DNA from: Moorella sp. E308F
GTDB taxonomy: Bacteria > Bacillota > DSM-521 > Neomoorellales > Neomoorellaceae
Assembly (NCBI RefSeq): GCF_006538365.1
Contig: NZ_BJKN01000001.1
Location: forward strand, 977,424 to 1,041,423
Direction: 5' to 3'
Length of the DNA stretch: 64,000 nt
The notes beneath the pieces were generated by a model. The model made no database searches and was not told the DNA's origin. It saw only the letters and a program-made list of their open reading frames with translations. The position numbers and the translations under genes are program-made. Positions within the stretch are counted from its first letter, which is position 1; each line of letters opens with the position of its first letter. Positions 1-64,000 of the stretch are shown here, piece after piece.

Positions 1-1503
1 CGTCTGGCCCTGGCCGAACTGGGTCCTACCTTTATCAAGCTGGGGCAAATTTTGAGCACCCGTCCCGACCTTTTGCCACCGGATATCATTGCCGAGCTGG
101 CCCGCCTCCAGGACCGGGTGCCGCCTTTTCCCTTCGCCGAAGTTAAACAGATGGTAGAAAAGGAGCTGGGCCAGCCCCTGGAACAGCTCTTTCACGAATT
201 TGATCCCGAGCCCCTGGCGGCCGCCTCCATTGGCCAGGTGCACCGGGCCACCCTGCCCGGGGGCGACCAGGTCATCGTCAAGGTCCAGCGGCCGGGTATA
301 GCAGAAAAGGTGCGGGTGGACCTGGAAATTCTCTTTGACCTGGCCCGCCTGGCCCAGCGCCATACGGCTTACGGCCAGATCTATGACTTCACCCGGATGG
401 TAGAAGAATTTGCCCGATCCATGGAGGGAGAACTCGATTATACCCGGGAAGGCCGCCATGCCGATCGCCTGCGGGAAAACCTGGCCGGCAACGCCCAGGT
501 CTATATTCCGGCCGTTTACTGGGATTATACCACTGTGCGGGTGCTTACCCAGGAATATGTAGAGGCGGTAAAACTAAACGATCTGGAAGAAATCGACCGG
601 CGGGGTTATGACCGCCGGCGGATAGCCATCAATCTGGCCCGGGCCATTTACCAGCAAATCTTTGTGGATGGCTTTTTCCACGGCGATCCCCACCCGGGGA
701 ACCTGGCGGTACTGCCGGGGGAAGTGATTGTCTTCATGGATTTTGGCCTGATGGGGGTTTTAAGCGAGGAGCGCCAGGAGCAGTTTGTCAACCTGATGCT
801 GGGCATCATCCGCCGGCGCAGCCAGGATGTCCTGCGGACCCTTCTGGCCATGGGCGTGGTGCCGGACGGGGTGGATAGGGCTGCCTTGAAGCATGACATT
901 GAAACCCTGCGCGATCGCTATTACCACCTCGCTTTAAGCCAGATCAGCCTGGGCCGGGCCGTTGAAGAGCTGCTCAAGCTGGCCTTCAAATATCGTTTAC
1001 GCCTGCCGCCGGAACTAACTATGCTGGCCAAGACCCTCATTACCCTGGAAGGCCTGGGTCGGGAGTTGGACCCCACCCTGGAACTGGCCGAGCTGGCCGA
1101 GCCCTATGGCCGGGAACTCTTACGTCGGCGCTTCAGCGCCGGGGCCCTCTGGCAGGCCCTGGTTGATAACCTGTCTTTGACCTGGGAGATTTTGCAGCAC
1201 CTGCCCCGCCAGCTCCAGCATATTGTGGAAATGCTGGAAAGGGGAGAATTAACCCTTAAAATTGAACTCCTCAATTTACGCTCCCTGGTGCGGCAGATTG
1301 ACCGGATTATTAATAAACTAACCATGAGCGTAGTCCTCCTGGCCTTTAGCATCATCATGGCCAGCCTGATTATCAGTACGGCCCTGGGAGCGCCGGGGAA
1401 TAGCCTCTTCTTCCGCCTGCCCACCCTGGAGATCGGTTTTGGCGCTGCCGGTTTAATGCTTTTGTGGCTGCTGGCGGCCATGTGGCGGGGTGGCCGTGAT
1501 TGA
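1..1503 (+). CDS. AarF/UbiB-family protein kinase-like protein, 5' end outside window
   Basis: The reading frame is open from the first base, and the residues before any possible start ([16 protein letters not shown]) are the conserved KxGQ region of the AarF/ABC1/UbiB family, so the gene begins upstream. Visible kinase-like parts are the A-rich loop replacing the glycine loop ([13 protein letters not shown]), the VKVQRPG lysine segment, HGDPHPGN as catalytic loop and MDFGLMG as the metal-binding DFG. Two C-terminal membrane segments follow (about residues 425-475 counted from base 52). Family members act at the membrane in quinone or lipid metabolism; the substrate here is unknown. A small ferredoxin gene follows 50 bases later. 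Confidence 0.93.
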
Positions 1504-1555
1504 ATAATGTCTTCTGTAAAGGCGAACAATGGAGGTAAAAAGCGGGGGGATGGCC

Positions 1556-1807
1556 ATGCCTTACAGAATAACCAATGCCTGCATTGCCTGCGGTGACTGC
1601 ACGGTTGTTTGCCCCCGGCAGGCAATTGTAGAGGACGGCAGTACCCATGGTAACAGCGGCAGCAATTCCCAGGAGAGAGATGCCGACGGGGTTATGACCG
1701 GTTCCCCTGGAAATCCGGCCGCTTTTTTCCGGATAACGGCTGACTGTGATCTTTGCGGCTGCTGCCGGGAAGTTTGCCCGGCCGGGGCCATTATCTGGCA
1801 GGATTAG
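1556..1807 (+). CDS. Small 2x[4Fe-4S] ferredoxin
   Basis: Two complete CxxCxxCxxxCP motifs are visible (CIACGDCTVVCP and CDLCGCCREVCP), each able to hold one [4Fe-4S] cluster. They are separated by a Ser/Gly/Asn-rich stretch of about 40 residues, longer than in clostridial ferredoxins. The start at 1556 gives the family-typical MPYRIT N-terminus after a G-run. In-frame ATGs at 1550 and 1529 are possible; the 1529 start would place the GGAGGT at 1531 inside the coding region. It is likely a cytoplasmic low-potential electron carrier, and its partner enzyme cannot be told from the neighbours. Confidence 0.85.
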   Translation: MPYRITNACIACGDCTVVCPRQAIVEDGSTHGNSGSNSQERDADGVMTGSPGNPAAFFRITADCDLCGCCREVCPAGAIIWQD

Positions 1808-1896
1808 GCAGCGGGAGTATGGAGCAGACTAAATTGCTGTTGCCGGGCAGGAAAATGACTTTTTCTGACGAAAAGTAATAACGTTCCAGGGGGTAA

Positions 1897-2745
1897 GTGG
1901 TTTTGCGGCGCAAGGAATGGCTTGACTACCTGGGCATTACAACCGGTACCTTGATTACCGCCCTGGGACTGGTGCTTTTCCTGGTTCCCAATAAAATTGC
2001 CGCCGGCGGCGTCAGCGGTCTGGCCACAGTTCTCCATTATGTCTTCGGCTGGCCGGTGGGCCTGACCATGCTGGTCCTCAATATTCCCCTTTTCCTGGCA
2101 GGTCTTAAGGTCTTGGGTTGGAACTTCGGCCTCAAGACCCTCTACGGTACCATTATGCTTTCCGTATTTACCGACGCCCTGGCCCTGTGGCTCCATGCGC
2201 CTACGGCCAATGCCCTGCTGGCCTCTATTTACGGCGGCCTCATGAGCGGTGTGGGGCTGGGGGTTGTTTTCCGCTCCGGCGGGAGCACCGGTGGTACCGA
2301 CCTGGCGGCTCTTCTTTTTGGCCATTTTCTCCATATAAGCTCGGGGGTGGGCTTGCTCCTGGTTGATGCCCTGGTAATCAGCCTGGCGGGCCTCACCTTT
2401 AATGTAGAACTGGCCCTGTATGCCTTCCTGGCCCTGATTTTAACCAGCCGGGCCATTGATGCCATCCAGGAGGGCGGCGGCTATGCCAAGGCAGCGATTA
2501 TTATTTCCGATCATGCCGAAACTATAGCCCGGCAGGTAATGGAAGAGCTGGACCGCGGCGTAACCGGCCTGGCTGGCCGCGGCCTTTATACGGGCAAGGA
2601 ACGGGAAGTTTTACTGGTGGTGGTGCAGCGGTCCGAGGTCAGCCGTCTGAAAAGCCTGGTGGCGGCCATTGACCCGGAGGCTTTTGTCATAGTCAGCAAT
2701 GTCCATGAAGTTCTGGGCGAAGGATTTCGCCAGTGGCGCAGGTAA
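1897..2745 (+). CDS. YitT-family integral membrane protein (DUF161 + DUF2179)
   Basis: At 282 residues this has the family layout. Five or six hydrophobic segments lie in the first 180 residues, including the glycine-rich GVSGLATVL and RSGGSTGGTDLAA motifs that mark YitT. A soluble C-terminal domain of about 80 residues (DUF2179, with GKEREVLLVVV and VSNVHEVLGEGF) follows. The GTG start at 1897 follows an AGGGGGT ribosome site closely; TTG 1903 is an alternative. Transport substrate and role of this family are not established. It stands alone between the ferredoxin and transketolase genes. Confidence 0.88.
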   Translation: MVLRRKEWLDYLGITTGTLITALGLVLFLVPNKIAAGGVSGLATVLHYVFGWPVGLTMLVLNIPLFLAGLKVLGWNFGLKTLYGTIMLSVFTDALALWLHAPTANALLASIYGGLMSGVGLGVVFRSGGSTGGTDLAALLFGHFLHISSGVGLLLVDALVISLAGLTFNVELALYAFLALILTSRAIDAIQEGGGYAKAAIIISDHAETIARQVMEELDRGVTGLAGRGLYTGKEREVLLVVVQRSEVSRLKSLVAAIDPEAFVIVSNVHEVLGEGFRQWRR

Positions 2746-2831
2746 CGGCGCCGGGAGGGGCCCCTCATGGACGGATAGCGTTCCCCCTCCAGCTTACCCC
2801 ATCTCAACTTACGCAGGAGGAATGATAACCC

Positions 2832-3647
2832 TTGCTTAATGATTACCAGGAATTAACAGCCACGGCGCGACGGTTGCGGCGGCATATTATCAGGATGGTA
2901 GGCGCGGCCGGTTCGGGCCATCCGGGAGGGTCGTTATCGGCGGTAGAAATTGTGACGGTCCTCTATTTTAAAATCATGCGCCTGGACCCGGCTCGTCCGG
3001 ACTGGCCGGAGCGGGACCGGTTTGTCCTTTCCAAAGGCCATGCCGCCCCGGTCCTTTACGCCGCCCTGGCGGAAAGGGGCTTTTTCCCGCTTGAGAAGAT
3101 CACCACCCTGCGCCAGCTGGGCAGCCCCCTGCAGGGCCACCCGGACCGTAAGGCCCTACCGGGAGTGGAGGTTTCCACCGGCTCCCTGGGCCACGGTCTG
3201 GCGGTAGCCAACGGCATGGCCCTGGCCAGCCGCCTGGACGGACGGGATTACCACGTCTATGTCCTCCTGGGCGACGGCGAGCTGGAAGAAGGCATGGTCT
3301 GGGAAGGGGCCATGGCCGCCGCCCACTATCGCCTGGACAACCTGACGGCCATTGTCGATCACAATCATCTCCAGATTGACGGCCGGGTAGAAGACGTCAT
3401 GTCGCCGGAGCCGGTGGCCGATAAATTCCGCGCCTTCGGCTGGGAAGCAAAGACCATTGACGGCCACGATTTCAGCCAGATCCTGGCCGCTTTTGAATGG
3501 GCGCGGGAAGTGAAGGGCAAACCGGCGGTAATTATTGCCGAAACCATCAAGGGTAAAGGGGTCAGCTTCATGGAAAACGAAGCCGGGTGGCACGGCAAGG
3601 CCCCCAAGCCCGAAGAAGTAGAAAAAGCCCTGGCCGAGCTGGCCTAA
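2832..3647 (+). CDS. Transketolase, N-terminal (TPP-binding) subunit
   Basis: This 271-residue protein is the thiamine-pyrophosphate half of a split transketolase. It shows GHPGGSLS, the catalytic-region KGHAAPVLYAAL, STGSLGHGL, and the TPP/Mg motif GDGELEEG...AAHYRLDNL. The TTG start at 2832 lies 11 bases after AGGAGG. The C-terminal half is the next gene, 22 bases downstream, so the two form one enzyme of the non-oxidative pentose phosphate pathway, moving two-carbon units between sugar phosphates. Separate subunits are common in Firmicutes and archaea. Confidence 0.95.
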   Translation: MLNDYQELTATARRLRRHIIRMVGAAGSGHPGGSLSAVEIVTVLYFKIMRLDPARPDWPERDRFVLSKGHAAPVLYAALAERGFFPLEKITTLRQLGSPLQGHPDRKALPGVEVSTGSLGHGLAVANGMALASRLDGRDYHVYVLLGDGELEEGMVWEGAMAAAHYRLDNLTAIVDHNHLQIDGRVEDVMSPEPVADKFRAFGWEAKTIDGHDFSQILAAFEWAREVKGKPAVIIAETIKGKGVSFMENEAGWHGKAPKPEEVEKALAELA

Positions 3648-3669
3648 AATTTAGCGGAGGAAGATATAT

Positions 3670-4620
3670 ATGACCAAGATTGCTACGCGGGAAGCCTACG
3701 GCAAGGCCCTGGTGGAACTGGGACGGCAGAACGAACAGGTGGTAGTCCTGGATGCCGATTTATCCAAGTCCACCATGACGGCTTATTTCGCCAAAGAATT
3801 TCCCCAGCGCTTTTTCAATATGGGCATTGCCGAGCAGAGCCTCATGGGCACGGCCGCCGGCCTGGCCTTGAGCGGCAAGATCCCCTTCGCCAGCACCTTT
3901 GCCGTCTTTGCCGCCGGCCGGGCCTACGACCAGGTGCGGAACGGCATCGCCTATCCCAAAGTAAATGTTAAGATCGCCGCCACCCACGCCGGCCTCACCG
4001 TAGGCGAAGACGGGGCCTCCCACCAGGCCATCGAAGACATCGCCCTCATGCGGGCCGTACCCAACATGACGGTCATTGTTCCGGCCGACGGCGAAGAAAC
4101 CAGGCAGGCCGTCTTTGCGGCCGCCGCCCACCAGGGGCCGGTATACCTGCGCCTTGGCCGCCCGGCAATACCGGTTATTTATAACGCGGATTATCAATTC
4201 CAGATCGGCCGCGCTCATACCCTGCGACAGGGGAAGGATGCGGCCATCATCGCCTGCGGCGTCATGGTCCATGAGGCCTTGAAGGCGGCGGAAGAACTGG
4301 CGGCAGCGGGTCTGGAAGTCATGGTCGTCAACATGAGCACCATCAAACCCCTGGACCGGGAGGCTGTCCTGGCGGCGGCGGCCACCGGGGCGGTGGTGAC
4401 GGCCGAAGAACACACCGTCATCGGCGGTCTGGGGAGCGCCGTGGCCGAGGTCCTGGCCACGGAAAAACCCGTTCCCCTGGCCATGGTCGGCATCCGCGAC
4501 ACCTTCGGCGAGTCCGGCAAGCCGGACGAGCTGATGGCAAAGTATGGCCTGACGGCACGAGACATCGCGGCGGCTGTGAAAAGGTTGAAGGGAAGCGCAT
4601 CGACATTAAACCGCCCCTGA
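3670..4620 (+). CDS. Transketolase, C-terminal subunit
   Basis: A 316-residue partner of the preceding gene. It carries the pyrimidine-binding domain (VVVLDADLSKSTMT, FNMGIAEQSLMGTAAGLA) with the conserved Glu that activates TPP, then THAGLTVGEDGASHQAIEDI, and a C-terminal transketolase fold with EEHTVIGGLGSAVAE. A GCGGAGGA ribosome site precedes the ATG. A hairpin terminator overlaps its stop codon, so the two transketolase genes form a closed transcription unit. Confidence 0.95.
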   Translation: MTKIATREAYGKALVELGRQNEQVVVLDADLSKSTMTAYFAKEFPQRFFNMGIAEQSLMGTAAGLALSGKIPFASTFAVFAAGRAYDQVRNGIAYPKVNVKIAATHAGLTVGEDGASHQAIEDIALMRAVPNMTVIVPADGEETRQAVFAAAAHQGPVYLRLGRPAIPVIYNADYQFQIGRAHTLRQGKDAAIIACGVMVHEALKAAEELAAAGLEVMVVNMSTIKPLDREAVLAAAATGAVVTAEEHTVIGGLGSAVAEVLATEKPVPLAMVGIRDTFGESGKPDELMAKYGLTARDIAAAVKRLKGSASTLNRP

Positions 4621-4640
4621 GGAGGCGGTTTTTACTTTTT
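4608..4640 (+). terminator. Rho-independent terminator of the transketolase pair
   Basis: AAACCGCC (4608-4615) pairs with GGCGGTTT (4624-4631), and a T-rich tail follows to 4640. The stem contains the transketolase stop codon. A second small GC hairpin (4645-4650 with 4656-4661) comes right after. No gene is visible from there to 4823. Confidence 0.8.
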
Positions 4641-4823
4641 GCGCGGGGGCAAAGCGCCCCCCTGGATACCAGGGTAGAGTTGGCGGTCAGTCAAAGTAAT
4701 ATTGATAATTTGGAAAATATAAGGTGTAGGGGCTGGCTTGAGCGGTGAATAATATGAATGCAACGAGGTCTGTTCTTCGTTTGATCGACATGCCGTATAC
4801 TTTTTCCGGTACTACCAATATAC

Positions 4824-6251
4824 CTATTGTGTCTTCTTCTCCTTGTACGCTTTAAGCTTGCGGTACAGGACGGTCCGGTATATACCCAGCCTTTCTGCGG
4901 CCTTACTTATCTTACCCCCGCATTCTTGGAGTACGTATTCGATATACTGTTCTTCAACCTTTTGCAGGACCTCTCTGAGCGTTCCTTCCAACCCCAGGAG
5001 CTTGAAAATCCTGTAGGATGCCAGAGCGGGGGATTCGCCGTGGTAATCGGGACGGGGGGTGGTAACGCCTTCGATAGAGGAGTTGATAACCATGCGCTCG
5101 ATAACATTGCGCAGCTCGCGAACGTTGCCCGGCCAATCGTGGCTCAGGAGGGACTGCAGTCCCTGATAGTCCAACTCACAATCCGCTCCGTATCGGCTGT
5201 TAAACTCTTCGAGAAAAGTAAAGGACAGGGCGACAATATCCTCGGGTCTTTCACGTAGAGGGGGCAGGTGAATGGGAAACACGCTCAACCGATAGTAGAG
5301 GTCGCTTCTGAACTCACCATTGCGTACCATATCCTCTAGGTTTCTGTTAGTAGCGGCGATTACCCGGACGTTTACACTCCGCACCTGGTTACCCCCAACC
5401 CTCCGGACCTCACCGGTTTCGAGGACCCGTAAGAGCTTTCCCTGCAGTCCTATGGGCAGTTCACCGACCTCATCGAGGAACAGGGTGCCTTTATCGGCGC
5501 ATTCAAACAGCCCTGCTTTACCTTCGGGCTTGGCGCCGGTAAAGGCGCCCTTTTCATATCCGAAGAGCTCGGATTCCACCAGGTGTTCCGGTAAAGCGGC
5601 GCAGTTAACGGTGATAAAAGCCTCATTGGCCCGCTTGCTGTGACGATGGATGTATCTTGCCAGTACCTCCTTACCGGTGCCGGTTTCTCCGGTTAAAAGG
5701 ACGATGGTATCGGTCTGAGCAACCCGATAAGCCTTGAGCAGGACCTGCCGCATGACCGGGCTTTCGGCGATTACCGTCAGGGGCTCTTTTGGCCCATGCG
5801 GCAGGCTCATTACGTCCTGCACCTGTCTGGCCCTTTCGCCCGGCTTCTTGCCGAACTTGTCGTCCAAATCAAGGAACTTGCCCGTGGTAAGAATAAGCTT
5901 GACTTCGTTGTTTTCGTCCAGGATAGGCGTGCTGGTGCTGAGAAAGGTTAAGTTCAGGCGGGTTCGGACCAGGCCGCTCACGGGGGCCTTCTTTTGAACG
6001 GCTTCGAGGGCGTAAGAACGATTATAAATTCCCTTATCCACCAGTTCACGGACATTCGCGCCGATCAACTGGTCTAGAGACATGCCCAATGTCAGGGCGG
6101 TAGTTGAGTTGGAGAGCAGTACGGTGCCCGATGGGTCGATAATGAATATCGGGTCCGGCAGTCCTTCGAATACGGCCCGTAGACTGGATTTATTAAGCTC
6201 GATGTGATGACCGTCTTTAGAATCCGAACCGAGTAATTCAGGTAATACCAT
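4824..6251 (-). CDS. Sigma-54-dependent transcriptional activator with N-terminal PAS domain
   Basis: A 475-residue enhancer-binding protein. A PAS sensor spans about residues 24-125 ([18 protein letters not shown]). An AAA+ domain follows, with Walker A GETGTGKE at 188-195, the sigma-54-contacting GAFTGA loop at 235-240 and Walker B TLFLDE at 256-261, then the WPGNVREL segment and a Fis-type helix-turn-helix at the end ([20 protein letters not shown]). There is no receiver domain, so the PAS domain probably senses a ligand directly. Its ribosome site (GAGGT) lies in a half-copy of the palindrome found at 6765. It is the obvious activator of the divergent operon starting at 6904. Confidence 0.95.
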
Positions 6252-6369
6252 GATGTACCTCTACCACCCCTAAACCGGCCCATCGCCTTATCTCTTGATC
6301 CGGGAGTTCGACGTCTGGTTCGAACGGGTTTCCCGTATGGCTGTCAGCCGATGCATTAATCCTCCCGCA

Positions 6370-6627
6370 TTAGCCCTCCCGGCGGAGACTAAAAACTACA
6401 GTGGTATTAGGATCGGGACATCCCCATTGCGTGGGTTCACCTTCTTTGGCCCAATAAAAATTACCGTTGTTAAGGAGCACCATGGCTGCAGGGAGGAGAG
6501 CGCCAAGGGCCCATGGGCAGAGTTCTGGAGCTCTTTCACGGGTGAAAATAAATTTCTCCCCGACTTTGTGCCCGGCCGAACAATTCCCACCGCGTACCTC
6601 TATGATCTCCGCAATCACCTTACTCAT
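6370..6627 (-). CDS. TIGR04076-type small protein
   Basis: An 85-residue frame with a good ribosome site (GGGAGG, 9 bases before ATG). The ending CPWALGALLPAAMVLLN, NFYWAKE and CPDPNTTVVFSLRR matches my memory of the TIGR04076 family: a Cys-Pro-Trp segment, a Gly/Asn-Phe-x-Trp-x-Lys-Glu segment and a final Cys-Pro-Asp with Val-Val-Phe. The four Cys (CSAGH, CPW, CPDP) could bind metal. The family has no established role and often sits beside metabolic operons. It is divergent from the acyl-CoA operon and shares its upstream region. Confidence 0.7.
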   Translation of the reverse strand: MSKVIAEIIEVRGGNCSAGHKVGEKFIFTRERAPELCPWALGALLPAAMVLLNNGNFYWAKEGEPTQWGCPDPNTTVVFSLRREG

Positions 6628-6764
6628 GCCGTTTTACCTCCCCCATAAATGTATTGTTATACCCAACACAATAGTATGGGAATATCGCTCTTTCATAGCA
6701 ACTCCATCGGCATGGTACCGCTCCAAGTACAGTATAGCACATAATAGACGACAACCCAACACCT

Positions 6765-6790
6765 ATTATGTACCTCAAGAGGTACATAAT
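6765..6790. promoter_or_regulatory. Palindromic activator site (candidate UAS for the PAS/sigma-54 activator)
   Basis: Two perfect 12-bp arms (ATTATGTACCTC and its reverse complement) are separated by AA. The centre lies about 64 bases upstream of the GG of the -24/-12 promoter, a usual distance for enhancer sites of sigma-54 activators. A half-site ATGTACCTC recurs at 6253-6261, at the start of the activator gene. Binding by the encoded activator is inferred from position and symmetry. Confidence 0.7.
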
Positions 6791-6840
6791 TGCGGAGCGA
6801 AGGAGGCATCCGATGAATAATAGTGTTCTCTTTCACGGTC

Positions 6841-6856
6841 TGGCATGATTTTTGAA
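6841..6856 (+). promoter_or_regulatory. Sigma-54 (-24/-12) promoter of the CoA-transferase/FixABCX operon
   Basis: TGGCATGATTTTTGAA has the GG-N10-G(A) spacing of RpoN promoters (consensus TGGCAC-N5-TTGCA), with GA in place of the usual GC at -12. It lies 48 bases upstream of the TTG start at 6904, which has the ribosome site AAAGGAGGG at 6890. An RpoN gene (50558) and a matching activator (4824) are both in the window. Confidence 0.65.
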
Positions 6857-6903
6857 TAAACATGTTCTGCGCAACACAAAACGGACCAAAGGAGGGTTCC
6901 TAA

Positions 6904-8475
6904 TTGAGTAAAATCAGAACCGCAGACGAGGTGGCTGCTCTAATTCCGGATGGGGCGACAGTAGCAGCTGCCGCTTTTGGATTGGCGGGCTGGCCGGAGG
7001 AGGTTGCCCGAGCTATTGAAAAGCGTTACCTTGCTACCGGGCATCCTCGTGACCTAACCCTGGTACACGGCTCGGCCGTGGGCGACTGGAGAGAGAAAGG
7101 CACTACCCGCTTAGGCCACGAAGGGTTGGTGAAGAGGTGGATCGGGGCAATCATAGGTTCATCGCCCAACATGTGCAGGTTAGTGGAAGAAAACAAGATC
7201 GAAGCCTATAACCTGCCTCAAGGGGTGATCATCCATCTCTGGCGTGAAATAGCCGCCAAGCGGCCCGGGGTCATCACCAAGGTCGGTCTGGGGACCTTTG
7301 TAGACCCACGAGTGGACGGCGCAAGAATGAACTCCAAAACTACGGAAGACATAGTGAAGGTCGTCGAGTTTGAAGGGGAGGAGTACCTCTTTTATAAGAG
7401 TTTTCCCATCAACGTAGCCTTAATACGGGGAACAGTGGCAGACGAAAACGGCAACCTGACCATGGACAAGGAAGGGATTCTGGTTGAAGGGTTGCCATTG
7501 GCTCAAGCAACTAAGAACAGCGGCGGTATAGTGATCGCTCAAGTAGAACACGTTGCTAAGGCTGGAACCCTCCACCCCAAACAGGTAAAGGTACCAGGTA
7601 TCCTGGTCGACTATATCGTGGTCTGCACTAATCAGGAGTATCACTATCAGACCGAGGGCACCTATTACAACCCTGCCTTTGCAGGGGAAATAAAGGTTCC
7701 CCTGCAGGCGATACCGCCCCTGCCCTTGGACGAGCGCAAGATTGTTGCGCGCCGCGCCGCCATGGAGCTCATCCCGGGCGCGGTGGTAAACCTGGGCGTG
7801 GGCATGCCTTCCGATGTGGCCGCAGTGGTGGCCGAGGAGGAAGCCGTTGACTTGATTACCTTGACTACTGAGGCAGGGAGCATAGGAGGCGTTCCCGCCA
7901 GCCTGCCCCATTTCGGGCACGCCTACAACGCCGAAGCAACCCTTGAGCATCATGCCCAGTTTGATTTCTACGATGGCGGCGGCATTGACGTGGCTTTCCT
8001 GGGCCAGGCCCAGGTAGACGCCGAGGGCAATGTCAATGTCAGCAAGTTCGGCAAGAGGGTCATGGGTTGTGGTGGCTTTATCAATATCAGCCAGAATTCC
8101 AAGAAGGTGATCTTTTGCGGTACTTTTACCGCTGGTGGCCTGAAAGTGGGGATTAAAGACGGCCAACTGATTGTCGAGCAGGAAGGGAAGGCAAGGAAGT
8201 TTGTTTCTCATGTTGACCAGATAACCTTTAGCGGCAAATATGCGCGCAAAACCAAGCAGTATGTCCTTTATATTACTGAGCGTGCCGTATTCAAGTTGGA
8301 AGATGAAGGCCTTACCCTTATCGAGATCGCTCCAAACGTCGACCTGGAGAAAGACATTCTATCTAAGATGGAGTTTACCCCACGCATTGCGCCGAATTTG
8401 AAGAGCATGCCACAGGAGATATTCCTGCCCGAGTGGGGTAAGCTGCGCAGTATACTTGAGGCTAAAAAGAGGTAG
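6904..8475 (+). CDS. Acyl-CoA:carboxylate CoA-transferase, fused alpha-beta (YdiF/Pct type)
   Basis: At 523 residues this is a class I CoA-transferase with both halves in one chain, as in YdiF and propionate CoA-transferase. The second half contains TTEAGSIGGVPA, whose Glu (residue 323) would form the glutamyl-CoA thioester intermediate. GGFINISQNSKKVIFCGTF is the typical following block. It would move CoA from an acyl-CoA such as acetyl-CoA onto an incoming carboxylate without ATP. TTG start after AAAGGAGGG. It is the first gene after the sigma-54 promoter, so it probably activates the substrate for the dehydrogenases that follow. Substrate unknown. Confidence 0.93.
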   Translation: MSKIRTADEVAALIPDGATVAAAAFGLAGWPEEVARAIEKRYLATGHPRDLTLVHGSAVGDWREKGTTRLGHEGLVKRWIGAIIGSSPNMCRLVEENKIEAYNLPQGVIIHLWREIAAKRPGVITKVGLGTFVDPRVDGARMNSKTTEDIVKVVEFEGEEYLFYKSFPINVALIRGTVADENGNLTMDKEGILVEGLPLAQATKNSGGIVIAQVEHVAKAGTLHPKQVKVPGILVDYIVVCTNQEYHYQTEGTYYNPAFAGEIKVPLQAIPPLPLDERKIVARRAAMELIPGAVVNLGVGMPSDVAAVVAEEEAVDLITLTTEAGSIGGVPASLPHFGHAYNAEATLEHHAQFDFYDGGGIDVAFLGQAQVDAEGNVNVSKFGKRVMGCGGFINISQNSKKVIFCGTFTAGGLKVGIKDGQLIVEQEGKARKFVSHVDQITFSGKYARKTKQYVLYITERAVFKLEDEGLTLIEIAPNVDLEKDILSKMEFTPRIAPNLKSMPQEIFLPEWGKLRSILEAKKR

Positions 8476-8482
8476 GTGAACT

Positions 8483-9622
8483 ATGATGATGGATTTCCTC
8501 TTGACCCCGGAACAGCAGAAATATCAGGAGTTAGCCCGTAAGTTTACCCGGGAATATATACTTCCCGTTGCCGACGAGTACGACCGTAAGGGAGAGTTCC
8601 CCTGGCCGATCGTAAAGGCGGTTAAGGAAATAGGGCTTAACTGCATGACGGCTCCGAAGGATTATGGTGGGCCGGGACTGGATTCTGTAACCATATCGGT
8701 TGTTATGGAAGAATTTGCTTACGGCTGTGGCGGTATCGCGACTACCCTGGGTGGAAACGGGTTGAGCTCATATCCGGTGCTCATAGCCGGTACCGAAGAG
8801 CAGAAGAAGCTCTTTTTTGGCATCCTGGTGCCAGGAGGCCTGGGTGCATTTGCCCTTACCGAACCCGGCGCTGGTTCCGATGCAGGCGCTGTTTCTACTG
8901 TAGCCAGGAAGGTTGGGGACGAATACGTAATCAACGGTACCAAATGTTTCATTACCACCGGTGCCATGGCTGACGTGTTCATCGTTTTTGCGTCTACCAA
9001 CCCCTCTCTCAAACATAGGGGTTTGAGCGCGTTCATTGTCGAGCGGGACCGGGAAGGTATCGCCATAGGCCACGAGGAGCATAAGATGGGCATTCGCTCC
9101 TCCAACACGGTGGAAGTACGGTTTAAAGACACGCGCGTACCGGCAAGCCACCTTCTCGGCAAAGAGGGTGACGGCTTCAAGATCGCCATGCAGACTCTGG
9201 ACATGGCCAGGCCCATCGTCGGGTCCATTGCCGTGGGCATAGCCCGTGCCGCTTTGGAAGAATGCATCAATTATGTCAAGACCAGAACCGACGGCGGTAA
9301 GCCCCTGGCGGCAGACCAGGCGATCCAGTTCCGCCTTGCGGATATGGCCATCAAGGTGGAGACGGCAAGGCTGATGGTGCGCAGGGCCCTGGTCCTCAAG
9401 GAGGCAGGCCTGCCGTACTCTAAGGAGTCGGCTATGGCCAAGACCCTGGCGGGTGACGTGGCCATGGAAGTCACGGCAGAAGCCGTAGAGATTATGGGAT
9501 GCTTGGGCTACAGCAAAGATTCCAGGGTCGAGAAGCTGATGCGTGACGCCAAGATTACCCAGATCTATGAGGGCACTAACCAGGTGCAGAGGATAGTTAT
9601 CGCCAACCACCTGCTCAGATAG
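8483..9622 (+). CDS. Acyl-CoA dehydrogenase (YdiO/CaiA-like), catalytically complete
   Basis: A 379-residue FAD enzyme with the standard three-part fold: N-terminal helices, a middle beta domain (GAFALTEPGAGSD, INGTKCFITTG) and C-terminal helices ending in RDAKITQIYEGTNQVQ. The Glu of IYEGT (residue 363) is the usual catalytic base. Three Met codons in a row at 8483-8491 make the exact start uncertain. It follows the CoA-transferase by 7 bases. With FixABCX downstream it could oxidise an acyl-CoA or reduce a 2-enoyl-CoA, as the related CaiA and caffeyl-CoA reductase do. Confidence 0.94.
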   Translation: MMMDFLLTPEQQKYQELARKFTREYILPVADEYDRKGEFPWPIVKAVKEIGLNCMTAPKDYGGPGLDSVTISVVMEEFAYGCGGIATTLGGNGLSSYPVLIAGTEEQKKLFFGILVPGGLGAFALTEPGAGSDAGAVSTVARKVGDEYVINGTKCFITTGAMADVFIVFASTNPSLKHRGLSAFIVERDREGIAIGHEEHKMGIRSSNTVEVRFKDTRVPASHLLGKEGDGFKIAMQTLDMARPIVGSIAVGIARAALEECINYVKTRTDGGKPLAADQAIQFRLADMAIKVETARLMVRRALVLKEAGLPYSKESAMAKTLAGDVAMEVTAEAVEIMGCLGYSKDSRVEKLMRDAKITQIYEGTNQVQRIVIANHLLR

Positions 9623-9668
9623 TGTGTACTGGCCGGGCAGGGCTTGAAGGCCAAAGGAGGTAGTAAAC

Positions 9669-10805
9669 GTGCGATACCCGCTAAGTGAAGAGCACATCCT
9701 CATCCAACAGAATGCCAAAGAGTTTGCCGAAAGGTACGTGGAAGCCGAAGCACAGGCCATCGACCGGGATGGGACGCATCCCTGGGAGCTGGTAAAGAAG
9801 ATGGCCGAGCATGATTTCTTTGGGCTTCCGTTCACCCAGGAGTACGGCGGGGCGGAGGCGGGGTTCCTCAGCTTCGTTCTAGCCGTGGAGCAGATTTCGA
9901 GGGCTAGCGCGTCTGTAGGCGCCATCCTCGTCAATCATAGCGTTGCGACCTACGCCATATTTCGCTGGGGAACAGCCGGACAGAAAGAATCGTTTCTTCC
10001 GGCCATGTGCAGTGGGGAAAAACTTGGTGCCTTCGCCCTCTACGAGTCCGGTGCTGCTCCGGGCTGCGGTGAGCGCCGGTTGACGGCGCGCAAGACTGCG
10101 GACGGCTTTGTTCTAGAGGGAACAAAGTACTTCGTAGCCAACGGTGGAGTGGCCGACTACTACGTGGTTGTAGCCCAGACCTTATCCGAGAAGGGCCCCG
10201 CAGGCATGAGCGCTTTTGTTGTGGACGGGAAAGCACCCGGTTTGCGGGTCGTCCGGCAGGTGGAAACCATGGGCTTGAAAGGATGCCAAACGGCAGAGAT
10301 CGCCTTTGAGGGCGTTATGGTAACACCAGACCGGCTCCTCGGACCAGAGAATGGGGCTGCGGAGATGGTCAAGGAAATCCTTGCCATCAAGAGAATTGCG
10401 GCAGGGGCTCAGGCAGCCGGTATCATGGAAGCCGCCCTATCTGAGTCGGTTAAGTACACCGGGCAGCGCGTCCAGTTCGGGCAGCCCATCGGCAGGTTCC
10501 CGGCCATCCAGAAGATGATAGCCGATATGGCGACAAACCTGAATTTGGTGCGGCTGGCCGTGTACAGCACCGCCGAACTGGTGGACAAGGGCGAGCCTTT
10601 TGAGGCGGAGGCAGCAATGGTGCATATGCTCGCCGCCAAAGTGGGTCAGGCCGCCAGCATCGATGCCATTCAGGTCCACGGTGGGTACGGTTACAGCCAG
10701 GAACTTCCGGTAGAGAGGTTTTTCCGGGATGTCAAAGGGGTGTTAATTTCAGACACCCTTATGGAACAGCCGGAGCGTATCGTGGCCGGAAGCGTCATGA
10801 TTTAA
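9669..10805 (+). CDS. Acyl-CoA dehydrogenase paralogue lacking the usual catalytic Glu
   Basis: A 378-residue acyl-CoA dehydrogenase fold with GAFALYESGAAPG, LEGTKYFVANGG and a C-terminal HGGYGYSQELPVERFFRD. Where the first dehydrogenase has IYEGT this one has ISDTL, so the catalytic Glu is replaced by Asp362. At the alternative position used by isovaleryl-CoA dehydrogenase, helix G carries Lys241 rather than Glu. It may have changed chemistry, a different substrate or a structural role beside the first enzyme. GTG start after AAAGGAGG at 9654. It belongs to the same operon. Confidence 0.9.
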   Translation: MRYPLSEEHILIQQNAKEFAERYVEAEAQAIDRDGTHPWELVKKMAEHDFFGLPFTQEYGGAEAGFLSFVLAVEQISRASASVGAILVNHSVATYAIFRWGTAGQKESFLPAMCSGEKLGAFALYESGAAPGCGERRLTARKTADGFVLEGTKYFVANGGVADYYVVVAQTLSEKGPAGMSAFVVDGKAPGLRVVRQVETMGLKGCQTAEIAFEGVMVTPDRLLGPENGAAEMVKEILAIKRIAAGAQAAGIMEAALSESVKYTGQRVQFGQPIGRFPAIQKMIADMATNLNLVRLAVYSTAELVDKGEPFEAEAAMVHMLAAKVGQAASIDAIQVHGGYGYSQELPVERFFRDVKGVLISDTLMEQPERIVAGSVMI

Positions 10806-10834
10806 GGTAAAGTCGTTATTTTGGAGGGAATAAC

Positions 10835-11611
10835 ATGGCCAATGTTATTGTCTGTTACAAGTGGGTAATCGATGAGAAAGATATTCGCATGAACCCGGAT
10901 CGCAGTGTCGATACCAGCAGAGCTCAGCGCAAGATCAGTGAATATGACAAGAACGCTATAGAGGCGGGTATAAGAGCGGCGGCCAAACTTGGAGCCAGTC
11001 CGGTGGGCTTGACCTTTGGGGGGACCGAAGCCAAGCAGTCCTTGAAGGATGCTCTGTCTCGGGGCCTTGAGGCCGTGTACTGGATCGGTCACCCGGCAGC
11101 TGGTACGGCCGACGGGCTGTTGACGGCCAGAGTCCTGGCGGCTGCCGCTGAAAAAATTGGCGACTACAGCTTGATCGTGTGCGGTGAGGGCGCGAGCGAT
11201 ACTTACGCCCGTCAGGTCGGTCCGCGCCTGGGCGCGTTGCTGGACTTGCCGGTGGTTACGGCGGTGTGCGATATGGAGATAGACGGCGAACAATTGATAG
11301 CAACGCGCAAGCTTGAGGATTGCATAGAAAAGGTAAAGGTTAGCCTGCCGGCAGTGATAAGCGTTCTACCCGAGATCAACGAAGCTCCGGTTCCCACCTT
11401 AAAAGCGGTCCTGGCTGCCGGCAAAAAGCCATCCCAGGAGTTTACACTCCAAAGCCTGGGCCTGAAAGAGGAGGAACTACAGCCAGGGACGAGCGTGACC
11501 GGTGTACTTGCCTACGTAATGGACCGCAAGAACGTCATCTTGAAAGATGGAGACGTTGCAACCAGGGTTAAGGAATTTGTTACCTACCTCAAGAAGGAAG
11601 GGGTTATCTAA
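10835..11611 (+). CDS. fixA: Electron transfer flavoprotein beta subunit, FixA type
   Basis: A 258-residue EtfB. The N-terminus (VIVCYKWVIDEKDIRMNPD) and the segments ISEYDKNAIEAG, LSRGLEAVYWIG and CGEGASDTYARQVGPRLG follow FixA/YdiQ rather than the housekeeping EtfB pattern. FixA-type subunits bind AMP or FAD at the interface with FixB, and this family includes electron-bifurcating ETFs. ATG start after TTGGAGGGA. The alpha subunit begins two bases after its stop, so the two are translationally linked. Confidence 0.93.
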   Translation: MANVIVCYKWVIDEKDIRMNPDRSVDTSRAQRKISEYDKNAIEAGIRAAAKLGASPVGLTFGGTEAKQSLKDALSRGLEAVYWIGHPAAGTADGLLTARVLAAAAEKIGDYSLIVCGEGASDTYARQVGPRLGALLDLPVVTAVCDMEIDGEQLIATRKLEDCIEKVKVSLPAVISVLPEINEAPVPTLKAVLAAGKKPSQEFTLQSLGLKEEELQPGTSVTGVLAYVMDRKNVILKDGDVATRVKEFVTYLKKEGVI

Positions 11612-11612
11612 C

Positions 11613-12533
11613 ATGGCGGGAACCTTTGTGGTTTATTCCGATAAGACTGCGATAGCAATTGAGCTTATAGGATTCTGCCGCGGTTCGGGTAAGAGAGCTG
11701 TAGCTCTGGCCTTCGATGCGGCTGCGGCGCAGGAATACGCTGCCCGGGGTGCCGAAAGGGTGCTATTGATCGAATGCGGGCAAAACCTTCCGGAAGCTTA
11801 CGCGAAGGCGGTAGCCGGCGTTCTTGAACGGGAAGGGGCTGAAGGCTTTATTGTAGGCAGCACTGTCAGGGGTCGGGAGATGGCGGCTAGAGTGGCCGGC
11901 TACCTCAAATGGCCCCTCGTCAGTGATGTCTCGAAGTTGGTGTGCGAGGAAAAGGAGCTGGTAACCGAACGACCTGCCTATGGTGGAGCCGTGGTGCAGC
12001 AGGAGAGAGTTAAGTTACCGGCTGTCGTCACCGTACCTGCTGGCAAATTTGAGCCGGCAGCTACCTCCGGAGCAGGCGCGGAAGTGGTAACCCTTGAAGC
12101 GCAGCCGGATGAGCGGACCGTTCTTCTAGAGCGCGCATCGGTGGAAAAACAGGGCGCCGACCTCGGTAGTGCGGAAAAGATTGTGTGCGCTGGCATGGGG
12201 TTCGCAAAGAAGGAAGACCTGAAGCTGGCTTTTGACCTGGCAGCAGTTATCGGTGCGGAAGTCGGTTGCTCCAGGAGTGTAGCCGAAGAGCGCAATTGGC
12301 TGCCGACGGACGTATACATCGGCATTTCCGGGGCAACGGTGAAACCGCGTTTGTATCTGTCCATAGGCGTGTCCGGCCAGGTTCAGCACGTCGTGGGTAT
12401 CCGCGACTCCCGTGTCATTGCTGCCATCGACCTTAACGAAAACGCACCGATATTTAAGGCTGCAGACTACGGTATCGTCGGTGATCTGTATGAAGTAGTT
12501 CCTGCTCTGATTGAAGCACTTAAGAATTGCTGA
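11613..12533 (+). CDS. fixB: Electron transfer flavoprotein alpha subunit, FixB type
   Basis: A 306-residue EtfA. The C-terminal FAD domain is clear: AEVGCSRSVAEERNW, YIGISGATVKPRLYLSIG, SGQVQHVVG and ENAPIFKAADYGIVGD, all very close to E. coli FixB/YdiR. The ATG at 11613 is preferred over an upstream in-frame start at 11547, which would lie inside fixA; AAGGAAGGGG precedes 11613. With FixA it carries electrons between the dehydrogenases and FixCX. Confidence 0.94.
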   Translation: MAGTFVVYSDKTAIAIELIGFCRGSGKRAVALAFDAAAAQEYAARGAERVLLIECGQNLPEAYAKAVAGVLEREGAEGFIVGSTVRGREMAARVAGYLKWPLVSDVSKLVCEEKELVTERPAYGGAVVQQERVKLPAVVTVPAGKFEPAATSGAGAEVVTLEAQPDERTVLLERASVEKQGADLGSAEKIVCAGMGFAKKEDLKLAFDLAAVIGAEVGCSRSVAEERNWLPTDVYIGISGATVKPRLYLSIGVSGQVQHVVGIRDSRVIAAIDLNENAPIFKAADYGIVGDLYEVVPALIEALKNC

Positions 12534-12556
12534 AATCGTGTAGGGGAGAGATTGTA

Positions 12557-13849
12557 TTGAGCAGTGCTGAAAAATTTGATGCCATAGTCGTAGGCGCAGG
12601 ACCGGCAGGCAGTGCCTGCGCTTACGTTCTGGCCCGTGAGGGCAAGGCGGTACTCCTGGTGGAGCGTGGGGATGCGGCCGGCGCCAAGAACGTTAGTGGC
12701 GGCAGGCTGTATGGTCACGCACTGAAGGAGTTGGGAGAAGAATTTGATGTAACTGGTGGGGTGGAGCGTAAGGTAACCCGCGAAGAGATTATGGTCATGT
12801 CAGGTGACCGCTCCGTAAACCTATCCTACCAGGATCCTTCATTCAATCGTGAAGGAGCTTCTCATCCAAATTCGTACACTGTCCTGCGGGCCACCCTCGA
12901 TGGTTGGATGGCCTCTAAAGCGGAAGAGGCAGGAGCTATTCTGGCTTGTGGTATTAGAGTGGACGACGTGCTCGAGGAAAACGGCCGGGTAGTGGGCGTC
13001 AGGGCCGGAGAGGACGAGGTTTACGCAGACGTAGTTGTGGCAGCGGATGGGGTCAATTCTCTTCTGGCCCAGAAGGCTGGGCTAATTGATGATATCCCCG
13101 CCCACAACGTTGCGGTAGGGGTCAAAGAGGTAATTGCGCTACCGCCGAACGTTATAAAAGAGCGTTTTCGGGTCTGCGAGGATGAGGGAGCTGCCCTGTT
13201 GATCCTCGGCTGTACCGGAGGGGCTAAGGGAGGAGCCTTCCTTTATACCAACAGGGAAAGCGTATCATTAGGGTGCGTAGCTTCCCCCGAAGATGTGGCC
13301 CGCAAGGGTAAGCCCGTCCACCGGCTGCTGCAGGAGCTCAAAATGCACCCTGCCGTATATCCGCTTATCGAAGGCGGCGAGACGGTTGAGTACTCTGCGC
13401 ACCTGGTTAGCGAAGCCGGCATCCGCGGGGTTCCCGGTAAACTTTCTCGCACCGGCATGCTGCTGATAGGAGACAGCGCCGGTTTCGTCATCAACCTCGG
13501 TTACACTATCAGGGGCATGGACCTGGCCATATTGAGCGGTATTGCCGCTGCCAGGGCGGTTTTATCTGAGGCCGACCCGGCCAGAGTGGGCGATGCTTAT
13601 GTCTCGGAGTTAGAGAAGCTAAAGGTCCTGCCGGCCATGAGGGCCGTGCGAGGCTACGTGGACCTGCTTGACATACCGCGCCTGTATGAACGATACCCGC
13701 AGATGGCGGTAGAGCTTTTTATGCGCTTGTTCGCAGTAGACGGTGAAGTGCCTCCGCGCTTGCTGGAGGTGGTTAAAGGTACCCTCCGTACGGCTAACCT
13801 GAGCTTATGGCAACTTCTAAAGGATGTCTACAGGGGGATCAGGATCTGA
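12557..13849 (+). CDS. fixC: FixC-type flavoprotein (ETF:quinone oxidoreductase-like)
   Basis: A 430-residue FAD oxidoreductase starting with a Rossmann fold (DAIVVGAGPAGSACAYVLAREG) and containing ADGVNSLLA and the second FAD motif GMLLIGDSAGFVINLGYTIRG typical of FixC/YdiS. The TTG at 12557 has GGGGAG 8 bases upstream; an in-frame start at 12527 would overlap fixB. FixC with FixX would accept electrons from FixAB and pass them to a membrane quinone or to ferredoxin. The stop overlaps the fixX start by one base. Confidence 0.93.
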   Translation: MSSAEKFDAIVVGAGPAGSACAYVLAREGKAVLLVERGDAAGAKNVSGGRLYGHALKELGEEFDVTGGVERKVTREEIMVMSGDRSVNLSYQDPSFNREGASHPNSYTVLRATLDGWMASKAEEAGAILACGIRVDDVLEENGRVVGVRAGEDEVYADVVVAADGVNSLLAQKAGLIDDIPAHNVAVGVKEVIALPPNVIKERFRVCEDEGAALLILGCTGGAKGGAFLYTNRESVSLGCVASPEDVARKGKPVHRLLQELKMHPAVYPLIEGGETVEYSAHLVSEAGIRGVPGKLSRTGMLLIGDSAGFVINLGYTIRGMDLAILSGIAAARAVLSEADPARVGDAYVSELEKLKVLPAMRAVRGYVDLLDIPRLYERYPQMAVELFMRLFAVDGEVPPRLLEVVKGTLRTANLSLWQLLKDVYRGIRI

Positions 13850-14142
13850 TGTCTATTCGTGCCATGGATACTCCTGAACTGCTAAGCATAAACAAGTTTA
13901 ACGTGGATGAAAAAGAGCCTCACATAAGGCTTGATAAGTCCAAGTGCAGGACGTGTCAGGATAAGCCTTGCCTGGTGGTATGTCCTGCAGGCCTCTATCG
14001 GCTAGAGCAAGAGGGGGAGGTAAGCTTCGATCACGCAGGCTGCCTTGAGTGCGGTACGTGCCGGGTCATGTGCAAAAATAAGGGGATCGCGAGCTGGAAC
14101 TACCCCAGGGCTACTTTCGGGGTACAGTATAGATTTGGTTAA
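13849..14142 (+). CDS. fixX: FixX ferredoxin-like protein
   Basis: A 97-residue iron-sulfur protein with CRTCQDKPCLVVCPAGLY and CLECGTCRVMC, the FixX/YdiT pattern. The ATG overlaps the fixC TGA (TGATG) with GGGGGAT just upstream, which is coupled translation. FixX works as the electron relay of FixC. This closes a complete fixABCX set inside the operon. It is followed by 127 bases without a gene before the transporter. Confidence 0.93.
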   Translation: MSIRAMDTPELLSINKFNVDEKEPHIRLDKSKCRTCQDKPCLVVCPAGLYRLEQEGEVSFDHAGCLECGTCRVMCKNKGIASWNYPRATFGVQYRFG

Positions 14143-14269
14143 TGCCTTATATTTCAAAGTTAGCTTGAGGAGGTGAAGGTCCCGGCCTAAGATTTATCCA
14201 AGATGGCAGTAGGTAGGCAGCGTGATATCTAAGGACTTTAATTAAGAAAGGGAGGGGCAGACGAATAAC

Positions 14270-15514
14270 ATGAGTGAAAACAGGAAGTTTTACGGGTGGA
14301 CTCTTGTAGCAGTGCTGTGGGTTATCTATCTTCTAAACATGGGGTTCCCCCTGTACGGCGGCTCCATCATTAACAGCTATATGCTGCAGGAGATCCAGAT
14401 GAGCAGGGGCACTTATGGTTTTGCTTTTACACTTCTTAATATCTTTGTCGGCGTTCCTGCCTTTATTGTCGCGGCGTGTGTAAGCGCCATCGGCGCCCGT
14501 TATACCTTTATGGTAGGTTCTGCACTTATCCTATTAGGCGGCTTATCTATGTCTTTCCTGGTCAAGCAGCCCTGGCATTATCTGATGGCTTTCGGTGGTA
14601 TTATAGGAGCAGGAATAGGTTTCAGCACCATAATGCCCATTACCACCTGTATAACCAGCTGGTTCAAGCGCTATCGTGGCCGGGCCATGGGCATCGCCAT
14701 GACAGCGTCCGGGTTTGGCGGTTTTATTGCTTCCCCTCTGGTCAACAGGTTCATTGCGGCCACCGGCGGCAACTGGAGGACTGCCTGGCTGTTCATCGCA
14801 GGAATAGCCGTGGTAGCGGGCCTGATAGCTTACCTTTTGGTACGGGAGCGGCCTGAGGATATGGGGCAGGTTCCGGACGGAACGATCGAAGATTCATCCG
14901 CTGTGAAATCCGGCCTGCACACCACCTACCAATGGAAACCCGAAGAAGCCTACAGAACGGCTTCCTACTGGCTCATTGTCGTGGCGGCGTTAGGCACCTT
15001 CTATCCTTTCTTTTTCATGACCGCCCATTGGGTTCTTCATCTCAAAGGCCTGGGGATTTCGCCCGCCAGCGCTGCCTGGGCCATGGGATTGTTCACCCTT
15101 GCCAGCATCGGCGGCAGGCTTCTCGGTGGAGTTCTGGTGGACTACTTGCCGGCCCGGTACGTCTTTATCATCGGCACCTGCTCTACTCTGGTGGGTTCCT
15201 ATATAGCCATAGGTGCCTCCCAGCTACCTTTGGCAATAGCAGCGGCGATCCTCCTGGGTGTAGGTTTTGGGTGGAATTACGTTACTCAATCCACCATGAT
15301 CGGCAATTACTTCGGTCCGGCGGCATTCCCAAAGCTTAACGGAACCCTCCTGACCATAAGCCACATTATCGCCGTATGGTCCGGGTTAATAGCCGGCAAT
15401 CTCTACGATGCATACAAGAGTTACACACCGGCCTTTACCATCCACATACTGATCAGTCTGCTGGCGATCGTAGCAATTTTCTTTGCTAAGCCCCCCGCGA
15501 AGACTAACGCTTAG
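14270..15514 (+). CDS. MFS carrier of the oxalate/formate antiporter (OFA) family
   Basis: A 414-residue, 12-segment carrier. The N-terminus KFYGWTLVAVLWVIYLLNMG, the SRGTYGFAFTLLNI segment after helix 1 and SWFKRYRGRAMGIAMTASGFGG are the OFA pattern. These carriers typically move small organic anions, often exchanging substrate and product. Its place after the CoA-transferase/dehydrogenase genes suggests uptake of the carboxylate handled by the operon. GGGAGGGG precedes the ATG. Confidence 0.88.
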   Translation: MSENRKFYGWTLVAVLWVIYLLNMGFPLYGGSIINSYMLQEIQMSRGTYGFAFTLLNIFVGVPAFIVAACVSAIGARYTFMVGSALILLGGLSMSFLVKQPWHYLMAFGGIIGAGIGFSTIMPITTCITSWFKRYRGRAMGIAMTASGFGGFIASPLVNRFIAATGGNWRTAWLFIAGIAVVAGLIAYLLVRERPEDMGQVPDGTIEDSSAVKSGLHTTYQWKPEEAYRTASYWLIVVAALGTFYPFFFMTAHWVLHLKGLGISPASAAWAMGLFTLASIGGRLLGGVLVDYLPARYVFIIGTCSTLVGSYIAIGASQLPLAIAAAILLGVGFGWNYVTQSTMIGNYFGPAAFPKLNGTLLTISHIIAVWSGLIAGNLYDAYKSYTPAFTIHILISLLAIVAIFFAKPPAKTNA

Positions 15515-15671
15515 TAGTGACTTGCAACTATGACCGGGCGTGGGACCGTATGTCCTCCGTCCGGTTTTACTTGGCCAAGTTAGTGAAGGAGTTCGCAAAA
15601 CCTCTAAGATATTAATTATACATGTAATTTCTAACGGATATACTAGATCGGAATTAGGAGGTTGTGCGGGA

Positions 15672-17021
15672 GTGAGCGCCACACCTGCCTTTAAAGCCGA
15701 AGCAAAGCAGCAATTACATGAAGATGATGTAATGTCCTGGCCAAATGTAGTGAGGTTCCTTCTATTTAACCTGTTCGGGATTTTCCTGTTCTTCGTTCCA
15801 TTTAATTTGCGGGGCGCCAATTCGATTACCCTGGACCACCTGGTGACGGGTATAATCAGGCTTCTGCCCGGTATTGCACCACTTGCCGCACTGGCTCTAA
15901 TCGTCGCTGGAGCAATTCAACCTTTTTATAGTGGAACATGGAGGCGCAGTACGGCCGACACGGTGTTTTCGTTTATCAAATTATGTGGCATACCCCTGGG
16001 GCTGATGGCCTACTTTGAGATCGGTCCTGCCCGTCTGTTACAGCCTGACATGCTACCCTTCCTCTTTAAAAAGATATGTATACCGCTGGGTTTCATAGTT
16101 CCAATAGGAGGCGCGTTGCTAACTTTTATCATTAATTATGGCTTGCTGGAGGCAGTAGGCACTCTGATGTGCCCGGTTATGCGCACTGTGTGGCGTTTAC
16201 CGGGTAGGGCCGCAATAGATGCCGTAACTTCGTTCGTCGGTAGTTTCTCTATAGCCATGTTTCTGACCAACCGGCTCCTTAAAGAAGGAAAATATACCAT
16301 TAGAGAGGCTGCCGTCATTATCACTGGTTTCTCTACGGTTTCGGTGACGTTTATGGTTATCGTAGCCAAGACCATCGGTTTGATGCAGTTATGGAACACC
16401 TTTTTCTGGACTTCCCTTTTGGTGACCTATGCGGTAACAGCAATAACAGCGCGTATTTATCCTTTAAGTACTCTTCCGGATGCGTATATAGGCAAGCCCT
16501 CCCCGGAAGAATGGGTAAGTGATAATTTATGGCGAGCTGCGCTATACCGGGGTATAAAGCAGGCAGCCACAGCTGGCAATCTGTGGCGCCATATAGGGCT
16601 CAACTTCAAGGACGCTGTTGTCATGGCCATGCGTTTCCTTCCGGTTGCATTGCCGGTAGGGTTGATTGCCTTGGTGCTGGCCAAAATGACACCCGTGTTC
16701 GATTTCCTGGGTTACATCTTTTACCCCTTTGCCGCAACGTTGCGCTTACCAGAACCGCTTCTGGTTTCCAAGGCATGCACCATTGCCATGGCTGAAATGT
16801 TCATTCCTAACTCCATTGTCGCCGCAGCCGGTGCTCCCCTTGCAGCAAAGTATACCGTAGGTGTGGTATCCATATCTACCATCCTGTTTTTTGCCGGAAC
16901 CATCCCTATCGTGGTGTCTACCGATGTGAAGCTTTCAATGAGTAGCATTGTGCTCATCATGATCGAGAGAATCATTCTTTCTTTGGTAATAGCGGGTTTG
17001 CTCAGCATGATACTCTTCTAG
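15672..17021 (+). CDS. YjiH-family (nucleoside-recognition/Gate domain) membrane protein
   Basis: About 449 residues with roughly ten hydrophobic segments. FLLFNLFGIFLFFVPFNLRG near the start and the Gate-domain segment SFVGSFSIAMFLTNRLLKEG with VITGFSTVSVTFMVIVAKT resemble YjiH-family proteins. The GTG at 15672 sits 9 bases after AGGAGGT; an open stretch back to 15540 lacks a good ribosome site. The role of the family is not settled, but it is probably a transporter. It is the last gene of the island, and a hairpin follows. Confidence 0.82.
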   Translation: MSATPAFKAEAKQQLHEDDVMSWPNVVRFLLFNLFGIFLFFVPFNLRGANSITLDHLVTGIIRLLPGIAPLAALALIVAGAIQPFYSGTWRRSTADTVFSFIKLCGIPLGLMAYFEIGPARLLQPDMLPFLFKKICIPLGFIVPIGGALLTFIINYGLLEAVGTLMCPVMRTVWRLPGRAAIDAVTSFVGSFSIAMFLTNRLLKEGKYTIREAAVIITGFSTVSVTFMVIVAKTIGLMQLWNTFFWTSLLVTYAVTAITARIYPLSTLPDAYIGKPSPEEWVSDNLWRAALYRGIKQAATAGNLWRHIGLNFKDAVVMAMRFLPVALPVGLIALVLAKMTPVFDFLGYIFYPFAATLRLPEPLLVSKACTIAMAEMFIPNSIVAAAGAPLAAKYTVGVVSISTILFFAGTIPIVVSTDVKLSMSSIVLIMIERIILSLVIAGLLSMILF

Positions 17022-17084
17022 ACCCCTATAGTGTCGAAGATCCTCTCTAATAGCGTTGTGAAAAACCAAATCCCTGAAACCCTT

Positions 17085-17111
17085 GCGCAACAAGCTGTTG
17101 CGCTTATTGTT
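17085..17111 (+). terminator. Hairpin downstream of the YjiH gene
   Basis: GCGCAACA (17085-17092) and TGTTGCGC (17096-17103) form a perfect 8-bp stem with an AGC loop, followed by TTATTGTT. It is probably the end of the sigma-54 operon. Another stem (17204-17211 with 17225-17232) with a T-rich loop lies between it and the Rpn gene. No gene is visible in 17022-17306. Confidence 0.55.
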
Positions 17112-17157
17112 CACATGGCAACTGTCGAACTCGGCGTATACCACAATTATAAAGGTA

Positions 17158-17179
17158 GTGCCGGGCACCTAACTTATTA
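17158..17179 (+). repeat. Direct repeat, left copy, flanking the Rpn gene
   Basis: A 22-base stretch (GTGCCGGGCACCTAACTTAT plus TA) recurs at 18402-18423 with 20 of 22 bases identical. The two copies bracket the Rpn-type nuclease gene, its promoter and little else. The left copy contains a GTGCC/GGCAC palindrome. Confidence 0.6.
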
Positions 17180-17275
17180 ACTTATCGAGCGCCTCCGGCC
17201 CCGCGCCGGTGGGCTTTTTCTTTTCACCGGCGGCACACGGTTCAGTTCCGCTTCATGTCAATCCCCTGCTGGATG

Positions 17276-17284
17276 TGGTATAAT
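17276..17284 (+). promoter_or_regulatory. Extended -10 promoter of the Rpn gene
   Basis: TGGTATAAT is a perfect extended -10. Only a weak -35 (ATGTCA near 17255) is visible. It lies 23 bases upstream of the GTG start and its AGGAGG site at 17293. Confidence 0.55.
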
Positions 17285-17306
17285 ACAGCTACAGGAGGAT
17301 GAACTC

Positions 17307-18377
17307 GTGCCGGATAAAAGAGAGCCCCACCATTCCCACGACAAAGGATACAAGCAGCTATTCTCCAGCAAGCGGGCATTTCTGGAATTGCTCAAAACCT
17401 TTGTCCATGAGGAATGGACGAAAGACATAGATGAAGATAGCCTGGTACGGGTGGAGAAATCCTACATTCTGCAGGACTTTAGCGAGAAAGAAGCAGATAT
17501 CGTCTACCGTCTGAAGACGAAAGGTAACGACGTGATATTCTATGTTCTGCTGGAACTGCAGTCCACGGTGGACTACCTGATGCCCTTCCGGCTGCTGCTG
17601 TACATGGTAGAGATATGGCGGGACATTTACAACAACACGCCGGAGGGCGAGCGGGAGCGCAAGGGATTCCGGCTGCCCGCCGTCGTCCCGGCGGTACTGT
17701 ACAACGGGGCGAACAACTGGACCGCCGCCCTGCACTTCAAAGAAATACTGGCCGGGTACCGGCAATTTGAGGAGCACGTATTAGACTTCCGGTACATCCT
17801 ATTTGACATAAACAGGTACGATGTAGAAGAACTTTACCAGGCGGCCAACCTGGTTGCCAGCATATTTGCGCTGGACCAGAAGATGGACGCGGGAGAATTG
17901 ATCAGGCGGCTGCGGAAGCTGGCCGGCGGGCTGAAGAACCTGGGCCGGGATGAATTCAGGCAATTTGCCACCTGGCTTTCCCATGTATTCAAAGCCAGGC
18001 TGCCGGAGCCGGTACAGGAAAAGGTTGACAGGATTATTGGCGAAGTCAATCCGTGGGAGGTGGAAAAGATGATTACGAACCTGGAAATAACCCTTGAAGA
18101 GATGCAGCAGCAGGCAGAAATGCGCGGGTTAATTAAAGGCAGGGCTGAAGGCAGGGCTGAAGGCGAGGCGAGGGGCAAGGTTGAAGCAACACAGGATGCC
18201 ATCTGCAAATACCTCAGGAGGAGGTTTGGCGATGCATCAGCCGGCCTGGAGCAGAAAGTCCGGGAGATGACCAGCCTGGAAGTGCTGGACAGCGTCATGG
18301 AGGAATTATTTGCCGCCAACACACTGGAAGAAGCCGGGGACATCATCCGGGAAGGTATCAATAAGTCCCTTCAGTAG
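17307..18377 (+). CDS. Rpn-family recombination-promoting nuclease (PD-(D/E)XK)
   Basis: A 356-residue protein with the Rpn/YhgA-like layout. The N-terminus HDKGYKQLFSSKRAFLELL is followed by the nuclease core EADIVYRL...FYVLLELQS, giving the D and E-x-Q residues of this PD-(D/E)XK branch. The C-terminal third is charged and helical with a short GRAEGRAEGEARG repeat. E. coli RpnA is a DNA endonuclease that promotes RecA-independent recombination. The GTG start has AGGAGG 8 bases upstream. It has its own promoter and lies between direct repeats, so it looks like a single-gene mobile or inserted unit. Confidence 0.9.
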   Translation: MPDKREPHHSHDKGYKQLFSSKRAFLELLKTFVHEEWTKDIDEDSLVRVEKSYILQDFSEKEADIVYRLKTKGNDVIFYVLLELQSTVDYLMPFRLLLYMVEIWRDIYNNTPEGERERKGFRLPAVVPAVLYNGANNWTAALHFKEILAGYRQFEEHVLDFRYILFDINRYDVEELYQAANLVASIFALDQKMDAGELIRRLRKLAGGLKNLGRDEFRQFATWLSHVFKARLPEPVQEKVDRIIGEVNPWEVEKMITNLEITLEEMQQQAEMRGLIKGRAEGRAEGEARGKVEATQDAICKYLRRRFGDASAGLEQKVREMTSLEVLDSVMEELFAANTLEEAGDIIREGINKSLQ

Positions 18378-18401
18378 TCCTGGTGGACGGTGTCGATTGG
18401 A

Positions 18402-18423
18402 GTGCCGGCCATCTAACTTATTA
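18402..18423 (+). repeat. Direct repeat, right copy, flanking the Rpn gene
   Basis: GTGCCGGCCATCTAACTTAT plus TA matches 17158-17179 at 20 of 22 bases. A further TAGTGCC follows at once (18424-18430). No gene is visible between here and ftsE. Confidence 0.6.
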
Positions 18424-18483
18424 TAGTGCCAGACAAATTATAACAATAACCACCAACCAAAAGGATTTTTGCTAGTTGTGTCG

Positions 18484-18515
18484 AAAACAACCCATGTGGT
18501 TGTTTTTCTTTTTCC
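18484..18515 (+). terminator. Rho-independent terminator directly upstream of ftsE
   Basis: AAAACAACC (18484-18492) pairs with GGTTGTTTT (18498-18506) around a CATGT loop, and TCTTTTT follows. It ends only a few bases before the ftsE ribosome site (TGGAGGTG). It may end transcription from the Rpn side or act as an attenuator in an ftsE leader. Confidence 0.75.
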
Positions 18516-18530
18516 CCTGGAGGTGCAGGT

Positions 18531-19223
18531 TTGAGTTTCATCCAGTTTTATAATGTCACCAAAGTTTACCCGCCAAATATTACCGCTCTCGATGACCTCA
18601 GCGTGAAGATAGATAAAGGCGAATTTGTCTTTCTGGTAGGACCCAGCGGGGCCGGGAAGACGACCTTTATCCGCCTCCTTTTCCGGGAAGAAACGCCCAC
18701 CAGGGGGCAGATTCTCATTGGCGGCCGGAGTATTGCCCGCCTGAAAAGGAGTGAAGTGCCCTTTTTGCGGCGCAATATCGGTATCGTTTTCCAGGATTTC
18801 CGCTTACTACCCGAATGGACTGTTTTTGAAAACGTAGCCTTCGCCTTACGCGTAATCGAAGTTTCTCCCCGGGAAATTAAACCACGGGTCGAAAAGGCCC
18901 TGGAACGGGTGGGCCTGAGCCACCGGGCGCGGATGTTTCCCCACCAGCTGTCCGGCGGCGAGCAGCAGCGAGCGGCTATCGCCCGGGCCATCGTCAACAA
19001 TCCCCGCATCCTGGTGGCCGATGAACCTACCGGCAACCTTGACCCGGCAACGTCCAGGGAGATAATGAAGCTCCTTGAAGAGATAAATTACCAGGGGACT
19101 ACCGTGATTATGGCCACCCATGCCTGGGATATTGTCAACAGCATGCGCAAGCGGGTTATTGCCCTGCAACAGGGCCGGCTGGTACGGGACGACCGGGAGG
19201 GGGCCTACGGTTATGAAGCTTAG
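18531..19223 (+). CDS. ftsE: FtsE, ATPase of the FtsEX complex
   Basis: A 230-residue ABC ATPase with Walker A GPSGAGKT, Q-loop FQDFRLLPEWTVFENVAF, signature LSGGEQQR and Walker B ILVADEPTGNLDP. Its substrate-lacking partner FtsX follows with an 11-base overlap, and an EnvC-like M23 protein comes next, the classic set. FtsEX uses ATP to switch on peptidoglycan hydrolases at the membrane during division, elongation or sporulation. TTG start after CTGGAGGTG. Confidence 0.96.
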   Translation: MSFIQFYNVTKVYPPNITALDDLSVKIDKGEFVFLVGPSGAGKTTFIRLLFREETPTRGQILIGGRSIARLKRSEVPFLRRNIGIVFQDFRLLPEWTVFENVAFALRVIEVSPREIKPRVEKALERVGLSHRARMFPHQLSGGEQQRAAIARAIVNNPRILVADEPTGNLDPATSREIMKLLEEINYQGTTVIMATHAWDIVNSMRKRVIALQQGRLVRDDREGAYGYEA

Positions 19224-20100
19224 AACGACCGGTTATTTCTTTAAACAGGCCGGTATATCTTTGTGGCGCAATTTCTGGATGAGCCTGGCGGCAGTAGCCA
19301 GCGTAGCTATTTCTATGTTTCTCCTGGGAGCCTTTTTGCTCCTGGTTTTTAATGTCAATTATATTGCCTCTAGCCTCCAATCCAATGTTGAAATCGCCGC
19401 TTTTCTCCAGGTTGATACCCCCCGCCAGGAAGCTTACCAGATCCGGGACCAGGTTAAGACCATACCCGGTGTGAGGGAGGTAACCCTGGTACCAAAAGAA
19501 GAGGGTTTAAAGCAATTGAGCCAGCAATTTGGTGGGCAGGAGGAGCTGCTGGAAGCTACCGGTGGCGTCAACCCTCTGCCCGACTATTTACGGGTCCGGG
19601 TGGACGACCCGGAAACCATTCACGAAGCGGCGCGGATCATTGCAACCTTGCCGGGGGTAGAAAAGGTAAATTACGGCCAGGAGGTTGTCGAACGCCTTTT
19701 TGCGGTGGTACGCTGGCTGCGCTGGCTGGGAGCGGGTATTGTTCTCGTTCTGGGACTGGGGGCCCTCTTCCTGATAATCATCACCATCCGCCTGACAGTT
19801 TACTCCCGCCGGCGGGAAATCAGCATCATGAAGTATGTAGGCGCTACCGACTGGTTTATTCGCTGGCCCTTTTTCCTGGAAGGCCTTTTTTTAGGGCTGG
19901 CGGGTTCAGGGTGTGCGGCCCTGACTGTTTATACCGGTTACAACTTGCTCTTAACCAGGGCGGGGGCGGCCCTGGTTTTCATACCCCTCCTTAATGACCG
20001 GGGACTGTTATTAAACAGCGTTTTAAGCCTGGTGGCCGGGGGTGCCCTGGTAGGTGCCCTGGGCAGCCTTCTATCCATCAGGCGTTTCCTGAAAGCCTGA
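19213..20100 (+). CDS. ftsX: FtsX, membrane subunit of the FtsEX complex
   Basis: A 295-residue membrane protein. It has an N-terminal transmembrane segment (residues about 22-47), an extracytoplasmic domain of about 120 residues (EIAAFLQVDTPRQEAYQIRD, VREVTLVPKEEGL) and three more transmembrane segments with the FtsX motif SRRREISIMKYVGATDWFIRWPF split around helix 2. The ATG at 19213 overlaps ftsE; an in-frame reading from 19120 would run through ftsE. It would pass the ATPase signal to the coiled-coil M23 protein encoded next. Confidence 0.95.
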   Translation: MKLRTTGYFFKQAGISLWRNFWMSLAAVASVAISMFLLGAFLLLVFNVNYIASSLQSNVEIAAFLQVDTPRQEAYQIRDQVKTIPGVREVTLVPKEEGLKQLSQQFGGQEELLEATGGVNPLPDYLRVRVDDPETIHEAARIIATLPGVEKVNYGQEVVERLFAVVRWLRWLGAGIVLVLGLGALFLIIITIRLTVYSRRREISIMKYVGATDWFIRWPFFLEGLFLGLAGSGCAALTVYTGYNLLLTRAGAALVFIPLLNDRGLLLNSVLSLVAGGALVGALGSLLSIRRFLKA

Positions 20101-20125
20101 TCAAGCGCAGAAGGGAGGTGAAGCC

Positions 20126-21259
20126 ATGCGCAATAAAATTACGGCCTGGTTGATGCTGGCGTTTTTTGCCCTGGGTATGCTACCAGCCTACGGTGCTACC
20201 CTGGATGAACTGAAAAAGCAGCAGCAGCAAATCCAGCAGAATATCGAGGAAAAGCAAAAGCTCCTGGAGCAAAAGAATGATGAAGGGGAAGCCCTCCTCC
20301 GGCAGCTACAGCAATTGGAACAGGAGATCAAGGAAAAGGAGGCTCAGATAGCCAGGCTGGACCGGGAACTGGCGGCAGCCCAAGAAAAAGTCCGTAAAGT
20401 GACGGCTGAGCTCCAGCAGGCGGAAGCGGCCCAGGAAAAACGCATGGATATATTGCGGAGACGCCTCAAGGATATTTACCAGGTTGGCCAGGTAAATTAC
20501 CTGGAAGTCCTCCTCCATTCCACCAGCCTGGAAGATTTCCTGGTGCGCATGGAACTCCTGTCCAAGATTGCCCAGGGTGATATAAAGCTCGTTCAGGAAA
20601 TCAAGGCTGAAAAGGAAAAGATTGCCGCCCGAAAGGCGGAGCTGGAAGCCGAGCGGGATAAGATTGCCCAGCTACGGCGCCAGGCTGACGGTGAACGGGT
20701 GCAGCTGGCTTCCCGCCAGGAAAGCCGGCGGCAGCTTCTGGCCCAGGTCGAGGCGGAGAAAAAGCGGGTCGCCGCGGCTCTGGATGAAATGGAAGCCCTG
20801 GCCCGCCAGATTGCCGCCAAAATTCGGGCTGAGCAAGCCAAAAGCAAGCGCCAGCTATCACCCGAGGGCACTAAGGGTATGCTCTGGCCGCTGCCGGGTT
20901 ATACGGCAATTTCTTCTCCCTTTGGCTGGCGCATCCATCCCCTGCTGAAGACCAGGCGCTTCCACGACGGCGTTGACCTCCCGGCTCCTGCGGGTACGGA
21001 GATCATTGCCCCGTTAGACGGCCAGGTCATATCTACCGGCTACCTGGGGGGATACGGCAATCACATTGTCATCGATCATGGCGGGGGGTTGTCCACCATG
21101 TACGCCCACCTGTCGGCAATTCTGGTCCGGGATGGCCAGGAGGTAAAGAAAGGCCAGGTGATTGGCAGGGTAGGTTCAACGGGTTGGAGTACAGGCCCCC
21201 ATCTCCACTTTATGGTCCTCCTCCAGGGTGAGCCCACCAACCCCATGAATTATTACTAA
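20126..21259 (+). CDS. EnvC-like murein hydrolase activator (coiled coil + M23 peptidase)
   Basis: 377 residues with a signal peptide (MRNKITAWLMLAFFALGMLP then AYG-A). A long Glu/Gln/Lys-rich coiled coil spans residues about 27-245, and a C-terminal M23/LytM domain follows. The zinc residues are present (FHDGVDL and HLHF), so it may be an active endopeptidase, unlike E. coli EnvC. Position after ftsEX fits an FtsEX-controlled hydrolase of the PcsB/CwlO kind. GGGAGGTGA precedes the ATG. Confidence 0.92.
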   Translation: MRNKITAWLMLAFFALGMLPAYGATLDELKKQQQQIQQNIEEKQKLLEQKNDEGEALLRQLQQLEQEIKEKEAQIARLDRELAAAQEKVRKVTAELQQAEAAQEKRMDILRRRLKDIYQVGQVNYLEVLLHSTSLEDFLVRMELLSKIAQGDIKLVQEIKAEKEKIAARKAELEAERDKIAQLRRQADGERVQLASRQESRRQLLAQVEAEKKRVAAALDEMEALARQIAAKIRAEQAKSKRQLSPEGTKGMLWPLPGYTAISSPFGWRIHPLLKTRRFHDGVDLPAPAGTEIIAPLDGQVISTGYLGGYGNHIVIDHGGGLSTMYAHLSAILVRDGQEVKKGQVIGRVGSTGWSTGPHLHFMVLLQGEPTNPMNYY

Positions 21260-21317
21260 TCCTTACTCTTCTTACATATAATTGGGTGAGGATTAAAGTA
21301 AAGTTAAAAAGCAGGCG

Positions 21318-22490
21318 GTGGTTGGCTTGCCAAGGATTTGGCGGCAGGTAAAGAGCGGGTTAGTGTCTCTCTGTGTCCTTGTCACCTTGACCCTGGGGTT
21401 TGGAGTGGTCACCCACTTCCAGGAAGTTCAGCAGCTGGTTAAGACCTATACCTTGCTGCGCTTCCAGGCCTTGGAGCCCATCAATACGGACAAGCTTATG
21501 GAAGGGGCCATCAGGGGCATGGTGGATGCCCTTGATGACCCTTATTCTACATATCTTGACGCTAATACCTACCGGCACCTCCAGGAAAGCGTTAGCGGCA
21601 GTTACGGCGGCGTCGGCCTTCTTATCACCCTGGATGAGAAAGATAAGAGGTTGATGGTGGTTTCTCCTTTTAAGGGTACGCCGGCCCAGCGGGCGGGGAT
21701 TAAAAGCCGGGATTATATCATAGCAATCGACGGCCGCGATACTACCGGTATGGACCTGGAGACGGCCGCCAACCTGATGCAGGGACAACCGGGTACCAAG
21801 GTAGAACTCACTATCCTTTCAGCAGGCGAGACTAATCCCCGCAAGGTAACCCTGACCCGGGAGATTATCAAGGTACCGACGGTGGATGGCAAAATACTTC
21901 CCGGCCATCCCAGCATTGGTTATATCAGCCTGACCATGTTCAATGAACAGACGGCCGGCGACCTGGGGCGGCAGCTGGACGAGCTGCGCCGGCAGGGGAT
22001 GCAGAAGTTAGTTCTGGATTTGCGCAATAACCCCGGCGGCGCCCTGCCCGCTGCCGTCGACGTAGCCAGCTATTTTGTGGCTGAGGGGCCGGTGGTTTAT
22101 ATCGCCGACCAGAAAAATACCGAGGCTCTTATGGCCCGGGGGTATGCTAAACCCCTGCCCCTGGCGGTCCTGGTGAATAAAGGCAGCGCTAGCGCGGCGG
22201 AGATTGTGGCCGGAGCCATCAAGGATACGGGCAGCGGCACCCTGGTGGGCGAGACGACTTTTGGTAAAGGTATAGTACAGACGATCTTCCCCTTACCCGG
22301 CGGTGCCGCGGTGAAGATAACTACTCACAAATACCTGACACCGGGCAAGCATGATATAAATAAGAAGGGGATTACCCCTGATTACGTAGTACCCATGGAC
22401 CCCCAGCTGGAACAGCAGGTCCTGGCCCACGCTCCTGACCTGGAGCGGGATGTACAGTTGCAGAAGGCGCTGGAGGTGCTGGAGAAATAG
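21318..22490 (+). CDS. C-terminal processing protease CtpA (S41)
   Basis: 390 residues with an N-terminal membrane anchor (residues 14-32), a PDZ domain (GGVGLLITLDEKDKRLMVV, RAGIKSRDYIIAIDG) and the S41 catalytic core with Ser in KGSASAAEIVAGA and Lys in TTFGKGIVQT. GTG at 21318 has only a weak upstream site; TTG 21327 is possible. CtpA proteases cut exported proteins outside the membrane, and several regulate cell-wall hydrolases, which fits the FtsEX neighbours. Confidence 0.94.
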   Translation: MVGLPRIWRQVKSGLVSLCVLVTLTLGFGVVTHFQEVQQLVKTYTLLRFQALEPINTDKLMEGAIRGMVDALDDPYSTYLDANTYRHLQESVSGSYGGVGLLITLDEKDKRLMVVSPFKGTPAQRAGIKSRDYIIAIDGRDTTGMDLETAANLMQGQPGTKVELTILSAGETNPRKVTLTREIIKVPTVDGKILPGHPSIGYISLTMFNEQTAGDLGRQLDELRRQGMQKLVLDLRNNPGGALPAAVDVASYFVAEGPVVYIADQKNTEALMARGYAKPLPLAVLVNKGSASAAEIVAGAIKDTGSGTLVGETTFGKGIVQTIFPLPGGAAVKITTHKYLTPGKHDINKKGITPDYVVPMDPQLEQQVLAHAPDLERDVQLQKALEVLEK

Positions 22491-22571
22491 GTCATATAAC
22501 GGACGGCATCTCGAAAACTACTGACCGGTGGCAGGTCAGATAACGGAGTTGGAAGAAAAAAGACTTCCCAG

Positions 22572-22608
22572 GGGGCACATGTTATAATTGAGAAGGTGCC
22601 CCTTTTTT
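22572..22608 (+). terminator. Terminator after ctpA with an embedded extended -10 promoter
   Basis: GGGGCAC (22572-22578) pairs with GTGCCCC (22596-22602), followed by six T. The loop contains TGTTATAAT (22580-22588), a full extended -10. The same bases may therefore end the ctpA transcript and start the next one. No clear -35 is seen. Confidence 0.6.
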
Positions 22609-22638
22609 ATAACCGGAACAGGGAGGAGGAAAACTGAT

Positions 22639-23196
22639 ATGCGCCGCATCCTTTTTGTCATCGATATGCAGAATGATTTTGTCGCCGAAGGTGGGGCTTT
22701 AAGTTTTCCCGCTGCCAGGGAAATAATACCTTTCATAACAGGCAAAGTGAAAGAAGCCCTGTCCCAGGGCCGGGAAGTGCTTTTTACCCTGGACTCCCAT
22801 GTCCCCGGTGATGCCGAATTTCAAAAATTCCCGCCCCATTGTTTAGAAGGAACCCCCGGCCAGGCCCTGATTCCTGAGTTACAGGCGCTAATTGCCCCTT
22901 ATGAGAAGACAGGGCAGATTAAATTGCTCAAGAAGAACCGCTATAGCGCTTTCTTTAACACGGATTTAGACGCCTGGTTGGGGCTGGTGACGGGCAGCTT
23001 TAAGGAAAAGGTGAGCCAGGTCGATCTGGTGGGCGTGTGTACTAACATATGCTGCTTCTTTACGGCGGAAGAACTGGCCAATCGCGATATCCCTGTTAAA
23101 GCCTTTGCTCGGGGCATGGCCTCCTTCGACCCTGCCGCGCATGGATTTGCCCTGGAACAGATGCAGAGCGTTTTAGGTATTCAGGTAGTCGAATAA
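22639..23196 (+). CDS. Isochorismatase-fold cysteine hydrolase (nicotinamidase-like)
   Basis: 185 residues with the catalytic triad pattern of the family: Asp in FVIDMQNDF, Lys in LLKKNRYSAFFNT, and the nucleophile Cys in VDLVGVCTNICCFFTA. It also has the metal-site region LDSHVPGDAEF and HCLEGTPGQ seen in nicotinamidases. Start at 22639 after GGGAGGAGG. Conversion of nicotinamide to nicotinic acid is the best guess; related amidases cannot be excluded. No NAD genes lie alongside. Confidence 0.85.
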   Translation: MRRILFVIDMQNDFVAEGGALSFPAAREIIPFITGKVKEALSQGREVLFTLDSHVPGDAEFQKFPPHCLEGTPGQALIPELQALIAPYEKTGQIKLLKKNRYSAFFNTDLDAWLGLVTGSFKEKVSQVDLVGVCTNICCFFTAEELANRDIPVKAFARGMASFDPAAHGFALEQMQSVLGIQVVE

Positions 23197-23263
23197 AGTA
23201 CCGGGATAGTCGTGAGGTCGGTTAGCCGGGAGCAGTGCAGTATGGCCAGTGGTGAAGGTTACC

Positions 23264-24697
23264 ATGAAGGAAAAGCTCAAAAGAGTAGCTCTAAATTGTT
23301 ATGTATATCGCTGGGAAGACAGCCCGGTAGCGATTCATATTTACCTGAATGAAAAACTCCTATCCGCCTTTACGGAAACTGAAGCCCTCGAGCAGCTTTA
23401 TAATGCCTCCCTTTTACCCGGGGTAGTGGGGCCGGTAATCGGCATGCCCGATATCCATACCGGCTACGGATTGCCCATCGGCGGGGTGATGGCTGCCGAC
23501 TATGAGCGCGGCGTCGTCTCCGCAGGGGCGGTGGGAATGGACATCAACTGCGGCGTGCGTTTATTGACTACCAGGATCCCGGCCGCGGCTGCAGGTGGTG
23601 ACATAATATCCAGGTTGCTGGCGGCGATTGCCCGGAGAGTACCGGCGGGGGTGGGGTGCGCAAGCCGGGTCAAAGAACTGCGTCGGGCCGATTTAGAAGC
23701 CGTTGCCGCCGACGGTGCCGGGTACTTCATCCAGGAGGGTTTTGGCCGCCGGGAAGATAGGGAGAGAATAGAAGACGGCGGTTGCCTCCCGGGTGCCGAC
23801 GTGGCTGCCGTGAGCAGGGCGGCGCGGGAGCGGGCCGACCAGCTGGCCACCATCGGCGGCGGCAATCACTTTGTGGAAATCGGTAAGGTGGCGGCCGTTC
23901 TGGAGGAGGATACGGCCGTCAGGTTTGGGCTCTATAAGGACCGCCTCTACGTTTTAATCCATACCGGCAGCCGGGGCCTGGGCCACCAGATTTGCACCGA
24001 TTACAGCAACCTCATGTGGGCCAATGCGGAACGAAACGGCACCCGGGCGCCGGTCAAGGGCCTGGCTTGCGCCCCCATCCATTCGCGCGACGGCCAGAAT
24101 TACCTCAAGGCCATGGCCCTGGCTGCCAATTATGCTTTTGCCAATCGCCAGCTCATTACCCACTTTGTCCGGGAAGCCTTTGTTGAAGTTTTAAAAAAGC
24201 CGGAGGAAGAACTGGGCCTGGACCTTCTCTATGACGTGGCCCATAACATTGCCAAAAGAGAAAAGCACGGCGCCAGGTGGCTTTTAGTCCACCGCAAGGG
24301 GGCGACCCGGGCCCTGCCCGCAGGGCATGAGGGTAATCCCCGCTGTTACCTGGCGACGGGCCACCCGGCTATTATCCCGGGGAGCATGGGCACCGCCTCC
24401 TATGTAGTGGTAGGGACCAGCGCAATAGGGAAGACTTTCTGCTCGGTCAACCACGGCGCCGGTCGGGTTATGTCCCGGAAAAAAGCCCGGCAGGAATTTT
24501 CTCGGGAGGATTTATTGAACCAGCTCGGCGGTGTCGTTGTCGCTGCCCGGGATATTAAATTCTTAAAAGATGAAGCGCCCCTGGCCTATAAAGATATCGA
24601 TGTAGTTGTCGCTACCCTGGCGGAAGCCGGCCTGACCCGGCCGGTGGTCAGGCTGCAGCCCCTGGGGGTGCTGAAGGGTGAAGGGGAGGAAGCTTAA
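23264..24697 (+). CDS. rtcB: RNA ligase RtcB
   Basis: 477 residues with the RtcB signature blocks: PDIHTGYGLPIGGVMA, GMDINCGVRLL (metal-binding Asp and Cys), GGGNHFVEIG, HTGSRGLGHQI and SVNHGAGRVMSR with the His that becomes guanylylated. RtcB joins a 3'-phosphate or cyclic phosphate RNA end to a 5'-OH using GTP. ATG at 23264 follows AAGG closely; GTGs at 23249 and 23252 are alternatives. No archease or RNA repair partner lies nearby. Confidence 0.93.
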   Translation: MKEKLKRVALNCYVYRWEDSPVAIHIYLNEKLLSAFTETEALEQLYNASLLPGVVGPVIGMPDIHTGYGLPIGGVMAADYERGVVSAGAVGMDINCGVRLLTTRIPAAAAGGDIISRLLAAIARRVPAGVGCASRVKELRRADLEAVAADGAGYFIQEGFGRREDRERIEDGGCLPGADVAAVSRAARERADQLATIGGGNHFVEIGKVAAVLEEDTAVRFGLYKDRLYVLIHTGSRGLGHQICTDYSNLMWANAERNGTRAPVKGLACAPIHSRDGQNYLKAMALAANYAFANRQLITHFVREAFVEVLKKPEEELGLDLLYDVAHNIAKREKHGARWLLVHRKGATRALPAGHEGNPRCYLATGHPAIIPGSMGTASYVVVGTSAIGKTFCSVNHGAGRVMSRKKARQEFSREDLLNQLGGVVVAARDIKFLKDEAPLAYKDIDVVVATLAEAGLTRPVVRLQPLGVLKGEGEEA

Positions 24698-24960
24698 GAA
24701 AGCGAGATGGCCGTTAGTGTGGACGTATGAACCGTAGATATAGCATTGAATAAGGGTCGGCCGTCGTCTACCGGCGGGGGCAGAACAATGGTATTATAAA
24801 AAGTCGTGTGAGTAGGTATGATTAGATAAAAAAGGCAATTTGTTGAGGTATAATAGAACCAGGGCAGGAGAAATTTGAGTTATCATGGACAGAGTCGCCG
24901 GTTGTTACGAAAAAGGCGTGCCGGGAGGGCTGCCGAGTTAAAGAAAGGGGGTTAGACGCG

Positions 24961-25731
24961 ATGGCAACGGAATTTAGAGGTATAACTCCGGAATTATACC
25001 ATGCCATTATAGCTATAGTTGATCAGCGCATGGCGGAAATCAAGGTTACCCGTGCAGATTTCGATGATCTCAAAGATGTAGTCAAAGAATTGGCCGAAGC
25101 GCAGAAGCGTACCGAATATAAATTAGAAGAGCTGGCCGAGGCCCAGAGCCGTACTGAGGTAAGATTAAAGGAGCTGGCCGAAGCGCAGAAGCGCACCGAG
25201 GCAAGGATGGAGGAGCTGGCCGAGGCCCAGAGCCGCACTGAGGCAAGATTAGAGGAGCTGGCCGAAGCGCAAAAGCGCACCGAGGCAAGGATGGAGGAGT
25301 TGGCCGAGGCCCAGCAACGAACGGAAACGGAATTGCAGCAGCTGGCGCGTCAGGTGGGTTCCCTTTCCGCTACTATGGGTTTTGGCCTGGAGGATATAGC
25401 CAGAGTTTGCCTACCAGGTTATCTGGAACGTAACCAGGGTGTAAAGATAGATAAGCTTACCAGGAAATATGTAGACGTCGGCGGCGAACCGGTGGAAATC
25501 GATCTTTTTGGCTCCGGGACAAAAGCTGGGCGACCGGTGACGGTGATTGGCGAGGTAAAGGCACGCATCTACAGCCGGGAAATAAAAGCCTTTGCCCGTA
25601 AGGTGGCCAGGGTACGAGCATCACTCGAGGGCGAAATACTAAAAGTAATGTTCGGCTACCTGATTCACCCATCGGCTTCGGAATTAGCGAGCCGGGAAGG
25701 GATAATCCTGGTAGCTTCCTATGAACGCTAA
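24961..25731 (+). CDS. Coiled-coil protein with 14-residue repeats and PD-(D/E)XK-like C-terminus
   Basis: 256 residues. Residues 43-126 are six copies of a 14-residue unit, ELAEAQxRTExxxx, equal to two heptads each. The C-terminal 110 residues are globular. EIDLFGSG followed by TVIGEVKAR gives the E/D...ExK spacing of a PD-(D/E)XK nuclease, although no nuclease activity is known for such proteins. Families of similar proteins are common in Moorella-type Firmicutes, cyanobacteria and archaea. A TATAAT at 24849 may be its promoter; no other gene is seen in 24698-24960. AAAGAAAGGGGG precedes the ATG. Confidence 0.8.
25087..25338 (+). repeat. Six tandem 42-bp repeats inside the coiled-coil gene
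   Basis: Each 42-base unit encodes ELAEAQ(K/S/Q)RTE plus four variable residues. K and S units alternate (K,S,K,S,K,Q), suggesting growth by duplication of an 84-bp pair. Units are close at the DNA level, mainly differing in third positions and the variable codons. Confidence 0.85.
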
Positions 25732-25797
25732 AAATGACTGTCACAATATACCCTCGACACAGTATGATCGGCCTGGGTAGTATACCCCGGGCCGCTG

Positions 25798-25806
25798 TGT
25801 TATAAT
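25798..25806 (+). promoter_or_regulatory. Extended -10 promoter of uvrB
   Basis: TGTTATAAT, 24 bases upstream of the ATG. An imperfect GC-rich inverted repeat (about 25769-25794) sits where the -35 would be. No LexA-like CGAAC-N4-GTTCG box was seen. Confidence 0.55.
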
Positions 25807-25829
25807 AGCTCCCGGAAGGGGGAAGCGCC

Positions 25830-27824
25830 ATGCCGCCCTTTATCCTGAAGTCAGATTACCAGCCGCGGGGCGACCAGCCCCAGGCCATTGCCGCCCTGGT
25901 GGAAGGGTTGCAGAAAGGCTACCGCCACCAGACCCTGCTGGGGGCGACGGGTACCGGCAAGACCTACACCATGGCCCAGGTCATCCAGGCCGTGCAGCGG
26001 CCCACCCTGGTCCTGGCCCCTAACAAGACCCTGGCGGCCCAGCTCTGCGGCGAGTTCAAGGAGTTTTTTCCCGACAACGCCGTCGAGTATTTTGTCAGCT
26101 ACTATGACTATTACCAGCCGGAGGCCTATGTACCCCAGACGGATACCTATATCGAAAAGGACAGCTCCATCAACGACGAGATCGACAAGTTGCGCCACTC
26201 GGCTACCGCCGCCCTTTTTGAGCGGCGGGACGTCATCATTGTGGCCAGCGTCTCCTGTATCTACGGCCTGGGTTCGCCGGAGGACTACAGCACCCTGATG
26301 CTTTCCTTACGGGAGGGCCAGGAATACGACCGCGATGCCATTTTGCGGAAGCTGGTGGACATCCAGTACAGCCGCAACGACTACGATTTCAAGCGGGGTA
26401 CTTTCCGCGTCCACGGCGACGTTATAGAGATTTTCCCGGCTTCCTATCATGAAAAGGCCGTACGGGTGGAAATGTTCGGCGATGAAATCGAACGCCTGCT
26501 GGAAATCGACACCCTGACGGGAGAAATCCTGGCCCGGCGCCGCCACGTGGCCATCTTCCCGGCCAGCCACTATGTGGTGGAAGAAAGCAAGATGGAGCGG
26601 GCGTTAAAAAGCATTGAGGCCGAACTGGAGGAACGCCTGCAGGAACTGCGGCGACAGGGAAAGCTTTTAGAGGCCCAGCGCCTGGAGCAGCGGACCCGGT
26701 TTGACCTGGAGATGATGCGGGAAGTTGGCTTTTGTAAAGGCATCGAAAACTATTCCCGCCACCTGACCGGCCGGGCGCCTGGGGAGCCGCCCTATACCCT
26801 GCTGGATTACTTTCCCGACGATTTCCTGTTGATCATTGATGAGTCCCATATCACCGTGCCCCAGATCGGCGGTATGTATGAAGGCGACCGTTCCCGCAAG
26901 CAGACTCTGGTAGATTATGGCTTTCGTTTGCCCTCGGCCCTGGACAACCGGCCCCTGACCTTTGAGGAGTTCTGCCAGCGCATTAAGCAGGTAATCTATG
27001 TCTCAGCGACGCCGGGTCCCTATGAACTGGAACACTCCCAGCAGGTAGTGGAGCAGATCATTCGGCCCACCGGCCTGGTGGATCCCGAGGTCCTGGTGCG
27101 GCCTGTAAAGGGGCAGATTGACGACCTGGTGGGCGAGATAAATAAGCGGGTGGCTCGAAATGAGCGCGTCCTGGTGACGACCCTGACCAAGCGCATGGCC
27201 GAGGATCTAACCGATTACCTGCGCGAAGTGGGCATCAAGGTGCGTTACATGCACTCCGATATCGGCGCCATTGAGCGGATGGAGATCATCCGTGACCTGC
27301 GCCTGGGGGTTTTTGATGTCCTGGTGGGGATCAACCTGCTGCGGGAGGGGCTGGACCTGCCGGAGGTTTCCCTGGTGGCCATTCTGGATGCCGACAAGGA
27401 AGGCTTCCTGCGTTCGGAGCGCTCCCTGATCCAGACCATCGGCCGGGCCGCTCGCAACGCCAACGGCCAGGTCATCATGTACGCTGATACCATTACCGCC
27501 TCCATGCGGCGGGCCATAGATGAAACCAACCGCCGCCGCCAGATACAAATTGAGTACAACCGCCGGCACGACATTACCCCCCGGACCGTCAGCAAACCGG
27601 TGCGGGATATTATTGAAACAGCGGTGGTCGAGGAGCCGGCCAGGTACCAGGCGAGCCAATCTCAGGCTAAGAAAAAGAAGAAGGGCCACTTTAGTAAACG
27701 GGAGCTGCAATCCCTGATTAGCCAGCTGGAGAAAGAGATGCGCGCTGCTGCCAAACAACTGGATTTTGAACGCGCTGCCGAACTCCGCGACGCTATCCTG
27801 GAACTACGGCTACAAGCCGGGTAA
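25830..27824 (+). CDS. uvrB: Excinuclease ABC subunit B
   Basis: 664 residues, full length. It has Walker A GATGTGKT (38-45), the beta-hairpin region [18 protein letters not shown] box ([11 protein letters not shown]), helicase motifs VSATPGPYE and QTIGRAARN, and a C-terminal UVR motif ([20 protein letters not shown]) that binds UvrC. UvrB checks damage delivered by UvrA and loads UvrC. Unlike the usual uvrB-uvrA pair, uvrA here is 11.5 kb downstream. GGAAGGGGG precedes the ATG. Confidence 0.98.
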
Positions 27825-27870
27825 ATTGAGGCGAGCTGCCGCATCCCGGTAACGGCAGGACAAGGTTTTA

Positions 27871-28344
27871 TCAACCATCGACATAGAGGTCAAGTAGAAT
27901 TACTTCCGGTATAGTTGCTACCGCTGTATTAATTTTAGACCAGGTACGATCATTACCGATAATTGCCCCACACCCGGCTGTTTTTGCTGTGGCAATAATA
28001 AGGGCGTCAGGAAGACGCAAGTTTGTTTTTGCCCGGATGGCTGCAGCCATTTGGCCAATCTGGCGCGAAATGGGGATTACCTTGAGGCCTGGAAAATCGT
28101 CCAGGAATAATTTTACCATAGTTAGCGCTTCTTGATTATCTTGCTTTAGAGGCCCAACCAGGAGTTCTGTTTCGGTAATTACAGAAATGACAGCTTCTAG
28201 ATTTTGTTGTTCAAAAAGGCCAAATAAAGGATTTAAGATAGTATCGTAAGGGCTAATACCCTGCAAAAAATAGATTATGGTACTTGTATCGAGGAGTAAG
28301 CGCTGGAAACCGGCAATCTTGTTTAAGAAGGCGTCTTTTCCCAT
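27871..28344 (-). CDS. PIN-domain RNase toxin (VapC-like)
   Basis: 157 residues with a PIN-domain acid set: LLLDTSTIIYFLQG, VITETELLVGPL, LRLPDALIIATA and GNDRTW. These acidic residues would hold Mg/Mn for RNA cleavage. It overlaps the upstream AbrB-type gene by 22 bases, the normal antitoxin-then-toxin order. GGAAGGA precedes the start inside the antitoxin gene. It is convergent with uvrB, with 46 bases between them. Confidence 0.88.
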   Translation of the reverse strand: MGKDAFLNKIAGFQRLLLDTSTIIYFLQGISPYDTILNPLFGLFEQQNLEAVISVITETELLVGPLKQDNQEALTMVKLFLDDFPGLKVIPISRQIGQMAAAIRAKTNLRLPDALIIATAKTAGCGAIIGNDRTWSKINTAVATIPEVILLDLYVDG

Positions 28345-28580
28345 GTTTCGCGTTCCTTCCCGACATAGACGTCTATCTCTTCTTTGGTTTGTCCGTAGAT
28401 ACCCTTTAATGATCCGGCCAGCAATTCAGTATAACTTTTAGTTTTGGGCCATATGATAAGCTTATCCCCATGTACTTCCAACAATAATTTTTGTCCCGGC
28501 TGGATACCAAGCTTTTTATAAATGGCGGCAGGTATGGTTATTTGGCGCTTACTGGAAATTTTTATGATGGCTTGATCCAT
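28323..28580 (-). CDS. AbrB/MazE-type antitoxin
   Basis: 85 residues beginning with a SpoVT/AbrB swapped-hairpin DNA-binding domain (IKISSKRQITIPAAIYKKLG, then PGQKLLLEVHGDKLIIWP). The C-terminal tail (TKEEIDVYVGKERETW) would bind and block the PIN toxin. TTTGGAGGAA precedes the ATG. It probably represses its own promoter through sites described at 28606-28651. Confidence 0.88.
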   Translation of the reverse strand: MDQAIIKISSKRQITIPAAIYKKLGIQPGQKLLLEVHGDKLIIWPKTKSYTELLAGSLKGIYGQTKEEIDVYVGKERETWEKTPS

Positions 28581-28605
28581 TTCATTTCCTCCAAATCATT
28601 TTCTT

Positions 28606-28651
28606 ACTTACTATTATACGGCCGGTAAGTGTACTCTGACAACAACTTACC
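28606..28651 (-). promoter_or_regulatory. Promoter and candidate operator of the toxin-antitoxin pair
   Basis: On the minus strand TTGTCA (28642-28637) and TATAAT (28618-28613) are separated by 18 bases, a good sigma-A promoter. Three half-sites of the form ACTTAC(C) or its complement lie at 28606-28611, 28624-28630 and 28645-28651, flanking the -10 and -35. Inverted half-sites over the promoter fit autorepression by the AbrB-type antitoxin. Confidence 0.65.
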
Positions 28652-28719
28652 GATAAATGATTTTAATTCTGCCTGTGAGGTAGCAGGACAGGTGCCAAAA
28701 TCAATTATTATGGGTGATA

Positions 28720-31700
28720 ATGTTGCATTTTATCGCCGATCTCCACGTCCACTCCCGTTACTCCCGGGCCACCAGCAGGGATGCCACGCCGGAGAACTTT
28801 TACCGCTACGCTGTTTATAAAGGCGTGACCCTGGTGGGCAGCGGCGATTTTACCCACCCGGCCTGGCGGGAGGAGCTGAAAAATAAGCTGGAGCTGGCGG
28901 AGGAGGGCCTTTACCGCCTGAAGGAGGAATTCTGCCGGGCGGTAGAGGAAGATACTTCCTCTGGGCTGCCGCTTTTAGGTCATAAGGGTTGCAACCTGGG
29001 CGGCTACTTCCCTAAAGGTTACTCAAGTTATGTTCCCGTTGACGCTGACGGACACCCTGTGGTGCGCTTTATCATCAGCGGGGAGATCAGCACCATCTAT
29101 AAAAAAGGCGGGCGCACCCGTAAAGTCCACCACCTCATCCTCCTGCCCGATCTTGAGGCAGCGGAAGCCCTCAGCCGCCGCCTGGAAGGGATCGGCAACC
29201 TTCATTCTGACGGCCGGCCTATCCTCGGCCTGGACAGCCGCCGGCTCCTGGAGATGACCCTCGAGGCCTGCCCGCAGGCCATCTTTATCCCGGCCCATAT
29301 CTGGACCCCCCATTTCTCCCTCTTCGGCGCCAACTCGGGGTTTGACAGTATGGAAGAGTGTTTTGAGGACCTGGCCGGTTACATCTACGCCGTGGAAACG
29401 GGCCTTTCCTCCGACCCGCCCATGAACTGGCGCCTTTCCGCCCTGGACCGCCTTACCCTGGTTTCCAATTCCGATGCCCATTCTCCTCGCCACCTGGCCA
29501 GGGAGGCCAACATCTTCAACACCGAGCTTTCCTACCCGGCCATCCGCCGGGCCCTGCAGGAAAGGGAAGCGGCCAATTTCCTGGGAACGCTGGAGTTCTT
29601 CCCCGAGGAAGGCAAGTATCACTATGACGGCCATCGGGCCTGTAATATCTGCTGGCCGCCGGCCCGGACGCGGGCGGCAGGTGGAGTGTGCCCCGTCTGC
29701 GGCCGCAAGGTGACCGTTGGCGTGCTGCACCGGGTGGAGGTACTGGCCGACCGGGAAGAGGGTGTTCGCCCGCAGGGCGCCCGCCCTTACGAGAGCCTGG
29801 TTCCCCTGCCGGAGGTGCTGGCGTCGGCCCTGGGGAGGGGTACCGCTTCTAAAAAAGTCGCCGCCCTTTACTTTGACCTGCTCCGCCGCCTGGGCCCGGA
29901 ACTGGTAGTGCTGCGGGAGGCTCCCCTGGAGGCCATCGCCCGGGTGGCGGGGGCGTCGGTCGCTGAAGCCATCCGGCGCATGCGCGCCGGCGAGGTAGAG
30001 AGGCAGCCGGGCTTTGATGGCGAGTATGGCCGGATCCTGCTGATCCGGCCGGAGGAGAGGGAGTATTTCGTAGGGCAGGCCAGCCTGTTTGGGGAAGCCG
30101 GGGAAATTGCTGCCGCAGCAGCTACAAGTACCTGCCAGGCAAGTACAGCCGGGAAAAAGACTAAACTCGGTAAGGCCGTAAAGGAGAATGCAGCGGCAAA
30201 GGGCAGCGATGTGACAGCGCAGGCGAGGCGGCGGGCAGCTCCGGAGGGGTTAGCCGTGCCGGCAGGGGGAGGGGTGACGCCATCTATAGCGGCGGACCCG
30301 GGCCAGCCGGCAGGCCCTGCCGGTGGTGAACCTGTTCCGGTTAAGGCGGCAACAGGCGCTGGCGTTCCCCTGGCTGGCCTCAATGAGGAACAGCGGCTGG
30401 CAGTCACCGCGGCAGAGGGGCCGGTTATTGTCCTGGCCGGCCCGGGTACGGGTAAGACCAGCACCCTGGTTCACCGCCTGGCCTACTTAATAGGGATGCG
30501 AGGCATTGCCCCCGGCCAGATTACGGCCGTCACCTTTACCAATAAAGCTGCCACCGAAATCCGGCAGCGTGTGGTTGAACTGTTGGAGGAGGCCGGGGGG
30601 ATTGAGGATTTAACCATTGGCACCTTTCACAGCATCTGCCATGACCTGCTGCGGTGCTGGCCGGAACAGGACCGGGCGATAGCTCCGGCCTTTGCCGGCC
30701 GGGAGCAGCCCACCGTCCTTGATGAGAGCGACGCCAGGAGCATTCTGGCAGAAATCCTCCAGGAAAGCGGGAGAGGCGGCTCCCGCCGGGCCCTGAAGCT
30801 GCAGCGGCAGATTTCCCTTCTCAAAAGCCGTGGCCTGCTTCCTTCATCCCCCGGCGTCCCGGAAGACCTGCGGCCAGTTTACAGCGCCTACCAGGAGCGG
30901 CTGGCCGAATACGGTGTCCTCGATTACGATGATCTCCTGCTTCTGGCGGTTGATTTGCTGGAGAGATGGATAGCTGCCGGGGAGGACACACCGGAGGTTA
31001 AAAGGTTGCTGGCCCGGTTTACCTACCTCCTCGTTGACGAATTCCAGGACGTCAACCCGGTCCAGTACCGGCTGATCAGGCTGTGGAGCGGCGATGGCGG
31101 CAATCTCTTCGTCATCGGCGACCCCGACCAGGCCATCTATGGCTTTCGCGGGGCCAGCAACCGTTTTTTCCGGCAGCTCCAGGAGGACTTCCCGGCAGCA
31201 CGGGTTTTCCGGCTAACCCGCAATTATCGCTCCACGCCCACCATCCTCCGGGCGGCTGCGGCCGTAATCGCCCATAACCCGCATCCTGGCCTTAAACTTC
31301 CGGGCGACAAGGTTCTTGTCGCCGCAAAGGAGGAGGGGCCCCCGATCCTTCACGTGGAGGTCCCCGGTGAGATGGCTGAGGGCATCGCCATTGTCAGGGA
31401 GATCGGCCGCCTGGTAGGCGGCACCACCATGCTCCAGGCCCACGGCCAGGGAGGCATGGTACCTGTGGAAGTCCCGGGGGGCAGGGAAGGAGAAGCCCTC
31501 GGTTTTGCCGATATAGCCGTCCTGGCCCGGACGGGGCGCCAGTTAGAGACCCTGGAAGAATGTTTCCTGAAGGAGGGGATACCCTACCGGCTGGTAGGCC
31601 GCGAAAGCTTCCTGGAAGACCGGCCGGTCCGGGAGGCTCTGGCCTTTTGCTGGTGCCTGGTCAACCCGGAAGACGATTTCCATATTTATCGCTGCCTCGG

Positions 31701-32487
31701 TGGGGGCCCCTTTGGCCAGGATAAAAGAGATATTGCCCTGGTCCGGGAGACAGCCAGGCAAATGCATTGCCCGGCCTGGCAGGCCATAGAAAGGTTAACG
31801 GCAGGCGAGGCGTCGCCAGGGGCAGCAGCCGGGAAGGGTTTGCTGGCCTTCAGGAATGCCGTGGAGACCTGGAGGACCATAATGCGCCAGGAACCTCCTG
31901 AGCGCCTCCTGGCCCGCTGGATTGAGGAGCATAACCTCCAGGAAGTGGCCAGCATGAACCGCCTTATGCGGGTGGCAGCGCGTTTTAACGACCTTTCTGC
32001 CTTCCTGCGCGGGGTCGTCCTGGCCGAGGAAGCAGACCATGAGCGCTGGGGCAACAATGTAACTGCCCCCGAAGCAGTAAGCCTGATGACCCTCCATGCC
32101 GCCAAGGGGCTGGAGTTTCCCGTGGTCTTTATAGCCGGTGTAGAAGACGGATTGTTGCCCATCAAAGAGCGCCCTGGCGTTCCTCCGGATGATGGAGGAG
32201 ATGTTGACGTGGAGCCTTCTATAGTGATGAGCCCTACCCAGGGAAGCGGGGAAATTTTGGCCGAGGAACGCCGCCTGTTTTACGTCGGCCTTACCCGGGC
32301 GCGGGATATATTGATCCTGGTATCATCCCGCAGCAGGACTATTGCTGGCAGAAAGGTACCTTCCCAGCCCTCTCCTTTCCTGCTGGAAATACCTCCGGAG
32401 TGCCTGGAGAAAAAATTTTGGCCCGGCAGGACAAAAGGCAGGCAGGGAACAGATGATGGGAAATATAAGCAACTGCGCCTGTTTTAA
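28720..32487 (+). CDS. EndoQ-like PHP nuclease fused to UvrD/PcrA-type helicase
   Basis: About 1,255 residues. The first 400 match the EndoQ/TIGR00375 family: a PHP metal site starting IADLHVHSRYS, GSGDFTHPAW, FIPAHIWTPHFSLFG, SNSDAHSPRHL, and a four-Cys zinc motif (CNIC...CPVC). A low-complexity Ala/Gly/Pro linker of about 90 residues leads into a complete SF1A helicase: AGPGTGKTSTLVHRL, FTNKAATEI, DEFQDVNPVQ, GDPDQAIYGFRGA, LTRNYRST, LHAAKGLEFPVVF and LFYVGLTRARD. EndoQ cuts DNA 5' of deaminated bases; the helicase could unwind from the nick. Start is uncertain: GTG 28714, ATG 28720 or TTG 28723, with a weak ribosome site. It lies among uvrB, uvrA and uvrC. Confidence 0.93.
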   Translation: MLHFIADLHVHSRYSRATSRDATPENFYRYAVYKGVTLVGSGDFTHPAWREELKNKLELAEEGLYRLKEEFCRAVEEDTSSGLPLLGHKGCNLGGYFPKGYSSYVPVDADGHPVVRFIISGEISTIYKKGGRTRKVHHLILLPDLEAAEALSRRLEGIGNLHSDGRPILGLDSRRLLEMTLEACPQAIFIPAHIWTPHFSLFGANSGFDSMEECFEDLAGYIYAVETGLSSDPPMNWRLSALDRLTLVSNSDAHSPRHLAREANIFNTELSYPAIRRALQEREAANFLGTLEFFPEEGKYHYDGHRACNICWPPARTRAAGGVCPVCGRKVTVGVLHRVEVLADREEGVRPQGARPYESLVPLPEVLASALGRGTASKKVAALYFDLLRRLGPELVVLREAPLEAIARVAGASVAEAIRRMRAGEVERQPGFDGEYGRILLIRPEEREYFVGQASLFGEAGEIAAAAATSTCQASTAGKKTKLGKAVKENAAAKGSDVTAQARRRAAPEGLAVPAGGGVTPSIAADPGQPAGPAGGEPVPVKAATGAGVPLAGLNEEQRLAVTAAEGPVIVLAGPGTGKTSTLVHRLAYLIGMRGIAPGQITAVTFTNKAATEIRQRVVELLEEAGGIEDLTIGTFHSICHDLLRCWPEQDRAIAPAFAGREQPTVLDESDARSILAEILQESGRGGSRRALKLQRQISLLKSRGLLPSSPGVPEDLRPVYSAYQERLAEYGVLDYDDLLLLAVDLLERWIAAGEDTPEVKRLLARFTYLLVDEFQDVNPVQYRLIRLWSGDGGNLFVIGDPDQAIYGFRGASNRFFRQLQEDFPAARVFRLTRNYRSTPTILRAAAAVIAHNPHPGLKLPGDKVLVAAKEEGPPILHVEVPGEMAEGIAIVREIGRLVGGTTMLQAHGQGGMVPVEVPGGREGEALGFADIAVLARTGRQLETLEECFLKEGIPYRLVGRESFLEDRPVREALAFCWCLVNPEDDFHIYRCLGGGPFGQDKRDIALVRETARQMHCPAWQAIERLTAGEASPGAAAGKGLLAFRNAVETWRTIMRQEPPERLLARWIEEHNLQEVASMNRLMRVAARFNDLSAFLRGVVLAEEADHERWGNNVTAPEAVSLMTLHAAKGLEFPVVFIAGVEDGLLPIKERPGVPPDDGGDVDVEPSIVMSPTQGSGEILAEERRLFYVGLTRARDILILVSSRSRTIAGRKVPSQPSPFLLEIPPECLEKKFWPGRTKGRQGTDDGKYKQLRLF

Positions 32488-32509
32488 ATATGGAGTTAGA
32501 AACAGGCGC
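32475..32509 (+). terminator. Hairpin over the stop codon of the EndoQ-helicase gene
   Basis: GCGCCTGTTT (32475-32484) pairs perfectly with AAACAGGCGC (32500-32509); the TAA stop is in the loop. No T-run follows, so it may be an RNA end-protecting hairpin rather than a true terminator. The AT-rich 32510-32595 has no gene. Confidence 0.5.
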
Positions 32510-32609
32510 TCTTGCCGGAATCATTTGAGCAAAAATTGGCAATAATTTATGCAGGACTATGTCGTTAATTATCGAAATAAAAAATTAAAAAGGTCGGGGG
32601 GGATCTGTT

Positions 32610-33881
32610 TTGGGCTTGTTATCCCTGCAACAGCTGGCAGACCCGGCCGTTCTAAAGCGCCTGCTTAGTTCTTTTACCGAGGCCACCGGGATACGGGCGG
32701 TAATTTTAGATACAGCTATGGAACCCGTTATCGGCGTCGAAGATTATACCTATCACTGCCGGTTGTGCCAGCTGGTTAACTCGGTGACAGAAGGTGCCGA
32801 ACGTTGCCGGGAAACCTACCGCCGTGCCTGCCGGGCGGTGGAACTCATTGATCCCTGTATCCTCTTTTGCCATGCCGGCCTGGTTCACTGGGCCGCACCA
32901 ATCAAATTGCAAGATCAGGTCCTGGGAACCATTATTTGCGGCCAAGCAATTATGTGGGAACTGGATGAGCAGGCCATGCAGGAGATATTTAACCAGGTGG
33001 CGGACCTGTGCCTACCACCCCGGGAACTGAGGGCTGCCATCCAGAAATTACGGGTTGTCCCGGCGCGCCAGGTCCAGCAAGGAGCGGAACTGTTAAAGAA
33101 GCTGGCGGCCCGGGTGGCAGCCAGCAGCCTGAGCAGCCTGGGAGCTACCGGGCAACAGGAAAAAAGAGGACCTTTAAAAGGGCCGTCCCTCTGGAACTGG
33201 CTGGTGGAAAGGGCCCCGTGGGAGCAAGGTAACGGCTACCAGCTGGATCTGGAAAATGAGCTGGCGAGCAGGGTGCGCCTGGGGGACCGGCTGGGGGCAG
33301 AGACTATCCTGGAAAATCTCCTGGGGAACATCCTTTTTACCAACATCGGCCGCGCCGAAATTATCAAATATCGCCTGCTGGAGTTGCTGGCCATCCTTTC
33401 CCGGGCGGCTGCTGCCGGCGGCGCCAGGCCGGAAGAGATTTTAAACTTAAGTGCAGCCAGTATGCAAAAAATTTCCACTCTGTCCCTTGAGGAGAGCTTC
33501 ATCTGGTTGCTGCGCACCCTGGATGAATTTATGGACCGGATCTACCGCGCCCGGGAAAGCCGCCAGACACCGCCGGTGGAAAAGGCTGTGGCCTATATCA
33601 ATACCAACTACAGGCAGAGTATAGGTTTAGAAGATATAGCTGTCTTTGTTGATTTAAGCCCGGCCCACTTGAGCCGCCTGTTTAAAAAGGAAATGGGCCG
33701 GACGGTAATTGAATACCTGAACCTGGTGCGTATAGAAGCTGCCAAACGTTTGCTGCGGGAAGGGAAAACTATCGAAGAAGTAGCCACAGCGACAGGCTTT
33801 AATGAAGTTACCTATTTCAGCCGCGTATTTAAACGGGAGGTTGGCGTAACGCCTGGAACTTACCGGAGTAGATATGCCTGA
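32610..33881 (+). CDS. AraC-family regulator with PocR sensory domain
   Basis: 423 residues. The N-terminal PocR domain (residues 5-165) has the Cys-rich pattern YHCRLCQLVN, RCRETYRRACRA, CILFCHAGLVHWAAPI and GTIICGQ. A middle helical region of about 130 residues follows, then two AraC helix-turn-helix motifs (LEDIAVFVDLSPAHLSRLFK and TIEEVATATGFNEVTYFSRV). PocR domains sense small compounds in propanediol, glycerol and methyl-compound pathways. TTG start after GGGGGGGATC. It probably controls the adjacent UroD-like/TRAP genes on the same strand. Confidence 0.9.
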   Translation: MGLLSLQQLADPAVLKRLLSSFTEATGIRAVILDTAMEPVIGVEDYTYHCRLCQLVNSVTEGAERCRETYRRACRAVELIDPCILFCHAGLVHWAAPIKLQDQVLGTIICGQAIMWELDEQAMQEIFNQVADLCLPPRELRAAIQKLRVVPARQVQQGAELLKKLAARVAASSLSSLGATGQQEKRGPLKGPSLWNWLVERAPWEQGNGYQLDLENELASRVRLGDRLGAETILENLLGNILFTNIGRAEIIKYRLLELLAILSRAAAAGGARPEEILNLSAASMQKISTLSLEESFIWLLRTLDEFMDRIYRARESRQTPPVEKAVAYINTNYRQSIGLEDIAVFVDLSPAHLSRLFKKEMGRTVIEYLNLVRIEAAKRLLREGKTIEEVATATGFNEVTYFSRVFKREVGVTPGTYRSRYA

Positions 33882-34002
33882 AAAGTGATACTGTGAAAAC
33901 GATCCCAATGGTCAAAAATATGCAAAAAAGTATCCGGATAGTTCAAAGGGTAAAGATGGTCTGATGGCGAAACCAAATTTAAATTTTACGGAGGTGACCT
34001 GT

Positions 34003-35097
34003 ATGACCATGACACCGCGGGAAAGGGTATTAACTGCCCTGGCCCGGGGGGTGCCCGATCAGGTGCCCTTTGTGGAAAATGATGTCGAGGAGCCCCTCCA
34101 GGTAGAGATCATGGGCCGGGATGACTTCACACCGACCGAGCTCTGTGAGGTCCTGGGACTGGATGGTTTTGGCTATCATTATCCTACCGGGGGGGAAGCC
34201 GGTACCGGCCAGTCCATGCAGGGGGGCGATGCCTTCCACGAGAAGTACTACTTCCCCAACAAGGTAACCTTTGACTTCTTCCCACCCTGGATCGCCAAAA
34301 TGGGCGTTGATGCCAGCGGGCGCAACTTCATCGAAAAGGGCCTGCTGGTGGATGAAGAATCCTTGAAGCTGTTTGATGAATACCTGCCCGACCCCGATCA
34401 CCCGGCCCGGTACGAACGGGTGGCTGAATGGATTGCCAAATACAAAGGCAAATACGCCGTCTTTGCCCGCATACGCTTGGGCGCGGCTTCGACCATTAAC
34501 AGCATGGGACTGGACCACTTCTCCTTTGCCATTTTTGACAATCCAAAGCTGGTCCATGAAGTCCACCGGCGCTTTTCCGAGTGGTCGGCCCGGGTCGTCG
34601 AGCATTTAAATCAAATGGATTTCGACTTCTTCTGGGCCAACGATGATATAGCCGATAACCGTGGCCCTTGGGTATCACCACAGATGTTCCGGGAATTTTT
34701 CCTGCCCCACATGAAAGTGGTGGCCCAGGCCATCAAAAAGCCCTGGATCTTCCACAGTGACGGCAACCTTTTTCCCGTTATGGACGACCTGCTCACTCTG
34801 GGGATGAGCGCCATTCACCCCATCCAGCCGGCAGCCATGGATATTGGCAGGATGAAGCGGGAGTATGGCCACCGCGTCTGCTTAGTAGGCAACATTGACC
34901 TGGACTATACCCTGACCATGGGTACACCGGAAGAAGTGGATGCCGAGGTTAAAGAACGCATCCGGGTGGCGGCGCCGGGCGGTGGATACATCTGCAGCAG
35001 TGCCAACAGTCTGCCCGGCTACGCTAAAAAGGAAAACGCCCTGGCCATGCGGGATGCTATTAAGAAGTATGGTAAGTATCCCATTCAATTAGATTAA
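34003..35097 (+). CDS. Uroporphyrinogen decarboxylase-like (UroD/MtaA superfamily) protein
   Basis: 364 residues with a UroD-type barrel: TPRERVLTALARGVPDQVPF at the start, IFHSDGNLFPVMDDLL in the middle and YICSSANSLPGYAKKENALA at the end. It is not a heme gene by context. Zinc methyltransferases of this superfamily (MtaA, MtbA) use a His-x-Cys; here the motif is His251-Ser-Asp253, so the Cys ligand is missing. Start ATG 34003 is 6 bases after GGAGGTG. A role in methyl or carboxyl transfer on the compound imported by the TRAP transporter downstream is a guess from context. Confidence 0.85.
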   Translation: MTMTPRERVLTALARGVPDQVPFVENDVEEPLQVEIMGRDDFTPTELCEVLGLDGFGYHYPTGGEAGTGQSMQGGDAFHEKYYFPNKVTFDFFPPWIAKMGVDASGRNFIEKGLLVDEESLKLFDEYLPDPDHPARYERVAEWIAKYKGKYAVFARIRLGAASTINSMGLDHFSFAIFDNPKLVHEVHRRFSEWSARVVEHLNQMDFDFFWANDDIADNRGPWVSPQMFREFFLPHMKVVAQAIKKPWIFHSDGNLFPVMDDLLTLGMSAIHPIQPAAMDIGRMKREYGHRVCLVGNIDLDYTLTMGTPEEVDAEVKERIRVAAPGGGYICSSANSLPGYAKKENALAMRDAIKKYGKYPIQLD

Positions 35098-35209
35098 ATT
35101 GCCGGCATTAACATTGAGGTTTAGTAAAGGAGGGGGTGCAAAAAGGCCGAGAGAACGATAATAAGGTTAAAAATGTTGGGGTTTAGTATATTTAAAAGGA
35201 GGGATTTGG

Positions 35210-36367
35210 TTGAGAAAGCACCGTGTATTGTTAATAGTGGCACTGGCAATAATTGTGGCACTGATGGTAGCGGGTTGCGGTGGTAACCAGGCAACATCAG
35301 GACAGGGCTCCGCAACTTCAGGAAGCTCATCCTCGTCAGGGACAATGGCCAAACAACCAGAGTTTGTATGGCGTATGCAAGTTATCCATAATACCGGGCA
35401 GAGCGACTTTGAACAAAATAAACAGACGGCGGAAAAGATTTATAAGGCTACCAATGGCCGCCTGAAAATCGAAGTGCACCCAAATGGAACCTTTGCCAGC
35501 AGTATGGAGGCCTTCCAGGCCGTCGGCGACGGTGTCTTTGAAATGCTATCCAGCTGGCCCAGCTACGCCAAAGGTATCGACTACGCCTTCCAGGTACTGG
35601 GTACCGGCAACCTGACCATGGACGCCCATGATAAATGGGTCTGGGTGTATGAGGCTGGCGGCTGGGATCTCCTGCAAAAGGCCTTTGACAAGATTAATTT
35701 AAAACTGCTAGCCGTGGAGATCTGGGGCACAGAAGTCTTAATGGCCAATCAACCCTTTAAGACTATTGAAGAAATGAAGGGCAAGAAATTCAGGACTTCC
35801 GACCCGCGCCTGCTGGAGAAAAACGGCGTGGCGGCCATTACCATGCCATTAGAAGAGGTATTTACTGCCATGTCTACGGGGGCTGTAGATATGGCCGAGT
35901 TTGGTAACCTAGACTGGAACAAGGGTATAGGACTGACCGATGTAGCCAAATATGGTATCTTTCCTGACTTCTGGAATGTCCACTTCATTACCACTGTGGT
36001 CGTCAACAAGGATGCTTGGAACAAGCTGCCGCCAGATCTCCAGCAGATTGTGGAAATGGCCTTCCAGTCCGACGAATTAAAGCACTGGACTCGCAGCCAG
36101 TACCGCAGCGCCCTCGCCATGAAGGAACTGGAAAAGAGCGGCAAAATGCAGTTCCTGAGGATGGATGATGAGCAATGGATTAAGCTAAGGGAACAGATGT
36201 ACCAGATTGAGCAGGAGGATATCAAAAAGTACGGCGGCCTGACGGCAGAAGTCTATCAATCCCTATATAAGTTTATGGAAGACTGGTATCCCTATAAAGA
36301 TATAGCCAGGTGGTGGGGCTGGGGCCTCACGCCGGAGCAGCAATTGGGGTACCAACCTAAGAAGTAA
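35210..36367 (+). CDS. TRAP transporter solute-binding lipoprotein (DctP type)
   Basis: 385 residues with a lipoprotein signal (hydrophobic segment followed by VAGC; Cys at about residue 23) and a Ser/Gly linker. The DctP fold follows: EIHPNGTFASSMEAFQAVGDGVF-like binding region, NQPFKTIEEMKGKKFRTSD and MSTGAVDMAEFGNLDW. It would bind an organic acid outside the membrane and deliver it to DctQM. TTG start 6 bases after AAAGGAGGG. A stable hairpin separates it from dctQ. Confidence 0.92.
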   Translation: MRKHRVLLIVALAIIVALMVAGCGGNQATSGQGSATSGSSSSSGTMAKQPEFVWRMQVIHNTGQSDFEQNKQTAEKIYKATNGRLKIEVHPNGTFASSMEAFQAVGDGVFEMLSSWPSYAKGIDYAFQVLGTGNLTMDAHDKWVWVYEAGGWDLLQKAFDKINLKLLAVEIWGTEVLMANQPFKTIEEMKGKKFRTSDPRLLEKNGVAAITMPLEEVFTAMSTGAVDMAEFGNLDWNKGIGLTDVAKYGIFPDFWNVHFITTVVVNKDAWNKLPPDLQQIVEMAFQSDELKHWTRSQYRSALAMKELEKSGKMQFLRMDDEQWIKLREQMYQIEQEDIKKYGGLTAEVYQSLYKFMEDWYPYKDIARWWGWGLTPEQQLGYQPKK

Positions 36368-36388
36368 CTTGCTATCCTGTTCCTCCAG

Positions 36389-36420
36389 GGCTGCCATGAC
36401 TGGAGATAATCATGGCAGCC
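36389..36420 (+). terminator. Intercistronic hairpin between dctP and dctQ
   Basis: GGCTGCCATGA (36389-36399) and TCATGGCAGCC (36410-36420) form a perfect 11-bp stem with a 10-base loop. There is no good T-run. It probably lowers transcription into the permease genes or protects the dctP message, giving more binding protein than permease. Confidence 0.65.
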
Positions 36421-36457
36421 TTATAATCGATTTTATTTAAAGAGGTGCTATAAAAGC

Positions 36458-36973
36458 ATGACTGGTAAGTTGGCTAAGGTCCTAAAAGCAATTGATTTCC
36501 TTAGCGAAAAAACAGGGAAACTATTTAGTTTCCTTATTCTCATAATGGTTGGCTTGGAGACCATTGAAGTTATAAGAAGGTATATTTTGCATTCACCTAC
36601 CACCTGGGCCTGGGAAGTCGTGGTGTTACTTTATGGAGCCCATTTTATTACCGGCGGGGCATGGGTGCTTAAAGAAGGGGGACATGTTCGCACCGATATA
36701 TTGTTCAGCCGCTTTTCGCCTAAGATGAAAGCTATTGTTGACTTGCTTCTGTTTGCAATTATTTTCTTCACTTTTGTTGGTGTGATGATATGGAAGTATT
36801 CCCTCCATGCAATTTATTCCTGGTCAATAAAAGAGACGACTTATACCATGTGGGCGCCTCCTTTTTACCCCTTGAAAACTGTGGTTGCCATAAGTTTCAT
36901 CTTGTTAGGATTGCAAGGTTTGGCCAAATGGATTCGCGATCTAATTTTTGTTATTAAAGGGGAAGAAATTTAA
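36458..36973 (+). CDS. TRAP transporter small permease (DctQ type)
   Basis: 171 residues with four membrane segments and the DctQ pattern (ETIEVIRRYILHSPTTWAWE, GGAWVLKEGGHVRTDILF). It joins the binding protein to the large permease. GAGGTG precedes the ATG. Its last base touches the start of dctM. Codon use in dctQ and dctM is more AT-rich than in nearby housekeeping genes. Confidence 0.92.
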   Translation: MTGKLAKVLKAIDFLSEKTGKLFSFLILIMVGLETIEVIRRYILHSPTTWAWEVVVLLYGAHFITGGAWVLKEGGHVRTDILFSRFSPKMKAIVDLLLFAIIFFTFVGVMIWKYSLHAIYSWSIKETTYTMWAPPFYPLKTVVAISFILLGLQGLAKWIRDLIFVIKGEEI

Positions 36974-38296
36974 ATGACACCGTTAGAAACAATTTTAGTT
37001 GTAGGGATTATTTTCTTAATTGTTCTTTTTATGGGTCACCCCCTGGCATTTACCCTGGGTGGTTTGGGAATAATTTTTGGAGCAACATTGTGGGGTAACC
37101 CTGGAGTGCTCAATCTTTTTGTGCGCTCAACGAACAACTTGATAACCAGTATAGCTTATGCCAGTATTCCATTGTTTATCTTTATGGGTGCCGTTCTCGA
37201 GCGTTCCGGGGCTGCCGATGACCTTTTTGAATCTATGTACGTGATTCTCGGCAGGTTAAGGGGCGGTCTGGCGATAACTACGGTGGTCATTTGTACCCTA
37301 TTGGCGGCCGCCTCCGGGATTATCGGTGCCTCCATCACCGTCATGGGCATGCTGGCCCTACCGTCCATGTTAAAGCACCGTTACAACCCCGAACTAGCAA
37401 CCGGGACGATTATGGCGGCAGGGTGCCTAGGCACCCTCATTCCTCCCAGTATTATCTTGATAATTTACGGCGCCCAGGCCCAGATTTCCATCGGCAAACT
37501 TTTTGCCGGGGGTATTGGGGCCGGTTTAGTTCTTTCCGGCCTTTATATAATATATATTTTAGTACTCTGCCTTCTGAAGCCAAAATCAGGACCGGCAATA
37601 GCGCCGGAAGAGGCAGGCAGATATACCAGCCAACAAAAAATATTCATGGCTATAAAATCCATCCTGCCGACCTTGGGGCTCATTCTAATGGTTCTGGGCT
37701 CTATCCTGTTTGGAGTGGCCACACCCACGGAAGCAGCTGCCCTGGGGGCGGTGGGCGCGCTGCTCATAGCCGCCCTTCATCACCGGCTTAACTGGCAAAT
37801 GGTAAAAGAAACGTCTTTTGCTACTATGAAAACGACAGCGATGATTATGTATATTATATTAACGGCGTCTATGTTTACTTCGGTCTTTTTAGGCCTCGGA
37901 GGCGGCCAGGTGATATCCAGCATTGTTAACGGACTCAATATGAATCGCTGGTTGATATTGTCCGTAATACTGTTTATCGTTTATATTATGGGTATGTTTA
38001 TTGATTCTTACGGCGTTTTGCTTATAGGTGTTCCCATTTTTACGCCGGTAGTATATGCCCTGGGCTTTGATCCCATATGGTTTGCGATTTTGTTTGCCGT
38101 AATGATCCAGATGTCTTACCTTTCACCGCCATTCGCCTATGCCGTTTTCTATCTCCGGGGTATTGCACCAAAAGAAATAAGTACGGCCCAGTTGTACCGG
38201 GCGTGTTTTCCCTTCATAGCACTCCAGGTTATTAGTTTGATTATCTTGTCCCTCTTCCCGGCTATAATCACCTGGTTGCCCAGCAAGATAATGTAG
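36974..38296 (+). CDS. TRAP transporter large permease (DctM type)
   Basis: 440 residues, about 12 membrane segments, with the DctM blocks GHPLAFTLGGLGIIFG, YASIPLFIFMGAVLERSG, AAASGIIGASITVMGMLALP, GTLIPPSIILIIYG and TPTEAAALGAVGALL. It moves the solute into the cell with sodium or protons. It follows dctQ without a gap. Confidence 0.95.
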   Translation: MTPLETILVVGIIFLIVLFMGHPLAFTLGGLGIIFGATLWGNPGVLNLFVRSTNNLITSIAYASIPLFIFMGAVLERSGAADDLFESMYVILGRLRGGLAITTVVICTLLAAASGIIGASITVMGMLALPSMLKHRYNPELATGTIMAAGCLGTLIPPSIILIIYGAQAQISIGKLFAGGIGAGLVLSGLYIIYILVLCLLKPKSGPAIAPEEAGRYTSQQKIFMAIKSILPTLGLILMVLGSILFGVATPTEAAALGAVGALLIAALHHRLNWQMVKETSFATMKTTAMIMYIILTASMFTSVFLGLGGGQVISSIVNGLNMNRWLILSVILFIVYIMGMFIDSYGVLLIGVPIFTPVVYALGFDPIWFAILFAVMIQMSYLSPPFAYAVFYLRGIAPKEISTAQLYRACFPFIALQVISLIILSLFPAIITWLPSKIM

Positions 38297-38353
38297 AGGA
38301 TATTATAAATAAATGGGAGAGATAACAGAACAATATTATTTCAGGAGGAGGCT

Positions 38354-39052
38354 ATGAGCCCAGAAAATAAAGGAAGCTTTGACAGACGTATAATTGCCTG
38401 CGAAGTGTTGCGTTACGAAATGGAAAGCCTGGGGGTAAGGGAAGAGGAAGCCATATTTTTAAAGCAGGGCCTGCACCGGACCCCGGACCTGCTGCGGGCT
38501 ACCATCCAGGAAAATATTGATCAATTAGAAGCCGGGGGTTACCGCGGCAGGATTATCCTGGGGTACGGGCTTTGTGGTAATGGCATCGCCGGTCTTAAAA
38601 CCAGGTACTGCGACTTGGTATTTCCTGGAGCCAATGACTGCATTGACCTCCTCCTGGGTTCCTGCCAGGCCCGCCAGGAAGATACTTTGAAGGGCTACAC
38701 CTACTACTTCAGCCCCGGCTGGGTCGCTTTTAGTGAGAACTCTTATACTGAATACCAGCGCTGCCTATCCCTTTATGGTGAGGAAACGGCCCGCTGGGTT
38801 ATAGGCGAGATGCTCAAGGCCTATAAGCGGGTAACTTATATTGATACCGGTCTACAGTCTGGTGATGAAGATCGCCAGTTTGTCAGGTTATTTGCCACGA
38901 TCTTTAATCTTATCCCGGATGAAATTCAAGGTAGCCTGGAGTGGCTGGCTCGCCTTTTACATGGCGAAGGCGACGATGTAATTAAAATTGCTCCTGGAAC
39001 GGCAATTGAGGCCGATAAACTGGGGTTGGCAGGAAATATTCTGAGTCAGTGA
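38354..39052 (+). CDS. DUF1638-family protein
   Basis: 232 residues. IIACEVLRYEM at the start, IILGYGLCGNGIAGLKT, GANDCIDLLLGS, and TYYFSPGWV match the DUF1638 pattern with conserved Cys residues. The function is unknown; from memory such genes are found beside methyltransferase and corrinoid genes in acetogens and methanogens. Here it closes the TRAP/UroD cluster, which hints at one-carbon or methylated-compound metabolism. TCAGGAGGAGG precedes the ATG. A terminator follows. Confidence 0.82.
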   Translation: MSPENKGSFDRRIIACEVLRYEMESLGVREEEAIFLKQGLHRTPDLLRATIQENIDQLEAGGYRGRIILGYGLCGNGIAGLKTRYCDLVFPGANDCIDLLLGSCQARQEDTLKGYTYYFSPGWVAFSENSYTEYQRCLSLYGEETARWVIGEMLKAYKRVTYIDTGLQSGDEDRQFVRLFATIFNLIPDEIQGSLEWLARLLHGEGDDVIKIAPGTAIEADKLGLAGNILSQ

Positions 39053-39091
39053 CAGGGTGAAAAGGCTAAGGCAGTTGTAAACTGATTTCGC

Positions 39092-39120
39092 GACCGGGTA
39101 AATACCCGGTCTTAATTTTT
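39092..39120 (+). terminator. Rho-independent terminator after the DUF1638 gene
   Basis: GACCGGGT (39092-39099) and ACCCGGTC (39104-39111) with an AAAT loop, followed by TTAATTTTT. It ends the TRAP/UroD cluster before uvrA. Confidence 0.85.
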
Positions 39121-39220
39121 GTACGCTCATCAGATGCTATTAGAGGCGGGAGCTTACCGCCCCTCCATTCGATAGCAGTATCCTGATTATTCCCTCCAGG
39201 TATGCCCGTACTGGCGTTTA

Positions 39221-39229
39221 TGGTATAAT
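39221..39229 (+). promoter_or_regulatory. Extended -10 promoter of uvrA
   Basis: TGGTATAAT, identical to the element in front of the Rpn gene and to gapA P2. It lies 80 bases before the uvrA start, and no strong -35 is visible. Confidence 0.55.
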
Positions 39230-39309
39230 ACTGGCGTGGAAGCAAGGTATTACCCTGGCCAGGTTTTACGCCTGGCGCAAGTCCAGTGAATTTCCCGAGG
39301 GGGTGTAGT

Positions 39310-42225
39310 ATGGCCACCGATAAAATTGTCATCCAGGGGGCGCGGGCCCATAACCTGAAGAATATCAACGTCACTATCCCCCGGGATAAACTGGTAGTCA
39401 TTACCGGCCTGTCGGGATCGGGGAAGTCTTCCCTGGCCTTTGATACCATTTATGCCGAGGGGCAGCGCCGTTATGTCGAGTCCCTTTCTTCTTATGCCCG
39501 GCAGTTCTTAGGCCAGATGGACAAACCTGACGTTGACTTAATCGAGGGACTCTCCCCGGCCATATCCATCGACCAGAAAACGGCCAGCCATAATCCACGC
39601 TCCACGGTAGGCACGGTGACGGAAATCTACGACTACCTGCGGCTGCTTTTTGCCCATATCGGCCGCGCCCATTGCCCCCGGTGCGGCCGGCCCATTACGC
39701 CCCAGACGGTTTCCCAGATGGTGGACCGTCTCCTGGCTTACCCGGAAGGGACCCGTTTCCAGATAATGGCCCCCATTGTCCGGGGCCGCAAGGGGGAATA
39801 CCGCAACGTCCTGGAGGAGATTCGCAGGCAGGGCTACGTGCGCGTCCGTGTTGATGGCGAGATCCGGGAAACGAGCGAGACTATCAACCTGGCTAAGAAT
39901 AAAAAACATACCATAGAAGTAATCGTGGACCGCCTCCAGGTGCGGCCGGGGGTGGCCACGCGCCTGGCCGAATCCCTGGAAACGGCCTTAAAGCTTGCCG
40001 ATGGTATTGTCCTTATCGATATCGTCGGCCAGGAAGAGCTGCTTTTAAGCGAGAAATTCGCCTGCATCGAGTGCGGCATCAGCCTGCCGGAAATCACGCC
40101 GCGTCTTTTTTCTTTTAATAATCCCTACGGCGCCTGCCCGGCGTGTACCGGCTTGGGTGTAACCATGAAGGTCGATCCCGACCTGGTCCTTCCTGATCGC
40201 GACCTGACCTTAAGGGAAGGGGCCATTGCGCCCTGGAGCCGCAGCAATAACGGCTACCAGCAGATACTGGAGTGCCTGGCCGAACACTACGGTTTCAGCC
40301 TGGACGTGCCCGTGCGGGAGCTCAAGCCGGAGCACCTGCAGGTCATCCTTTACGGCTCCGGGCAGGAGCGGATTAAATTCCGCTACACCAACCGTTTTGG
40401 CGACCGGCGCACTTACGAAGCTCCCTTTGAGGGGGTCATCCCCAATCTCGAGCGGCGCTACCAGGAAACCCAGTCGGAGTGGTCGCGGGCGGAGATTGAA
40501 AACTATATGAGCCAGCAGCCCTGCCCGGCCTGCAAGGGGGCGCGGCTGAAACCGGAAGCCCTGGCCGTCCGGGTGGGGGGGCTTAACATCTGCGAAGTCG
40601 CGGCCCTGAATGTCCGGGCGGCTGCCGGGTTTTTGCGCAGTTTAAATTTAAGCGAACGCGAGGAGATAATCGCCCGCCAGATTTTAAAAGAAATCCTGGC
40701 CCGGCTGCAGTTCTTGCTGGATGTTGGCCTGGACTACCTGACCCTGGACCGGGCGGCGGCCACCCTCTCCGGGGGAGAAGCCCAGCGCATCCGCCTGGCC
40801 ACCCAGATCGGGTCGCAGCTCATGGGGGTCCTGTACATCCTGGACGAGCCCAGCATCGGCCTGCACCAGCGGGACAACGCCCGCCTCATTGCCACCTTGA
40901 AACGCTTGCGGGATCTGGGCAACACGGTCATCGTCGTCGAGCACGACGAGGATACCATGCGGGCCGCCGACTATATCATCGACATCGGTCCCGGGGCCGG
41001 CGAGCAGGGCGGCCGGGTGGTGGCGGCCGGTACCCCGGCAGAGGTAATGGCCAATCCCCGCTCCCTCACCGGCCAGTATTTAAGCGGCCGGCGGCGTATC
41101 CCGGTGCCGGCAAGGCGGCGCCGGCCGGGCGACAAATGGTTGACCGTTAAAGGCGCCCGCGAGCACAACCTGAAAAATATCGACGTCAGCTTTCCCCTGG
41201 GCCTGTTTATCGGCGTTACCGGTGTTTCCGGCTCCGGCAAGAGCACCCTGGTCAACGAGATCCTCTACCGGGCCCTGGCCCAGCGCTTGAACGGTGCCCG
41301 GACTAACCCGGGGGCCTTTGCGGCCATTACCGGCACCGAGCACCTGGACAAGGTCATCGAGGTGGACCAGTCGCCCATCGGCCGGACGCCGCGCTCTAAC
41401 CCGGCCACCTATACCGGTATCTTTGACGATATCCGCGCCCTTTTCGCGGCCACCCCGGAAGCCCGTGCCCGGGGCTACAAACCGGGGCGCTTTAGCTTTA
41501 ATGTCAAGGGCGGCCGCTGCGAGGCCTGCGGCGGCGATGGCATTATAAAGATTGAGATGCATTTTCTGCCCGACGTTTATGTACCCTGTGAAGTCTGCCA
41601 GGGGAAGCGTTATAACCGGGAGACCCTGGCCATAAAATACAAGGGCAAATCCATTGCCGACGTCCTGGCTATGACAGTGGACGAGGCGGCGGAATTCTTT
41701 GCCGCCATTCCCCGCCTGCACCGGCGCCTCGCCACCCTCCAGGACGTGGGCCTGGGCTATATAACCCTGGGCCAACCGGCCACCACCCTTTCCGGCGGGG
41801 AAGCCCAGCGGGTGAAGCTGGCGGCGGAACTGGCCCGGCGCAGCACCGGCCGGACCATGTACATCCTGGACGAGCCCACCACTGGTTTGCACATGGCCGA
41901 CATCGAGCGGTTGCTGAACGTCCTGCAGCGCCTGGTGGATGCCGGCAATACGGTGGTGGTTATCGAGCACAACCTGGATGTCATCAAGTCGGTGGACTAT
42001 ATCATCGACCTGGGCCCCGAGGGCGGCGAGGGCGGCGGCCGGGTGGTGGCCGCCGGCACTCCGGAAGAGGTCTGCCGGGTGGCGGAATCCTATACCGGCC
42101 AGTTCCTGGCCCCTGTCCTGGAGCGGGATAAAGAGAGGCAGGCGGGCCGGGACCTGGAAGGAAGCCCGGAGCACCGGCCTCCGGGCGGGCATCAGGACCT
42201 GCCCCGGGTAGTAGGGCAAGAATAG
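39310..42225 (+). CDS. uvrA: Excinuclease ABC subunit A
   Basis: 971 residues with two ABC modules: Walker [11 protein letters not shown] and [10 protein letters not shown], signatures [12 protein letters not shown] and [12 protein letters not shown], and Walker [12 protein letters not shown] and [10 protein letters not shown]. Cys pairs of the zinc sites are present (CIECG...[14 protein letters not shown]...CEVCQG). UvrA scans DNA and hands lesions to UvrB. ATG 39310 lies 6 bases after GAGGGGG; an in-frame ATG at 39286 lacks a site. A charged tail of about 30 residues extends past the usual end. Confidence 0.98.
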
Positions 42226-42282
42226 TTCAGGAATCATCAAAACTGGGTGGAGCCCCTGCTAGCGAGCGAAGAAAAATGTAGA

Positions 42283-42494
42283 AGGCGTGCTTCTGTTGGG
42301 AGCGAGCGACTTGGCCCGAGTGGTAAAGCGGCCTTGGCGAAGCTGAAGAGCGAGGGCGGGGCCGAGGACAGGATGTCCGAGGCCGGCCTCTGAGGCAAGG
42401 ACGCCGAATAGGCCGGGAACCCCGCCCGAGCCGGAGGCTGAGCCTTAGGCCGCTCCATGAAGGCCACGGAGCGAGCCACAACAGAAGCACGCCT
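42283..42494 (+). other. Highly structured non-coding element between uvrA and uvrC (candidate ncRNA or structured leader)
   Basis: A 16-bp perfect stem closes it (42283-42298 with 42479-42494). Inside, the + strand pairs almost continuously: 42302-42310/42468-42476, 42312-42316/42462-42466, 42327-42334/42447-42454, 42336-42343/42437-42444 and 42354-42361/42420-42427. It then forks into two hairpins (42362-42382 and 42383-42416). At least eight steps are tandem G-A/A-G pairs, for example 42339-42340 with 42440-42441. The opposite strand would have T-C mismatches there, so only the + strand transcript folds well. It has no long reading frame. It ends just before the uvrC ribosome site. Confidence 0.65.
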
Positions 42495-42509
42495 GAAAGA
42501 AGGGATACC

Positions 42510-44351
42510 ATGGACCTGGAGGAGAAACTGGCGCGCCTGCCGGATCACCCCGGCGTCTACCTCATGCGCGACGCCAAAGGCGAGATCATTTATGTCGGCA
42601 AGGCCGCTTCCCTGAAAAACCGGGTGCGCTCCTATTTCCGCGGCCAGCACCCGCCGCGGACGCAGGTCTTAGTCAGCCATATTGCCGACTTTGAATATAT
42701 CCTGACGGATAACGAAGTCGAGGCCCTGATTCTAGAGTGCAACCTGATTAAAGAACACCGGCCGCGGTACAACGTCAGTTTAAAGGACGACAAAAGCTAC
42801 CCTTATATCAAAATTACCACCCAGGAACAGTTTCCCCGGCTGCAGATCACCCGCTCCCTGGTCCGGGACGGCTCCCGCTACTTCGGCCCCTATACCAACG
42901 TGGGGGCTTTGCGGGAAACCTTAAAACTCCTGCGCGGCCTTTTTCCGGTACGCACCTGCCGGGAGACGCCCCTGCAGCACCGCAGCCGGCCCTGCCTCAA
43001 CGCCCATATTAACCGCTGCCTGGCTCCCTGCAGCGGTAAGGTCAGCCCGGAGGCCTACCGGGAAGCGGTTGACAATATTATCCTGTTCCTGGAAGGGAAG
43101 CATACCACCCTGGTAAAGGAATTAAAGGAAAAGATGGAAGCCGCCGCCGAACGACTGGAATTTGAAAAGGCAGCTAGGCTCAGGGACCAGCTGCGGGCGG
43201 TGCAGGAAGTCTGTGCCCGCCAGAAAATTACTGACGCCGGCGGCGATGATGCCGATGCCGTAGCTTTCGCCCGGGAAGGGGAAGCGGCCCTGGGCCTCAT
43301 CTTCTTCAGCCGGGGGGGTAAGGTTATCGGCCGCGACCATTTTTTCCTTACGGGGACAGAGGGCTTATCCCGGGGCGAAATTATGGCAGCCCTGCTGAAA
43401 GAATATTACAGCCGGGGGGTGGAAATTCCGCCGCAAATCCTCCTCCATGACGAACCGGATGACGCCGCCACCATCGCCAGCTGGCTGGGCCGGCTGCGCG
43501 GCGGCCGGGTCGAGTTGAAGGTACCCAAACGGGGCAGCAAGTTAAAGCTTTTGCAGCTGGTCCATGAAAATGCCGTCAGCCTCCTCCAGGAGCACCTCCT
43601 GGCCCGCCAGCGCCAGGAGGAAGGTGGCAAGGCGGCCCTGATGGAACTGCAACAGGCCCTTGGCCTGCCGCGGTTGCCGCGGCGCATGGAAGCCTATGAT
43701 ATTTCCAACTTCCAGGGGAGCAGCCCGGTGGGGGCCATGGCTGTCTTTGTGGACGGCCGGCCGTTGACGTCGGCCTACCGCCGCTTCCAGATCAAGACGG
43801 TCAAAGGCCCCAATGACTTTGCCTCCCTTCAGGAGGTTTTAAGCCGGCGTTTCCGCCGCGCCGCCGGGCAGGACCCGCGTTTTGCCGAGTTGCCTGATTT
43901 CGTCCTGATTGATGGTGGCCTGGGCCAGCTTCACGCCGCCCGGGAGGTGATGGCGGCCATGGGTGTGGCGGCCATTCCCACCTTTGCCCTGGCCAAGGAG
44001 GAGGAACTGCTGTTCCGGGAGGGCAGCCCCGAACCGGTACGCCTGCCCCGGGATAGCCGGGCCCTGCAGCTCTTGCAGCACCTGCGGGATGAGGTGCACC
44101 GCTTTGCCATTACCTACCACCGCCAGAAACGGGAAAAGGGCGCCTACCGCTCGGTGCTGGATGACATTCCCGGCGTAGGTCCCAAACGCAAAAGAGCCCT
44201 GCTGCGCCATTTTGGGTCTGTTACCAGGATAAGCCAGGCAACTTTAGAAGAACTGCTGGCCGTAGAGGGGATGAACCGGGCAGTAGCGGCCCGCATCCTG
44301 GAAGGCCTGGGGAGGAAAAATAATGGGGAGAATCCGGCTGGTAGCCCTTGA
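42510..44351 (+). CDS. uvrC: Excinuclease ABC subunit C
   Basis: 613 residues. N-terminal GIY-YIG nuclease (HPGVYLMRDAKGEIIYVGKA), Cys cluster around CRETPLQHRSRPCLNAHINRC, UVR motif (LKEKMEAAAERLEFEKAARL), an RNase H-like C-terminal nuclease (YDISNFQGS, FVLIDGGLGQL, Asp residues) and a final helix-hairpin-helix (DDIPGVGPKRKRALL). UvrC makes both cuts around a lesion. AAAGAAGGG precedes the ATG, immediately after the structured element. Confidence 0.98.
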   Translation: MDLEEKLARLPDHPGVYLMRDAKGEIIYVGKAASLKNRVRSYFRGQHPPRTQVLVSHIADFEYILTDNEVEALILECNLIKEHRPRYNVSLKDDKSYPYIKITTQEQFPRLQITRSLVRDGSRYFGPYTNVGALRETLKLLRGLFPVRTCRETPLQHRSRPCLNAHINRCLAPCSGKVSPEAYREAVDNIILFLEGKHTTLVKELKEKMEAAAERLEFEKAARLRDQLRAVQEVCARQKITDAGGDDADAVAFAREGEAALGLIFFSRGGKVIGRDHFFLTGTEGLSRGEIMAALLKEYYSRGVEIPPQILLHDEPDDAATIASWLGRLRGGRVELKVPKRGSKLKLLQLVHENAVSLLQEHLLARQRQEEGGKAALMELQQALGLPRLPRRMEAYDISNFQGSSPVGAMAVFVDGRPLTSAYRRFQIKTVKGPNDFASLQEVLSRRFRRAAGQDPRFAELPDFVLIDGGLGQLHAAREVMAAMGVAAIPTFALAKEEELLFREGSPEPVRLPRDSRALQLLQHLRDEVHRFAITYHRQKREKGAYRSVLDDIPGVGPKRKRALLRHFGSVTRISQATLEELLAVEGMNRAVAARILEGLGRKNNGENPAGSP

Positions 44352-45135
44352 CCTGGACGGGACGCTGTTAACTGACGATTTGGTTATTGAGCCGCGGGCT
44401 AAAGAAGCCATAAAGAGAGTCCGGGAAAAGGGCATAACTGTAACCCTGGCTACGGGGCGCATGTTCAGCTCGGCCAGGCCCTACGCCGTGGAGCTGGGCC
44501 TGGATTTGCCGCTTATTATTTACCACGGCGCCCAGGTGCGCCACTCAGGGACGGGGGCAATCCTTTTTGAGCGCACCATTCCTTTGGACCTGGCCCGGTG
44601 TCTAATCACGCACATTCGCCAGTTTGGTTATGCCTATAACGTTTACCTGGATGACCGGCTCTATGTAGATAAGGTTCAGGCCGAGAATGAAGAATATGCC
44701 TGGCGGGCCGGGGTGGATTTACACCAGGTAGAGGATATGCTAACCTTTCTCCAGGAGGAGAAAAGAAGGCCCCTGAAGATCGTCGCCCTCCGTGACGGCC
44801 CGGAACTGGAGCCCCTGGAAGCCGCCATCCGGCGGGACGTGGGGGAGGGGGTCTACCTCACCCGGTCACTGCCCCATTACCTGGAAATGCTCAACCCCGA
44901 GGCCAATAAGGCCCGGGGACTCCAGGCCCTGGCGGACCGGGAAGGTATCCGGCCGGAAGAGATCATGGTATTTGGTGACAGCTACAACGATCTCCAGATG
45001 TTCCGCTATGCCGGCCTGGCGGTGGCCATGGCCAACGCTCCGGCGGAAGTCCGGGCGGCCGCCGATTATGTCACCGGCAGCAATAACGACGGCGGTGTGG
45101 CCCGGGCTCTGGAGAAATTTATCCTGGGAGGTTGA
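44323..45135 (+). CDS. Cof-type HAD-family phosphatase
   Basis: 270 residues with HAD motif I LDLDGTLLT, motif II VTLATGRMF, the Lys of motif III in ANKARGLQAL, and motif IV MVFGDSYNDLQMF. The cap is of the Cof (IIB) type. Such enzymes remove phosphate from sugar phosphates, FMN or similar; substrate not predictable. It overlaps uvrC by 29 bases with GGGGAGG before its ATG, so the two are co-translated. Confidence 0.9.
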   Translation: MGRIRLVALDLDGTLLTDDLVIEPRAKEAIKRVREKGITVTLATGRMFSSARPYAVELGLDLPLIIYHGAQVRHSGTGAILFERTIPLDLARCLITHIRQFGYAYNVYLDDRLYVDKVQAENEEYAWRAGVDLHQVEDMLTFLQEEKRRPLKIVALRDGPELEPLEAAIRRDVGEGVYLTRSLPHYLEMLNPEANKARGLQALADREGIRPEEIMVFGDSYNDLQMFRYAGLAVAMANAPAEVRAAADYVTGSNNDGGVARALEKFILGG

Positions 45136-45138
45136 CCT

Positions 45139-45873
45139 TTGCTCCAGTCCTTCCGGGCTGATTACCATGTACATACCCGGCGCAGCGACGGCCGGGCGAG
45201 CACCCGGGCTATGGTGGCGGCGGCCCGCCGGGCCGGGCTGGAGGAAGTGGCCCTGACCGACCACGGCCCGCGTAATATCGGGGTGGGCGTCAATGCCGCC
45301 GGCGTATTCCTACGCCTGAAAAGGAAAGTGGCGACCTGGGAGTCCCCGGGTATCCGGGTGCTGGTGGGTGCCGAGGCCAATATTGTCGGTATAAGCGGGG
45401 AAATAGACATCCCGGCCGTCGTTTACCGGCAGCTGGACCTCCTGCTGGTGGGGCTCCATCCCTATGTCCTGCCCCGGGACTGGCCGGCAGCCCGCGACCT
45501 GGTGCTGGCCAACCAGCTCCAGGGACGCAGCCGCCGCTGGCGGGAAAGGGCCGTGGAGGCCAACACGCGGGCTTTAATGGCGGCCATGGAAAAGCACCCT
45601 GTCTTTTGCCTCACCCACCCGGGCCTGGGGATGCCGGTGGATATTGAGCCCCTGGCCCGCGCCTGTGCCCGTACCGGTACCCTGTGGGAGGTAAATACCG
45701 GCCACCTTTACCAGCGGCCGCAAGAGCTGGCCCGGGCCGCCCGCTGCGGGGTGAAATTTGTCGTCAACAGCGACGCCCACCAGCCCGCCACTGTGGGCCG
45801 CCTGGAAGAGGGGTGGCAACTCCTGCGCGCCGCCGGGGTACCCCCGGAGCAGGTAATAAACTTGCGTCATTGA
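45139..45873 (+). CDS. PHP-domain phosphoesterase
   Basis: 244 residues with PHP metal motifs [38 protein letters not shown] and VNSDAHQP. This is the YcdX/histidinol-phosphatase-like group. Substrate unknown; no histidine genes nearby. TTG start with GGGAGG overlapping the end of the preceding gene, three bases after its stop. Confidence 0.87.
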
Positions 45874-45896
45874 TGCTTTTAAGGGAGGGGAGATTA

Positions 45897-46796
45897 GTGA
45901 CGGCAAGCAACTATCCTCGTCTCGTCATTGTAACCGGCCTTTCCGGCGCCGGCAAGACCCAGGCTGTGCGCTGCCTGGAAGACCTGGGCTTTTTCTGCGT
46001 TGACAACCTGCCCCCCTCCCTGATACCAGGGCTGGTTGATCTCCTGGGGCAACCCGCCAAAGAAGGGGAAGGGATAAACAAGGTAGCCCTGGTTATGGAC
46101 ATCCGCGGCGGCCAGTTTTTTGACGGCCTGGAGGAAGCCCTGGCTTACCTGGACGGCCGGGGTATTCCCTACGAGATCCTTTTCCTGGAGGCGGCCGATG
46201 AAATCCTGGTGCGGCGCTATAAAGAAACCCGGCGCCGTCACCCCCTCTCCAGCGGCGGCCAGATTTTAGAAGGCATTATTGCCGAACGGCGGCGCCTGGA
46301 AGAGCTGCGGGGTCGGGCCAGCAAGATCATCGATACTTCCGAACTGACGCCGCGCCAGCTTAAAGAGCAGGTAAGCGAACTTTTCGGCGACAGCCGGCGG
46401 CAGCTGGTGATTAATATTATTTCCTTTGGCTATAAATACGGCATCCCCCTGGATGCCGATCTGGTTATGGATGTGCGCTTTTTGCCCAATCCTTTTTATA
46501 ACCCCGCCTTACGCCCCTTTACCGGTCATGATCGCTGTGTGGCCGAGTTTGTCATGTCGGCCCCGGAGGCGCGGCAGTTTATCGAACAGTTTGCCGCCCT
46601 CCTACGCTTCCTGATCCCCTATTACCAACAGGAGGGCAAGTCCCACCTGGTCATTGCCATTGGCTGTACCGGCGGTCAGCACCGCTCGGTAACCCTGGCC
46701 AATAAACTGGGAGAAATACTCCGGGGCGATAATTACGACGTAGTAGTCAAGCACCGGGATGTAGTGCGTTATCTGAGCAGTGGTAGCAGGAGGTAG
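45897..46796 (+). CDS. rapZ: RapZ nucleotide-binding protein
   Basis: 299 residues with Walker [44 protein letters not shown]-type segment, and the C-terminal domain [20 protein letters not shown] and [10 protein letters not shown]. RapZ regulates glucosamine-6-phosphate synthesis in E. coli; in Firmicutes it is part of the conserved rapZ-yvcK-whiA block, as here. GTG 45897 lies 6 bases after GGGAGGGG; the open frame upstream belongs to the PHP gene region. Confidence 0.95.
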
Positions 46797-46871
46797 GAAG
46801 GCGGCGCAGGAGCCAGACCCCGGGCTGCCTGGCAAGGGTAAAGGTAGCGAGGGACAAAAAGGCCGGGCCCG

Positions 46872-46877
46872 TATAAT
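46872..46877 (+). promoter_or_regulatory. -10 element before yvcK
   Basis: TATAAT in the 99-base gap between rapZ and yvcK, upstream of GGGAGGGG (46882). It may give yvcK-whiA their own transcript. No clear -35. Confidence 0.4.
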
Positions 46878-46895
46878 ATTTGGGAGGGGTGAAAG

Positions 46896-48236
46896 GTGGA
46901 GGGTTTAAAATGGCTTTACCCGGGTTTAAAAATTAAACGCTGGCTGCTGCTGGCTGCCGTGGGCCTATTTTTGTTGGTTTCCGGGTTGACAGTTATCCTG
47001 GGGGTTACTTTATTAGCCTCGGCGGAAAGGGGCGTTACCTGGTTTATCCTCCATACCCTGGGGGCCCTGGGATCACCTTTACTGGGAGGGGTGGCGGCTG
47101 CCGGTCTGGGCGTGGCCCTTATCGTTCTGGGGCTCCAGCGCCTGGCCGGCTCGGTTTTTAAGGTCCTGCTGCCCGGCAATACCGGTAATCCCTGGCAACT
47201 TTTTTACCGGCGCCAGTACCTGGCGAAAGGCCCCCATATAGTAGCTATCGGCGGGGGCACGGGGCTGGCCGTCCTCCTGCGGGGGCTTAAAAAGTACACC
47301 CGGAATCTCACGGCCATTGTAACGGTGGCCGACGACGGCGGCAGCTCCGGCCGCCTGCGCCAGGAGTTAAAAATCCCGCCACCGGGGGATATTCGCAACT
47401 GCCTGGTGGCCCTGGCCGATACCGAAAGCCTTATGGAGGAACTGTTCAGTTACCGCTTCCGCCAGGGCGAGGGCCTGGCCGGTCACAGCCTGGGAAATCT
47501 TCTCTTGGCGGCCATGACGGATATGGCCGGCGATTTTGACCGGGCCATCCAGGAACTGGCCCGGGTGCTGGCGGTTGGCGGCCGGGTTATTCCCTCCACT
47601 ACCAGCTACGTCGTCCTGGGAGCCGAAATGGCTGATGGTACTACCATCCTGGGGGAAAGCAATATCCCCCGGGCCGGCAAGCAGATTAAAAGGGTGTTTT
47701 TACAGCCGTCCACCTGCCGGCCGCCGGCCGTCGCCCTGGAAGCCATCGCCAGGGCTGATGCCATTATTATCGGCCCTGGGAGTCTCTACACTAGTGTCCT
47801 GCCCAATTTACTGGTGCGCGATTTGACGGAGGCCCTGCGCCAGGCCCGGGCACCGGTGTTTTATGTTTGCAATATCATGACCCAGCCGGGGGAAACTGAC
47901 GGCTATACAGTTGCCGATCACCTGCAGGCTATTATTGATCACTGCGGCCCCGGCCTGGTGGATGTAGTTATTGCCCATCGCGGCCCTATTTCCCGCGGCG
48001 CCTTAAGGCGCTACGGCGAAAAGGGGGCGCGCCCGGTCCCGATCAATGGACCGGCGGTGGCCAGGATGGGTGTTGAGCTGCGTACGGGCTGGCTGGTGGA
48101 CGAGACCCATTTGGTCCGGCACCACCCTGAACGCCTGGCCGGCCTGATTATGGAAGAGTTTTACCGCCACCATTCCCGGCGCCGGCAGCGTTTTGGTTAT
48201 CTGATCCGGGAGAAGTTTCGTAACCTGGGCGTTTAA
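46896..48236 (+). CDS. yvcK: YvcK/GlmR (CofD-like UDP-GlcNAc-binding regulator) with N-terminal membrane anchor
   Basis: 446 residues. Two hydrophobic segments lie in the first 100 residues. The CofD-like fold follows: VAIGGGTGLAVLLRGLKKYT, VADDGGSSGRLRQEL, PPGDIRNCLVALA, GHSLGNLLLAAM and GPGSLYTSVLPNLLV. In B. subtilis GlmR stimulates UDP-GlcNAc synthesis when growth depends on gluconeogenesis. Many homologues lack the membrane segments. GTG start after GGGAGGGG. Confidence 0.94.
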   Translation: MEGLKWLYPGLKIKRWLLLAAVGLFLLVSGLTVILGVTLLASAERGVTWFILHTLGALGSPLLGGVAAAGLGVALIVLGLQRLAGSVFKVLLPGNTGNPWQLFYRRQYLAKGPHIVAIGGGTGLAVLLRGLKKYTRNLTAIVTVADDGGSSGRLRQELKIPPPGDIRNCLVALADTESLMEELFSYRFRQGEGLAGHSLGNLLLAAMTDMAGDFDRAIQELARVLAVGGRVIPSTTSYVVLGAEMADGTTILGESNIPRAGKQIKRVFLQPSTCRPPAVALEAIARADAIIIGPGSLYTSVLPNLLVRDLTEALRQARAPVFYVCNIMTQPGETDGYTVADHLQAIIDHCGPGLVDVVIAHRGPISRGALRRYGEKGARPVPINGPAVARMGVELRTGWLVDETHLVRHHPERLAGLIMEEFYRHHSRRRQRFGYLIREKFRNLGV

Positions 48237-48312
48237 GCAGTGCCTTATGCTCACTGCCTCCTTTTCCCTTCCTGGCTCACATTGCTAACCTCGCAATTAC
48301 GGAGTGGGGCTT

Positions 48313-49248
48313 ATGGCCATATCTTTCTCCCATGAAACTAAAGAAGAACTGGCCCGGGTGAAAAAACAACGGCCCTGTTGTGCTGAGGCTGAATTGGTAG
48401 CCATTTTACGCCTGGGTAAACCGGCCCCTTTACCAGGAGAAGAGGGAATCCTGCTGGCAACCACCCACGCGGCCATAGCCAGGAGGGTTTACTCCCTGGC
48501 CAGGGCGGTGCTGGGCCTGCCGGTCCAGGTAAATACCGAGCGCCGGAGTGGTAAAGGCCGGCCGGTTTTTAAGGTCATAACTCCGGCCGGCAAAGAAGCA
48601 TTAAGGGCCTGGCTGGCCGCCAGGAACTGGGTGCCGGCGCACCAATGTTGCCGGGTCGCTTACCTCCGGGGTACCTTCCTGGTAACCGGCTCTGTCAATA
48701 AACCGTCGGCAACCCATCACCTGGAATTTCTCGTCGAAGGGGACGAGGAAGCTGCCCGCCTCCAGGACATTATGCAGCAGCTGGAGCTCCAGCCCCGTCT
48801 CAGCCGCCGCCAGCGCGGGCTGGTCCTTTACCTCAAAGACAGCGAGCAAATTGTCCGGGCTTTAAGCCTGATGGGGGCTCATAGTGCCGTCCTGGCTTAT
48901 GAGAACGTCCTCATTTTTAAAGAAATGCGTAACCGGGTCAATCGCCTGGTAAACTGCGAGACGGCCAACTTGAGCAAGACCGTAGAGACGGGTTTACGCC
49001 AGGCAGAAAATATTCGCTACCTGGTGGCTACCCTGGGCTGGGAGGGATTACCTGCCGGCCTGCAGGAGATAGCTGCGTTACGTCTCCAGCACCCGGAAGC
49101 AAGTTTAAAGGAGCTGGGGGAAATGCTGGTACCACCGGTAGGGAAGTCAGGGGTCAACCACCGCCTGCGTCGTCTGGAATATTTAACCAGGCAGGTGCGG
49201 GCCCGGAGGGGGAGGACAGATGCGGCGAACGACAACCTGCCCTGTTAG
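48313..49248 (+). CDS. whiA: WhiA sporulation/cell division regulator
   Basis: 311 residues with a degenerate LAGLIDADG-homing-endonuclease fold ([28 protein letters not shown]) and a C-terminal WhiA helix-turn-helix ([20 protein letters not shown]). WhiA binds DNA and controls division, chromosome segregation and sporulation genes. ATG 48313 has GGAG 8 bases before; GTG 48304 is less likely. The third gene of the rapZ block. Confidence 0.95.
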
Positions 49249-49789
49249 CGGGCATAACGCCATGGCCACCTGGCGCCAGGTTGCCCCTTTTTGGCGCGTA
49301 GCCTGGAATTTTTTTTGGATTGAACTCAGCCGCTTTTTACCCTTTTTGCGTCTGAAAAACTGGCTATTACGCCACCTGGTGGGGATGGATGTAGCGCCGA
49401 CGGCTGCCATAGGGGTTATGGCCATGCCGGATATCTTAAGGCCGGATCTCATTCATATTGGCCCCGAGAGTATTATTGGTTATAATGTCACTATTCTGAC
49501 CCATGAGTTTTTGCCCCGCGCCTTCCGCCTGGGGGCAGTGGAAATTGGCGCCTGGGTTCTCATTGGCGCCAATGCCACCATTTTACCAGGGGTGCGCATT
49601 GGCGACGGAGCTATTGTCGGAGCCGGAGCGGTAGTTACCCGGGATGTCCCGGCAGGGACCATGGTCGGCGGCGTCCCGGCGCGGGTGATAGGCAGGGTGG
49701 ATGGTGATACCCGGGCATCTCGCCCGGGGCCGCCTTTTTCTCTGGAACAAGACCCTCATGCCGCTAACGCGGCACCATCAGAAGGATGA
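49220..49789 (+). CDS. Hexapeptide-repeat acyltransferase
   Basis: 189 residues. After an N-terminal helical stretch with aromatic residues come left-handed beta-helix repeats ([51 protein letters not shown]) and the end [10 protein letters not shown] of the maltose/galactoside O-acetyltransferase class. It would move an acetyl group from acetyl-CoA to a sugar or cell-wall precursor. The ATG overlaps whiA by 29 bases with GGGGGAGG before it. A structured hairpin begins at its stop codon. Confidence 0.87.
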
Positions 49790-49855
49790 AAATAACGGGC
49801 TGGCATTTGTTTGGAGCGAGCAAAAACAATGCCAGCCTGGAGCGAAGTTATTTTC
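49788..49855 (+). repeat. Two-part hairpin carrying GGAGCGA motifs
   Basis: Outer stem GAAAATAAC (49788-49796) with GTTATTTTC (49847-49855), inner stem GGCTGGCATT (49798-49807) with AATGCCAGCC (49828-49837). TGGAGCGA occurs twice: in the terminal loop and in the bulge between stems. The same motif lies in both strands of the first internal region of the element at 42283-42494, so these may be one repeat family. No T-run follows. Confidence 0.6.
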
Positions 49856-49904
49856 AGGGTAGAAACTGCTCCCTGGAAGGAGATGACCGGTGGGGAGGAA
49901 GACA

Positions 49905-50510
49905 ATGGGAAATAACTGGTTAAAGCGCCTTCTCTGGGAAGCACCCTACCAGAACTGGTTCTTGATAACCCTGGCGGTTGTCAATCTCCTGGGATCGATT
50001 TATGGTTACTACTGGTACCGGGAGCAGCTGGCCAGTACTCCTTTAATATGGTGGCCCTTTACCCCCGACAGCCCCCTGGCGACAACCCTTTTCGGCCTGG
50101 CCCTCATCATGGCTTGCTACCGCCGGGAAAGCGGCCTGCTGCGGGTGGTGGCAGCTGCGGCTGTGATTAAATACGGGCTGTGGGCAGTAGTAATAATCAG
50201 TGACTACTGGCTGTCGGGGGCACCGGTGACGTTGGTAGAGGCCGGCCTGTGGCTCTCTCACCTGGGTATGATGGTTGAAGGCTTCCTCTTCCTGCGGCAC
50301 TGGCCGGTCGCTCCCTGGCAGCTGGCCCTGGTGGTCCTGTGGCTGGGGATAAATGACTTCGTTGACTATAGCCTGGGGATGCACCCGTACCTCTTCAGCC
50401 CCGGCCAGGAAAGCCTGGCCCTGGTAACGGCCGCCGGCTTAAGCCTGGCTTTAAGCATTTACTTGGCCTGGATAATAAATTGGTCCCGCGGGCAGGAAAA
50501 ACAGCGGTAA
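49905..50510 (+). CDS. DUF1405 membrane protein
   Basis: 201 residues with about six hydrophobic segments. NWFLITLAVVNLLGSIYGYYWY, WWPFTPDSPLATTLFGLAL and LGINDFVDYSLGMHPYL match the DUF1405 (YpjA) pattern of Firmicutes. The function is unknown. ATG 49905 lies 6 bases after GGGGAGG. It is placed between the whiA block and rpoN. Confidence 0.83.
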   Translation: MGNNWLKRLLWEAPYQNWFLITLAVVNLLGSIYGYYWYREQLASTPLIWWPFTPDSPLATTLFGLALIMACYRRESGLLRVVAAAAVIKYGLWAVVIISDYWLSGAPVTLVEAGLWLSHLGMMVEGFLFLRHWPVAPWQLALVVLWLGINDFVDYSLGMHPYLFSPGQESLALVTAAGLSLALSIYLAWIINWSRGQEKQR

Positions 50511-50557
50511 GGGACGAATAGTATAAATTAAAAATATTTGCCGGGAGGAGGAGAGCG

Positions 50558-51943
50558 GTGCGCGAACGCCTGGGCCTTAACCTGGAACAGACGCAAAAGC
50601 TAATCATGACACCGGAACTGCGCCAGGCCATTGTTGTCCTGCAGCTCTCCACCCTGGAGCTGGCTGAATACGTCCAGCAGGAACTACAGGAAAACCCATT
50701 ACTGGAATTAAGGGATGAAGAAGAAGTTGCTGCAACCGATGAAGTGGTAGATGACCCGGAATCCTTTGAGATTGACTGGCAGGAATATTTCCAGGACGGC
50801 AGCGACCTGGGTTATGTCAGCGTTCCCAGGGAGGAACGTCCGGAATGGAATTACCAGAACTTCCTGACCGGCCAGCCCACCCTGCAGGATCATCTTCTGC
50901 TCCAGCTAAAAATAGCGGCCACCTCAACCCGCGAGCTGGAGATTGGCACCTTTTTAATCGGCAATTTAGACGCTAACGGCTACCTGAAGATTAGCCTCAA
51001 GGAAGCAGCCGCCTGTTTAAAGGTTTCCCCTGCGGCCGTCTGGCGGGTACTGCAGTTAATCCAGCGTTTTGACCCCCCGGGGGTAGGAGCCAGGAATCTT
51101 ACGGAGTGCCTCCTGCTCCAGCTGCGCCAGCGGAAAGACGCTCCGCCGGCAGCAGAAAAAATTATCCGGTATTTTTTAACCGATGTCGCCGGAGGACGGC
51201 TGAAGCGGATTGCCCGGCGCCTGAACTTGAGTCTCCCGGAAGTCCAGGCGGTGGTAGATTATATTCGTACCCTGGACCCCAAGCCCGGCCGCTCCTTTGG
51301 CGGCGGCCAGGAGAACCGCTATATTGTACCCGATGTAATCATTGAGCGGGTCGGCGGGGATTACGTGGTTCTGGTCAATGACCTGGCCATGCCGCGGCTG
51401 GGCATCAACCCTCTTTACCAGGCCTTAATGCGCCAGGATGGAAGCTGCGACCAGGCAACCCGGCGTTTTATAGAAAGCAAGCTCAATGCCGCGGCCTGGC
51501 TTATTCGCAGCCTGGAACAGCGCCGGCTGACCCTTTACCGGGTGGTCAACTGCCTGGTGCAGGAGCAGCGGGAATTCCTGGATAAAGGCTTAAAATACCT
51601 GAAACCTCTGACCATGCGCCAGGTAGCCGCCTCCTTAGGCATCCATGAATCGACCGTCAGCCGCGCGACGGCGAATAAGTATGTCCAGACGCCATGGGGA
51701 GTGTTTGAATTAAAATTTTTCTTTGCCAGCGGTGTAGCAAAAAAAGGCGGTGCTGCCGCCGCCGAAAGTATCAAAAGAATAATTGCTGAAGCCATCAGCC
51801 GGGAGGATACCACCAATCCCCTTACGGACATACAGTTGCAGGAACTGCTGCAGCAGCAGGGTATCAAGATTTCCCGGCGGACGGTAGCCAAGTACCGCGA
51901 CGAGCTGGGTATCCCGGCGGCAGCCAAGAGAAAACGTTATTAG
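50558..51943 (+). CDS. rpoN: RNA polymerase sigma-54 factor
   Basis: 461 residues with region I (LEQTQKLIMTPELRQAIVVL, Leu/Gln-rich), an acidic region II, the core-binding domain, the central helix-turn-helix (TMRQVAASLGIHESTVSRA) and the RpoN box at about 440-449 (RRTVAKYRDE). It needs ATP-driven activators such as the one at 4824. In Firmicutes it often lies next to the gapA operon, as here. GTG start after CCGGGAGGAGG. Confidence 0.97.
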   Translation: MRERLGLNLEQTQKLIMTPELRQAIVVLQLSTLELAEYVQQELQENPLLELRDEEEVAATDEVVDDPESFEIDWQEYFQDGSDLGYVSVPREERPEWNYQNFLTGQPTLQDHLLLQLKIAATSTRELEIGTFLIGNLDANGYLKISLKEAAACLKVSPAAVWRVLQLIQRFDPPGVGARNLTECLLLQLRQRKDAPPAAEKIIRYFLTDVAGGRLKRIARRLNLSLPEVQAVVDYIRTLDPKPGRSFGGGQENRYIVPDVIIERVGGDYVVLVNDLAMPRLGINPLYQALMRQDGSCDQATRRFIESKLNAAAWLIRSLEQRRLTLYRVVNCLVQEQREFLDKGLKYLKPLTMRQVAASLGIHESTVSRATANKYVQTPWGVFELKFFFASGVAKKGGAAAAESIKRIIAEAISREDTTNPLTDIQLQELLQQQGIKISRRTVAKYRDELGIPAAAKRKRY

Positions 51944-52023
51944 AACTTTCAGGGGACAGGCGCTCCTTGAAACTTTAATTGTGTCTATTTTCAGAGGAGG
52001 ATTTTAGCGATTTGTGTTGAATA

Positions 52024-52080
52024 GTGACTAAAGTTACAAGCCGTGTTATAATCATAAATTCTCCTTACCTATGGTATAAT
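52024..52080 (+). promoter_or_regulatory. Tandem promoters of the gapA operon
   Basis: P1: GTGACT (52024-52029), 17-base spacer, TATAAT (52047-52052) with TG extension. P2: TGGTATAAT (52072-52080). Both lie within 150 bases of gapA. No cggR repressor gene is present between rpoN and gapA. Confidence 0.7.
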
Positions 52081-52163
52081 AACGTTGGTTTAGCTGGAAA
52101 AAGTGGCAAGGATTGATTGCTCCTGAGGAGCCATTCTTGCAATAATACTAGAAGGAGGAATAA

Positions 52164-53177
<1,014 letters not shown>

Positions 53178-53181
53178 AGGG

Positions 53182-53203
53182 ACGGTCGCCGTAAGGCGGC
53201 CGT
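53182..53203 (+). terminator. Hairpin directly after gapA
   Basis: ACGGTCGCC (53182-53190) pairs with GGCGGCCGT (53195-53203), one T-G pair, GTAA loop, followed by TTTCGC. It is probably a partial terminator or message-stabilising stem between gapA and pgk. Confidence 0.5.
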
Positions 53204-53267
53204 TTCGCATGCCGGGGCAATTAGGGTAGCATAATGAAGAAGTAGGAGGGCACAATCCCCTCTCCCC

Positions 53268-53296
53268 GGTGCCAGCCCCTCATGGGGGCTGGCACC
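53268..53296 (+). repeat. Perfect 12-bp hairpin between gapA and pgk
   Basis: GGTGCCAGCCCC (53268-53279) and GGGGCTGGCACC (53285-53296) with a five-base loop and no T-run. The GGTGCC/GGCACC ends are like palindromic repeat elements seen in many bacteria. Confidence 0.65.
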
Positions 53297-53349
53297 CCCG
53301 CCATCGAACCATGAATTGTAGAATATTATTTTCCGAGGAGGTTTGACTG

Positions 53350-54531
53350 GTGGCCAAGTTAACCCTGAAAGACCTGGATCTCCATAATAAACGCGTCCTG
53401 GTACGGGTCGACTTCAACGTTCCCCTGGAGGCAGGCCGGGTAACGGATAACACCCGCATCCGGGCGGCCCTGCCGACCATCCAGTATCTTATTGACCACG
53501 GCGCCCGGGTAATCCTCATGTCCCACCTGGGGCGCCCCAAGGGCAAAGTCAAGGAAGAGCTGCGTCTGGACCCGGTGGCCAGAGAGCTGGAAGGCCTCCT
53601 CGGCCGGCCGGTACATAAGGTCAACGATTGTATTGGCCCTGAAGTGGAGGCCGCGGTAGCGGCTCTAAAACCCGGCGAGGTTCTCCTCCTGGAAAACCTG
53701 CGCTTTTACCCGGAAGAAGAGAAAAACGACCCTGAATTTGCCAGGAAGCTGGCCTCCCTGGCCGACCTTTACGTCAACGACGCCTTCGGCGCCGCCCACC
53801 GAGCCCATGCTTCCACGGAAGGGGTGGCCCACTACCTGCCGGCGGCGGCCGGGTTCCTGCTGCAGAAGGAAATCGAAACCCTGGGCAAGGCCTTGGCCGA
53901 CCCGGAACGGCCCTTTGTGGCCATTATCGGCGGGGCCAAGGTATCCGACAAGATCAGCGTTATCCGTAACCTCCTTACCAAAGTGGATACCCTGATTATC
54001 GGCGGCGGCATGGCCAATACCTTCCTGCGGGCGAAAGGTTATGCCATGGGCAGGTCCCTGGTGGAAGAGGATCAGGTCCCCCTGGCGCAAGAGCTTATGG
54101 CCACGGCAGAGCAGCAGGGGGTAAAAATGCTGTTGCCTCGGGACCTGGTGGTGGCCCAGGAGTTCAAGGCCGATGCCCCCCACCAGGTAGTGGCTGCCAG
54201 CGCCGTCCCCGACGGCTGGATGGCCCTGGACATCGGCCCCGAAACGGCGCAGGATTTTGCCAATGCTTTGACCGGTGCCCGGACCGTCGTCTGGAACGGG
54301 CCCATGGGCGTCTTTGAAATGGAACCCTTTGCTCACGGCACCGAGGCTGTGGCCCGGGCTGTGGCGGCCGTGGACGGCATGACCATCGTCGGCGGCGGGG
54401 ACTCGGTGGCTGCGGTAGAAAAGGTAGGCGTGGCGGCAAAAATAGGACACATTTCCACCGGCGGCGGCGCCTCCCTGGAATTCCTGGAAGGCAAGGCCCT
54501 TCCCGGGGTAGTGGCCCTAACGGAAAAATAG
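53350..54531 (+). CDS. pgk: Phosphoglycerate kinase
   Basis: 393 residues: [53 protein letters not shown], and the nucleotide-binding [11 protein letters not shown] with [12 protein letters not shown]. It transfers phosphate between 1,3-bisphosphoglycerate and ADP. GTG start 8 bases after GAGGAGGT. Confidence 0.98.
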
Positions 54532-54549
54532 GGTGAGGGAGTGATTAAC

Positions 54550-55302
54550 TTGCGCCGACCAATTATTGCCGGCAACTGGAAGATGCATAATACGACTGAA
54601 AAGGCCAGGGAGCTGGTTACCCTGCTAAGGCCCTTGGTAGGAGCCACCGACGTGGAAGTAGTCGTCTGCCCGCCCTTCACGGCCATAGCGGCAACAGTCA
54701 ATGCCGCTGCCGGTTCCAATATCTCGGTAGGCGCCCAGGACCTTTTCTGGGAAGACTGGGGCGCCTATACCGGTGAAGTGTCCGGCCCCATGCTGAAGGA
54801 TCTGGGTTGCCGTTATGTGATTATCGGCCATTCGGAGCGCCGCCAGTATTTTGGCGAGACTGATGCCACCGTCAATAAAAAGCTCCATGCCGCCCTGCGC
54901 CACGGTCTGGTCCCCATCGTGTGCGTCGGCGAAACCCTGGCCGAAAGGGAAGCCGGTAAAACCCTGGACGTGGTCCGCCGCCAGGTCCAGGAGGGTTTGA
55001 AGGGGCTGGAACCGGACCAGGTGGCAACCCTGGTGGTGGCCTATGAACCCGTCTGGGCCATTGGTACCGGCCGGACGGCTACGGCAGCCGACGCCCAGGA
55101 GGTCATCGCCTTTATCCGAGAGACTTTACGGGCCATGTATGGCGAAAAGGCGCAGGCCACCCGCATCCAGTACGGGGGCAGCGTCAAGCCGGAAAATATT
55201 GCCGAACTCATGGCCCAGCCGGATATTGACGGCGCCCTGGTAGGGGGCGCCAGCCTGGACGCCATATCCTTTGCAGCCATAGTCAACTACAAGGAACACT
55301 AG
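54550..55302 (+). CDS. tpiA: Triosephosphate isomerase
   Basis: 250 residues from TTG 54550 (MRRPIIAGNWKMH), which fits the family length and has GAGGGA 9 bases before; GTG 54541 would add three residues. Catalytic residues: Lys in GNWKMH, His in IIGHSERRQ, Glu in VAYEPVWAIGTG; phosphate loop YGGSVKPEN. It interconverts dihydroxyacetone phosphate and glyceraldehyde 3-phosphate. Follows pgk by 18 bases. Confidence 0.97.
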   Translation: MRRPIIAGNWKMHNTTEKARELVTLLRPLVGATDVEVVVCPPFTAIAATVNAAAGSNISVGAQDLFWEDWGAYTGEVSGPMLKDLGCRYVIIGHSERRQYFGETDATVNKKLHAALRHGLVPIVCVGETLAEREAGKTLDVVRRQVQEGLKGLEPDQVATLVVAYEPVWAIGTGRTATAADAQEVIAFIRETLRAMYGEKAQATRIQYGGSVKPENIAELMAQPDIDGALVGGASLDAISFAAIVNYKEH

Positions 55303-55386
55303 CCTGAAGAGGGAGGACCGGGCGGTGCCCGTGGTGCCGCCTATCCCGTAACTCCCCAATAAAAGTAGGGAACAGGAGAAGTTATC

Positions 55387-58232
<2,846 letters not shown>

Positions 58233-58249
58233 CTTCCTTTAGGAAAAAG

Positions 58250-58282
58250 AAACCCCGGCGTGGTAAGCCATGACCGGGGTTT
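58250..58282. terminator. Bidirectional terminator between eno and corA
   Basis: AAACCCCGG (58250-58258) pairs with CCGGGGTTT (58274-58282), extended by an inner CGTGG/CCATG stem. A-rich and T-rich flanks on the two sides let it serve both eno (+) and corA (-). Confidence 0.85.
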
Positions 58283-58291
58283 AATATATCC

Positions 58292-59242
58292 TCAGAACCA
58301 GCCCTTGCGCCGGAAGAAAAAGAGCATTACCCCGGCCAGCATGGCCATGACCCCTAGGACGGTAAAATAGCCGTAGCGCCATTCCAGCTCCGGCATGTAG
58401 CGGAAATTCATACCGTAGATGCCGGCGATGAGGGTTAAAGGCATCATTATCGTAGTAATTACCGTCAGGACCTTCATGATTTCATTGAGGCGGTTGGAGG
58501 TCAGGGAAAGGTAGATTTCCAGGGTGGAGCTGGCCAGGTCATGGAAGGTTTCCACCTGGTCGATGAGGCGCAGCATTTCGTTGTAGATATCCAGGAAAAA
58601 GACCCGGTTTTCCGGTTTTACCAGCTTGAACTCGGGATAGGCCAGGAGGTTCAAAATATCCCGCTGGGCGCCAAGAATTTTGCGCAGTTTAATGGCCTGG
58701 CGCCTTAAGGTAAAGACTTGATTGAGAATCTGCCGGGTGGGCCGGCGGAAGACTTCCTCCTCCAGGTATTCGATTTTGCCTTCGGTGCGGTCAAAAAAGG
58801 TAAAAAAGGTTTCTGTCAGGGGTTCGAGCAGGCTGTAAAGGATAAAGTCGGTGCCTTTCTGGAAAAGCTGCGGGTCCTGGCGGTACTGGCGCCAGAGTTT
58901 AGTTACGAACTCCAGTTCTTCCTGGTGGACGGTAACGATATACCTGGGCCCCAGGAAGACATTGAGAGCCGTAGTCAGGGAACGCTGGCCGGCCTTTACG
59001 CAGCGCAGGGTGAGGAAGGCATATTCATCATACTGGGCGATTCCGGGCCGGTAGTGGGGGTGACGGCAATCTTCTACGGCCAGGGGGTGAAAATGGAAGA
59101 GGTCCGTCAAGAGGTCCAGTTCCGCCGGGGCCGGCTGTACCAGGTCCAGCCAGGTAAACTCCTCGCTCTGCCGGGGCTGGAAACCAGGGGGCAGATTTTT
59201 CCTCAGTCCCTGTTGCGGGTGAAAAATTAAGAGGCGCTGCAT
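58292..59242 (-). CDS. corA: CorA-type Mg/Co transporter
   Basis: 316 residues, the usual CorA length, from the ATG at 59242, with ACAGGTGA just upstream; a longer open frame to 59383 has no good start. Two C-terminal membrane segments follow the long helical domain, with the pore signature YGMNF in between (IAGIYGMNFRYMPEL). It would import Mg2+ or Co2+. Confidence 0.95.
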   Translation of the reverse strand: MQRLLIFHPQQGLRKNLPPGFQPRQSEEFTWLDLVQPAPAELDLLTDLFHFHPLAVEDCRHPHYRPGIAQYDEYAFLTLRCVKAGQRSLTTALNVFLGPRYIVTVHQEELEFVTKLWRQYRQDPQLFQKGTDFILYSLLEPLTETFFTFFDRTEGKIEYLEEEVFRRPTRQILNQVFTLRRQAIKLRKILGAQRDILNLLAYPEFKLVKPENRVFFLDIYNEMLRLIDQVETFHDLASSTLEIYLSLTSNRLNEIMKVLTVITTIMMPLTLIAGIYGMNFRYMPELEWRYGYFTVLGVMAMLAGVMLFFFRRKGWF

Positions 59243-59398
59243 GCAAATCACCTGTAGCCGGGTTTTCTTTAGTTTACCACAGGAGCGGCTGACAAGTACC
59301 GGGTTACTGAAATATTTTCCCTGACAATATTGTTCCGGCGGGGGAGAGGGTGTTAAAATGGTAGCAGGGGTAATTAAAATCACGGGGAAGAGAAGCTA

Positions 59399-59635
59399 TT
59401 GTCCAAACGTACTGCGGGTATAAGCTTACTGGCTATTGCCGCTTTTCTCCATGGGATTCACTACCTGGCGGCCGCCATCTTCGCTTCGGGAGTATCATCC
59501 TGGAGTAAAGATCTATTCCGTTCTATGCTCGGCTATACAGCTCCCGGCCTTGCTGGCTGGGCTAAAATAGCCCTGGCAGTGGGAATTATTTACTTATTTT
59601 GGGCGGAAGTTGAAGCATGGCGGCAAAAAAAGTAG
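59399..59635 (+). CDS. Small two-segment membrane protein, unknown
   Basis: 78 residues with two hydrophobic helices (residues about 6-30 and 50-70) and a charged end AEVEAWRQKK. I do not recognise a family. Support for it being real: TTG start with GGGGAAGAGAAG upstream, and its 3' end overlaps the next start by 19 bases, suggesting coupling with the DUF72 gene. Confidence 0.6.
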   Translation: MSKRTAGISLLAIAAFLHGIHYLAAAIFASGVSSWSKDLFRSMLGYTAPGLAGWAKIALAVGIIYLFWAEVEAWRQKK

Positions 59636-60417
59636 CTACATCCATATACATCGGCACCTCCGGCTACAGCTACCGCGACTGGGTGGGCTATTTTTACCCG
59701 CCAGGGCTGGCGGCGAAAGATATGCTGCCTTATTACGCCCGGGAATTTAACTTTACCGAGGTCAATTCCTCCTTTTATGCCCTGCCGCGGCCCCAGAACC
59801 TGGAGCAGATGGCCCGCAGGGTGCCGCAGGGGTTCATCTTTGCCGTCAAGGCCTACCGTACCCTGACCCATGAACGGGGCGTCAGCCTGGCCAGCGACAG
59901 CCGGCAGTTGCGCCAGGCTCTCCAGCCCCTGGTGGACCGGGGCCAGCTGGGGGCCGTCCTGCTCCAGTTCCCCTTTTCTTTCCGCAATAACCAGGCCAAC
60001 CGCGAGCATTTAACCAGGCTGAAAGAACTTTTACCCGACCTCCCCCTGGTGGTGGAATTTCGCCACAACAGCTGGGTGAATGACGCCGTTTGGGATTTCT
60101 TACAGCGTCACGAACTAGCCTATACCTGTGTCGATGAACCGGCCTTGCCGGGATTGGTGGGGCCGGTGGTCCGCTGTACGGCGGCAGTGGCCTACGTCCG
60201 TTTTCACGGCCGCAATGCGGAAAAGTGGTGGCGGCATAAAGAGGCCTACGAGCGCTATGATTACCTTTATAAAGAAGCAGAGCTAAAAGAATGGTTACCG
60301 GGCATAGCTTACCTGGCCGGCCGGGCGCGCCAGGTCTTTGTGGCCTTTAACAACCACTACCACTCCCAGGCAGTAACCAACGCCAGGATGCTGAAGGAAT
60401 TACTGGCCGGGGTTTAA
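59617..60417 (+). CDS. DUF72-family protein (YecE type)
   Basis: 266 residues: YIGTSGYSYRDWVGYFYPPG, YYAREFNFTEVNSSFYALPR, FAVKAYRTLTHERG, LLQFPFSFR, VEFRHNSW, YVRFHGRN and VFVAFNNHYHSQAVTNA. A TIM-barrel family with conserved aromatic and acidic residues and no proven activity. The stop overlaps the end of the opposite-strand gene by four bases. Confidence 0.93.
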   Translation: MAAKKVATSIYIGTSGYSYRDWVGYFYPPGLAAKDMLPYYAREFNFTEVNSSFYALPRPQNLEQMARRVPQGFIFAVKAYRTLTHERGVSLASDSRQLRQALQPLVDRGQLGAVLLQFPFSFRNNQANREHLTRLKELLPDLPLVVEFRHNSWVNDAVWDFLQRHELAYTCVDEPALPGLVGPVVRCTAAVAYVRFHGRNAEKWWRHKEAYERYDYLYKEAELKEWLPGIAYLAGRARQVFVAFNNHYHSQAVTNARMLKELLAGV

Positions 60418-61307
60418 AGGATGTAAAAGTAAAGCCTCCCCTTTTCCAGGGTGCAGGCAACACGGTCCTGGTCCTTCAGATAGCTTAAAAATGCCGACAC
60501 GCTGGTCAGGTTGAGGAAGTACTGGGGAATGTCCATAGAGATATTCACCTGGACGGCCAGCTCTGCCAGCAGGTCTTCCCGGGTCAGGGGCCGGGCCAGG
60601 AGTTCGGTAATCATGTCCAGGCAGGCATGAATTTGCCGGCGGTTTTCCGCCAGGACGGGGGCCGGGTCGGTAATAACCTCCGGGCTGTGGGCCGGCAGTA
60701 AATACTTAATCTCCAGGTCGGTGAGACACTCCAGGGTGGTCAGCTGGGCCTTGATGTCCTGCAGGTAGGGTAAAGGATATTTGGCCAGGATGGCCGGATG
60801 AAAGACAGCATCGCCGCTAAAAAGGACACCATCGGGGGTCAGGAAAGCCAGGTGGCCGGCGGTATGACCCGGGGTGGCGATGGCCTGGAGGCGCTGGTCC
60901 AGGAGCTTCAAAGGGCCGGGAGCAATGGTACCGTCGACCTCCACCGGCCGGGCGACTAAAAGGGGGATTTTAATTTCCGCCAAAGGCTGAGCACCGTACA
61001 GGGTTTTTACTCCCAGCAGGTTATCTTCCATAAATATTTTTTCCCCGGTGGAAGCCAGGATTTTCAGGCCGGGATAAAATTCCTTTAACAGCCGGTGGGC
61101 GCCACAGTGATCGGCGTGGCCGTGGGTGGTCAGGAGGTATTTGGGTTTGAGGCCGCTGGCCGCCAGAGCGTCCTTGATTTTATGGGCAATGGTATTGTTG
61201 ATTCCCGAATCTATCAACAGGCAGTAACCGCTTTTAGTACTATACACGCCTGCATTGGTGGCGCCGGGGATATAGTAGGTATGGCCATGAATTTTTACCA
61301 GTTCCAC
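60414..61307 (-). CDS. Metallo-beta-lactamase-fold hydrolase
   Basis: 297 residues. Metal site TTHGHADHCGAH (HxHxDH), further His in TPGHTAGHLAFL, Asp in FSGDAVFHP and His in LLPAHSPEV. The C-terminal 90 residues are helical, as in the glyoxalase II/hydrolase group that handles thioesters or phosphate esters. The substrate is not predictable. Convergent with the DUF72 gene. Confidence 0.9.
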   Translation of the reverse strand: MELVKIHGHTYYIPGATNAGVYSTKSGYCLLIDSGINNTIAHKIKDALAASGLKPKYLLTTHGHADHCGAHRLLKEFYPGLKILASTGEKIFMEDNLLGVKTLYGAQPLAEIKIPLLVARPVEVDGTIAPGPLKLLDQRLQAIATPGHTAGHLAFLTPDGVLFSGDAVFHPAILAKYPLPYLQDIKAQLTTLECLTDLEIKYLLPAHSPEVITDPAPVLAENRRQIHACLDMITELLARPLTREDLLAELAVQVNISMDIPQYFLNLTSVSAFLSYLKDQDRVACTLEKGRLYFYIL

Positions 61308-61398
61308 CCTGCTAGTTTTCCTTTCCGGTATAGTGGTAACAGCGCTACTGCATTATTTTAACATATTTACATTCGCAGGGGGAAATTACCGGAGGGCA

Positions 61399-61421
61399 TA
61401 AAAAAAGTGCCTTCTGGCACT
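61399..61421 (-). terminator. Terminator of the Cys-rich small gene
   Basis: On the minus strand AGTGCC, AGAA loop, GGCACT and seven T. It overlaps the stop codon of the gene at 61420. Confidence 0.8.
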
Positions 61422-61626
61422 AATCGTTAATGGAGACAAAGTCTTTACAATAACCATCTGCGTTACGAGGCGGGTAGATGAGGCCACAGCAGTTGTTGTC
61501 TAAGCAGTGTATACATTCTGTCATTTCACACGGTATACTTTTACTGCTTTGGGTAAGAGCCCTCATAACCTTTTGTCCCTCGCGAAAGATTTCTTTACCG
61601 CTATTACCATAAACCTCCTGGAGCAT
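61420..61626 (-). CDS. Small Cys-rich protein, putative metal-binding
   Basis: 68 residues from the ATG at 61626, preceded by GAAAGGG and a GGGGAGGGG stretch; an in-frame ATG at 61656 is possible. The C-terminal half has six Cys in PCEMTECIHCLDNNCCGL and GYCKDF, arranged somewhat like DUF1540 metal-binding proteins. A terminator directly at its stop supports a real gene. Function unknown. Confidence 0.65.
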   Translation of the reverse strand: MLQEVYGNSGKEIFREGQKVMRALTQSSKSIPCEMTECIHCLDNNCCGLIYPPRNADGYCKDFVSIND

Positions 61627-61775
61627 CGCCCTTTCTCCCCTCCCCATCCTAAGCACATTGTATCATGTATACACTAAATCCCCAAATGCTTTCATAGTTT
61701 ATTTTACCATGATTAGTTGGGTTTTCCGGCCCGCAGGTTGATGTTTTGGTCGCGCAGGAAGATTTACGTTTTTCC

Positions 61776-61805
61776 TTGCTTAACCGGGCAATTATTTGTT
61801 AAAAT
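61776..61805 (+). promoter_or_regulatory. Candidate promoter of secG
   Basis: TTGCTT (61776-61781), 18-base spacer, TAAAAT (61800-61805), about 40 bases before the secG start. Confidence 0.5.
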
Positions 61806-61842
61806 TATGACGTCACGGCAGCGCAGCAGGGAGGTGAAGTTG

Positions 61843-62067
61843 TTGCTGCATACCATTATCCTGATTATTGATATACTGGTAGCCCTGGGACTGATCGCTG
61901 CGGTCCTTTTACAATCCGGCCGCAGTGCCGGTATTTCTGGCGCCATTGCCGGCGGCGCGGAAGCCATCTTTGGCAAGAAAAAGGGTCTCGATACCTTTCT
62001 CAACAAGGTTTCAGCAGTCCTGGCCGGTTTGTTCCTGCTATTGACTCTGCTCCTCTCGGTTATTTAA
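61843..62067 (+). CDS. secG: Preprotein translocase subunit SecG
   Basis: About 74 residues: two membrane helices joined by the SecG loop LLQSGRSAGISGAIAGGAEA-type segment with FGKKKG. The strong GGGAGGTG at 61829 points to TTG 61843 (or TTG 61840) as start; the open frame further upstream is not expected to be translated. SecG assists SecYE in protein export. The secG ... rnr order is typical of Firmicutes. Confidence 0.92.
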   Translation: MLHTIILIIDILVALGLIAAVLLQSGRSAGISGAIAGGAEAIFGKKKGLDTFLNKVSAVLAGLFLLLTLLLSVI

Positions 62068-62195
62068 TTGACCAAACACCCTGGGAGGTTAATTTACCAT
62101 ATTTGCAGGAGGTTTATTTTACCAGGTACATTCCTTGGCGAAATGAAACTGTATGGGCGGCGGCGCCCAATTTTTTTCATGGAGGTTGATTTTTA

Positions 62196-62747
62196 ATGAA
62201 CCGGCAGGAAGCGTTGCAACTAATGGAGAAGCACGTAAAAAATAAAAACCTGCGCAAGCACGCCCTCGCTGTGGAGGCAGTAATGCGCGCCCTGGCCCGG
62301 CACTTTGGCGAGGATGAGGAAAAATGGGGCCTGGCCGGTTTGCTCCATGATATCGACTACGAGAGCACCAAAGACGATCCCGACCGGCACAGCCTGGTGG
62401 GGGCGGAAATGCTGGCCCGGGAAGGTTTGCCTGAAGAGGTGGTTTACGCCGTTAAAGCTCATAACGAGCGCCACGGCCTGCCCAGGACGGACTTGATGAG
62501 CAAGGCCCTGTATGCTACCGACCCCCTGACGGGCTTGATTGTAGCCGCGGCCCTCATTCGCCCCGAAAAGAAACTGGCTATCGTGGACGTTCCATTTTTA
62601 ATGAACCGTTACCATGAGAAATCCTTTGCCCGCGGGGCCAGCCGGGAGACTATAGCCGCCTGCAGCGAGCTTGGTCTCTCCCTGGAAGACTTCATGCATA
62701 TCGGCCTGGAAGCCATGAAGGAAATTGCCGGCGAACTGGGCCTTTAG
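62196..62747 (+). CDS. HD-domain (HDIG-type) hydrolase
   Basis: 183 residues with the HD motif in GLLHDIDYEST, an upstream His in LRKHALAVEAVM, a His after KAHNERHG, and an Asp in YATDPLTGL. This is the small HDIG family seen across Firmicutes, probably a metal-dependent phosphohydrolase of unknown substrate. ATGGAGG-like site before its ATG; a strong terminator follows. Confidence 0.88.
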   Translation: MNRQEALQLMEKHVKNKNLRKHALAVEAVMRALARHFGEDEEKWGLAGLLHDIDYESTKDDPDRHSLVGAEMLAREGLPEEVVYAVKAHNERHGLPRTDLMSKALYATDPLTGLIVAAALIRPEKKLAIVDVPFLMNRYHEKSFARGASRETIAACSELGLSLEDFMHIGLEAMKEIAGELGL

Positions 62748-62751
62748 ACAG

Positions 62752-62782
62752 GATACCCGGTAAGCAACCGGGTATCTTTTTA
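62752..62782 (+). terminator. Rho-independent terminator after the HD-domain gene
   Basis: GATACCCGGT (62752-62761) and ACCGGGTATC (62767-62776), AAGCA loop, five T. Confidence 0.9.
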
Positions 62783-62852
62783 CCTGTACAGCAGGAAATA
62801 ATATAGCGAGGAAATATATCTCATCCATGAAACATTGAGAAAGGAAGCCTGT

Positions 62853-64000
62853 ATGGACAAAGAAGAATTATTGTCCCTCATGCGTACCCGTTCCTACCGG
62901 CCTATGACGGCGGCGGAGCTCATGGCCGCCCTGGGAGCAAAGGATGAGGAAGCCTTCCGGGAATTGCTCCATTCCCTGGAACAGGAGGGTTATATTGTCC
63001 GCACCCGCAAGGATAAATACGGCCTGCCGGAAAAGATGGGCCTGGTCAGCGGCCTCCTCCAGGCTTCAACCAAAGGTTATGCCTTTGTCGTGCCCCGGGA
63101 AAAAGAGCAGGCCGATGTTTATATTAGCGCCCTTAATCTCAACGGGGCCATGCACGGGGATCTCGTTCTGGCCAGGATTTTACCCGGTACTACGGGGCGC
63201 AGGCGGGAGGGAGAAATCATCCGCGTCCTGCAGCGGGCCAACAAGCGAGTAGTGGGAACCTTTACGGCTGCCGGTCGTTTGAGTTTTGTAGTGCCCGATG
63301 ATGCCCGGTTAAACCAGGATATCCTTATTCCTCCCGGTAATTCTCAGGGTGCCAGGGAAAAGGATAAAGTCGTCGTGGAAATTACCCGCTGGCCGGAGGC
63401 CCGGCGCAATCCCGAGGGCCGGGTGGTGGAAATCCTGGGCCAGGCGGGCCAGCCGGGAGTGGACGTTTTAAGCATTATCAAAAAGTACGACCTGGAGCCT
63501 GAATTTCCTCCTGAGGTTTTACGCGAAGCCGACGGTTTAAGCAAGAATTTTGGCCCCCGGGAGCTGGCCGGGCGCCGTGACCTGCGGGAATGGCGCCTGG
63601 TAACCATTGACGGTGCTGACGCCCGCGACCTTGATGACGCCGTGTCCGTGGAGCTTTTACCCGATGGTAATTACCTCCTGGGAGTACATATTGCCGACGT
63701 CAGCTTTTACGTCCGGGAAGGCAGTGCCCTGGACCGGGAGGCCTTCAACCGGGGGACGAGCGTCTACTTTGTGGACCGGGTTATCCCCATGCTGCCGCCC
63801 CGGTTATCCAATGACATCTGTTCGTTAAATGCCGGGGAAGACCGCCTGGCCGTGACGGCCCTGATGACTATCACGCCGCGGGGTACAGTAAAAAGTTACG
63901 AGCTTTTCCCTTCAATTATCCGCGTGCGCGAGCGCATGACCTACGACGCTGTCCGGCGCATCCTACAAGACGGCGATCCGGAACTCCTGGAGCGTTACCG
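62853..64000 (+). CDS. rnr: Ribonuclease R, 3' end outside window
   Basis: Open from ATG 62853 (MDKEELLSLMRTRSYRPM) to the window end, about 382 residues seen of the 700 or so expected. It has an N-terminal winged helix (MTAAELMAALGAKDEEAFRE), cold-shock-type domains (GYAFVVPR, MHGDLVLARIL) and the start of the RNB nuclease domain with the metal site TIDGADARDLDDAVSVE and GVHIADVSFYV. It degrades structured RNA from the 3' end. AAGGAAG precedes the ATG. Confidence 0.95.
   Translation, partial: MDKEELLSLMRTRSYRPMTAAELMAALGAKDEEAFRELLHSLEQEGYIVRTRKDKYGLPEKMGLVSGLLQASTKGYAFVVPREKEQADVYISALNLNGAMHGDLVLARILPGTTGRRREGEIIRVLQRANKRVVGTFTAAGRLSFVVPDDARLNQDILIPPGNSQGAREKDKVVVEITRWPEARRNPEGRVVEILGQAGQPGVDVLSIIKKYDLEPEFPPEVLREADGLSKNFGPRELAGRRDLREWRLVTIDGADARDLDDAVSVELLPDGNYLLGVHIADVSFYVREGSALDREAFNRGTSVYFVDRVIPMLPPRLSNDICSLNAGEDRLAVTALMTITPRGTVKSYELFPSIIRVRERMTYDAVRRILQDGDPELLERY

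Follow-up and report, generated by a model that had tools for sequence, protein, structure and literature searches.

The two adjacent acyl-CoA dehydrogenase (ACAD) genes, A1 and A2, found in the 64,000-nucleotide stretch of Moorella sp. E308F DNA analysed here (the window) probably encode the alpha and beta subunits of one obligate α2β2 ACAD, in which each A1:A2 dimer would share a single active site and a single FAD. This reading draws on residue states, conservation, synteny, co-occurrence and predicted fold, from which we infer the oligomer, the FAD stoichiometry and the electron path. A preliminary description of the window had pointed to an aspartate in A2 at the place of the catalytic glutamate. 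Judged from sequence, Asp362 is the smaller part of the change, and the larger feature is the loss of the predicted flavin site of A2 itself, which that description had missed.

The pair lies within an operon of seven genes, listed here in 5′ to 3′ order:

6904 to 8475, plus strand: CoA-transferase, 523 amino acids, first gene of the operon (Pfam CoA_trans; NCBIfam FadX 505 bits, cut-off 750)
8483 to 9622, plus strand: A1, putative catalytic acyl-CoA dehydrogenase, alpha-like (Pfam, FAD-residue mapping)
9669 to 10805, plus strand: A2, acyl-CoA dehydrogenase-like, beta-like, 378 amino acids (Pfam, alignment, FAD-residue mapping)
10835 to 11611, plus strand: EtfB, FixA-like (below curated cut-offs; 73% in L062, 71% in L063)
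11610 to 12533, plus strand: EtfA, FixB-like (below curated cut-offs; 66% in L062, 63% in L063)
12563 to 13849, plus strand: FixC-like FAD-dependent oxidoreductase (below curated cut-offs; 74% in L062, 69% in L063)
13849 to 14142, plus strand: FixX-like ferredoxin (below curated cut-offs; 76% in L062, 78% in L063)

A1 and A2 are both full-length ACADs with N-terminal, middle and C-terminal domains (Pfam PF02771, PF02770 and PF00441) and share ∼31% identity. A2 starts with GTG, with a good ribosome-binding sequence (AAAGGAGG) just 5′ of it. The two genes, 46 bases apart in the window, are adjacent in all three genomes that carry them (our own, G003 of the same genus and G016 of the same family), and all three share one gene order for the whole operon, CoA-transferase through FixX. 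The CoA-transferase is kept 5′ of the ACAD pair in loci L062 (85%) and L063 (78%).

Excerpts of a study of human short-chain acyl-CoA dehydrogenase (SCAD) describe an FAD contacted by one monomer through S155, S161 and T187 and by its neighbour through R297, Q365 and G369, and report that the Q365H substitution prevented tetramer formation during purification (PMC13027082). In SCAD numbering, we therefore used S155, S161 and T187 as the signature of a subunit's own site and R297, Q365 and G369 as that of its cross-subunit contribution, to which we added F300, the neighbouring and nearly invariant Phe of RxxF (74/78 controls). The FAD-contact positions were mapped on 84 sequences. The residues of A2 discussed below are:

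10041 to 10076, plus strand: degraded flavin motif YESGAAPGCGER, codons 125–136 (TEPGAGSD in A1)
10389 to 10391, plus strand: Lys241, helix-G site of the alternative base
10467 to 10478, plus strand: R267–F270 (RVQF), retained cross-subunit side (SCAD R297 and F300)
10671 to 10685, plus strand: Q335–G339 (QVHGG), retained cross-subunit FAD contacts (SCAD Q365 and G369)
10752 to 10754, plus strand: Asp362, catalytic Glu position

At its own site A2 has Tyr for S155, P/V/P for S161 and A/A/G for T187 in the three orthologues, none of which keeps the site (0/3), and the flavin-binding motif reads ALYESGAAPGCG in A2 versus ALTEPGAGSDAG in A1. Its cross-subunit R297, Q365 and G369 are R, Q and G in 3/3 orthologues. 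A1 is the mirror image: its own site (T, S and T; T126, S132 and T158) and the base Glu363 are intact in 3/3, while Q365 is replaced by E/A/E, G369 by C/A/A and F300 by Gly (E336, C340 and G271 in the window). Each subunit has lost what its partner kept, except that A1 keeps Arg268 (SCAD R297), as homotetramers do, and A2 keeps the own-site positions F122, L124 and E366 (SCAD F152, L154 and E396). The homotetrameric SCAD pattern, in which every subunit carries the base and both its own and the cross-subunit FAD residues, is found in neither protein. The catalytic Glu is present in one subunit only, as in α2β2 enzymes, and the pair carries the sequence signature of a flavin-ring site in alpha only with ADP-side contacts from beta.

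In the assembled enzyme, A1 would supply the base Glu363 and bind both substrate and flavin ring, but would no longer be able to hold the adenosine end of its own FAD well. Arg267, Phe270, Gln335 and Gly339 of A2 would reach across the dimer interface and hold the adenosine-pyrophosphate end of the FAD of A1, the active site of A2 being vestigial, with Asp362 and the altered TEPGAGSD loop as parts of the vestige. Two A1:A2 dimers would form the tetramer, with one FAD per dimer. Glu363 of A1 would take the alpha proton, the hydride would pass to FAD, and the electrons would leave through the co-encoded EtfAB to FixCX.

The signature was compared with 78 control ACADs, which are homologues retrieved with A2 or A1 as query and, being in part closely related, are not independent; open reading frames of <250 amino acids and matches of <300 residues were dropped before counting and contained-core sequences were merged. 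All three own-site residues are kept in 77/78. The sole exception, an L038 protein, has its best PDB matches in 6wy8_A (Tcur3481) and 4x28_D, each of them the second chain of a known two-subunit ACAD; the PDB record of 4x28 names only acyl-CoA dehydrogenase, and we take this entry to be ChsE4–ChsE5. Q365 is lost in five controls (L075, L050, L054 and two L038 proteins) and jointly with F300 in three (L050, L054 and one L038 protein), of which L054 and the L038 protein have 4x28_A as best PDB match. L050 is not placed as an alpha subunit despite its joint loss, and its C-terminal part aligns poorly. The controls that break the rule, except L050 and L075, are thus, as judged from their matches, members of the known two-subunit class. 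Neither G369 to Ala (6/78) nor F300 to Gly (1/78), both seen in ordinary enzymes, is diagnostic alone. Four further tandem ACAD pairs (L010, L011, L086 and L087) were rejected as a second natural pair among the relatives, since all tested FAD residues are kept in both members; tandem arrangement alone therefore does not bring the mirror pattern.

Several of these loci merit mention in their own right. The L038 contig, from a deltaproteobacterial MAG, carries two adjacent ACAD genes at 9176–11613 on the minus strand, one alpha-type with 4x28_A as best PDB match and one beta-type with 6wy8_A. The first member of the L087 pair (2643–3791, plus strand) lacks Glu at both base sites, with Gly at the usual one and Val in helix G, and has all tested FAD residues intact. 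The ACAD of genome G021 (L075 1375–2655; L088 5502–6782, plus strand) has KxxGS for QxxGG and a sigma-54-type regulator 5′ of it; no partner was seen in L088/L075, where the contig ends 221 bases past the frame, and a partner could lie beyond that end.

Alignment in four MAFFT modes (auto, L-INS-i, E-INS-i and G-INS-i) aligns Asp362 with Glu363 of A1 and puts Lys241 at the helix-G position of the alternative base. This bears out what the preliminary description had read by eye, namely Asp opposite the Glu of IYEGT and Lys at the site of the alternative Glu. The Lys is not conserved (Lys, Gly and Ala across the three orthologues); the helix-G Glu is absent from A2 in 3/3, and Glu363 is present in A1 in 3/3. 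Another Glu placed as base was what that description said would speak against it, and here the Glu nearest to Asp362 is E366, four residues on and present in all three orthologues. E366 occupies the position of SCAD E396 (E392+4), described as an FAD contact in the human enzyme in the excerpts of PMC13027082, and this position is Glu or Gln in 82/84 aligned ACADs; E366 is therefore a family position rather than a relocated base, and the match anchors the alignment.

Close orthologues of A2 outside our own genome were found only in G003 (69%) and G016 (61%), in a search that covered 22 class genomes and an overlapping sample of 398 from the phylum; the next matches have at most 43% identity, and those examined are ordinary dehydrogenases. 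A1 has orthologues of 85% in the same two genomes and a next match of 52% among the 22 class genomes. A1 and A2 co-occur in the same 3/22 class genomes, and the other 19 have a close orthologue of neither. The observations on conservation concern three orthologous pairs, all that are known.

An AF2 model of A2 shows a confident ACAD fold (mean pLDDT 92) that superposes on 4l1f over 377 residues (Z 56, 1.6 Å); 4l1f, 1buc and 5ol2 are the closest structures among the matches listed. 4x28 and 6wy8 were not among the best 50 matches of A2 from each of Foldseek and VIA-align, which excludes nothing. Residues 127–135, the altered flavin loop, are the sole stretch of A2 with pLDDT <50, against 83 and 79 for the blocks there in A1; pLDDT is low at 361–370 in both models and does not discriminate between them. 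The input alignments held 20 sequences each. Across the three A2 orthologues, the most conserved bin is 301–320 (18/20 identical columns), bin 121–140, where the altered flavin motif lies, is of average conservation (12/20), and the middle domain at 161–240 (6–7/20 per bin) and the C-terminal tail (5/18) are the least conserved. The least conserved bin of A1 is 261–280 (11/20), which contains one of the lost cross-subunit sites. A2 is under purifying selection, with a rough NG86 dN/dS of 0.08–0.11 (dS >1.8 or undefined, that is, saturated).

The preliminary description had offered two readings of Asp362, as a slower base or as a mark of a regulatory subunit in a mixed oligomer with the neighbour. 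In line with the former, A2 could be an active dehydrogenase that works on a different substrate with Asp362 as a weaker base. Asp362 is invariant in 3/3 orthologues (codons GAC, GAC and GAT), although the pair model requires nothing of it, and the solved entry 2r0m is, by its title, a Glu370Asp mutant of glutaryl-CoA dehydrogenase. Moreover, in 8/78 controls the base position is Asp and helix G has no Glu, with all tested FAD residues intact, so that Asp at this position alone is no proof of lost function. A2, unlike these eight, has lost all three tested own-site residues, and its model is unsure exactly at the flavin loop. Given the loss of residues that would contact its own FAD at the isoalloxazine, ribityl and pyrophosphate, we regard an active A2 with a slower base as very unlikely. 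The eight controls, all proteobacterial ACADs with IGDGSS at the base site, possibly form a natural Asp-base group (L040 8992–10158, L044 8950–10155, L045 448–1677, L046 430–1608, L047 264–1439, L049 359–1546, L051 257–1495 and L053 8986–10161).

The mixed oligomer fares better, being consistent with the complementary loss of FAD contacts in 3/3 pairs and the co-occurrence in 3/22 genomes; A2, however, looks structural, and a cofactor-holding beta subunit appears likelier than a regulatory one. An ordinary A1 homotetramer, with A2 as a separate protein that regulates or acts as a scaffold, for example for EtfAB or FixC, would agree with the retained Arg268 of A1, but A1 has lost both Q365 and F300 in 3/3 orthologues, 75/78 controls do not lose both, and A2 keeps exactly these residues, which makes such a separation of the two proteins improbable. 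The degraded active site of A2, and its divergence (61–69% versus 85% for A1), could also be expected of a decaying duplicate without function. This we consider the most improbable explanation: A2 has an open frame, a ribosome-binding site in the window, and synteny and interface residues that are kept in three genomes, its dN/dS is about 0.1, and its divergence is close to that of EtfA (63–66%), so that it is not decaying faster than EtfA. An obligate A1/A2 enzyme remains our preferred explanation.

Upstream of the operon, between a divergent sigma-54-type regulator (4824–6251, minus strand) and the CoA-transferase, lies a perfect 12-base palindrome, ATTATGTACCTC AA GAGGTACATAAT (6765–6790), which is unique in the window even with up to 3 mismatches allowed. 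Matches to the sigma-54 promoter pattern gave no signal (13 found, 8.7 expected), and a weak −24/−12-like site near the CoA-transferase (6841–6856) does not exceed chance expectation. Near the operon stand genes that resemble aldehyde ferredoxin oxidoreductase but score below family cut-offs, in L062 (13003–14931, minus strand) and L063 (2252–4135, plus strand), the latter also with an iron-type alcohol dehydrogenase-like gene, again below its family cut-off; the oxidoreductase-like neighbours in G003 and G016 may hint, as to the substrate, at an acid made from an aldehyde. An MFS transporter of the window had no match in G003 or G016, in a search run without a positive control.

The trees, which were quick and include several very long rows, place A1 among ordinary dehydrogenases, nearest to L067 (52%), and put A2 closest to proteins that resemble butyryl-CoA dehydrogenase, L076 among them. 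The groups for the AU tests were chosen with the first tree or the pattern already in view, which makes the p-values optimistic. A tandem duplication from A1 to A2, as a single A1 + A2 clade, was rejected (p 0.006), as was A1 grouped with two alpha-type rows (p 0.005) or with eight PimC-like rows (p about 1e-50); A2 grouped with the beta-type L038 row (one very long row) was not rejected (p 0.475), nor was A2 with eight PimD-like rows (p 0.187). The PimC/PimD tree had 51 rows, without L050 and the L038 beta row. These topologies suggest that the change in the catalytic subunit A1 looks independent of the known alpha lineages and that A2 is possibly of old beta ancestry. On balance, we lean slightly towards a heterotetrameric ACAD of new origin, built within an Etf/Fix operon from two separate ordinary dehydrogenases of the butyryl-CoA type, with the active site split convergently between two genes and the A1-type subunit losing the same Gln of QxxGG. 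This Gln is Glu in 2/3 A1 orthologues, as it is in most steroid-type and PimC-like alphas here.

An odd single residue becomes, in this way, a testable division of labour. If the proposal is true, the pair adds a case, beyond the catabolism of steroids and dicarboxylates, of homomeric enzymes turned into an obligate heteromer as each lost, in mirror image, residues of the interface or the active site. In our positive controls the signature (own S155, S161 and T187; cross-subunit R297, Q365 and G369, plus F300) separated alpha from beta subunits, and it could serve to detect further pairs among genes whose present annotation is that of two acyl-CoA dehydrogenases. A limited literature search found no report of a two-subunit ACAD in anaerobic Etf/Fix operons, and a search for the IpdE2 family gave no match above cut-off in our own genome and 14 control genomes.

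The SCAD-type enzymes (1buc, 4l1f, 5ol2 and 5lnx; butyryl- and short-chain ACADs) rank among the nearest to A2 in sequence and fold and are near A1 in sequence. According to the excerpts of PMC13027082, SCAD has a base and a complete FAD site in each subunit, and A2 is without either. Among family models, acryloyl-CoA reductase AcrC rather than PimD gives A2 its highest score (320 bits, under the cut-off, versus 135 bits). A single-ACAD operon in G003 (L089) has an ACAD followed by EtfB, EtfA and FixC, like the A1/A2 operon, but its one ACAD is intact at all tested positions.

A closer parallel to the mirror pattern is given by PimC/PimD-like neighbour pairs, in which it occurs at 8/8 loci (L090–L097, the best TIGR03203 matches of 8/9 given genomes, all below the family cut-off; 25 of the 78 controls served as alignment background). 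The PimD-like members have lost at least two of the three own-site residues (all three in seven) and keep R, F, Q and G, and the PimC-like members keep the own site and the helix-G Glu and have lost the Gln. A heterotetramer is considered possible for PimCD-like proteins in one report (PMC12543098). A1 and A2 themselves fall far short of the PimC (TIGR03204; A1 91 of 624 bits) and PimD (TIGR03203; A2 135 of 653 bits) cut-offs.

In α2β2 ACADs, as far as excerpts of two reports describe them, one subunit carries the base and the flavin-ring site and the other the ADP-side contacts (PMC11153573, PMC8399759), the Glu being present in only one subunit of each heterodimer and FAD lying at the dimer interface; the enzyme of the actinobacterium Thermomonospora curvata is of this form (PMC8399759). 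Like A1/A2, the enzymes of steroid degraders (ChsE4–ChsE5; Tcur3483–Tcur3481, PDB 6wy8) consist of two ACAD-like subunits, and their alpha chain, as does A1, loses the Gln and Gly of QxxGG (EVLGT in 4x28_A and GILGA in Tcur3483, to which EIMGC of A1 is close). A1 differs from the steroid-type alphas in that its base is, by alignment, the Glu of IYEGT rather than the helix-G Glu, and the A1/A2 pair differs from the steroid-type enzymes in being set among Etf/Fix genes.

What the first reader, a model, noticed from the sequence alone, without database searches (positions are those of the whole stretch)
42283..42494. A branched hairpin element with about eight tandem G-A steps between uvrA and uvrC
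The whole 212 nt between uvrA and the uvrC ribosome site pairs with itself, from a 16-bp perfect closing stem to a terminal fork. Tandem G-A pairs recur at 42304-42305/42473-42474, 42308-42309/42469-42470, 42318-42319/42459-42460, 42339-42340/42440-42441, 42345-42346/42434-42435, 42352-42353/42428-42429, 42364-42365/42379-42380 and 42392-42393/42406-42407. This regularity is hard to explain by chance and only favours the + strand. I do not recognise it as a known RNA class. It could be a small RNA, a uvrC leader control element, or a mobile hairpin.
Basis: partly seen in the sequence, partly recalled or inferred. Interest (0 to 1): 0.8.

Follow-up and report, generated by a model that had tools for sequence, protein, structure and literature searches.

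The report
Mobile hairpin cargo with CsrA-like loops
The folded sequence between the DNA-repair genes uvrA and uvrC is one copy of a large, so far undescribed family of jumping hairpins found in dozens of bacterial genera, and the two loops at its tip look like docking sites for CsrA, a bacterial protein that controls messenger RNAs.

Summary
42283-42494 folds as drawn (z -9.6), all eight GA/GA steps are present, and the fold strongly favours the + strand. It is not unique and not a uvrC leader. It is one of about 17 copies in this Moorella genome and belongs to a family found in 79 of 398 phylum genomes (57 genera), often with dozens of copies. No Rfam match. The uvrA-uvrC site is empty in six other Moorella. 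The hairpin is cargo inside non-autonomous mobile elements with three unrelated kinds of ends: IS110-type (two matching transposase-bearing relatives found), an 8-bp-TSD inverted repeat, and a 9-bp-TSD inverted repeat. Elements without the hairpin also occur, two of them in this window. Covariation is very strong (28 of 40 pairs with double changes; 0/500 shuffles). Both fork-tip loops keep C-A(N)GGAN-G while their stems change freely. This is the published CsrA/RsmE site, and carriers are enriched for CsrA genes (73/79 against 211/319). CsrA binding is inferred, not shown. Against it: resident copies show no G-U over A-C bias and little ongoing constraint, and copies flip orientation in place. 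A single-stranded-DNA role or pure selfishness therefore remains possible.

The parts
42249..42278 (+). Remnant of the left end of a type A (IS110-like) non-autonomous element
   Evidence: GGAGCCCCT...GCTAGCGAGCGAAGAAAAATG aligns to the type A left end of L062, score 36.5 against a shuffle maximum of 28.5, 0 of 2000; absent from empty sites
42283..42298 (+). 5' arm of the 16-bp perfect closing stem
   Evidence: the orthologous copy in G010 has a T-A to G-C double change (GGCGTGC/GCACGCC to GGCGGGC/GCCCGCC)
42299..42478 (+). Core: GA-stepped rod and terminal fork
   Evidence: CM R1 match 187.6 bits, the only copy in the window; fold
42366..42378 (+). Fork hairpin 1, GGACAGGATGTCC, with CsrA-like loop C-AGGAT-G at 42369-42375
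   Evidence: GGA at 42371-42373 unpaired with probability 1.0; motif conserved across the family
42394..42405 (+). Fork hairpin 2, GGCAAGGACGCC, with CsrA-like loop C-AAGGAC-G at 42396-42403
   Evidence: GGA at 42399-42401 unpaired with probability 1.0; 28 nt from the first GGA
42479..42494 (+). 3' arm of the closing stem
49753..49860 (+). Related trace: type B element left without its core (left end, closing stem, right end)
   Evidence: Left end 100% identical over 56 nt to type B; sequence; the same flank holds the full core in G001 (L089)
53276..53341 (+). Related trace: IS110-A-like left end joined to a right end, no core, just upstream of pgk
   Evidence: 85% over 40 nt to the G008 IS110 left end; right end TATTTTCCGAGGAGG

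Best explanation
Shown: the finding is one copy of a phylum-wide dispersed module, a roughly 210-nt hairpin whose + strand forms a rod of short helices separated by tandem GA steps and ends in a fork of two small hairpins. It spreads as cargo of non-autonomous mobile elements. In Moorella these have IS110-family ends, and at uvrA-uvrC a type A element was inserted just upstream of the uvrC Shine-Dalgarno and has since lost most of its ends. Inferred: when transcribed within the host mRNA, the rod holds up two C-A(N)GGAN-G loops 28 nt apart, which should capture one CsrA dimer. This would either soak up CsrA when many copies are expressed or tether CsrA near the next Shine-Dalgarno. The GA steps would keep the rod rigid while breaking up long perfect double strand, both in RNA (RNase III) and in DNA (palindrome instability).
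For: Mobility: 13 BLAST and 17 CM copies in the own genome; 29 of 61 relatives and 79 of 398 phylum genomes; empty uvrA-uvrC site in six Moorella; a clean empty/filled pair at grpE-dnaK. Ends: the G008 IS110 (PF01548, PF02371; nine identical copies, all at AGGAG) and a 55%-identical G003 IS110 carry the type A-like and type B ends respectively; 8-bp duplications with TIR GGTGCWTCCGAAA; 9-bp duplications with TIR CTGGCGTATCCCC. Cargo: core-less forms with perfect 8-bp duplications (L356, L357) and two in the window. Fold: 93.3% of cells paired, 28 of 40 pairs with double changes, covariation 0.358 against 0.128 +/- 0.010 in shuffles, 0 of 500. CsrA: 58 of 75 fork loops hold GGA against a shuffled mean of 15.8, maximum 26. 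Published sites match: ANGGAX hexaloop on a C-G pair, or AGGAX pentaloop (PMC4005645); CAGGA(U/A/C)G of CsrB and SELEX RUACARGGAUGU (PMC7652899). CsrA was found in 73 of 79 carriers and 211 of 319 non-carriers, Fisher p 7e-7; in family f1, 13 of 14 CsrA+ and 0 of 4 CsrA- genomes carry the element, p 0.0016.
Against: No transcript or binding data. No G-U over A-C excess: 12 against 14 mismatches across the family, 30 against 21 between orthologues. Orthologous resident copies are only weakly constrained: substitution rate 0.059 in pairs, 0.113 in other unpaired sites, 0.105 in GA steps, 0.056 in GGA loops (p 0.07 against other sites). Copies invert in place, which would remove the loops from the sense mRNA. 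Six carriers show no CsrA, though all are drafts of 90 or more contigs. The CsrA association is not corrected for phylogeny. SELEX favoured short stems, whereas these hairpins are stable.
Confidence: 0.55

Rival explanations
1. Selfish repeat without host function. The structure and loops are kept only because working copies propagate (through the transposase, or through tolerance of the insert), and palindrome template switching keeps the closing stems perfect.
For: Resident orthologues diverge about as much as expected for insertions of their age and show little constraint; core deletion and in-place inversion are tolerated; nested elements break some copies.
Against: Core-less forms transpose without the core, so transposition alone does not explain why the core and its loop motif persist across three kinds of ends; template switching would erase the GA mismatches rather than keep them.
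Confidence: 0.2
2. Single-stranded DNA element. The + strand folds when single-stranded at replication or transposition, and sheared GA pairs, which are also stable in DNA, make one strand fold preferentially.
For: GA steps favour one strand; no G-U excess, as expected for DNA; orientation at a site is free to flip.
Against: The two fork loops keep a known RNA-protein motif over 57 genera; the DDE-type ends with 8-9 bp duplications act on double-stranded DNA; no Y1 transposase in many carriers.
Confidence: 0.17
3. Independent small RNA with its own promoter, acting in trans.
For: Self-contained fold and strong covariation; indifferent to the orientation of the host genes.
Against: No promoter-like or terminator-like site at this copy; mild excess of copies co-directional with both flanking genes (28 against 12).
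Confidence: 0.06
4. A leader control element specific to uvrC.
For: It lies in sense orientation directly upstream of the uvrC Shine-Dalgarno.
Against: Absent from the site in six Moorella whose uvrC keeps the same Shine-Dalgarno; dozens of copies beside unrelated genes.
Confidence: 0.02

Closest known systems
MITE-type non-autonomous elements of insertion sequences
   Same: Short, no ORF, dispersed, bounded by ends shared with an IS; target duplications; empty sites
   Different: One conserved folded core is carried by at least three unrelated kinds of ends and has its own covarying structure and loop motif
IS110-family elements with bridge RNA (PF01548/PF02371)
   Same: Type A and B ends match two Moorella IS110 elements; short target, no long duplication
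   Different: The core is not the bridge RNA region of those elements (different sequence and fold), and no transposase is encoded
CsrB/CsrC/RsmX/RsmY/RsmZ CsrA-titrating RNAs
   Same: Hairpin loops C-A(N)GGAN-G, the published CsrA/RsmE site
   Different: Only two sites per unit, at the fork of a long GA-stepped rod; multi-copy, mobile, often inside operons; no promoter or terminator seen; no Rfam match
REP/BIME, ERIC and other intergenic palindromes
   Same: Intergenic, palindromic, multi-copy
   Different: Larger, branched, tandem GA steps; several transposase-type ends; not tied to a RAYT (Y1) transposase

Membership tests
Any Rfam 15 family | Covariance-model match at the gathering score | tested here: not met
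   No hit in the window; the best sub-threshold hits have E 1.7 or worse and lie far below their gathering scores
MITE-type non-autonomous mobile element | Dispersed copies and empty orthologous sites | tested here: met
MITE-type non-autonomous mobile element | Target-site duplications at ends shared by copies | tested here: met
   8 bp in G012/G018, 9 bp in G016/G018; only a short AGA or AGGAG repeat for the IS110-type ends
IS110-derived element (Moorella copies) | Ends shared with an element encoding an IS110 DEDD transposase | tested here: met
   Type B left end against G003 IS110, 0 of 2000 shuffles as high; type A against G008 IS110, 3 of 2000, plus the same AGGAG target and TTTCGGAGGAG right end
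IS110-derived element (this very copy) | Both ends intact | tested here: not met
   Left-end remnant 42249-42278 only; right end missing
CsrA-binding RNA (CsrB/RsmZ kind) | A(N)GGAX loops on a C-G pair | tested here: met
   against PMC4005645 and PMC7652899
CsrA-binding RNA (CsrB/RsmZ kind) | Binds CsrA | not testable with these tools
   Needs gel shift or CLIP
CsrA-binding RNA (CsrB/RsmZ kind) | Independent transcript with promoter and terminator | tested here: inconclusive
   No sigma-70-like promoter or terminator in 42150-42600; no RNA-seq available
REP/RAYT or IS200/IS605 hairpin element | Co-occurring Y1 transposase (PF01797) | tested here: not met
   Absent from carriers G001, G002, G003, G010, G019-G022
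IS110 bridge RNA | Lies in the left end of an IS110 element beside its transposase | tested here: not met
   The G008 IS110 left-end region differs in sequence and fold, and the core also occurs in non-IS110 ends

The most novel reading that the evidence does not exclude
A mobile RNA cargo module: one CsrA-capturing structured RNA that was picked up by at least three unrelated transposon end types and spread through dozens of genera, acting as a distributed multi-copy CsrA sponge in Gram-positive bacteria, where the titrator described in the papers read is the protein FliW rather than an RNA.
Probability: 0.3. Interest if true: 0.9.

Novelty: new variant of a known kind. Interest (0 to 1): 0.74.

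Why it matters
Few structured elements this large, this widespread (57 of 267 sampled genera) and this well supported by covariation are missing from Rfam. If the loops bind CsrA, transposons have been distributing sites for a global RNA regulator across Clostridia-type genomes, which links mobile DNA to post-transcriptional control in bacteria where no CsrB-like RNA came up in the papers read here. Even without CsrA binding, one folded cargo inside IS110-type, 8-bp-TSD and 9-bp-TSD elements is an unusual case of cargo moving between unrelated mobile elements, and it gives a clear test of why the core is kept.

Tried and rejected
Rfam at gathering and permissive thresholds: nothing. Y1/RAYT mobiliser: does not track the carriers. 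G-U against A-C asymmetry as proof of RNA: negative. Bridge-RNA identity of the core: rejected. Autonomous partner of the 8-bp-TSD ends in G012: the terminal-repeat pattern gave only element-sized or roughly 100-bp pairs, no 1-2.5 kb pair. Phages and viral contigs: no match; plasmids: one odd partial hit in a Klebsiella record, which may be a contaminated or misassembled record. Orientation against flanking genes: 28 co-directional, 12 opposed, 21 mixed, a weak signal from a crude ORF call. Literature searches for Moorella, Desulfotomaculum or CsrA repeat elements found no description; the library lacks most subscription papers.

Full report
OBSERVATION. The + strand of 42270-42510 folds at -137.6 kcal/mol (z -9.57) and the - strand at -120.2 (z -7.89). 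Each of the eight named GA/GA steps is in the sequence. In the MFE six form 2x2 loops flanked by pairs, against a mean of 0.18 and a maximum of 3 in 300 dinucleotide shuffles. On the - strand the same positions would be TC opposite TC, so only the + strand gains. Rfam 15 has no match.

IT IS A DISPERSED FAMILY. BLAST finds 13 places in the own genome and copies in 17 of 61 relatives. A covariance model of the core (27 sequences) finds 17 copies in the own genome and copies in 29 of 61 relatives; the 44-candidate scoring cap is nearly reached in G012, G016 and G020. It also finds copies in 79 of 398 genomes sampled across the phylum, 57 of 267 genera. Named carriers include Moorella stamsii, M. 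mulderi, M. sulfitireducens, Desulfovirgula thermocuniculi and Desulfofundulus australicus. In the window the core occurs once.

THE uvrA-uvrC SITE. In G001, G003, G004, G005, G007 and G008, uvrA and uvrC are separated only by a dozen or so nucleotides including the uvrC Shine-Dalgarno. The own genome and G010 hold the element there; the G010 copy is internally deleted and its closing stem differs by a T-A to G-C double change. G002 has a different palindromic insert at the same place. Left of the core, 42249-42278 is a shortened type A left end (0 of 2000 shuffles score as high). The right end is gone. The insert is therefore an old, trimmed copy.

ENDS AND MOBILITY. In Moorella most copies lie between two conserved ends. 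Type A reads AGGAG|CC..CATGGCGG...CCGCCACCAGCGAGGGCATGAAAATGCC [core] GCCTGCGATAGAGTTATTTTCGGAGGAG. Type B reads AAGA|CCCTCATGCCGCTAACGCGGCACCATCAGAAGGATGAAAATAAC [core] GGAGAGAAGTTATTTTCAGGGT|AGA. Empty and filled sites agree (grpE-dnaK for type B; the site listed under L106 for type A). An IS110-family element with PF01548 and PF02371 domains is present in nine identical copies in G008; all nine sit at AGGAG with TTTCGGAGGAG at the right end. A 55%-identical IS110 in G003 carries type B ends. Outside Moorella the same core sits in other ends: TIR GGTGCWTCCGAAA with 8-bp target duplications in a Clostridia MAG and G018, and TIR CTGGCGTATCCCC with 9-bp duplications in G016 and G018. Core-less forms exist: two 97-bp elements in G012 with perfect 8-bp duplications; remnants at grpE-dnaK in G000 and G003, which fit deletion between the GGAGCGAGC direct repeats that flank the core; and two in this window, 49753-49860 and 53276-53341. 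The first of these sits in the same flank as a full-core copy in G001 (L089). Transposition therefore does not need the core; the core is cargo.

STRUCTURE. RNAalifold on the 27 cores gives 40 pairs, 28 with changes on both sides. The named-structure test gives 93.3% paired cells, 133 double-change cells and a covariation score of 0.358; shuffles reach at most 37.9 +/- 5 and 0.128 +/- 0.010 (0 of 500), and slid structures collapse. The structure came from this alignment, which inflates the slid comparison somewhat; the copies are paralogues, so cells are not independent. The closing stem is the most variable part in sequence and yet stays paired. Among 2x2 internal loops of 39 dissimilar copies, 89 of 111 are GA/GA.

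LOOP MOTIF AND CsrA. The two fork-tip hairpins keep C-A(N)GGAN-G while stem sequence and length vary (for example GGACAGGATGTCC, GGGCATGGATGCCC, GGCCATGGACGGCC, GCGACAGGAGGTCGC, GGAAACAGGACGTTTCC). Of 75 fork loops, 58 hold GGA against 15.8 expected from shuffled loop letters. In the window copy both GGA triplets are unpaired with probability 1.0 and lie 28 nt apart. Published CsrA/RsmE sites are A(N)GGAX loops on a C-G pair, with 6-nt and 5-nt forms (PMC4005645), and CAGGA(U/A/C)G in CsrB, with SELEX consensus RUACARGGAUGU (PMC7652899). CsrA genes occur in 73 of 79 carriers and 211 of 319 non-carriers. In the own family the four CsrA-negative genomes all lack the element and 13 of 14 CsrA-positive ones have it; the exception is 58% complete. 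Six carriers lack a CsrA hit (G021, G121, G155, G198, G323, G364), and G022 has only a weak one. Genome size, lifestyle and phylogeny are uncontrolled.

EVIDENCE THAT CUTS THE OTHER WAY. Selection for an RNA fold should leave more G-U than A-C mismatches on the + strand. It does not do so clearly: 12 against 14, and 30 against 21 between orthologous copies. Orthologous residents show modest constraint in pairs (0.059 against 0.113 in other unpaired sites, p 0.0014), none in GA steps (0.105), and a non-significant reduction in GGA loops. At lepA-hemN, at the site shared by L073 and L101, and at the leuC site, species differ in the orientation of the core between the same flanks; the same is read from flanks in G104 against G138. 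Selection thus seems to act mainly on active lineages, not on every resident copy.

CONCLUSION. That the element is mobile, dispersed, structured and unlisted in Rfam is shown. That it is cargo shared by unrelated mobile elements is shown by ends and core-less forms. That it binds CsrA is a specific, testable inference from loop sequence and gene co-occurrence. Titration against tethering near a Shine-Dalgarno is open.

Noticed in passing
window 49753-49860: Type B IS110-like element whose hairpin core has been lost, apparently by deletion between GGAGCGAGC repeats; the same flank in M. stamsii (G001, L089) carries the full core.
   Followed up: partly
window 53276-53341: Short type A-like left end joined to a right end (TATTTTCCGAGGAGG) directly upstream of pgk, between gap and pgk.
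   Followed up: partly
L039, L156, L159, L162 (about 240-505): A second long palindromic repeat family with ends GTGGGGATATGTCCC...GGGACATATCCCCAC, folding at -143 kcal/mol, also at the uvrA-uvrC site of G002; it has GA-rich steps of its own.
   Followed up: partly
L006, L007, L065-L071: A third small hairpin element (AGCACTCAAC...GTTGAGTGCT) nested inside several copies of the core.
   Followed up: no
lepA-hemN (L083 vs L093), L073 vs L101, leuC site (L076 vs L085), L220 vs L221: The core is inverted in place between species, with unchanged flanking genes.
   Followed up: partly
L098, L111, L093 and similar copies: Recurrent local block replacements inside the core (GAGCGAGGGC to GATGATAAGC; ACAGGATGTCCGAGGCC to ACAGCGAGGCCTTCGGCC) that look like template switching.
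   Followed up: no
L105 (G003 C22:189494): A copy whose upstream flank looks, by eye, like an FMN riboswitch region ahead of a ribD-like start; not checked with a tool.
   Followed up: no
NZ_CP061968.1 19562-19691: A Klebsiella pneumoniae plasmid record holds a partial 76%-identical copy, possibly a contaminated record.
   Followed up: no
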